Positions 1 through 26,044 of a stretch of DNA of 26,044 nt are shown here, one piece after another. The stretch's first letter is position 1, and every line of letters begins with the position of its first letter. This stretch comes from a virus. The notes under the pieces are model-generated. The model saw only the letters and a program-made list of their open reading frames with translations. It was not told the origin of the DNA and made no database searches. Made by a program: the position numbers and the translations under genes. The stretch is from positions 1-26,044 of the IMG/VR virus record IMGVR_UViG_3300015360_002539. The stretch is one strand, 5' to 3'.

Positions 1-176
1 CCCAGACGCTGGCCGGCGAGGGCGTGCGCTGCATGTCGGATGTGGCCATGCTGGATGTGGTGGGCAAAACCGAAACACTCGGCAAAGGACGGGTTATCCT
101 GAATCCTCCGGCGCAATGGAGCGTGGATCGGGCCTCGGCTGCCGTGGAATCAACCGTCCAGGCTGCGGGGAAATAA
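1..176 (+). CDS. 3' end of an unrecognised host gene (partial)
   Basis: An open frame enters from the left edge (first full codon at base 3) and ends at TAA 174-176, giving 57 residues. The end reads 'VILNPPAQWSVDRAS' and is followed only 7 bases later by the acetyltransferase start, so the two are probably co-transcribed. I do not recognise the family from this fragment. A role in surface glycan synthesis is suggested only by its neighbours. Confidence 0.6.
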   Translation, partial: QTLAGEGVRCMSDVAMLDVVGKTETLGKGRVILNPPAQWSVDRASAAVESTVQAAGK

Positions 177-183
177 TCCGGCA

Positions 184-861
184 ATGAAGGCACTCAAGAG
201 ACTGGGGAAGAAGCTCGGCGGGGACGAGACGCCGGAGATTCCCGGCGTGCGCCTGGGCGAGCGGGTGAACGTCCGTTACGCGCAATTGTCCGCGGCCGGG
301 GCAAACTCCATCGACGAAGGATCCAAGGTCAGTGGAAAGATTTCTCTCGGCTACGCCACGACCATCGGGCGTTACGCGGAACTGGTGGGTGGGACCATCA
401 GCATCGGCAGCTATTGTTCGCTCGCCCCGCATGTGGCGGTTTATGCTCTGAATCATCCGCTGAATCATCTGACCACCTACATCGGGCAAGGGTTGTGGAA
501 GGGTGAATTGAAGAAGCATCAAACCCCGCAATCGGTGAAGATTGGCAGCGACGTATGGCTCGGCCACGGCGCGATTGTGCTGGCCGGCGTGGAGATTGGC
601 GATGGCGCGGTCATCGGGGCCGGGGCCGTGGTCTCGAAGAACATCCCGCCGTTCACGGTGGCGGTGGGCAATCCGGCGCGCGTGATCAAGCGGCGTTTCA
701 ATGAGGAGATCGCCGCGCTGCTGCTGCAACTCAAGTGGTGGCAGATGCGCCCGGACGAGTTGCGGGCGATGGAGGAACTGTTTCATCTCGATTATGTGGC
801 GGAGCCGAAGCGCGCGGCCGAGCAGCTTCGGCGCTGGCTTGCGCCCGCGAACAAGTCCTGA
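184..861 (+). CDS. Hexapeptide-repeat O-acetyltransferase (CatB/WbbJ-like)
   Basis: This 225-residue protein is a left-handed beta-helix acyltransferase, a family that usually moves an acetyl group from acetyl-CoA to a sugar hydroxyl in the cytoplasm. Hexapeptide-type repeats run from about residue 45 to 165. The region with H91 and H95 ('ALNHPLNH') is where the catalytic histidine sits in this family, and the segment 'IGSDVWLGHGAIVLAGV' followed by 'VAVGNPARVIKRRF' is a family hallmark. The C-terminal 60 residues are helical. The ATG start lies 7 bases after the upstream gene, and the next gene starts 28 bases downstream, so this looks like an operon for a surface polysaccharide. The sugar substrate cannot be read from the sequence. 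Confidence 0.9.
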   Translation: MKALKRLGKKLGGDETPEIPGVRLGERVNVRYAQLSAAGANSIDEGSKVSGKISLGYATTIGRYAELVGGTISIGSYCSLAPHVAVYALNHPLNHLTTYIGQGLWKGELKKHQTPQSVKIGSDVWLGHGAIVLAGVEIGDGAVIGAGAVVSKNIPPFTVAVGNPARVIKRRFNEEIAALLLQLKWWQMRPDELRAMEELFHLDYVAEPKRAAEQLRRWLAPANKS

Positions 862-889
862 ACCACGGCTTGAGGAATTTTTGAAAGAT

Positions 890-2347
890 ATGACGACGCT
901 CGAACCAAATGGAACGCATGTGAATGGCTCGTCTCCCGGAGTGCGCCCGCGCATTGTGGTGCTCTCGTCATCGCTGTTGACGGATCGGATGCTGATGTAT
1001 TCGCGCTTTCAAGAGCGCCTGGCGGAGCTGGCTGACGGTCGCGTGTGGACGATGTCGGCGCGGAATCCGGATTTTGCCGCGCCCAAGGCCGTGGAGGGCT
1101 GCCCCATCGAGCCGCTGCCCGAACTGCGGCCCTTCAAGGAATTTCCCTACAATTACCTGCGCCGGCTCAATGAGATGACCTGGGACTACGCCCAGCAAAC
1201 GCCCAGCCGCCTGAGCATCCGCAAGAATCTTCCGCAACGCGAGAACACCCTGGTGCGCCAGTTTCAATGGCCGGCGCGGCTGCTGGCGGGCCTGGGCGTC
1301 GAGCAGCCGCTGGAGAACTGGCTGGAGCGCCTTTGCCTGGGGTATCCCCGCAGCTTCGAGACGCTGGAAAAATTCAAGGCCAATCCCCCGGATGTGGTGG
1401 TCACGACCGGCCCGCATCGTTACGAGGAGCCGGCCATGATCGCCGCGGCCAAGAATCTCGGCATCCCGGTGCTGGCGTTCATCACCTCTTGGGACAATCT
1501 CTCGACCAAGCACCGGATGGTGCTGAAGTACGACGGCTTCATCGTCTGGTCGGAACAGATGGAGAAGGATCTGCACGAATTTTATCCGCAGTCGCGCGGC
1601 TTGCCGGTCTATCGCGTGGGCGCGCCGCAATTCGATGTCTTCTTCAATGATGAGTTCCGCCAGACGAAGGAGGAATGGTGCGCCGAGAACGGGTTGCGGC
1701 CCGAGTTGCCCGTCATCCTGCACGGGCTTGGCTCGCCCAATCTTGTGCCGGGTGAATTCCTGGCGGCGTTGCATCTGGCGCGGCAGGTTGCCGACGGAAA
1801 GCTCGGCGACGTGCAGCTCGTCATTCGTCCGCATCCGCTCTTCGAGACCGGGAAGGAATCGCAGCAGATGATGGATTTCGGGCCGAGGGTGATCCTGCAA
1901 AAGACCGGCCAGGCCGGATCCAAGCTCTCGTCGCGTTCGCTGGACCGGCAGCAAATCGTGAACTGGGTGAACACCTTCCGCCATTGCGACGTGCTGGTGA
2001 ACATTTTTTCCACGGTGGCGGTGGATGCCGCCATTTTCGACAAGCCCGTGGTGAACCTCGACTACGATCCTTCCTCGGCGCAGGATCGGGCCGGACTGAT
2101 TCATGACATCAACCATGTGTGGAATCATTTCAAGCCCATCACCGAATCCGGCGGGATGTGGATTGTGAAGAGCAACGAGGAGATGGTCGGCGCCGTCCGC
2201 GCCTATCTCAAGGATCCATCCCTGCACCGGCAAAAGCGGAGATGGATCGCCGAGCACGTTTGTGGTTACATTGACGGCCGCTGCGGGGAACGCATGGCGG
2301 AGGCGATGGCGGATTTCGCCTCCCGGCACTCACGGAAGCGACGGTAA
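890..2347 (+). CDS. GT-B-like glycosyltransferase / capsule-polysaccharide-type protein
   Basis: The 485-residue product starts at ATG 890, with purine-rich 'GAGGAA' and 'TGAAAG' just upstream; longer readings of the frame overlap the acetyltransferase and are unlikely. The central part has the pattern of a GT-B fold: 'PDVVVTTGPHRYEEPAMIAAAKNLGIPV', then 'FITSWDNLSTKH' and 'YDGFIVWSEQMEKDL', in which an older glycan chain or nucleotide-sugar donor is normally handled. The C-terminal half contains 'LVIRPHPLF', 'CDVLVNIFSTVAVDAAIFDKP' and 'VVNLDYD', motifs shared with CDP-glycerol and capsule glycosyltransferase-type proteins. No signal peptide or membrane segment is evident, so it is probably cytoplasmic. 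Donor and acceptor are unknown. Confidence 0.75.
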   Translation: MTTLEPNGTHVNGSSPGVRPRIVVLSSSLLTDRMLMYSRFQERLAELADGRVWTMSARNPDFAAPKAVEGCPIEPLPELRPFKEFPYNYLRRLNEMTWDYAQQTPSRLSIRKNLPQRENTLVRQFQWPARLLAGLGVEQPLENWLERLCLGYPRSFETLEKFKANPPDVVVTTGPHRYEEPAMIAAAKNLGIPVLAFITSWDNLSTKHRMVLKYDGFIVWSEQMEKDLHEFYPQSRGLPVYRVGAPQFDVFFNDEFRQTKEEWCAENGLRPELPVILHGLGSPNLVPGEFLAALHLARQVADGKLGDVQLVIRPHPLFETGKESQQMMDFGPRVILQKTGQAGSKLSSRSLDRQQIVNWVNTFRHCDVLVNIFSTVAVDAAIFDKPVVNLDYDPSSAQDRAGLIHDINHVWNHFKPITESGGMWIVKSNEEMVGAVRAYLKDPSLHRQKRRWIAEHVCGYIDGRCGERMAEAMADFASRHSRKRR

Positions 2348-2390
2348 GGCAAGGATCGGCGCCATCGGCACAACTATCATCTTGAAATCT

Positions 2391-3051
2391 ATGACGTATC
2401 AAAAATCAGAAACTAAAACGGGGCTGGTTCCGACCAGCCAGTTCACTCGCGACGGCTACGCCCTGTTGCAGGGGTCCGTCCCGCAGCAAGCGGTTCTCGA
2501 CCTGTATCAAACGGTCGTCCTGCTCATCCAGCGCTACGACGAGTCCTTGAGCGGGACCGAGTTCGAGCGGTTGATGTCCGCGCCGCCCTGGACCGATTCG
2601 GGATTCAACGGGCGGTTGATCGCGTTGCGTGCCGACCAGGCCAAGATGTTCGGCATGGTCTATGACGTGGTCCAGCTTTCCACCGCCATGCATCGCCTGT
2701 GCGTGGAGCCGCAACTTCTGGCGGCCGTCGGGCACGCGTGGGGGGTCGATCCCAAGGCTCTTGCCGTGACCGGCCACATGCTGCGCATGGACCCGCCGCA
2801 CGACACGCGCAACAGCCTCGACTGGCACCAGGATTCCTCCTATTACGAGCAAAACCTCGCCGGTGAAAACGGAATGGTGGTCTGGATTCCGATGCACCAC
2901 GTCGATGAGAAGAACGGCTCGCTGCTGGTCTGTCCGGGCAGCCATCACGAGGGGCAGGTCGAAGCCGTGCTCAGCGACCCCTCCGACGCCTCGATGTCCC
3001 GCCAGCGCCGCGTGCCGCAGGGCAGCACCTCGGATATGGTGATTTCTAGGT
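2391..3051 (+). pseudogene. Phytanoyl-CoA dioxygenase family gene, 3' end cut off by the prophage
   Basis: About 218 residues of a PhyH-family Fe(II)/2-oxoglutarate oxygenase are readable from ATG 2391. The HxD iron-binding pair is present (H146, D148 in 'DWHQDSSYYEQN'), as is the family motif 'LLVCPGSHHEG' near residues 180-188. The protein normally continues for another 60-90 residues carrying the distal iron-binding His and the 2-oxoglutarate-binding Arg; both are absent, because the sequence changes to AT-richer prophage-end DNA after 'QGSTSDMV'. An open frame reads on to 3386 but with no family resemblance. The truncated product should be inactive. Its place after two glycan genes hints at a hydroxylase or tailoring enzyme of the same locus. 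Confidence 0.82.
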
Positions 3052-3256
3052 TGTTTTGGCTTGTTCTGACTGATTCCATTGGTTTTTTCCACAGGAAAAC
3101 AGACGGTGGCAGGCGGATTTGTTCTGAATGGGTCTTTTCAACCCGTCGCGGCGGGGGCGCTGGGGCTTCGCCTGGCGGGCGCTTAAATCGCAATTCCACA
3201 GTCGAAAACCCACACCTTTTTCGTCTTTCTTTTGGTTTTCATCAGACCCATTCAGG
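3052..3256. promoter_or_regulatory. Prophage left end with repeated putative transposase-binding sites
   Basis: Two direct copies of 'TTGTTCTGA' start at 3061 and 3120, the first preceded by a related decamer (TTGTTTTGGC at 3051). A 12-base piece of the second site, CTGAATGGGTCT (3124-3135), recurs inverted at 3244-3255. Mu attL likewise holds three MuA-binding sites of mixed orientation. The stretch 3052-3301 has no convincing gene and is AT-richer than its surroundings. Calling these sites MuA-binding is inference from their position and repetition. Confidence 0.6.
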
Positions 3257-3280
3257 CAAAAGTGACAGCTGTCACTTTTG
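3257..3280. terminator. 24-bp perfect palindrome, probable bidirectional terminator
   Basis: All 24 bases are self-complementary: four A after the first C, a GTGAC-AGCT-GTCAC core, then four T and a G. Read in either direction this is a short hairpin preceded by an A run and followed by a T run, the layout of a bidirectional intrinsic terminator. It lies 21 bases beyond the stop of the leftward gene 3302-3907, between the lysogeny unit and the prophage end. An operator is the alternative. Confidence 0.5.
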
Positions 3281-3290
3281 GCAAATCATT
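3275..3290. repeat. 16-bp direct repeat, copy 1
   Basis: CTTTTGGCAAATCATT occurs here and again at 3925-3940 (18 of 20 bases match when extended leftwards). Read leftwards, copy 1 follows the stop of the moron gene and copy 2 overlaps the stop of the repressor, so the two copies bracket the moron gene exactly. Confidence 0.85.
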
Positions 3291-3301
3291 GGGCTTTTCA
3301 A

Positions 3302-3907
3302 TCACTTCATCGAGAATCCGAATATCCCCATCTTCCCCACCGATTTACCCGAATACTCATCTTTCAGCTCGACGAACCTCGCCTGAGGTTCCTTGCCTTG
3401 GACATAGCCCAGCAACAGCGCCGTCGCCCTCTTTTTTTCGTCGAACGGCAGTAGATAAAACCCGGTCGATACTGAGGCCGTCACCTGCGCGCCGCGCCAG
3501 CTGATCGTCGGGAAGATTGTGAGCAATTCCTTTTCGATGATCTTCTCCGTTTTCTCCTGGTGCGCGAGCCGGGCGGCAGCGACAGCCGCCTCCCATGATT
3601 CCGTCGCCGCATACGCCTCGCGATTTGCCTTCAACTGCGCCTCGATTTTCCAACGCCAGGTCAACTGTAGCCGCTCCATTTCCGCTTCTGGAATCGCCGC
3701 CCACTTCACCATTCCCATCGGGGTGTTGGAGGTCGCGCCCCACGTCAGGCCGAGTTTGTCCTGGTGCAGGAGAAACACATTGGTGAAGACGCGCCCCACC
3801 GTGTTGGTGAACGTCTCCCGCCGGCCATCGAGCGAAACCTTTTCCTCCGCGCCGCGGGCCGTCACGGCTGCCATCGCGCACATTCCAATCACGATCCAAT
3901 CCTTCAT
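3302..3907 (-). CDS. Secreted protein of the lysogeny region (candidate moron)
   Basis: I chose ATG 3905-3907 because the product (201 residues) then begins with a Sec-type signal peptide: 'MKDWIVIGMCAMAAVTARGA', one early basic residue, a hydrophobic core and small residues before a likely cut near residue 17-22. A longer reading frame upstream overlaps the repressor. Residues about 35-70 ('GRVFTNVFLLHQDKLGLTW' then 'MVKWAAIPEAEMERL') fit a short beta-rich domain I associate with verrucomicrobial secreted proteins. A helical, charged stretch follows (about 85-130). The gene lies 28 bases downstream of the repressor on the same strand, so it is probably expressed during lysogeny. Such genes often alter the host envelope or block superinfection; that role is only inferred here. 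Confidence 0.7.
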   Translation of the reverse strand: MKDWIVIGMCAMAAVTARGAEEKVSLDGRRETFTNTVGRVFTNVFLLHQDKLGLTWGATSNTPMGMVKWAAIPEAEMERLQLTWRWKIEAQLKANREAYAATESWEAAVAAARLAHQEKTEKIIEKELLTIFPTISWRGAQVTASVSTGFYLLPFDEKKRATALLLGYVQGKEPQARFVELKDEYSGKSVGKMGIFGFSMK

Positions 3908-3924
3908 GTTTTTCTCAGCTTTCT

Positions 3925-3940
3925 CTTTTGGCAAATCATT
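3925..3940. repeat. 16-bp direct repeat, copy 2
   Basis: Second copy of the sequence at 3275-3290. It covers the last codons of the repressor gene and the start of the 28-base gap before the moron gene. Recombination between copies would delete the moron cleanly. Confidence 0.85.
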
Positions 3941-4349
3941 CGTCCAATTGCTTGTAAATGACCGGATCGGACGGCGGCCTAATGTCCTTGGATTCCGTTC
4001 GGCGGCCGTCCATCGCGGCCTCAATAGTTGTGAGTTTTTCTTCGGCGCGAAGAGCGCGTTGCATCCAGTGTTCAACGCTGGATTGGGGGCCCTCTTTAAT
4101 GACGGGCCGCAACACCTCCAATTGCGCGCCGGTTAAAAACTCAACATCGCAATTAAGTTCACGCGCCAACGCGCGTAGATTTCCGCCCGTGATGCCCGAT
4201 CCGCCGCGCCAATTCGATAGAGCGGCGGGCGAGACCCCAAGCTTGGCCGCCAATTCGTTTCCGTCGCGCCCGCGATCCACCATGAGCTTTTCGATTCGCT
4301 CTGAAATGTTTTTAATAATCACTGAACTTTTATTTTGACACGCTGCCAA
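3936..4349 (-). CDS. XRE-family helix-turn-helix repressor (Mu c analogue by position)
   Basis: The product has a textbook XRE (Cro/C1) helix-turn-helix: 'DGNELAAKLGVSPAALSNWRGGSGI' with 'TGGNLRALARELNCDVEFLTG' completing the domain within the first 75 residues. The remaining half is helical and charged, with no peptidase motif. The longest frame begins at TTG 4347-4349 (137 aa); GTG 4320-4322 would give 128 aa and keep the whole domain. Neither has a clear ribosome-binding site. It is divergent from the Ner-like gene with only about 35 bases between them, so it should control lysogeny by binding that intergenic region. Note that Mu's own repressor has a different, winged-helix DNA-binding domain. 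Confidence 0.85.
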   Translation of the reverse strand: MAACQNKSSVIIKNISERIEKLMVDRGRDGNELAAKLGVSPAALSNWRGGSGITGGNLRALARELNCDVEFLTGAQLEVLRPVIKEGPQSSVEHWMQRALRAEEKLTTIEAAMDGRRTESKDIRPPSDPVIYKQLDE

Positions 4350-4363
4350 AAAACGAATAAACT
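4335..4363 (+). promoter_or_regulatory. Putative early promoter (Pe) with small inverted repeat
   Basis: TTGACA at 4335-4340 is followed after 17 bases by TAAACT at 4358-4363, a plausible sigma-70-type promoter firing rightwards into the Ner-like gene at 4385. The -35 box lies inside the repressor's 5' end if the TTG start is used. An imperfect inverted repeat CGAAT-AAA-CTTCG (4354-4366) covers the -10 box and could be an operator for the repressor or the Ner-like protein. Confidence 0.5.
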
Positions 4364-4384
4364 TCGTTCAGATTTATACACCAG

Positions 4385-4579
4385 ATGAACCGAAGATCAA
4401 GAACTGAATATCGACAGATGAGAGCGGAGTTGATGGCGCGCGGGTATTCCATTCGCGCCTGGTCTCGCGAGCGGGGGCTTGCCACCGGCTCCGTCTACAA
4501 TTCGCTGCGCGGCCTTCGCAACGGACCACGCGCCCACGCGATCCGCGTGGCCCTTCGATCATTTCTGCACGCCGCCTGA
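4385..4579 (+). CDS. Ner-like small DNA-binding protein
   Basis: This 64-residue basic protein contains 'RAELMARGYSIRAWSRERG' followed by 'LATGSVYNSLRGLRNG', which matches the arrangement in Mu Ner and the Nlp/SfsB group: a helix-turn-helix with 'G-S-R-S-R--G----S--N-L' spacing. Ner normally shuts down early and repressor promoters to favour lytic growth. The position fits: it is the first rightward gene after the divergent repressor. The start is ATG 4385, 22 bases after the putative -10 box; no strong Shine-Dalgarno is visible. The next gene begins 2 bases after its stop. Confidence 0.75.
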   Translation: MNRRSRTEYRQMRAELMARGYSIRAWSRERGLATGSVYNSLRGLRNGPRAHAIRVALRSFLHAA

Positions 4580-4581
4580 TC

Positions 4582-4797
4582 ATGGACCTCGACGCACACG
4601 AACTCTGGGTTGCGGCTTTCACCGCGGCGGAATCACTGGACGGCGCCCGCCGCGCGCGCATCTACCGGGCACTCTCCCGCCTTGAGATCGACGTGGAGAG
4701 GGCCGCCAGACTCCGCGGCCTTGCCGCAGATTTTTTGGCTCTCGAAGATCGTTCTCGTGCCCTCAAGTTCAGCAAACTTAATCAGATTTCAGCATGA
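4582..4797 (+). CDS. Small early phage protein, unknown
   Basis: A 71-residue protein, mostly alpha-helical by composition ('AAFTAAESLDGARRARIYRAL', 'LRGLAADFLALEDRSRAL'). It shares a 4-base ATGA overlap with the next gene (stop 4795-4797, start 4794) and follows the Ner-like gene after 2 bases, so it belongs to the early operon. I do not recognise a family. Confidence 0.6.
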   Translation: MDLDAHELWVAAFTAAESLDGARRARIYRALSRLEIDVERAARLRGLAADFLALEDRSRALKFSKLNQISA

Positions 4798-5027
4798 ACA
4801 AACCCGCCCTTAAAAAAGACACCGCCCTGGCCGCCGCCGTCGCCATCATCCACGTCGCCGTCAATGAGGCGGATGATCTGGCCGAGAAGGCTGTGCGCAA
4901 GGCGTTGCACGTCGGCGCGCTGCTCATCGAGATCAAGCCCTTGGTGGGCCATGGGAACTTTCAGCACTGGCTGTCCGATACATTCGGGCGAAATAAATAC
5001 CGGACTCTCTCGCGTGGATGGAGCTGA
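4794..5027 (+). CDS. DUF3102-like early protein, N-terminal part (probable frameshift)
   Basis: The 77-residue frame contains 'DLAEKAVRKALHVGALLIEIKPLVGHGNFQHWLSDTFG', which resembles the DUF3102 pattern of phage and plasmid proteins: a helix with 'A---A---G--L-EAK', then 'HG-W--WL---F'. In such proteins the chain continues into 'S-RTA-RWMELA'. Here it reads 'NKYRTLSRGWS' and stops, while the next frame, starting at 5018, reads 'MELTQRVIEASG'. Adding one base after 'CTCTCGCG' near 5013 would restore '...RTLSRWMELTQRV...' as a single 224-residue protein. So this is probably one gene broken by a 1-base deletion or a sequence error. Confidence 0.6.
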   Translation: MNKPALKKDTALAAAVAIIHVAVNEADDLAEKAVRKALHVGALLIEIKPLVGHGNFQHWLSDTFGRNKYRTLSRGWS

Positions 5028-5467
5028 CCCAGCGCGTCATTGAGGCCTCCGGCTATCAGACGCGGGCGCTGTCGTTGCCCGTGTCCGACATTGTTGCACC
5101 CGACGCGGCCGGGCTGGACGCCTCGGCGCTAGAAGCGCGGCAACTTTTTTTTGACTTTACGGCCGCCAAGACGATCCGGGATTGCCTCGCCAGCATCGTC
5201 GTCGATGGGCAGGAGGCGCACGCCATCACCCGCGCGCACAATGGCCGCACCGTGGGCGGATTCAGGGGGGAGGATCGCAAGGACTGGCCGAGATTTATCA
5301 ACGTCCACTTTGGCGACATCGCGCAGCACTTCTGCAGCTTCAAAAGTTTCACCGGCGCGCAGATCGATGCCATCACTGTTCACGCCAAACGCTGGGTGGC
5401 CAAGTTGCCCACGGTGTTTTTGCAAACCCTCAAAAACATCATCGCGGAAGAGCTGAAAACCCGCTGA
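5018..5467 (+). CDS. DUF3102-like early protein, C-terminal part
   Basis: This 149-residue frame overlaps the previous one by 10 bases and has no ribosome-binding site of its own before ATG 5018. 'MELTQRVIEASGY' continues the DUF3102-like helix of the upstream frame. The rest ('FDFTAAKTIRDCLASIVVDG', 'WPRFINVHFGDIAQHFCSFK') is unrecognised. The whole could be a small early regulator or replication accessory protein. It ends 28 bases before the transposase start. Confidence 0.6.
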   Translation: MELTQRVIEASGYQTRALSLPVSDIVAPDAAGLDASALEARQLFFDFTAAKTIRDCLASIVVDGQEAHAITRAHNGRTVGGFRGEDRKDWPRFINVHFGDIAQHFCSFKSFTGAQIDAITVHAKRWVAKLPTVFLQTLKNIIAEELKTR

Positions 5468-5495
5468 TTTCCGACCTCTGAACTTCCCCCCCAAC

Positions 5496-7709
5496 ATGCC
5501 CTCCAACCGCCACAACCTCCCTCTGACGCCCGGCGCACATCGCGCGTGTGAGGGAAAGTCTTCAATGCTCCTGGGGCCGGCCGTGCCGGCGGCCCCTGAT
5601 CTTTCGTCCGTGCCGGCCCTGGGTACCCTCATACCTTCTGTTGGTCATCCAGCAGAGGCCCCAAGCCGCGAGGCCGGGTGGGTTGAGGGCGGCGCGGACG
5701 TTGCCATTCCCGCGCCGCGTCACGAGGACGTTGCCCATTGTGACGATACGCGACGCGGTTCCGCCGACGGCGCGGCGCGGGATATTGAACACGGCTCGGC
5801 GGGAGCCTCGCCCCACCAGGTGAAAGGCCACAGCTTCGCCGACTGGCGCGAGGCCGAGGCGAAGGCGACGACGTGCGTGCGTTACCTCGAACTCATCGGC
5901 GCGCCGACCCACTACGGGCTCAATCAAGCCGCCGTCGCGCTGGGCAAAGCCCCGGCATTCTTCAGCGGATCAAATTCCATGTATTCGCGCTGGCGGCGCG
6001 AGGGTGTCGCGGGGCTGCTGCCGCGCCGTCGCGACTGCGGCACGAAGCCATCGTTCATCGTCCCCGCCTGGTTCATCCCCGCCGCGAAATTCTTCTGGTT
6101 GATCACCAACCGAAACGTGAATGGAGGATCGGTTCCTGAAGCCATTCGCCGCGTCATCTCCCTGCCCGCGCTCCCCGTCGGCTGGCGGCCCAACGACACC
6201 CTGCGATTCGGGCGCGCCATGCGCGACGTTGGCCAGCCCGTCATCCCGACGTGCCCGCCGGAACTTCGCGAACTCATCCTCGCCCGCGAGCGCGCTGGCA
6301 CGCCCCTGGTGCCCGAGCGCATTGCCAGGCAGATTCTCGCCGACCGCTCCACTGTCGATGCCTATCGGAATCCCACCGAAGCCGCCCTCAAGCACGTTTC
6401 CGCCCCCGGCACGATGATGTGGAAACGCGGCGAAGGCGTTGCCGAGCGCATTTTCCTGCGCGCGGGCGACGTCATCGAAGCCGACGACGGTACGATCAAC
6501 TTCCCAGTGTGCGTGCCGTGGACGATGGGCGGCTGTCCGTGCTCGGATAAATTCGGCGTCAAGGTGGGGCGCTTTCAATTCCTCCGCCCCATTGATGCCG
6601 GGAGTCGATTCCGTCCCGGCTACGTCTACGTCGCGCGGCCGCGAGGGAGCTATCGTCGCGAGGACGTGCTCGCGCTCATGCGCATGGTCGCGCGCACCAT
6701 GGGCATCCCGCGCTCGTGGAGATTTGAGCGCGGCACTTGGGAAACACAGATGGTCGAGGACGCCGCGAAACATCTCGGCAGCGACGTGCATCACGTCTTC
6801 TCGCCGCGCTCGAAGCCGTTCGTCGAAGGCGGATTCAGCGATGACTGGAAAAAACTCTCGCTCCATTTCCCCGGCGCAGACGTGGGACGATTTATGGGCG
6901 AAACCGAGGAAGCGAATGTCTTTCTGACGAAGTGCAAGAAAGGCACGCAAGATCCACGGCAGATGTTCCCGCTGCTCGAGACCGCGCTCGCCGCGTTCGA
7001 CGCCATCACGATGGAACAGAATCGCAGCCCGGTGAACTCCGCGAACTACGGCCGCTGGATCCCCGAGGAGCGCCTCGCCGATCACCTCGCGGCGCGACCG
7101 CTTCGGCGGCTCAATCCCGAGAGCGATTGGATCTTCAGCCCCTACGTCCGCGACTGGACCGTGCGCGGGATGCTCGTCGGCGGCAAGGTGCCGATCTTCG
7201 AGGAGGTGAGTGTGCCCTTCGATTTCAGCGCGCCCTGGCTCCCTCAATATCACGGCGCTAAGGTGCGCTGTCACTTTGACCCGAGCGAAGCCCGTTGCGC
7301 CGCGACCCTCGTGCTTTTGGAGAATCACGGCCCACACCGCGCCGGCGACGTGCTCGGCCCCGCCCTCCAGATCAACGAGACCGCCGGCTATGTGAGGCTC
7401 GTGATGGGCTGGGGAGATGACCCGGTGAGCCTCGGCCGCAGACAGCGGCAGCAAGCCGCCAGCGCCATGCGCCGCGAAGTGCGGCACATCCTCCCGCGCC
7501 AGGGACCGAACATCCCCGCGCCGACCGGCATCTCCGAGATGCGCGACGGCCTCGGCCAGAAGGTTGTCATCGACCGCGATGTCATCGACCGCGATGTCGC
7601 ACCCCTCGTAAATCGGAAATCGGAAATCGGAAATCCGTCCGTGGAAATCGCCAGCGCCCGCGAGCAGGCCGCGCGTTTCGAGCGCGACAACGCCCACCTC
7701 TTTGTCTGA
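5496..7709 (+). CDS. MuA-like transposase (phage integrase/replicative transposase)
   Basis: The 737-residue protein should bind the prophage ends and carry out strand transfer. Residues about 1-110 are low-complexity and repeat-derived. DNA-binding helices begin near 'HSFADWREAEAKATTCVRYL' and 'NSMYSRWRREGVAGLLPRRRD'. The catalytic core runs about 320-450: first acidic residue D330/D331 in 'VIEADDGTINF', second position E411 in 'SWRFERGTWET', third E444 in 'SPRSKPFVEGGF'. The middle residue is Asp in MuA, so this is a D-E-E variant. The C-terminal part has the mu-transposase beta-barrel-like 'RDWTVRGMLVGGKVPIFEEV'. The tail has a perfect 15-bp tandem duplication (7566-7595) and an (AAATCGG)n repeat. 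MuB follows. Confidence 0.9.
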   Translation: MPSNRHNLPLTPGAHRACEGKSSMLLGPAVPAAPDLSSVPALGTLIPSVGHPAEAPSREAGWVEGGADVAIPAPRHEDVAHCDDTRRGSADGAARDIEHGSAGASPHQVKGHSFADWREAEAKATTCVRYLELIGAPTHYGLNQAAVALGKAPAFFSGSNSMYSRWRREGVAGLLPRRRDCGTKPSFIVPAWFIPAAKFFWLITNRNVNGGSVPEAIRRVISLPALPVGWRPNDTLRFGRAMRDVGQPVIPTCPPELRELILARERAGTPLVPERIARQILADRSTVDAYRNPTEAALKHVSAPGTMMWKRGEGVAERIFLRAGDVIEADDGTINFPVCVPWTMGGCPCSDKFGVKVGRFQFLRPIDAGSRFRPGYVYVARPRGSYRREDVLALMRMVARTMGIPRSWRFERGTWETQMVEDAAKHLGSDVHHVFSPRSKPFVEGGFSDDWKKLSLHFPGADVGRFMGETEEANVFLTKCKKGTQDPRQMFPLLETALAAFDAITMEQNRSPVNSANYGRWIPEERLADHLAARPLRRLNPESDWIFSPYVRDWTVRGMLVGGKVPIFEEVSVPFDFSAPWLPQYHGAKVRCHFDPSEARCAATLVLLENHGPHRAGDVLGPALQINETAGYVRLVMGWGDDPVSLGRRQRQQAASAMRREVRHILPRQGPNIPAPTGISEMRDGLGQKVVIDRDVIDRDVAPLVNRKSEIGNPSVEIASAREQAARFERDNAHLFV
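5590..5820. repeat. Repeat-derived 5' segment of the transposase gene
   Basis: The segment encodes a low-complexity stretch with no transposase similarity. It ends with a single arm (5793-5820) of the palindromic repeat found whole in the portal gene (25 of 28 bases identical to 19033-19060). It also contains a near-identical direct repeat, GGACGTTGCC(C)ATT, at 5696-5708 and 5726-5739. The reading frame stays open throughout. Confidence 0.6.
7566..7637. repeat. 15-bp tandem duplication plus (AAATCGG)n in transposase tail
   Basis: GTCATCGACCGCGAT is repeated head to tail (7566-7595), coding for VIDRD twice. Shortly after, a heptamer array CGTAAATCGGAAATCGG... (7607-7637) codes for 'VNRKSEIGN'. 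Both are in frame. Confidence 0.9.
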
Positions 7710-7716
7710 CCGGCAA

Positions 7717-7740
7717 AACCAACAACCAACAACCAAAACC
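7717..7740. repeat. Heptamer repeat AACCAAC before MuB start
   Basis: AACCAAC is repeated about three times between the transposase stop and ATG 7744. No Shine-Dalgarno sequence is present, so this repeat forms nearly the whole leader of the ATPase gene. Confidence 0.8.
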
Positions 7741-7743
7741 ACA

Positions 7744-8769
7744 ATGCAAACCACCCCGGAAATCACCCGACTACGCGAGCTTGCCCGCGACGTGTGGGAT
7801 TACCAAGTACTGCGCGACTGGTCTGATGGTCAGACCTGCCGGGAAATCTCGCACGTCGGCTCGACGAAGACCTACAAGAGGATCCTCGATCCCGATGATG
7901 ACCTCTGCGAACTGAACATCGCGGCGCAGTTGAAAAACTTCGAGGCTGCGGCTTCTTACATTATCCAACGCCGCGCCACGGATCGCCCCGCCGAGACGGA
8001 ATACACCGATTTCGACAACGTCGCACGCGGCGTCAGGGGCGTGACCCGCGCGCTCGCCGAAGAGACAAATAGCCGGCTCGTCTGCATCGAGGGCGAGAAC
8101 GGCACGGGGAAGGATGTGCTGCGCAACTTCCTGCTGCGCCAATGGGGGAAAATCACCGTCGCCGTCGAGGCGACCGAAATGTGGCGGGACAGCAACACTG
8201 TGCCCGCCGGCGACATCCTCCGCGCGCTCGGCGCGCGCGACATCCCCTCCATGCCCGGTCTCCGCTGGGATCGCGTGCATGAAGAGTTGGGCAAGCGCAA
8301 ACGCATCCTCCTGATCAACGAAGCTCACCACATGGGTTGGAAGATGCTGAACAACGTGAAGACGATCATCAACGTCACGCAGGACAGCAGCCGCGTCGTC
8401 GTCGTCTTCCTGTGCATCCCGGCTCTGATCCGCAAACTCGAATCCGACAGCTACCAGGAGGCCGCGCAACTCTTCGGCAACAGGCTGTGCGAGCGCGTCA
8501 CGCTGGCCAGTCCGTCGCCAAATGAAATCCTCACATTCCTGGACCGTCGCGGCGTCACCTTCGCGACGCCAAAGGATGCGAAGCTCAGCGCCGACGCGCT
8601 CGCCGCCGAGGCGCCCCAATACGGCAACTGGAAGTATGTGAACCTCGTGAGCCGCGAAGCTCGCGCCGAGAAGGCGCGCACGCACCTGGAGTTCGCCGCC
8701 GCTCTCGCCGAGGTCAAGGCCCGGCGCGTCACCCAACGCAACTCAAACCGCCTCACCTCATGGACCTGA
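7744..8769 (+). CDS. MuB-like AAA ATPase, transposition target-selection protein
   Basis: The 341-residue product sits directly after the transposase, where MuB lies, and has the MuB layout: a small N-terminal HTH-like region ('YQVLRDWSDGQTCREISHVGSTKTYKRIL') then an AAA ATPase core. MuB binds DNA with ATP and delivers target DNA to the transpososome. The P-loop is 'GENGTGKD' (117-124), with Asp where Ser/Thr normally contacts magnesium. The Walker B strand reads 'RILLINEAHHM', with Asn192 before Glu193 where Asp is usual. Both are non-canonical. A sensor-like 'VVVFLCIPALIR' and a C-terminal helical domain follow. I chose ATG 7744 over a TTG at 7702 that overlaps the transposase. It overlaps the next gene by 10 bases. 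Confidence 0.85.
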   Translation: MQTTPEITRLRELARDVWDYQVLRDWSDGQTCREISHVGSTKTYKRILDPDDDLCELNIAAQLKNFEAAASYIIQRRATDRPAETEYTDFDNVARGVRGVTRALAEETNSRLVCIEGENGTGKDVLRNFLLRQWGKITVAVEATEMWRDSNTVPAGDILRALGARDIPSMPGLRWDRVHEELGKRKRILLINEAHHMGWKMLNNVKTIINVTQDSSRVVVVFLCIPALIRKLESDSYQEAAQLFGNRLCERVTLASPSPNEILTFLDRRGVTFATPKDAKLSADALAAEAPQYGNWKYVNLVSREARAEKARTHLEFAAALAEVKARRVTQRNSNRLTSWT

Positions 8770-8954
8770 CACCCCAAAAAGCCCAATCCGCCACCGTGCC
8801 CAGCGCCACCAACGCCAACCTGACGCTGCTGCTTTCTGAAAGCGACGGCCCGCTGTCCCTGATCCGCATCGAGATTCACGAGGCGTCGATCATCTACGTA
8901 AAGCCAGACGAACTCTCCCTCGCCGTCAATAATATCGTAAATCGTAAATCGTAA
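8760..8954 (+). CDS. Small phage protein with repeat-derived C-terminus
   Basis: A 64-residue frame starting within the last codons of the MuB-like gene. The last residues, 'NNIVNRKS', and the TAA stop come from the heptamer repeat (TAAATCG)n at 8934-8965, so the original C-terminus may have been lost or replaced. The core ('LTLLLSESDGPLSLIRIEIHEASIIYVKPDEL') looks beta-stranded. No family recognised. Confidence 0.5.
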   Translation: MDLTPQKAQSATVPSATNANLTLLLSESDGPLSLIRIEIHEASIIYVKPDELSLAVNNIVNRKS

Positions 8955-8965
8955 ATCATAAATCC
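8934..8965. repeat. Heptamer array (TAAATCG)n at gene junction
   Basis: Four to five units ('ATCGTAAATCGTAAATCG...') supply the stop codon of 8760-8954 and end 1 base before ATG 8967. The same family recurs at 9594-9613, 10088-10111, 10559-10587, 12298-12321, 7607-7637 and, inverted, at 18402-18430. Confidence 0.95.
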
Positions 8966-8966
8966 A

Positions 8967-9293
8967 ATGCTCAACCTCACCCTCACCATTGCCGTGCTCG
9001 ACGCCGTGGGCGTCGAGCGTGAACGCCAGGCCAGACTCCACGACGACGGGCGGATCCTGACCGACTGCGCCGACCCGGCCATCCCCTCCATCCTCAAGCT
9101 ACCCGTGCTGCTGAATGAAGTCGGGGAAGTCGCGCTGGAACTGAGCGACCCGGAACACGATGCGCCCGACCTGTACAGGGAGCTGATTCAGGTCGCCGCC
9201 GTGGCCGTCGCGATGGCCGAGGCCGTCATGATCCGCCACAGCCTCGGCCAAGTCCACCGAGAGCACCACAGCCTCACGCCCATCGACGAATGA
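8967..9293 (+). CDS. MazG-like NTP pyrophosphohydrolase-domain protein
   Basis: The 108-residue protein contains 'LPVLLNEVGEVALELSD' and 'DLYRELIQVAAVAVAMAEAV', matching the two helices of MazG-like all-alpha NTP pyrophosphatases (ExxE on the first helix, 'EL-Q-AAVA' on the second) in short phage versions. Family members hydrolyse nucleoside triphosphates or other nucleotides. The metal-binding acids in the first helix (E in 'NEVGEVA') are present. It overlaps the following gene by 4 bases (ATGA at 9290) and its leader is the heptamer array. A role in managing the nucleotide pool or blocking nucleotide-based defence is possible but not shown. Confidence 0.7.
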   Translation: MLNLTLTIAVLDAVGVERERQARLHDDGRILTDCADPAIPSILKLPVLLNEVGEVALELSDPEHDAPDLYRELIQVAAVAVAMAEAVMIRHSLGQVHREHHSLTPIDE

Positions 9294-9514
9294 GCACGCG
9301 CAAGAACAACGTGAAGGCACTCGTCGGCCCGCTCGATGGTGTCTGCGACGTGTGCGGCAAATCCGTCACCCTCACGCACGGCTGTGGAGTCACGAAGCTG
9401 CTCGTCGGTGAATGCTGCCGGGCCGCGCTCACATTCGCGGATGACATGCTGAGTTTGCACGGGCCGCGCACCGGCATCGACCACCCCAAGGCAGACACCT
9501 ACGGAGCACCATGA
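9290..9514 (+). CDS. Small cysteine-rich (putative zinc-binding) protein
   Basis: This 74-residue protein has 'CDVCGKSVTLTHGCG' and 'VGECCRAAL'. The CxxC pair followed by further Cys/His residues suggests a single zinc-binding knuckle, as in many small phage and viral DNA-binding proteins. It overlaps the gene before (ATGA) and its own stop overlaps the ATG at 9511, so the three are likely translationally coupled. Confidence 0.6.
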   Translation: MSTRKNNVKALVGPLDGVCDVCGKSVTLTHGCGVTKLLVGECCRAALTFADDMLSLHGPRTGIDHPKADTYGAP

Positions 9515-9603
9515 TCACCTACGAGCGCCGCCATTCAGGTTTTCAGGTTGTCAGGTTGTCAGGTTGTCAGGTTTCAACCCCGCGCCCGCGCCCTGAATCG
9601 TAA
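9511..9603 (+). pseudogene. Vestigial coupled small ORF filled with repeats
   Basis: The ATG at 9511 overlaps the stop of the previous gene (ATGA), as real genes here do, but after seven codons ('MITYERR') the sequence becomes the octamer repeat (TTGTCAGG)n, a GC-rich block and a heptamer array that supplies the stop. It looks like the start of a small gene whose body was replaced by repeats. The ORF at 10489 has the same structure. Confidence 0.45.
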
Positions 9604-9613
9604 ATCGTAAATC
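9536..9613. repeat. Composite repeat, copy 1 (octamers + GC block + heptamers)
   Basis: Three parts in order: octamers TTTTCAGG/TTGTCAGG (about four), the 19-mer AACCCCGCGCCCGCGCCCT at 9576-9594, and the (TAAATCG)n heptamers that end immediately before ATG 9614. The same order is found at 10511-10587. The whole is the leader of the next gene. Confidence 0.9.
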
Positions 9614-10081
9614 ATGAGCGCCCTCACCAAAGATCAAAAGCGTTACCTCTCCCAGCAGAGTGATCGGCTCTACAACCTCGACGCGGCCAAGGCGCGCGGT
9701 CGCGGCGAGACGCCGGACGTGACCACGAAGGCCCGCGCCACATTCCGCCACGGCCACGTCATCGCCGCCTGCGGGAAGCACGGCCTGCGCTGCTGTTCAC
9801 AGGAAGATTTTGCAACCGTCAAAGCCCACTTCCAAAATGCCCTTGGCGAGCCAGGCCAGGCACTCAAGACCCTTGTCCATGGCGACGATAACGCACGCCG
9901 TCAGGTCGAGTGGAAGATCACCCGAGCCTGCGCCGCGCTCGGCAAATCCGTCGCCTACGCCCACGGCATCTGCAAACAGCGATTCCACGGCCTACACATC
10001 GCCGATGCCTCGGTGCGGCAACTCTGGGGCATCTATTTCGCGCTCGTGAAACATCAACAACGCCAGAACCCCGCCGCATGA
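9614..10081 (+). CDS. Middle-region phage protein, unknown
   Basis: A 155-residue basic, helical protein ('MSALTKDQKRYLSQQSDRLY', 'FRHGHVIAACGKHGLRCCS', 'DASVRQLWGIYFALVKHQQRQ'). The last helix faintly recalls the end of GemA/gp16-type Mu regulators, but not enough to name it. The ATG directly follows a heptamer array with no Shine-Dalgarno. It ends 30 bases before the next gene, again separated by the same repeat family. Confidence 0.65.
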   Translation: MSALTKDQKRYLSQQSDRLYNLDAAKARGRGETPDVTTKARATFRHGHVIAACGKHGLRCCSQEDFATVKAHFQNALGEPGQALKTLVHGDDNARRQVEWKITRACAALGKSVAYAHGICKQRFHGLHIADASVRQLWGIYFALVKHQQRQNPAA

Positions 10082-10087
10082 GCGGTT

Positions 10088-10111
10088 CGTAAAACGTAAA
10101 ACGTAAATCCC
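10088..10111. repeat. Heptamer array (TAAAACG)n at gene junction
   Basis: CGTAAAACGTAAAACGTAAATCCC fills most of the gap between 10081 and ATG 10112. It is a variant of the TAAATCG family. Confidence 0.9.
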
Positions 10112-10492
10112 ATGAACGACATCAACAGCATCATCACCCGGATGCGGGGAGACCTCGACCTGCTCACCCTGCTCGCCGCCGACGGCATCCCCGCTCGCGC
10201 TGCAGCCTCACAGCGCGAGGCAACCCACCCCGCGCCGCCCGCGCCGCCCGCGCTTGTGCGCGGGCCGACCACCGTCGCGCAAATCGACGCCGACCGCGAC
10301 GCCCTGCGCAGCCGGTTCTTTGACCATGGCCACTTCATCGGGCAGGACGAGTTGCACTGCGTCGCCGTCCATCACACCGCCGACCAGCTCATCGCCCTCG
10401 GCTTCATTGAGCCGGGCAAGCTCGGACGCTGGCTGTACGGCTACATCCCGGCCGGCGAACTCCTGCAACAGCTCAACACCATCCGGACATGA
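10112..10492 (+). CDS. Middle-region phage protein, unknown
   Basis: A 126-residue protein with two parts joined by a proline/alanine-rich linker ('HPAPPAPPALVRGPTT', about residues 39-54). The C-terminal part ('DRDALRSRFFDHGHFIGQDE', 'HTADQLIALGFIEPGKLGRWLYG') looks folded and helical. Its stop overlaps the next ATG (10489) by 4 bases. No family recognised. Confidence 0.6.
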   Translation: MNDINSIITRMRGDLDLLTLLAADGIPARAAASQREATHPAPPAPPALVRGPTTVAQIDADRDALRSRFFDHGHFIGQDELHCVAVHHTADQLIALGFIEPGKLGRWLYGYIPAGELLQQLNTIRT

Positions 10493-10575
10493 GCGAACAG
10501 GAGCCTCGCCGGTTTTCAGGTTTTCAGGTTGTCAGGCTTAAACCCCGCGCCCGCGCCCTAAATCGCAATTCGTAA
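10489..10575 (+). pseudogene. Vestigial coupled small ORF filled with repeats (second case)
   Basis: The ATG overlaps the stop of 10112-10492 (ATGA). After seven or eight codons ('MSEQEPRR') it runs into octamer repeats, the GC-rich 19-mer (10541-10559) and heptamers, giving 'FSGFQVVRLKPRARALNRNS' and a TAA from the array. It parallels 9511-9603. Confidence 0.45.
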
Positions 10576-10587
10576 AACGTAAATCCC
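10511..10587. repeat. Composite repeat, copy 2
   Basis: Octamers TTTTCAGG (10511-10538), the identical 19-mer AACCCCGCGCCCGCGCCCT (10541-10559) and degenerate heptamers up to ATG 10588. Same order and same position (a gene leader) as copy 1, about 975 bases away. Confidence 0.9.
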
Positions 10588-10905
10588 ATGAACGACTCCC
10601 CTGAACTCATCGCCGCCGTGCGGGACATCCAGTCGGATGTGGCCCGAGAGGCGGGCGTCTCTCTCGCGCAACTGCTCGGCCCCGGTCGCGAAGAGACGTT
10701 GGTGTCCGCGCGCTGGCTGGCCATGCACATCGTGCGTGAGACCACGTCCGCCTCCATGCACTCCATAGATCGCCTCTTCCACCGCCAGCGCGGCGCCACC
10801 CTTTACGCACTGCGCACCATCCGGGATCGCATCTCCATCTACGCCGACGTGCGCGACACCGCCGCCCGCTGGGTGCGACATTTCCAATCCACCCCCCCAA
10901 CCTGA
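10588..10905 (+). CDS. Stand-alone DnaA domain IV-like DNA-binding protein
   Basis: This 105-residue protein aligns by eye with the C-terminal DNA-binding domain of DnaA over most of its length: 'VSLAQLLGPGREETLVSARW' matches the DnaA segment '-V---LL---R---V--R', 'LAMHIVRETTSASMHSIDRLF' matches 'AM-L--ELT--SL--IG--F', and 'HRQRGATLYALRTIRDRI' matches 'GGRDHTTVLHA---I'. The AAA ATPase domain is absent. The signature 'GGRDHTT' loop is degenerate. In DnaA this domain binds DnaA boxes at the origin. A free-standing copy could bind host origin DNA or phage promoters. The leader is composite repeat copy 2. Confidence 0.7.
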   Translation: MNDSPELIAAVRDIQSDVAREAGVSLAQLLGPGREETLVSARWLAMHIVRETTSASMHSIDRLFHRQRGATLYALRTIRDRISIYADVRDTAARWVRHFQSTPPT

Positions 10906-10916
10906 ACTGAAAACCA

Positions 10917-11156
10917 ATGAACCTCAAAACCTCAAAATCCGCCCGCGCCGGCGAAGTCCGGCAAATCAAAGCCGAGCTGCGCGATATCAAGCGCACACGC
11001 CAGACCATCCAGCGCACGCACGGAAGGTGGATGGCCGAAAAAAACCGCGTGATTGCTCGACTGAATCTCCACTTTCAGCGCGGCACCAAGGCCGTCGCCC
11101 GTTCGCACGCGAAAATTGATCGCCGCTGTGCCATCCTCGAAGGGCGGCTCTCGTGA
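10917..11156 (+). CDS. Small basic coiled-coil protein
   Basis: A 79-residue strongly basic helical protein ('AGEVRQIKAELRDIKRTRQT', 'KIDRRCAILEGRLS'). Its stop overlaps GTG 11153 (GTGA), so it is translationally coupled to the next gene. Unknown function; could bind nucleic acid. Confidence 0.6.
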   Translation: MNLKTSKSARAGEVRQIKAELRDIKRTRQTIQRTHGRWMAEKNRVIARLNLHFQRGTKAVARSHAKIDRRCAILEGRLS

Positions 11157-11629
11157 GTGCCATCAAGACCCTCGTGGATCGCGGCCTCGAACTCCGCTCC
11201 CTCATCGCGCGCGCCCGGGTCGAACTCGACGACATCGAGGAGCGGTTGACAAAGATCGGCCTCGCCGCCGAGCACGAGCCGCTCGCCGATGCCGGGCGTG
11301 AAGGCCGCCGCTGGTTTGCGCGCGGCAGTCAGCTGATGATCCCTGTCATCTTCACCTCCGATAAATTGATCCGCAGTGTCGGCGACAACACCCCTCTCCA
11401 TCGCCGCATCCTCGAACAATCCGGAGACAAGTTCCAGGCGTTCTTCCGCCCCGTTAAAAAGTGGGACAACCTGTTCACGGACGGCAAACAATTCCGCGCC
11501 GCCGCCCGCGAACAGTTCGGCGAAATCAAGGGGCCGAGCTTTGTCGGCGCGTGCCTGGCGCGCGACAAGGACAACGTGCCCAAGAGCGACATCAAGATCG
11601 AATGGGACGCAGCGGAGGTGTTGGGATGA
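11153..11629 (+). CDS. Middle-region phage protein, unknown (Gam position, not Gam-like)
   Basis: A 158-residue protein from GTG 11153, coupled to the gene before. An N-terminal coiled coil ('LVDRGLELRSLIARARVELD', 'DDIEERLTKIGL') leads into a beta-rich region ('GRRWFARGSQLMIPVIFTS', 'FFRPVKKWDNLFTDGKQFR') and a C-terminal strand 'KSDIKIEWDAAEVLG'. It occupies the region where Mu has gam, but I see no resemblance to Gam. Its stop overlaps ATG 11626. Confidence 0.65.
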   Translation: MSAIKTLVDRGLELRSLIARARVELDDIEERLTKIGLAAEHEPLADAGREGRRWFARGSQLMIPVIFTSDKLIRSVGDNTPLHRRILEQSGDKFQAFFRPVKKWDNLFTDGKQFRAAAREQFGEIKGPSFVGACLARDKDNVPKSDIKIEWDAAEVLG

Positions 11630-11829
11630 GCATCATCATCCTCATCATGTGCGTGCCCTTCCTCGTGTGGCCCGTGCTGTGGATTCGCGAAGCGCTCGCG
11701 GCCCAGGAGCGCGAGCGTCGCGTCCGGGCCGCGACCAATGCCGAGTTGCAACCGTGCATCATCGCCGCCGCCCGTGGTGGCTCCGCAGCGCATCCACCGC
11801 ATCGACTACCTCGCCGGCTGGTAACATGA
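11626..11829 (+). CDS. Small membrane protein, unknown
   Basis: A 67-residue frame coupled on both sides by ATGA overlaps (11626 and 11826). The first 20 residues, 'MSIIILIMCVPFLVWPVLWI', form a single hydrophobic segment followed by a charged helix ('REALAAQERERRVRAATNAE'). It could be a holin-like or anchor protein, but nothing specific supports that. Confidence 0.6.
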   Translation: MSIIILIMCVPFLVWPVLWIREALAAQERERRVRAATNAELQPCIIAAARGGSAAHPPHRLPRRLVT

Positions 11830-12293
11830 ACGAAACCCTGCAACGCATCACCGCGCTACATGAGTGGTATTGCCAGAACGTGATGCGCGTCCGGCTCACT
11901 CCTGAGATCGAGCGGCTCTGGCTGGAGTGGCTGACAGCCGGCTACAACGGCCCGCAACTGCGTGGCGTCATCATCTATTTGCGGAAACAAATCAGCGCCG
12001 GCAAACGCAACGACGGCGCGCTCAAGCTCTCGAACATCTTCGAGCGCGCCGAGGATGGGAGCTTCCGCAAGTTCGACGAAGATCTAGGCCTCTCCACGAG
12101 CCTCGCCAACCGCAGCATCGACAAGCGCCTCGCGCCCGCGCCGGGGGGCGGCGGGTCAGTGGTCAGTGGTCAGTGGTCGGTGGGGCGGAAGGCAGGGGAC
12201 GGAGGGCAGAGGGTGGAGGACGGCCCCATCGCCAACCCCGAGGCCGCGAAAACCGCCTTCGAGAAGTTCATCAAATTGAAAGAAAAACTGTGA
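11826..12293 (+). CDS. Middle-region phage protein with repeat-derived linker
   Basis: A 155-residue protein. The N-terminal part is helical ('NETLQRITALHEWYCQNVMR', 'LWLEWLTAGYNGPQLRGVIIYL') and resembles no family I can name. Residues about 110-137 ('GGGGSVVSGQWSVGRKAGDG') are encoded by the heptamer array GTCAGTG (12155-12182) plus GGAGGGC-type repeats, in frame, and act as a flexible linker to the final helix 'EAAKTAFEKFIKLKEKL'. The start overlaps the previous stop. Confidence 0.65.
   Translation: MNETLQRITALHEWYCQNVMRVRLTPEIERLWLEWLTAGYNGPQLRGVIIYLRKQISAGKRNDGALKLSNIFERAEDGSFRKFDEDLGLSTSLANRSIDKRLAPAPGGGGSVVSGQWSVGRKAGDGGQRVEDGPIANPEAAKTAFEKFIKLKEKL
12155..12182. repeat. Heptamer array GTCAGTG x4, in frame inside a gene
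   Basis: Three perfect and one variant (GTCGGTG) unit. It lies wholly inside the coding region 11826-12293. Imperfect G-rich repeats follow to about 12225. Confidence 0.95.
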
Positions 12294-12297
12294 CGCG

Positions 12298-12321
12298 CGT
12301 AAATCGTAAATCGTAATTCCC
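12298..12321. repeat. Heptamer array (TAAATCG)n at gene junction
   Basis: CGTAAATCGTAAATCG... fills the gap between the stop at 12293 and ATG 12322, with no Shine-Dalgarno. Confidence 0.95.
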
Positions 12322-12693
12322 ATGAAGCCCTTGGATTTCCGCAATGAAACATTCGCGAGCCTCCGCGCGCGGCTCACTGGTCTGCGCTCGCAGGTGTGGA
12401 CCGCATGGATCGCCTGGGAGATCGCGCACGGCACGGATGGCGCCACCACTCGCGCCGTGGCCGAGGGCAGCCGCATCGACATCCTCACCCTGCGCCCGCG
12501 TGTGACCGAGCTGTACCAAATCGGCGCCCTGCGCCTGGCCGATGATCAGCCCGACAAATCCGAGGCGCGCTACGTCGTGCGCAGCACCGGCGAGATGGAG
12601 GCATGGGCCGACGAGCAACGCGACCACGCGCTCACCCCGCAGCTCCAAATGCCCGAGATCATTGATTGCCGATTACGGCTCACTAATTACTGA
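12322..12693 (+). CDS. Winged-helix-like phage protein, unknown
   Basis: A 123-residue protein whose middle ('VWTAWIAWEIAHGTDGATTR', 'ILTLRPRVTELYQIGALRLA') resembles a winged helix: a recognition helix 'TLRPRVTELYQIGAL' followed by a wing-like hairpin, as in phage HTH proteins that sense a 'cell is infected' state or bind DNA. The last residues 'DCRLRLTNY' and the TGA stop are read from degenerate and perfect units of the 14-bp repeat, so the native end was probably overwritten. Confidence 0.6.
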   Translation: MKPLDFRNETFASLRARLTGLRSQVWTAWIAWEIAHGTDGATTRAVAEGSRIDILTLRPRVTELYQIGALRLADDQPDKSEARYVVRSTGEMEAWADEQRDHALTPQLQMPEIIDCRLRLTNY

Positions 12694-12739
12694 ACACTGA
12701 TTACTGAACACTGATTACTGAACACTGATTACTGAACAC
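12684..12739. repeat. 14-bp tandem repeat TGATTACTGAACAC x4 between two genes
   Basis: Four units of 14 bases, the last three perfect, from 12684 to 12739. Each unit is two related heptamers (TGATTAC, TGAACAC). The first unit supplies the TGA stop of the upstream gene (12691-12693) and the array ends 1 base before ATG 12741. Confidence 0.98.
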
Positions 12740-12740
12740 C

Positions 12741-13079
12741 ATGAGAATCCCCACCCCCCGCCAACGCCGCCCCCCCGAATCGACGCCCGAACTATTCGAC
12801 GCCGTCGTCTACACGCCCACGATTAAAGTGCGGCAGCCGGATGGCTCGCTGCTCGTGCGCGCGGGCACGCCTGTCGTGCTCGGCGGCGACGATGAAATCA
12901 ACAGCGCCGAGGCCGCGCGCATCCTCGGGTGCGAGGTCGATTGGGTGGGAAAGCTCTGCGACCGCGGCACGCTCGTCGAGAATACGGACTGGCGGCGCAT
13001 CGGCGTGCGGGGCAACTACAAGATCAAACGCGCCAGCGTGCTCGGCCTGTCCGGCCACCAGAGCGCAAGCCGTCAGTAG
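12741..13079 (+). CDS. Excisionase/MerR-like helix-turn-helix protein
   Basis: The 112-residue protein carries a MerR-type or excisionase-type HTH near residues 52-100: 'EINSAEAARILGCEVDWVGK' followed by 'LCDRGTLVENTDWRRIGVRG' and a wing 'NYKIKRASVLGL'. The N-terminal 50 residues contain a proline-rich tail and a beta hairpin. A DNA-binding regulator of middle or late genes is plausible, since no Mor/C-like activator is recognisable nearby. The leader is entirely tandem repeat. Confidence 0.65.
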   Translation: MRIPTPRQRRPPESTPELFDAVVYTPTIKVRQPDGSLLVRAGTPVVLGGDDEINSAEAARILGCEVDWVGKLCDRGTLVENTDWRRIGVRGNYKIKRASVLGLSGHQSASRQ

Positions 13080-13091
13080 AGCGCTGAATTT

Positions 13092-13394
13092 ATGGGAAAA
13101 ACCATCAAAACCATGAAACAAATCAAATCAAACGGCTCAGTCGTAGTCCTGCCATCCGTGTTTGTCGGCAACCTCTATGTATATGTTGGCGTGAGACTGG
13201 ACGCCTCGAAGCTCGGAAAAGTTGTCGGAAACCTCTACGTTTATGGCCACGTGCAACTGCCCGCGCTCACCAGAGTCGGCGGCAATCTCTACGTGGATGG
13301 TGCGGCGAATCTGCCCGCACTCACAAAAGTTGACGGCGACATCCGCGTGTATGGTGAGGCTAAGTTGAACGCTCCGAAGCTCAAGCTTCGGTGA
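13092..13394 (+). CDS. Short beta-solenoid (leucine-rich-type) repeat protein
   Basis: A 100-residue protein made of about four repeats of 18-20 residues, typified by 'GNLYVYGHVQLPALTRVG', 'GNLYVDGAANLPALTKVD' and 'GDIRVYGEAKLNAPKLK'. Such 'GNLYV...LPALT.V.G' repeats predict a small right-handed solenoid or leucine-rich-type fold, common in phage-borne cytoplasmic proteins. A second in-frame ATG at 13113 is equally possible. The gene and the next one are AT-richer than the rest, suggesting a cargo pair. Partner unknown. Confidence 0.7.
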   Translation: MGKTIKTMKQIKSNGSVVVLPSVFVGNLYVYVGVRLDASKLGKVVGNLYVYGHVQLPALTRVGGNLYVDGAANLPALTKVDGDIRVYGEAKLNAPKLKLR

Positions 13395-13403
13395 ATTGAA
13401 AAT

Positions 13404-14279
13404 ATGTCTAAAAACTCAGATGTTGAGTGGGCGGATCACACCATAAATCCGTGGGTCAGTGCGGCGAACTGGAAGCTGCCGTTGCAGTTGAATCGGCAAT
13501 ACGAAAAGGCACAGAGTTTCATGGAGGGACTGATTGCCCAACCTCGCGTCTTCTGCCAGTCGGTGGGTGACTGGCTGGATGACGAGGTGCCGATTTCGTG
13601 GCTCGCGAACCTGCTGCGTCTCATCAACGCCACGCCGAATCTCGACTGGCAGTTATTGACCAAGCGGCCGGAGAATTTCAGAGCTCGCCTTGAGCAGGCT
13701 TACAGTGCGCCGGGGATGGGCAGTGATGTGGCCAACGCTGACTGGATTTTTCATTGGGCAAATAACCACGGCTGCATCCCAGCGAATGTCTGGATCGGCG
13801 TGTCCGTTGAGAACCAACGCCACGCTGACGAGCGCATCCCGCAACTGCTCGCCATCCCGGCCCGGGTTCGATTCCTTTCCTGCGAGCCGTTGCTTGGGCC
13901 GGTGGAGTTTTCGGATGCCACGAATCGTTCTGACTGGATTCGCCAGCTTGGCAAAAAATCACTTTCCGGCATTCATTGGGTCATCATCGGCGGCGAGATC
14001 GGGCCGAAGGCGAGGCCATGCAACATCGACTGGATACGATCCATCGTTGGCCAGTGCAAGGCGGCTGGAGTAGCGTGCTTTGTGGGGCAACTCGGAAGCA
14101 ACGCTGTCATGCCTGAGCTTTGCACATACGCAGGCAATCCTCCCCCGTTGGACTCACTGTCTCTAGTCTCCTGTGGATTGCGCGACAAAAAAGGCGGCGA
14201 AATGTACGAGTGGCCGAGCAGTCTGCGCGTGCGCGAGTTCCCGTATACGGCGCATCCCGCAACTGCTCGCCATCGGTAA
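13404..14279 (+). CDS. DUF5131 (phage Gp37/Gp68) family protein lacking the cysteine cluster
   Basis: The family is recognised from 'VEWADHTINPWV', 'SAANWKLPLQLNR', 'PRVFCQSVGDWLDDEVPISW', 'LDWQLLTKRPENF', 'NVWIGVSVENQRHADERIPQ', 'ARVRFLSCEPLLGPVEF', 'HWVIIGGEIGPKARPCNIDW' and 'GGEMYEWPSSLRVREFP'. Family members normally have about 30-40 residues between 'NPWV' and 'SAANW', with a 'GCTKVSPGC--CYA'-type cysteine cluster. Here the two flanks are joined directly, in frame, so the cluster is gone. The last residues after 'REFPYTA' come from a 25-bp sequence duplicated from within the gene and read in another frame. The family's function is unknown; a radical-SAM-like fold has been suggested to me only by the Cys pattern. 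This copy may be inactive. Confidence 0.85.
   Translation: MSKNSDVEWADHTINPWVSAANWKLPLQLNRQYEKAQSFMEGLIAQPRVFCQSVGDWLDDEVPISWLANLLRLINATPNLDWQLLTKRPENFRARLEQAYSAPGMGSDVANADWIFHWANNHGCIPANVWIGVSVENQRHADERIPQLLAIPARVRFLSCEPLLGPVEFSDATNRSDWIRQLGKKSLSGIHWVIIGGEIGPKARPCNIDWIRSIVGQCKAAGVACFVGQLGSNAVMPELCTYAGNPPPLDSLSLVSCGLRDKKGGEMYEWPSSLRVREFPYTAHPATARHR
13832..13856. repeat. 25-bp exact direct repeat, internal copy
   Basis: The sequence begins GCGCATCCCGCAACTGCTCG and is identical to 14250-14274, 418 bases further on. This copy codes for 'RIPQLLAI' in the normal DUF5131 frame and is presumably the original. Confidence 0.95.
14250..14274. repeat. 25-bp exact direct repeat, 3'-terminal copy
   Basis: Identical to 13832-13856 but read in a different frame ('HPATARH'), 3 bases before the TAA stop. 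It marks a recombination or template-switch scar at the end of the DUF5131 gene. Confidence 0.95.
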
Positions 14280-14323
14280 AAAAAACCTTCGTCCGCTTCG
14301 CTTTTTTCCTCCGCTTCGTTTTA

Positions 14324-14340
14324 CCGCGTGCTACGCACGC
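14324..14340. terminator. GC-rich hairpin in the 68-base gap after the DUF5131 gene
   Basis: CGCGTGC-TAC-GCACGCG is a perfect 7-bp stem with a 3-base loop, lacking a T tract. Just upstream are TTTTTT (14301-14306), an imperfect repeat TCCGCTTCG (14291-14299, and 14309-14317 as TCCGCTTCG) and an inverted pair CGGTAAAA/TTTTACCG. The stretch could end or pause transcription, or be the scar of a deleted gene. Confidence 0.35.
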
Positions 14341-14347
14341 GCCTAAC

Positions 14348-14746
14348 GTGATCGTGATGTTGATCACAACACTCGCCGCCTCTGTGATTGCCGACGTTTC
14401 ATCGGGCGGCGACGGTCCTGATTCGGCCTTCACCGGCAACGTCGTGCTCGTCGTCGTGCTCGTCGGCGGCCAGTTGCTTTCCCTCCTCATCGCCGGTCTT
14501 GGCCTGTGGATGAGCAGCCGTCGCAATCCACCCATCGCCGAGGAGGCTTACAAAACATTTGTGCCAAGATCTGAGTATGATGAGGGCGTGCAGAGGTTGC
14601 ATGGCCGCATCGATCACGCACTGTCAGAGGTCGCTGCTGCTCGCCAGCAGGCGTCGCAAGCCTTTGGTGATTTGGAGCGCGGCATCGGGCGGCTCGAAGG
14701 CATGGCTGCCGCCTTGGAAAAAAGCATCAACCGATCTTCCCGATGA
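14348..14746 (+). CDS. Membrane-anchored coiled-coil protein
   Basis: From GTG 14348 (or ATG 14357) the product is about 130 residues. A hydrophobic segment 'VVLVVVLVGGQLLSLLIAGL' (about residues 33-52) is followed by 'GLWMSSRRNPPI', then a long coiled coil ('GVQRLHGRIDHALSEVAAAR' to 'GRLEGMAAALEKSINR'). The topology, a membrane anchor with a helical tail, recalls small phage proteins placed just ahead of the packaging genes of Mu-like phages, some of which act in lysis. Its stop overlaps ATG 14743. Confidence 0.65.
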   Translation: MIVMLITTLAASVIADVSSGGDGPDSAFTGNVVLVVVLVGGQLLSLLIAGLGLWMSSRRNPPIAEEAYKTFVPRSEYDEGVQRLHGRIDHALSEVAAARQQASQAFGDLERGIGRLEGMAAALEKSINRSSR

Positions 14747-15033
14747 ACTCACTCAACCCGTCACAGAACGAAGAGCTGCGCCACGTCGTGCTCGAAGTGC
14801 TGTCCGTGCGGCATCCCACCGCGCATCCTCTGCACGCCGTGCGCCGGCGCATCGACAAGGATCATCTGATCGAGTTCGCCTTCGGTGACGACGCGCTCAC
14901 GGCCGCGCTCCATTTCCTCACCGGCCTCGGGCTGGTGATCGTGAACATCGACGGACTCGGCAGCACGAGCCACTACTCCGCCACCGCCCTGGGCGTGCTC
15001 GCGCACGAGCGCGGGACCATCCCCAAGGATTAG
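14743..15033 (+). CDS. Small winged-helix-like phage protein, unknown
   Basis: A 96-residue protein ('EELRHVVLEVLSVRHPTAHP', 'HAVRRRIDKDHLIEFAFGDD', 'ALTAALHFLTGLGLVIVNID', 'STSHYSATALGVLAHERG'). The order helix-helix-helix-hairpin, ending in 'HYSATALGVLAHE', fits a winged-helix domain. Coupled to the gene before by ATGA. Proteins of this kind are common at this position in Mu-like phages, with unknown role. Confidence 0.65.
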   Translation: MNSLNPSQNEELRHVVLEVLSVRHPTAHPLHAVRRRIDKDHLIEFAFGDDALTAALHFLTGLGLVIVNIDGLGSTSHYSATALGVLAHERGTIPKD

Positions 15034-15036
15034 ATC

Positions 15037-15759
15037 ATGGCCGCCGCCACTCAACACGCCGACCCCGCCATGACCGCTCAAGGGGCGTTCCGCGCTGCGT
15101 CTGTTTCAGTGTCCGGCAAAACTGTCCTTTCGCTGTTCGACCACTCCGGGAACTGGTCGCGACCCTACGCCGAGGCGGGCGCGAACGTAGTGCAAATCGA
15201 CATCAAGCTCGGCGTGGACATCATGGATTTGGACCGCGCCTGGCTCACGGAAAAAGTGCTCGAAAAATACGGCGTGGTGGACGGCATCCTGGCTGCCCCG
15301 CCCTGCACCGACTTCGCTTCGAGCGGCGCGCGATACTGGCCTGCCAAAGACCAGAGCGGCCAAACCGCAAGGAGCCTGGAACTCGTGCGCCAAGTTCTGC
15401 GCTGCGTGGAATTTCTCAAACCCGACTGGTGGACGATGGAGAATCCGGTTGGAAGGCTCAACACGCTGCTGCCGGAGCTTAAAAAGTTCGGCCCGTGGTA
15501 TTGCGACCCGTGCGACTTCGGCGACCCTTACACGAAGCGGACGGGACTCTGGGGACGATACACGCCTCCGCTGCCGCTGCTTGTGGGCGGTGACCGCGCC
15601 GTGACTCCCGTGCGGGCGTGCCCGCAAGGATCATGGATGCAAAAGCTTGGCGGAAAATCCGAGAAAACCAAAACGCTGCGGAGCGCAACGCCGATGGGAT
15701 TTGCCTACTCATTTTTCCTGGCAAACTGCTGGGATGGCGCGAGGACACTGAACCCCTGA
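15037..15759 (+). CDS. Short C5-cytosine methyltransferase-like protein
   Basis: The 240-residue protein has the order of C5-methyltransferase motifs: an AdoMet-binding start 'VLSLFDHSGNWSRPYAEAGANV' (motif I region), 'VDGILAAPPCTDFASSG' with Pro88-Pro89-Cys90 (motif IV nucleophile), and 'WWTMENPVGRLN' with Glu135-Asn136-Pro137 (motif VI, usually ENV). 'CDFGDPYTKRTGLWG' and 'LRSATPMGFAYSFFLAN' match the later part of this short phage subfamily. There is no obvious room for a full target-recognition domain. No restriction enzyme gene is adjacent, so if active it would be an orphan modifier, possibly protecting phage DNA. It touches the next gene by a TGATG overlap. Confidence 0.75.
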   Translation: MAAATQHADPAMTAQGAFRAASVSVSGKTVLSLFDHSGNWSRPYAEAGANVVQIDIKLGVDIMDLDRAWLTEKVLEKYGVVDGILAAPPCTDFASSGARYWPAKDQSGQTARSLELVRQVLRCVEFLKPDWWTMENPVGRLNTLLPELKKFGPWYCDPCDFGDPYTKRTGLWGRYTPPLPLLVGGDRAVTPVRACPQGSWMQKLGGKSEKTKTLRSATPMGFAYSFFLANCWDGARTLNP

Positions 15760-15872
15760 TGCGCGCGCGCCCCCACATCATGATGATCGTCTTCTGGCTG
15801 TTCCTTGGCGCCATGCTCGTCGCGGGCATCGCGCTGCTGTTGGGCGTCCACCTCGCGGAGGCAGCGCGATGA
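15759..15872 (+). CDS. Single-span membrane mini-protein
   Basis: A 37-residue ORF starting in the stop of the methyltransferase gene (TGATG, ATG 15759) and ending in an ATGA overlap with the next gene (15869). It consists of a short basic head and one hydrophobic helix ('MMIVFWLFLGAMLVAGIALL'). Overlaps on both sides support real translation. Role unknown. Confidence 0.6.
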   Translation: MRARPHIMMIVFWLFLGAMLVAGIALLLGVHLAEAAR

Positions 15873-16615
15873 CGCACACCGGAAAAATCGGCTCGCTCCC
15901 CGAGGCGCTGCGCGGGGAATTAAACCTGCGCCTGCTCAATGGTGAACTCAGCCCGGATGTGTTGCCGTGGCTCAACGCGCTGCCCGAGGTCCAGGCGTTG
16001 ATGCTGCGCAGATTCGACGGCACGGAGATCACCGGCAACAATCTCAGCGCGTGGAAGACGAACGGCTACAAACAATGGGCGTCGCGCCGTGAACGCATCG
16101 AGCACACGCGCGACATGGCGAAGTGGAGCGCGGAGATCGCGAAGGCGGGCGGCGGCTCTCTCAGCGACGGCGCGGCGGCGATCCTCAGCGGCCGCATCAT
16201 GGAGGTGTTGGAGACGCTGGACGATCTCACGCGGGCGGCGCATCCCCGGGAGTTCGAGGGTGGGCAGGCGCCTTCACTCGATCAGCAGGGTGAGGGCGGC
16301 GCGGCGCGCATCAAAATGCTTAGCGAAGCTCTCGAAGGGTTGACCCGATCCGTTTCGCAACTCCGCAAGGGTGATCATGGCGCGGAGAATTTGAAGCTCA
16401 TCCGCGAGAAGGTCGATCAATCCGAGCGCGCCCTCGATCTGGAGCAACAGAAATTTCAGCGGACCACCTGCGAACTGTTCGTGACGTGGTCCGAGGATCG
16501 CCGGGCGCTGGACATCGCCAGCGGCGGCGGGAACACCCAGCAAAAAACCGAGGCGCTCGGCAAGCTGATGTTCGGCGACCTCTGGGAGCCGGGCGCGGCC
16601 AAGGGGGCGGCGTGA
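15869..16615 (+). CDS. Putative small terminase-type protein (Mu gp27/DUF3486 position)
   Basis: The 248-residue protein begins 'GKIGSLPEALRGELNLRLLN' and 'GELSPDVLPWLNAL', the same pattern as DUF3486 proteins of Mu-like phages ('KI--LP-E-R--L---L--G-S---I--WL'). These bind DNA for packaging. A second helix-turn-helix-like piece 'NNLSAWKTNGYKQWASRRER' follows. The middle and end form long helices ('LEGLTRSVSQLRKGDHGAEN', 'REKVDQSERALDLEQQKFQR'), consistent with an oligomer-forming small terminase. It lies two genes upstream of the large terminase. The family call is by eye from the N-terminal 30 residues and position. Confidence 0.7.
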   Translation: MTHTGKIGSLPEALRGELNLRLLNGELSPDVLPWLNALPEVQALMLRRFDGTEITGNNLSAWKTNGYKQWASRRERIEHTRDMAKWSAEIAKAGGGSLSDGAAAILSGRIMEVLETLDDLTRAAHPREFEGGQAPSLDQQGEGGAARIKMLSEALEGLTRSVSQLRKGDHGAENLKLIREKVDQSERALDLEQQKFQRTTCELFVTWSEDRRALDIASGGGNTQQKTEALGKLMFGDLWEPGAAKGAA

Positions 16616-16833
16616 AGGCGCCCCTGTCAGGTTGTCAGGTTGTCGGGCTTTGGAACGCCTGGGAGGCGATTTGCCGCTCGGGGGGTATCTACACCGCCCT
16701 CGAAGGGTTTGACCCCCACGCGAAGCCACGCGAAAGGGCAAGGCGTCGATTCTGGCGCCTGCTTCACACCCCCATTTCACCCGGATCATACAGCCAAACC
16801 CGGCCTGACCCATTCGGGCGGCGTGAATCATGA
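16612..16833 (+). CDS. Possible small coupled ORF ahead of terminase, repeat-invaded start
   Basis: A 73-residue frame from GTG 16612 that overlaps the stop before it (GTGA) and the terminase start after it (ATGA 16830). Its first codons, 'APLSGCQVVGLW', come from the octamer repeat (TTGTCAGG)n. The remainder ('GIYTALEGFDPHAKPRERAR') shows no family. It may be a remnant, like 9511-9603, but the flanking overlaps argue for translation. Confidence 0.4.
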   Translation: MKAPLSGCQVVGLWNAWEAICRSGGIYTALEGFDPHAKPRERARRRFWRLLHTPISPGSYSQTRPDPFGRRES

Positions 16834-18401
16834 GCGCCGCTCTGCAACTGCGTCCCGCGCAACGCCGGTTCCACAAGTTCGTGGATCAGTATCGCGTCTC
16901 CGCATTTTTGGCGCGGCGGCAATATGGCAAGACGACCACCGTCGCCGGCGTCGCGCTTAAGAAGATGATGAGGACGCGCGGGCACACCGTCGTCTTTGGT
17001 TCGGCCAAGCTCTCGCTCTCGCGCGAGATCGTGCGCAAGGAAGCGCAGATCATGCAGGAAGCGCTGAGAGGGATGAAGGCGGAAGGCGGAAGGCAGAATG
17101 CAGAAGGGCCGCTGCGGACCATCGACAGCGCGACGGGGAAGGTCATGCCGTCGGATTTGCATGCGGATGATTTTGCGGAGGTTTTCGAGGCGCAACGGCT
17201 GGAGTTCCGTTTCTACCATTCTAAAAATGCTTCCGATTATTCCCGCACAAAAGTCGTCGCGCTCGTGCCTGATGCCGTCGGCGACACCGGAGATCTGATG
17301 CTCGATGAAGTTGGGCGCGTGCGGAATTTCCGCGAGGTGTGGGAGGCGGTGAAGCCGATCATTTCGAGCAACCCGCAATTCCGTTGCACCCTCACCACGA
17401 CGCCGCCGCCGGATGATACGCACTACAGCTTCGAGCTGCTCGCGCCACCCATCGGCCTCGACTTCGCGGCGAATCCGAACGGCAACGAATACGTTTCAGA
17501 ACTCGGTGTTCACATCCTGCGCGTCGATGCGTTCGATGCGTTCGCGGGCGGGCTTTCACTTTACGACGACAACACGGGCGAGCCGCTCGCGCCCGCCGAG
17601 CATCGACGCCGCGATCACGACAAGGACGCCTGGGATCGCAATTACGGCGTGCGCTTCATCATCGGCGGCAGCGCCGCGTGCGGGCTGCTGCTGCTCGACA
17701 CCGCGCAACGCCGGGGTCTCGGCACATGCTGCTGTTTCCTGATCGATGACGATCTCAGCTTCGATCACGCGCTCGCATGGCTCGCAAAAAATCTCACCTC
17801 GAACAAGGTCGGCATCGGCGTGGATTGGGCCACCACCGAGAAGGGCACGAGCAACCCGACGAGCGTCAGCATCACCGAGCGCGAGGGCGCGGGCTACATC
17901 ACGCGCGCCGTGTTCATCTGGAAAACCGCCGACCCCGATCTCGCCGAGGATCGCCTCACGCGCATCGTCGAGATCGTCAATGCCCGCAAGGACGGCGGAC
18001 GCGCACGTCGTCTCTGCCAGGATGCGACGAGCGAGAAATACTTCTGCGCGCGCATCAAAAAGAAACTGCGCGCACTGGTGCCGGTCGAGAACGTGGTCGG
18101 CAGCGAAACCATCGAGAAGCCGGGCGGCGAAAAGATGACGATGAAACAATGCCTCGGCTCAATCTACGTCGGTGAGCTGGAGGATAATCATCTCACGCTC
18201 CCGCCCGAGCGTTACCTGCGCGAGGATCATCGCCTGCCGAAAAAAGAGAAGGGCACGTTCATTTGCGAGCCGGACCCGCAAGGCCGGCACGGCGACACAT
18301 TCGACAGCGGGAAGCTGAGTGTGTGGGCGCTCGTGAGCCGCGGCAGCGAAGGCAAGGCCGTGGCCGTGGCGATAGGCAACCACATCGGAGGCGGATGGTG
18401 A
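16830..18401 (+). CDS. Terminase large subunit (Mu gp28-like)
   Basis: The 523-residue motor-nuclease drives DNA into the prohead and cuts it. The ATPase has a Walker A variant 'ARRQYGKTTT' (K34), Walker B 'GDLMLDEVGR' (D159, E160) and the coupling motif 'CTLTTTP' after it. The nuclease part begins at 'GIGVDWATTEKGTSNPTSVS' (D332) and continues through 'RRLCQDATSEKYFC', with the closing acidic segment 'GRHGDTFDSGKLS', the order expected for an RNase H-like nuclease. Residues around 83-94 ('KAEGGRQNAEG') are read from an in-frame heptamer array (17075-17106). The ATG overlaps the preceding ORF. Confidence 0.92.
   Translation: MSAALQLRPAQRRFHKFVDQYRVSAFLARRQYGKTTTVAGVALKKMMRTRGHTVVFGSAKLSLSREIVRKEAQIMQEALRGMKAEGGRQNAEGPLRTIDSATGKVMPSDLHADDFAEVFEAQRLEFRFYHSKNASDYSRTKVVALVPDAVGDTGDLMLDEVGRVRNFREVWEAVKPIISSNPQFRCTLTTTPPPDDTHYSFELLAPPIGLDFAANPNGNEYVSELGVHILRVDAFDAFAGGLSLYDDNTGEPLAPAEHRRRDHDKDAWDRNYGVRFIIGGSAACGLLLLDTAQRRGLGTCCCFLIDDDLSFDHALAWLAKNLTSNKVGIGVDWATTEKGTSNPTSVSITEREGAGYITRAVFIWKTADPDLAEDRLTRIVEIVNARKDGGRARRLCQDATSEKYFCARIKKKLRALVPVENVVGSETIEKPGGEKMTMKQCLGSIYVGELEDNHLTLPPERYLREDHRLPKKEKGTFICEPDPQGRHGDTFDSGKLSVWALVSRGSEGKAVAVAIGNHIGGGW
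17075..17106. repeat. Heptamer array GCGGAAG, in frame inside the terminase ATPase domain
   Basis: GAAGGCGGAAGGCGGAAGGC, then two degenerate units (AGAATGCAGAAG). It encodes a hydrophilic loop between Walker A and B, so it is tolerated by the motor protein. Confidence 0.9.
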
Positions 18402-18430
18402 AATTTACGATTTACGATTTACGATTTGCG
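18402..18430. repeat. Heptamer array, inverted (GATTTAC)n, before the portal gene
   Basis: AAATTTACGATTTACGATTTACGATTT is the reverse complement of the TAAATCG family. It starts right after the terminase TGA and ends shortly before ATG 18436. Confidence 0.95.
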
Positions 18431-18435
18431 ACCCC

Positions 18436-20154
18436 ATGAAACCCATCCTCCAACGATTCGCCGCCGCTCTCGGTGCGCTGCTCGACAATATGCCCACGAC
18501 GCGACGCGGCCGCGTGGGGCAGCGACACGAGCCGATCACCGCGACGGCGGGCGCGACGAATGCGAGCATCATGTCCGCCATCCGCAGCGCCGAGAGCAAC
18601 GGCGAGACACGGCTGCTCTTCGCGCTGTATCGCGATATTACGGTCGCGGGATCGCACGTCCAGGCGGAGTTCGGCAAACGCAAGATGGCCGTGCTCGGCC
18701 AGCCGATGGCCGTGCTGCCCGAGGACAAGGACGATGACGACGACGTCCTCGCCGCCGATGCCGTGCGCCAGATGATCGCCGATTGCGAGAACTGGACGCC
18801 CGGCCTCACGCATCTCATGGATGCGACGCTCTGGCCGGTGGCCTCGGTCGAGAAAATCTATCGTCCGGTCGTGGCCGGCGCGTTGCGCGAGGGCGCGATT
18901 CCGTTGCGATTCACGCTGCGCCGTTTGGAGATCGTGAATCCCACGCTGCTGTGCTTCCGGCAGGATTACACCGACAGCAGGGCGAACGATGGTAGGGCGA
19001 CGCTCCCGCGGAGCCGTGATCAAATAGATCAGGGCGCGGCGGGAGCCTTGCCCTACCAGGCGGAAGTCTGGGAAAAGGATCTGCGCTTCTACGCCACCGA
19101 CGCCGACGGCCGCGTGGATTACAGCGCGGGCACGGCTTACGCAGCCGAGCCGGAGCGGCACATCATTCATCGCGGGCATCTGCTCGTGGGCGTGCGCGAC
19201 AACTGGGGCGGCCCCATGCGCGCGATTGTCTTCTGGTGGTTTTTGTCGCAACTGGCGCGCGACTGGTTCGGGCGCGGCATGGAGCGTTACGGCGCGCCCT
19301 TCGTCGTCGGGCGCACGGACGTGACGGACAACGCGAAGCTCACGATGTTGCAGGAGGCGTTCAGCCTCTCGACCAAGATCGGTGGGCTGGTCGTGGATGA
19401 AGATTCGCAGATCGAGCTCAAGGAGATCGCGACCTCGAACATGGCGGATGCCTACGAGAAATTCATCAACGTCTGCAATCGCGAGGTCTCGAAGGTGATC
19501 GTGGGACAGACCGCCAGTGCCGAAGTGCAACCCTCGGGCCTCGGCTCCGGGTCCAGCGATCTAGCGGGCGAAGTGCGCGATGACATCCGCACCTTCGACA
19601 AGCTCACCCTGGGCGAGACATTGCGCCGGCAGTTGTTCGAGCCGTTCCTGCGCATCAACGGACTGGCCGGGCGCGCGCCGAAGATCGTCTGGGGCGGCTT
19701 GAGCGCGGGTGACTCCGCCGCCATCGCCGATCTCCTGGTGAAGCTCTCCCAAGCCAGCCTCGAACCGGCAGACGAGGCGCTCCCGACGATCAGCGAGAAG
19801 GTCGGATTCCAGATCCAGCGCAAGGCCGCGCCTGAACCGACGCAGGGATTCGGCCCGACACCATTCCGCGCGCAACTCTCAACCTTCAACTCTCCATGGC
19901 CGCAGGCGACTCATCCCTCGGATGCCATCGCGGCCGCGCGGGCGAAGGCGTTGGGCGAAGCCTATCGCGGCGCGCTGGCGCCCGTGCGGCTCATCATCCA
20001 GCACAGCACATCGCCTGAAGACGCGCGCATGAAGTTGGCCGCGTTCTACGCGGACTGGAAACCGGAAAAAGTCCAGCAGCTCACGGAAGAGGCGTTGCAA
20101 ATCGCCGCCGCCGCCGGCGCCGCTGCGGCGCAGAAGGTAGAAGGCAGAAGGTAG
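18436..20154 (+). CDS. Portal protein (Mu gp29-like, DUF935)
   Basis: The 572-residue product forms the ring through which DNA enters the head. Family signs: 'LFALYRDITVAGSHVQAEFG', 'KRKMAVLGQPMAV', 'EKIYRPV', 'RDNWGGPMRAIVFWWFLSQL', 'DWFGRGMERYGAPFVVGRTD', 'NREVSKVIVGQTASAE' and 'LAGEVRDDIRTFDKLTLGET' follow DUF935 order. Three repeat-derived pieces are in frame: residues about 186-208 (palindromic element, 18991-19057), 'AQLSTFNS' near 19872 (ACTCTCA-type repeat) and the last residues 'KVEGRR' with the TAG stop (AGAAGGY heptamers). The protein is longer than the usual 500 or so residues, in part because of these. Confidence 0.9.
   Translation: MKPILQRFAAALGALLDNMPTTRRGRVGQRHEPITATAGATNASIMSAIRSAESNGETRLLFALYRDITVAGSHVQAEFGKRKMAVLGQPMAVLPEDKDDDDDVLAADAVRQMIADCENWTPGLTHLMDATLWPVASVEKIYRPVVAGALREGAIPLRFTLRRLEIVNPTLLCFRQDYTDSRANDGRATLPRSRDQIDQGAAGALPYQAEVWEKDLRFYATDADGRVDYSAGTAYAAEPERHIIHRGHLLVGVRDNWGGPMRAIVFWWFLSQLARDWFGRGMERYGAPFVVGRTDVTDNAKLTMLQEAFSLSTKIGGLVVDEDSQIELKEIATSNMADAYEKFINVCNREVSKVIVGQTASAEVQPSGLGSGSSDLAGEVRDDIRTFDKLTLGETLRRQLFEPFLRINGLAGRAPKIVWGGLSAGDSAAIADLLVKLSQASLEPADEALPTISEKVGFQIQRKAAPEPTQGFGPTPFRAQLSTFNSPWPQATHPSDAIAAARAKALGEAYRGALAPVRLIIQHSTSPEDARMKLAAFYADWKPEKVQQLTEEALQIAAAAGAAAAQKVEGRR
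18991..19057. repeat. REP/MITE-like palindromic element inside the portal gene
   Basis: Two 25-base arms (18991-19015 and 19033-19057) are inverted complements at 21 of 25 positions, beginning GGTAGGGC and ending GCCCTACC. The 17-base loop holds a smaller perfect inverted repeat TGATC-AAATA-GATCA. The right arm recurs at 5793-5820 in the transposase gene, and 17 of its bases, GCCTCGCCCCACCAGGC, in the form seen in the transposase arm, occur at 25256-25272. Confidence 0.85.
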
Positions 20155-20209
20155 AAGGCAGAAGGTAGACAACCTGAAAACTTGATAACCTGAAAACCTG
20201 AAAACCCCA
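20132..20209. repeat. Two abutting repeat arrays between portal and MuF genes
   Basis: AGAAGGT/AGAAGGC heptamers (20132-20168) supply the portal stop codon TAG. They run directly into octamers AACCTGAA/ACCTGAAA (20170-20205), the inverse of the TTTTCAGG family, up to ATG 20210. Confidence 0.95.
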
Positions 20210-21769
20210 ATGCCCTCCGAACTCATCGCTCCCCACGTCGAGGCTGCCGCGCTGATCGCGGGCAAGCCCGTGGTCACGCGCGCGGTGTTCGATGCGCTGC
20301 TGCCCGAGCTGCGCGGGCGAGCCTTCACCATCACCGGATTGGAGGGCGCGAACGTCATGCAGCGCGTCCGCGACCTCATCGCGGAGGTGCCGCAGGGAAC
20401 GACGTGGGACGATGCAAAGGCCGGCATCATCGACGATCTCTCCCCTTACCTGGGGGAAGGCGCGGAACGGCGCGCCGAGCTGCTGCTGCGCACGCACGGC
20501 TTCCAGGCCTTCCAAGCGAGCAACTGGCGCGTCGCCCAGGAGGATGAAGACACGACCCACCTCCAATACCTCGCGACCGAGGACGATAACGTGCGCGACT
20601 CGCATCTCGCGCTCAATGGATTGGTGCTGCCGAAGAACGATCCGTTTTGGGACGCGCACTTTCCGCCGTGGGAATGGGGCTGCCGTTGCCGGGTGCGTCC
20701 GATGAATCCCGATCTGGTGGATGAAGCCCGCGCCGATGACGAGCAGCGCGCGCCCGAGGATCGTGTGGTGATGGCAGGCCCGGCGCTGGAGCGGCTGCGC
20801 GACGGACAGCTCCAACGCGGCGGACGCAGCTACGACGTGACACCGCCCCGCGACGAGCAGGGCGGCGGCTTCTCCTGGCACCCGGATGATTTGCGATTGC
20901 CGCTGGCGGAACTGGAGAAGCGCTACGATCCAGAGGTGTGGTCGGCGTTCGTGGCGCGGGCGATCAAGACGGACATGGGCAACGGCTTCTCCGTTTGGGA
21001 ATGGCTGCACCAAACGCCGGTGGCACAGGCCACGATCCCCCGCGCCATTCCCAGCCCACATGTGCCCACCGCCCCGCCACCGACGGCGGCTGTTCCCGAT
21101 GCGGAACTTCCGCGGAAAATCGCGGACGCCTTCAAGGCCGCGAAATTCGCGCCTGAAATCGTCAACGCCGCGGCAACGATTCCCGCGAATTTAATCGCGA
21201 TGTTAGGCAGGTTTTCACTGAAGGCGGGCAGAAGGGCGATTTACAACCCAGGGACAAAAGAAGTGGTGTTAAATCGTGACCCCAAACACTGGGCAGGCAG
21301 ACCGCAGACGATGTTCCACGAGTTGGGGCATCATTTGCACTTTGCAACAGGGGCCGTGACAAAAACCCACGTTGATCCGGCGCTTAATGATGCGATGCGA
21401 TCTGACTTCGCCTCGTGGAAATTGAGGGTGGCGGAACATCACGGGGCAGAATGGATTGCAATTTACAAGGCAGGAGGGGGTCGGGCGAGTTGGGAGCAAT
21501 GGAACCCAACCGCTTCACGGTTAGGACTTGCAAAACCGGATGTCGCCGCCGACCTTGATGGTGCGAAACTGGTGTCACGGATCGCGGATACGCTCATGGG
21601 GATTTCGGGCGCAAAATTTGGCGTTGGCCATTCGCCTTCCTACATGAGGCGAAACGGGGCCATGGAAGTTTTTGCCCACGCATTTAGCGCGGTCATGGAT
21701 GGGGACAAGTTATTTGCGGCGGAGTTTCCCGCCGTCACGGTTTACATGCGGAACTTTTTGCAGCCATGA
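20210..21769 (+). CDS. MuF head protein with C-terminal zinc-metallopeptidase (candidate MuF toxin)
   Basis: The N-terminal part of this 519-residue protein is the Mu gpF / SPP1 gp7 head-morphogenesis domain: 'AELLLRTHGFQAFQASNWRV', 'EDDNVRDSHLALNGLVLP' and 'HFPPWEWGCRCRVRPM' (to about residue 170). A Pro/Ala linker ('PSPHVPTAPPPTAAVP', about 282-297) leads to a new domain with 'MFHELGHHLHFATG': HExxH zinc ligands H370 and H374, catalytic E371, and a likely third ligand E486 in 'GAMEVFAHAFSAVM'. This last domain (about 21180-21769) has roughly 50-57% GC by hand count against about 65% before it, suggesting separate acquisition. MuF fused to a C-terminal enzyme domain is the layout of MuF polymorphic toxins. 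A structural maturation peptidase is the alternative. Confidence 0.88.
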   Translation: MPSELIAPHVEAAALIAGKPVVTRAVFDALLPELRGRAFTITGLEGANVMQRVRDLIAEVPQGTTWDDAKAGIIDDLSPYLGEGAERRAELLLRTHGFQAFQASNWRVAQEDEDTTHLQYLATEDDNVRDSHLALNGLVLPKNDPFWDAHFPPWEWGCRCRVRPMNPDLVDEARADDEQRAPEDRVVMAGPALERLRDGQLQRGGRSYDVTPPRDEQGGGFSWHPDDLRLPLAELEKRYDPEVWSAFVARAIKTDMGNGFSVWEWLHQTPVAQATIPRAIPSPHVPTAPPPTAAVPDAELPRKIADAFKAAKFAPEIVNAAATIPANLIAMLGRFSLKAGRRAIYNPGTKEVVLNRDPKHWAGRPQTMFHELGHHLHFATGAVTKTHVDPALNDAMRSDFASWKLRVAEHHGAEWIAIYKAGGGRASWEQWNPTASRLGLAKPDVAADLDGAKLVSRIADTLMGISGAKFGVGHSPSYMRRNGAMEVFAHAFSAVMDGDKLFAAEFPAVTVYMRNFLQP

Positions 21770-22032
21770 GCATGGACGAACAACTGTTGTTGATCGCGGA
21801 ATACAGCAAGCACTTCGATAACATCACCGAGGTGACTGCGCCCGGCATCGTATTCGAGACGGGGATGGCCTTTCTTCTCCGCGCCGCCATTCTTCGCGGC
21901 ACACCCCTGACCCGTCCCGAGGTTGAAGCAGTGTTTCCCGATCCCTGGGAAGAGATCATCGATCCCTCTACAGAGGTTGGAGCAGTGTTGCCCGATCCCG
22001 GGGAAGAAACCATCTTCGATCCTACGGCCTGA
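21766..22032 (+). CDS. Small acidic protein, candidate immunity protein to the MuF metallopeptidase
   Basis: An 88-residue acidic protein, overlapping the MuF stop by 4 bases (ATGA), with a second in-frame ATG at 21772. The N-terminal half is helical ('DEQLLLIAEYSKHFDNITEV', 'GIVFETGMAFLLRAAILRG'). The C-terminal half is two imperfect copies of 'EVEAVFPDPWEEIIDPST' and 'EVGAVLPDPGEETIFDPTA', rich in Asp/Glu. Low GC like the toxin-like domain next to it, and not a known Mu gene: Mu has gpG directly after gpF. Position, size and composition fit an immunity protein; function is inferred. Confidence 0.6.
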   Translation: MSMDEQLLLIAEYSKHFDNITEVTAPGIVFETGMAFLLRAAILRGTPLTRPEVEAVFPDPWEEIIDPSTEVGAVLPDPGEETIFDPTA

Positions 22033-22090
22033 CGCCGGCCCCATCCCACATTTGGCTCGCGGCGGAAGGCGTTTCCTGCACTCTTGGCCC

Positions 22091-22600
22091 GTGGCTTTTC
22101 TCGGATTCAGCGTTCTGCGCAACGACATCTCGCCGGAGATTTCGCGGCTGATCGCGACGGCGAAGAATCCCACACCCGTCCTGCGCGCAATGGGCACGAC
22201 GTTCAAGTCCATCACGGAGGGCACGTTCAATTCCTTTGGCGCGGGCTACCGTCCGACACCGTGGGCGCCCAAGGCGGATGGCAGCGGCCCGAGCATCCTC
22301 CAGAAGAACACGGTGCTGTCGAAAGCATTCCATCTCGAAGTCACGAGCACGCACGCGACGTTGCGGAACGCGACGATCTACGCGGCCATCCATCAATATG
22401 GTGGCGTCATTCGTCCGAAGACGGCGAAGCGTCTCTCGTGGGTCGGGCCGGGCGGCAAACGGATCTTCGCGATGAAGGTGACGATTCCGCCGCGACCGTT
22501 TTTCCCCGTGCTCGGCGATAAACTCACGGCGGCGGCGGAGGATAAAATTGCGCGCGCCGGCGCGCGGGTGATCGCGAGTCAGAATGCGGCGGCGGTTTAG
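22091..22600 (+). CDS. G: Virion morphogenesis / tail completion protein (Mu gpG-like)
   Basis: From GTG 22091 the product is 169 residues and matches the phage virion-morphogenesis family: 'SPEISRLIATAKNPTPVLRA', 'GTTFKSITEGTFNSFGAGYR', 'TIYAAIHQYGGVIRPKTAKR' and 'IPPRPFFPVLGD', ending in a helix 'AAEDKIARAGARVIASQNAA'. These proteins join head and tail. A longer start (TTG 22052) is possible; no Shine-Dalgarno decides. Position directly after the MuF gene and its small partner agrees with Mu order. The 58 bases before it (22033-22090) hold no gene. Confidence 0.8.
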   Translation: MAFLGFSVLRNDISPEISRLIATAKNPTPVLRAMGTTFKSITEGTFNSFGAGYRPTPWAPKADGSGPSILQKNTVLSKAFHLEVTSTHATLRNATIYAAIHQYGGVIRPKTAKRLSWVGPGGKRIFAMKVTIPPRPFFPVLGDKLTAAAEDKIARAGARVIASQNAAAV

Positions 22601-22601
22601 T

Positions 22602-22627
22602 TTTCAGGTTTTCAGGTTTTCAGGTTT
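22602..22627. repeat. Octamer array TTTTCAGG x3 after gpG
   Basis: Three perfect units plus a partial, starting 1 base after the gpG stop. Same family as at 9536, 10511, 16626 and (inverted) 20170. Confidence 0.95.
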
Positions 22628-22641
22628 GGGAGGGGAAAGAA

Positions 22642-22707
22642 ATGTTCGGACACTTCGCCGGTTTCGACGGCTTAGGTTTTACACACGCAAGGCGTGTGGT
22701 TCGATGA
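22642..22707 (+). CDS. Possible leader peptide ORF overlapping the gpI start
   Basis: A 21-codon ORF (MFGHFAGFDGLGFTHARRVVR) preceded by GGGAGGGG about 6 bases upstream, the clearest Shine-Dalgarno sequence in the phage part. It runs in another frame across the gpI start (GTG 22694) and stops at 22705-22707. A perfect hairpin CACACGC-AAG-GCGTGTG (22682-22698) covers the gpI start codon. Translation of the leader would open that hairpin, so coupling is plausible. Confidence 0.35.
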   Translation: MFGHFAGFDGLGFTHARRVVR

Positions 22708-23710
22708 CAACGTGATTCACACGGAACACGCCGCAACCCTCCCGCCGCTCGTCGCCCTCAAGGCGATCAGCAACGGCGCGTTGTCTGGCGCGTCCTTGCC
22801 GCAGCGCATCAAGCTGCTCAACTGGGGTCGCAACGAGTCGGTGAAGGGTCCAATCCTCGTCGATGCACAATCCCTCGCCGCGATGGGCGTGAACCAGGCC
22901 CGGCTCGGCTACGACCGCATCGCGCTCGACTACGAGCACAACACGGTGGATGGATCGCCGGAGTTCGCGCGCACCAGAGAGCCGCGCGACGTGGCCGGCT
23001 ACGGCGTGCCGAAGATCATCTCTGGTGATGGACTGTATCTCGAAGACATCACATGGACAGCCAGCGGCCTGGCCAATGCGCGGAACTACGCGGACCTCTC
23101 GCCCACGCCTGCCCTCGACCATGATGGCCGCGTCACCTTCCTGCATTCCGTTGGCCTCGTGCGCAATGGCGCGGTTTTCGGACTGAGCTTTTTCTCCGCC
23201 CCACAATCAACACGCACCGCAACCTCTATGACCCCCGAACAAATTGCGGCCGCCATCGCGGCCGCGCTCAAGCCCCTCACTGACACCCTCATCACGCTCT
23301 CGGCCGACATGGAGGCGATCAAGGAAGTGAAGCCGCCCGCCTTCGAGCTGAAGCAGGGCGACAAGGTTGTCACCCTCAGCGCCGCCGAGGTGCTCACGCG
23401 AATCATCACGCTCGAAGCGACCGTCGCCGCGCAGGCGAGCGCCGCGAGTGACGCCGGGAAGGCGGCGCTCATCACGCGCTTCGCCGCCGAGGGCAAGGCG
23501 CCCGTCGATGGCGACGGCAAGCCGATGGACAACGCGCGGCTCGTCACTCTCAGCGTGGACACGCTCAAGCTGATGCTCACGAACACGCCCGCCACCGTGC
23601 CGCTCTCGGCGCGCGGCGGTCGGCCATTGATGCAAACCAAGGATGACAAACTCACCGGCCTGGATCGCAGCATCGCCGCGAACAAACAGGAGCACGCCCT
23701 CCGCGCCTGA
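22694..23710 (+). CDS. I: Prohead protease with scaffold tail (Mu gpI/gpZ-like)
   Basis: The 338-residue protein has a protease part, about residues 1-170 ('RIKLLNWGRNESVKGPILVD', 'GYDRIALDYEHNTVDGSPEF', 'VAGYGVPKIISGDGLYLEDI', 'YADLSPTPALDHDGRVTFLH'), matching phage I-type prohead proteases with the 'DYEHN' acid/His site. The remainder is a helical scaffold ('TPEQIAAAIAAALKPLTDTL'). In Mu the scaffold gpZ is also made from an internal start within I; here an in-frame ATG at 23228 ('MTPEQIAAAIAAAL') sits at the boundary. The GTG start is the first in frame after the upstream repeats. The gene precedes the capsid gene. Confidence 0.85.
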   Translation: MWFDDNVIHTEHAATLPPLVALKAISNGALSGASLPQRIKLLNWGRNESVKGPILVDAQSLAAMGVNQARLGYDRIALDYEHNTVDGSPEFARTREPRDVAGYGVPKIISGDGLYLEDITWTASGLANARNYADLSPTPALDHDGRVTFLHSVGLVRNGAVFGLSFFSAPQSTRTATSMTPEQIAAAIAAALKPLTDTLITLSADMEAIKEVKPPAFELKQGDKVVTLSAAEVLTRIITLEATVAAQASAASDAGKAALITRFAAEGKAPVDGDGKPMDNARLVTLSVDTLKLMLTNTPATVPLSARGGRPLMQTKDDKLTGLDRSIAANKQEHALRA

Positions 23711-23750
23711 TCTCGACTCTCAACTCTCAACAACGCACCCGATCTAATTT

Positions 23751-24716
23751 ATGCCAAATCTTTCCATGCTCGATGTGGCGAAGGCCAACAACAACGACAA
23801 GGTCGTCGGCCTCATTGAGGAGAATCTCAGCGCCGCGCCCGAGATCAGTCTCTTCCCGGCCCGCCCGGTCCCCGGCGTCAGCTTCACCACGCTCAAGCGC
23901 ACGGCCTTCCCGACCACCGGCTTCCGCGCGGCGAACGCGGGCATCGCCACGGGCCGCAGTAGCTACACCAAGCAGCTCTCGGAGCTGTTCATCCTGGGCG
24001 GCGCCGTGAACCTCGACCTCGCGGTTGCGAAGGCGCACGAGGACGGCATGGCGGCGTTCGAAATGATGGAATCGTCGGGCGTCATGCGCTCGGCGCTCAT
24101 CACGCTGGGCAAACAGATCTGGTACGGCACGGTCAACGATGCGCTGGGTTTCCCTGGCATCAAGACGCTGCTGCCACACGCGGGCGTGGCGGATGGCACC
24201 TCCATCGTGGTCGATGCCGTCGGCACGACTGCCAGCACGGCATCCAGCCTGTATGCCGTCAAATTCGGCAACCAGGACGCGCACATCGTCATCGGCAACA
24301 ACGGCTCATTCGAGTTGCCGCCCTTCGAGGATCAGCAGTTGTTCGACGCGAGCAGCAACGCCTACGCCGGCCGGGTCTCGAACCTGACCGCCTGGACCGG
24401 CCTGCACGTCGGCAACGTGAACTGTGTCGGGCGCATCGAGAATCTCACCGCCGACGCCGGCAAGGGCCTGACCGATTCGCTCCTGTCGCAGTTGCTCGAG
24501 AAATTCGCGGTCGGCTTCACGCCGGACGCGTTCTTCTGCTCGCGCCGTTCGCGCGGGCAGCTGCAGCGCAGCCGCACGGTGACGATCTTCTCGCAGGCCG
24601 GCAACGCGCCGCGCGGCGGCGGCAACGCGCTCGTCGCGCCGATGCCCACGGAGTACGAAGGCATCCCGATCTACACGACGGATTCGATCCTGAACACGGA
24701 CGGGATCAACTCCTGA
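23751..24716 (+). CDS. T: Major capsid protein
   Basis: The 321-residue product starts at ATG 23751, 40 bases after the prohead protease, where the capsid gene of Mu-like phages lies. Features such as an N-terminal helix ('MLDVAKANNNDKVVGLIEEN'), 'FPARPVPGVSFTTLKRTAFP', a long spine-helix region ('AKAHEDGMAAFEMMESSGVM') and a C-terminal 'PTEYEGIPIYTTDSIL' strand fit an HK97-fold capsid protein. It resembles other phage major capsid proteins more than Mu's own gpT in detail. The leader carries ACTCTCA-type heptamers (23714-23730). The gene symbol reflects position only. Confidence 0.8.
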   Translation: MPNLSMLDVAKANNNDKVVGLIEENLSAAPEISLFPARPVPGVSFTTLKRTAFPTTGFRAANAGIATGRSSYTKQLSELFILGGAVNLDLAVAKAHEDGMAAFEMMESSGVMRSALITLGKQIWYGTVNDALGFPGIKTLLPHAGVADGTSIVVDAVGTTASTASSLYAVKFGNQDAHIVIGNNGSFELPPFEDQQLFDASSNAYAGRVSNLTAWTGLHVGNVNCVGRIENLTADAGKGLTDSLLSQLLEKFAVGFTPDAFFCSRRSRGQLQRSRTVTIFSQAGNAPRGGGNALVAPMPTEYEGIPIYTTDSILNTDGINS

Positions 24717-24755
24717 CCACTCTCACCACTCCACTCCGAATCACTAAACAAACTT

Positions 24756-25163
24756 ATGCCAGGACGCGCAATCCGAGACGCCACACTCAGTGTGACGTCG
24801 AACTTCCCCATCAACGCCGCGACGGTGAACACCAGCGCCATTGACCTCAGCCAGGTCTCGGCCTTCCCGCTCAACGAAAGCTTTTCGATCATCCTCGTCA
24901 CGACCGCGGGCACCAACGGCGCGAATAACAAGAACGTCACCTTCCAGCTGCAAAGCTCGAACGTGAACACGAGCGCCAACTTCACGAACGTGCCAGGCAT
25001 CGGGCCGGTGCTCATCGCGGAAGTCGCCGCAGGCTATGCCGCGACGACCTTCAACATCTCCACGCCGCCGGATGCGCGGCAGTTCCTGCGCGTGCAGATC
25101 AAGACCGAGGTCGCCGGGGGCAACCCCAACGACGCAACGCTTACGATGCGCCTCCAATTCTGA
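24756..25163 (+). CDS. Probable capsid decoration / head protein
   Basis: A 135-residue, Thr/Asn/Ser-rich, beta-predicted protein ('TLSVTSNFPINAATVNTSAI', 'KNVTFQLQSSNVNTSANFTN', 'FLRVQIKTEVAGGNP') directly after the major capsid gene. Small beta-rich proteins here usually decorate or stabilise the capsid. No catalytic motif is seen. Confidence 0.6.
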   Translation: MPGRAIRDATLSVTSNFPINAATVNTSAIDLSQVSAFPLNESFSIILVTTAGTNGANNKNVTFQLQSSNVNTSANFTNVPGIGPVLIAEVAAGYAATTFNISTPPDARQFLRVQIKTEVAGGNPNDATLTMRLQF

Positions 25164-25175
25164 TTTAATAACAAA

Positions 25176-25205
25176 GGGACCGGCGTGAGACGTCGCGTCG
25201 GTCCC
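25176..25205. terminator. GC-rich hairpin after the decoration gene
   Basis: GGGACCG (25176-25182) pairs with CGGTCCC (25199-25205), with a further GCG/CGC inside. It lies 12 bases after the stop and has no T tract, so it may be a Rho-independent-like attenuator limiting read-through from the highly expressed capsid genes. Confidence 0.45.
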
Positions 25206-25220
25206 ATATCTTCTCACACA

Positions 25221-26044
25221 ATGCAAATCCCCAACCCAATCGCGGCCCTAAAGGCGCCTCGCCCCACCAGGCTCTTCATCGGTCTCCCTATTTATTCGCA
25301 GGTTGCGACTCAGTTTTTCCAGTGCTTGTTGGCGCTCCAGGCCGACAAACAATCGCACGTTTCACGGATGCCGGATGGCTCGCTGAACATGCGGATGGCG
25401 TTCACGGTCGCGGGCAAACCCTGCCCGATTGACATCCATCTTTGCCAGGGCGACGGCGTCGCGCGCTCGCGCAACCAGCTCACGGCGGCCTTCCTCAAGT
25501 CGGATTGCACGCACCTGATGTGGATCGATTGCGACATCATCTTCACCCCGGAACACATCGCGCGCCTGGTGTCGCATGACGTGCCCATCGTCGGTGGTCT
25601 CTACCCCAAGAAACAGGAGGGACCGGTCGAGTGGGTCATCAATACTCTGCCTTACATGCCGGCCGTGGATGCGCGCAAGCTCCAGGCCGTGCGTTACGCG
25701 GGCACCGGCTTCCTGTGCGTCCAGCGCGGGGTCATCGAGCAGATGATCGAGGCGTATCCTGATTGCGCTTACGGCGCGGATTACGGGGAGCGCAACCTCG
25801 AACACAACGTCTGGCCAATGGAGGTGCATCGCGATTCGGATTCGCAGGCCCATTGGGATGCGCAGCATCTTTGCGAATACCTGCTCACTGAGCAGGGCGC
25901 GAAGTTTCATGAGGAGTTTTCCACCGTCATCGAACGTCTCAAGGGCTTGCTGCCCGCGCCCAAGCCGGGCCGGCTGCTCTCCGAGGATTACTTTTTTTGT
26001 CAGCGGGCGCAGGAGCTTGGCATCCCCGTGCTGGTCGATACGGG
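25221..26044 (+). CDS. Phage-borne glycosyltransferase-like protein (GT-A type), partial
   Basis: The gene starts at ATG 25221 and runs out of the window with no stop (274 codons). The pattern is of a GT-A glycosyltransferase: 'RLFIGLPIYSQVATQFFQCL', 'GVARSRNQLTAAFLKSDCTH', 'LMWIDCDIIFTPEHIARLVS' with the metal-binding D-x-D (Asp-Cys-Asp), 'YAGTGFLCVQRGVIEQMIEA' and 'SEDYFFCQRAQELGIPVLVD'. Such enzymes, found in various phages, may glycosylate virion proteins, DNA or host glycans. Its early codons overlap a sequence shared with the palindromic repeat arm (25256-25272). The place, right after capsid genes, suggests a virion or moron role. Confidence 0.75.
   Translation, partial: MQIPNPIAALKAPRPTRLFIGLPIYSQVATQFFQCLLALQADKQSHVSRMPDGSLNMRMAFTVAGKPCPIDIHLCQGDGVARSRNQLTAAFLKSDCTHLMWIDCDIIFTPEHIARLVSHDVPIVGGLYPKKQEGPVEWVINTLPYMPAVDARKLQAVRYAGTGFLCVQRGVIEQMIEAYPDCAYGADYGERNLEHNVWPMEVHRDSDSQAHWDAQHLCEYLLTEQGAKFHEEFSTVIERLKGLLPAPKPGRLLSEDYFFCQRAQELGIPVLVDT

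Follow-up and report, generated by a model that had tools for sequence, protein, structure and literature searches.

An in-frame GTAG REP dimer in a Mu-type phage portal gene and its relatives in genomes of Verrucomicrobiota

The window analyzed here is the whole 26,044-base stretch of the IMG/VR virus record IMGVR_UViG_3300015360_002539, and it carries a Mu-type gene set comprising a transposase, an AAA protein, a terminase (assigned by homology to that of a second phage, L003), a portal protein, a protein F-like protein, and the major capsid protein. The transposase gene (5496–7709, plus strand; PHROG transposase, E 1.7e-7, and homologues) contains one REP unit near its 5′ end, while the gene of the 572-residue Mu-type portal protein (18436–20154, plus strand), recognized by Pfam PF06074 (Portal_Mu, E 9e-50), by the PHROG portal protein, and by the PDB portals of phages JBD30 and Mu, bears an insertion. 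Tandem repeats of 7, 8, and 14 nt (TCGTAAA, TTTTCAGG, AGAAGGT, GATTACTGAACACT) are also located at or near many gene junctions of the record, at 7606–7635, 8929–8964, 9535–9613, 10088–10107, 10511–10536, 12298–12316, 12681–12739, 18403–18431, 20130–20206, and 22600–22627. Among the loci fetched by that stage of the analysis they were absent from all save L001, which is the record's own sequence.

The portal element is a head-to-head REP dimer (REPIN) located at 18990–19058 on the plus strand; being 69 bp long, it adds 23 codons in frame, and it is read at residues 185–208, within DGRATLPRSRDQIDQGAAGALPYQ. As proposed in the initial annotation, it is a palindrome, albeit an imperfect one: two 32-nt arms (18990–19021 and 19027–19058) are 84% complementary, separated by a gap of 5 nt, and the outer ends read GGTAG...CTACC. 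Folded as single-stranded DNA, the element reaches −32.3 kcal/mol, compared with −14.8 ± 2.2 kcal/mol for 200 dinucleotide shuffles (z −7.95), none of which folds as well; the fold as RNA is also very stable. The left REP unit (GGTAGGGCGACGCTCCCGCGGAGCC, 18991–19015, plus strand) matches the family pattern exactly and is the C-G variant at stem pair 11/20, and the right one (reverse complement GGTAGGGCAAGGCTCCCGCCGCGCC, 19033–19057, minus strand) is of the G-C type and differs from the consensus at two positions, making the portal copy a heterodimer. The 17-nt spacer between them (GTGATCAAATAGATCAG, 19016–19032) is, again as previously noticed, an inverted repeat in itself, GTGATC...GATCAG; the motifs TGATC and GATCAG recur in the spacers of the host dimers L055, L121, and L129. 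The portal element has no match in Rfam. Inspection of its flanks (GCGAACGA / GGCGGAAG) revealed no target-site duplication, on which ground its identification as a MITE was rejected. The earlier designation "REP/MITE-like" can therefore be kept in its first part, the element being a GTAG-tagged REP dimer of the REPIN or BIME type, but not in the second, which implies target duplications.

The 25-nt REP unit, GGTAGGGCGA[G/C]GCTCCYGC[C/G]GAGCC, consists of the GTAG tag and a hairpin. Its 20-nt core, GGCGGGAGCCTYGCCCYACC, is present in 116 stretches of bacterial genomes, mostly of Verrucomicrobiota (Limisphaerales and relatives), with some in Planctomycetota and others. The bacterial copies whose existence had been suspected thus form a dispersed family, with 47, 24, 26, and 19 matches to the whole 69-bp query in the candidate-host genomes G001, G002, G003, and G004, respectively; full-length dimers with 83–84% identity were found in G003 (bacterium isolate RI_55). 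The consensus GGT(A/G)GGGCGA(G/C/A)GCTCC(C/T)GC(C/G/T)GAGCC was derived from 229 unit copies with 75 distinct sequences, representing all loci fetched by then. The tag is nearly invariant, with T3 in 214, A4 in 190 (G in another 37), and G5 in all of the 229 units. Stem pair 11/20 is G-C, C-G, or A-T, and pair 12/19 is G-C or C-G; the observed level of compensatory pairing at these positions was not reached in any of 2000 shuffles, with the proviso that at 11/20 both G and C were permitted by the search pattern itself; the A-T variants, like the swaps at 12/19, were recovered unaided by it. A tandem G.A/A.G mismatch at positions 9/22 and 10/21 is conserved in the middle of the stem. Three-quarters of the dimers (60 of 80) are arranged head-to-head with GTAG outward, and their spacers range from 2 to 96 nt, compared with 17 nt in the portal dimer. 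The GTAG tag, the short palindrome with conserved pairing, the dispersed host copies, and the inverted pairs with a spacer are among the features by which GTAG REPs and REPINs are recognized.

Nine verrucomicrobial prophage portals have no residues at the site of the element. With additional viral portals gathered by a search with the prophage-portal alignment and by another with the terminase, 28 viral portals were compared, and the REP element is present in none but that of this phage; the same residues were not found in distant portals, where according to the initial annotation they would have refuted its reading. In about eight portals the segment from LLCFR to WExxL is drawn out into a hypervariable loop, and the remaining ones turn directly. 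The nearest portal relatives are 44–55% identical, with loops from 15 to about 45 residues, and no near-identical phage devoid of the insert was found. Without the 69 bp the loop would read RQDYTDSRANEAEVW, i.e., 15 residues, the same length as the loop of L274 (KWAYQAGVVADEALW); since the portal loop is so variable, this agreement is suggestive and possibly a coincidence. An AlphaFold portal model built from 28 sequences (mean pLDDT 76), whose best matches are the JBD30 and Mu portals, has pLDDT below 50 at residues 181–211 and above 80 in most ten-residue blocks of 21–170 and 221–270, so that the hypervariable loop in which the insert falls is, judging from the model, probably disordered. 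The very stable fold as DNA and RNA could be taken to indicate a role of the nucleic acid itself, with an mRNA hairpin or a DNA cruciform controlling packaging or the translation of the portal, yet this is very improbable: relatives manage without the element, the host copies are spread over unrelated genes and other regions, and the palindrome lies mid-gene and not at the translation start. Because the element belongs to a dispersed host REP family and is absent from the portal homologues compared, there is good support for the claim that phage genes have received a mobile palindrome. Two further observations concern loops of this kind. The sister phage L120 has an unrelated 27-residue stretch with a 9-bp inverted repeat (GCACGGATG...CATCCGTGC) at the same portal loop; this stretch may be another inserted repeat. 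The variable loop of the large terminase likewise appears to accept repeats, as it contains (GAAGGCA)n in this phage (17067–17107), (CGAAGTC)n in L248, and one REP unit in L003.

The portal gene is not the only phage gene with such a sequence. Three 20-nt matches with up to three mismatches are present in the record, compared with 0.04 expected by chance. The recurrence of the right arm in the 5′ region of the transposase gene, reported in the initial annotation, corresponds to a single REP unit (GGTGGGGCGAGGCTCCCGCCGAGCC, 5793–5817, minus strand) with one mismatch to the 25-nt family pattern; the similarity to the right arm extends over 43 nt at 81% identity, and the unit, read as HGSAGASPHQ, falls within an unconserved N-terminal stretch of the transposase ORF. 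The partial copy that, according to the same annotation, lies where the glycosyltransferase gene begins could not be recovered, with no match at up to 3 mismatches in 20 nt, no unit at up to 6 in 25, and no 9-mer GCGGGAGCC. One REP unit, read as GSAGASPHQ, is present in the terminase of the second phage, L003, with almost zero net gain in length, which suggests a replacement rather than a clean insertion. All three phage REP units agree in orientation and frame (GSAGASPHQ / GAAGALPYQ). An exact-pattern search with the left-arm variant yielded no other viral contig.

Similar peptides are encoded in proteins of the bacteria. The MutL protein of RI_55 (L055) contains GRATLPRSPDQPHELGSAGASPYP in the linker that joins its N- and C-terminal domains, and an SNF2-family protein (L121) has an in-frame element, GRATLPRSLDRRESLGSAGASPYR; both carry the peptide of the portal, in the same frame (GRATLPRS...GSAGASPY). 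In a DUF1592-family protein (L129) the element is situated between two Pfam domains, and REP units are also found in MutS (L093), PutA (L082), and GcvP (L098). As for the MutS of RI_55, its REP dimer lies within the domain III match, and a different insert-like stretch, CSGSSGRESAHSFSESNQSRLASAATECG, is located just before domain V. Unrelated host and phage proteins share a peptide because a selfish DNA hairpin is common to them, and the same peptides recur partly because the TAG within GTAG closes one frame out of three in either direction. It could be argued that the peptide is a selected protein element, kept for use by the portal in contacting the capsid or scaffold or in gripping DNA, the palindrome being incidental, and the open frame and the common orientation and frame of the three phage units agree with this. 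Such selection is nevertheless very unlikely, given the identical peptide in the unrelated MutL and SNF2-family proteins, the predicted disorder of the insert, the many unrelated sequences at this loop across the portal family, and the two right-arm differences from the host consensus, both of which alter a residue (Ser to Ala and Ser to Leu). The peptide added to the portal is most likely without function.

The partner transposase was sought by scanning nine genomes or records for PF01797 and by running a RAYT query against 245 genomes of the order Limisphaerales, 130 of which contain RAYTs. Among approximately 60 inspected Y1-transposase/RAYT loci none has a RAYT bracketed by the REP family of the portal element; a portal-type REP unit is present in two of them, beside a short IS200-type gene in L150 and about 1.5 kb away in L159. 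Many of the inspected RAYTs are flanked by other GTAG REPs (GTAG followed by GACAGGCGTCCCGCCTGTC in RI_55 and by GCAGACTGGAAGTCTGC in G004), the types flanking the RAYTs of the candidate hosts being GTAG followed by GACAGGC... and GTAG followed by GCAGACT.... The expectation of a REP-associated transposase in the host is thus borne out as far as the presence of RAYTs in candidate hosts is concerned, but not as to their association with this particular family. Short Y1 transposases of about 150 aa were also considered as partners and rejected: the one tested matched NCBIfam IS200/IS605, and the flanks contain mostly other inverted repeats.

Some RAYT loci are of interest in their own right. In a DinG-like helicase (L218, 1–2859) a RAYT-type Y1 domain is embedded in frame, giving the order DEAD–Y1_Tnp–Helicase_C_2 in a 953-aa frame according to Pfam, the Pfam check covering this locus only among the loci of the type; the Y1 domain is bordered by the in-frame REP peptides KVGQASSLP... 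and GRMPALQ. Related loci are L217 (G003:C17:81545-82087) and L219–L223, and several other genomes contain related RAYTs within open frames of some 960–1040 aa, most with flanking REPs of the type GTAG followed by GACAGGC. Possibly, a RAYT has been domesticated within, or parasitizes, a repair helicase. A sister REP family, GTAGGACAGGC-TC-GCCTGTC, is represented by 20 stretches (L282–L301) on about 15 viral contigs, among them that of the portal relative L248 (IMGVR_UViG_3300044487_000029); most of these copies are without a clear coding frame.

Taken as a whole, the portal element is very probably a REPIN copied from the host into a Mu-type phage and tolerated there. Its source would be the chromosome of a verrucomicrobial host of the Limisphaerales type with a dispersed 25-nt GTAG REP family, from which the REPIN would have been copied into the portal gene of a phage infecting such a host. 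During infection or lysogeny, a host RAYT would probably have recognized it in the form of single-stranded DNA hairpins and moved it. Since no inspected RAYT is bracketed by the family of the portal element, we can only infer mobilization by a RAYT and the host-to-phage direction; the neutrality of the insert is likewise presumed. The main rival account holds that recombination, homologous or illegitimate, with host DNA or with a repeat-bearing phage brought the element in, and not RAYT transposition. The L003 terminase unit, with its almost unchanged length, and the lack of a RAYT partner for this family in the genomes examined are in keeping with such an entry, which is possible though the less probable course; against it, the portal gene holds the whole dimer, GTAG through CTAC, and no adjoining host sequence was recognized, as predicted for a mobile unit. 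Once copied as a REPIN, the insert would owe its survival to its length of 69 bp, to its open reading frame, and to its location in a portal loop that is hypervariable and probably disordered.

With a complete REPIN residing in a virion gene of a phage, there is a concrete vehicle for horizontal transfer, as well as a place to test the model in which REPINs are sequence populations inherited vertically (PMC8049555). It is a rather doubtful, tentative proposal that phages carry protein-coding REPINs between verrucomicrobial hosts, these spreading as in-frame peptide insertions through repair genes of the host as well as virion genes of the phage; if true, it would contradict inheritance with the chromosome only. 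A selfish DNA hairpin that puts a similar peptide into a phage portal, MutL, and an SNF2-family protein also calls for caution when sequences of Verrucomicrobiota are annotated or used in homology searches.

Di Nocera et al. (2013) described intragenic GTAG REPs, which are more numerous in the verrucomicrobium Opitutus terrae than elsewhere and in many cases lie in repair genes (PMC3733652). Those REPs resemble the family described here in the GTAG tag, the short GC-rich hairpin, the mainly head-to-head dimers, the verrucomicrobial hosts, the in-frame inserts of 20–30 residues, the presence of inserts in DNA repair genes, and the GTGG found in some units, as in O. terrae GTAG-20, the comparison covering these features (PMC3733652). 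Phages are absent from that report, whereas here a structural gene of a phage contains one copy. RAYTs, by which the non-autonomous REPINs are duplicated (PMC8049555), in other species recognize single-stranded GTAG hairpins and cleave adjacent to them (PMC8266576). As in REPINs, or HH dimers, two inverted REPs with a variable spacer form one hairpin (PMC8049555, PMC3733652), and the G.A/A.G mismatch resembles one in E. coli REPs, where a mismatch in the middle of the stem is required for TnpA-REP activity (PMC8266576). REPINs are, however, described as host-inherited, with replicative horizontal transfer thought unlikely (PMC8049555), whereas the portal REPIN is on a phage, and no RAYT was found beside its family. 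Rickettsia palindromic elements act alike, as selfish palindromes inserted in frame that give similar peptides in unrelated proteins (PMC10969869), but they are about 150 bp long, the REP-like ones being CGTC-tagged (PMC3733652), and the GTAG tag and the 69-bp dimer in Verrucomicrobiota rule out membership in that group. Intragenic palindromes are therefore less unusual than originally claimed, having been published for both Verrucomicrobia (PMC3733652) and Rickettsia (PMC10969869); among open-licence papers none on REPs in phage genes was found. The finding is sound and interesting, yet no new kind of system, intragenic GTAG REPs being already known in O. terrae; what appear to be new, as far as the open-licence literature shows, are the Limisphaerales family and its setting in a phage virion gene.
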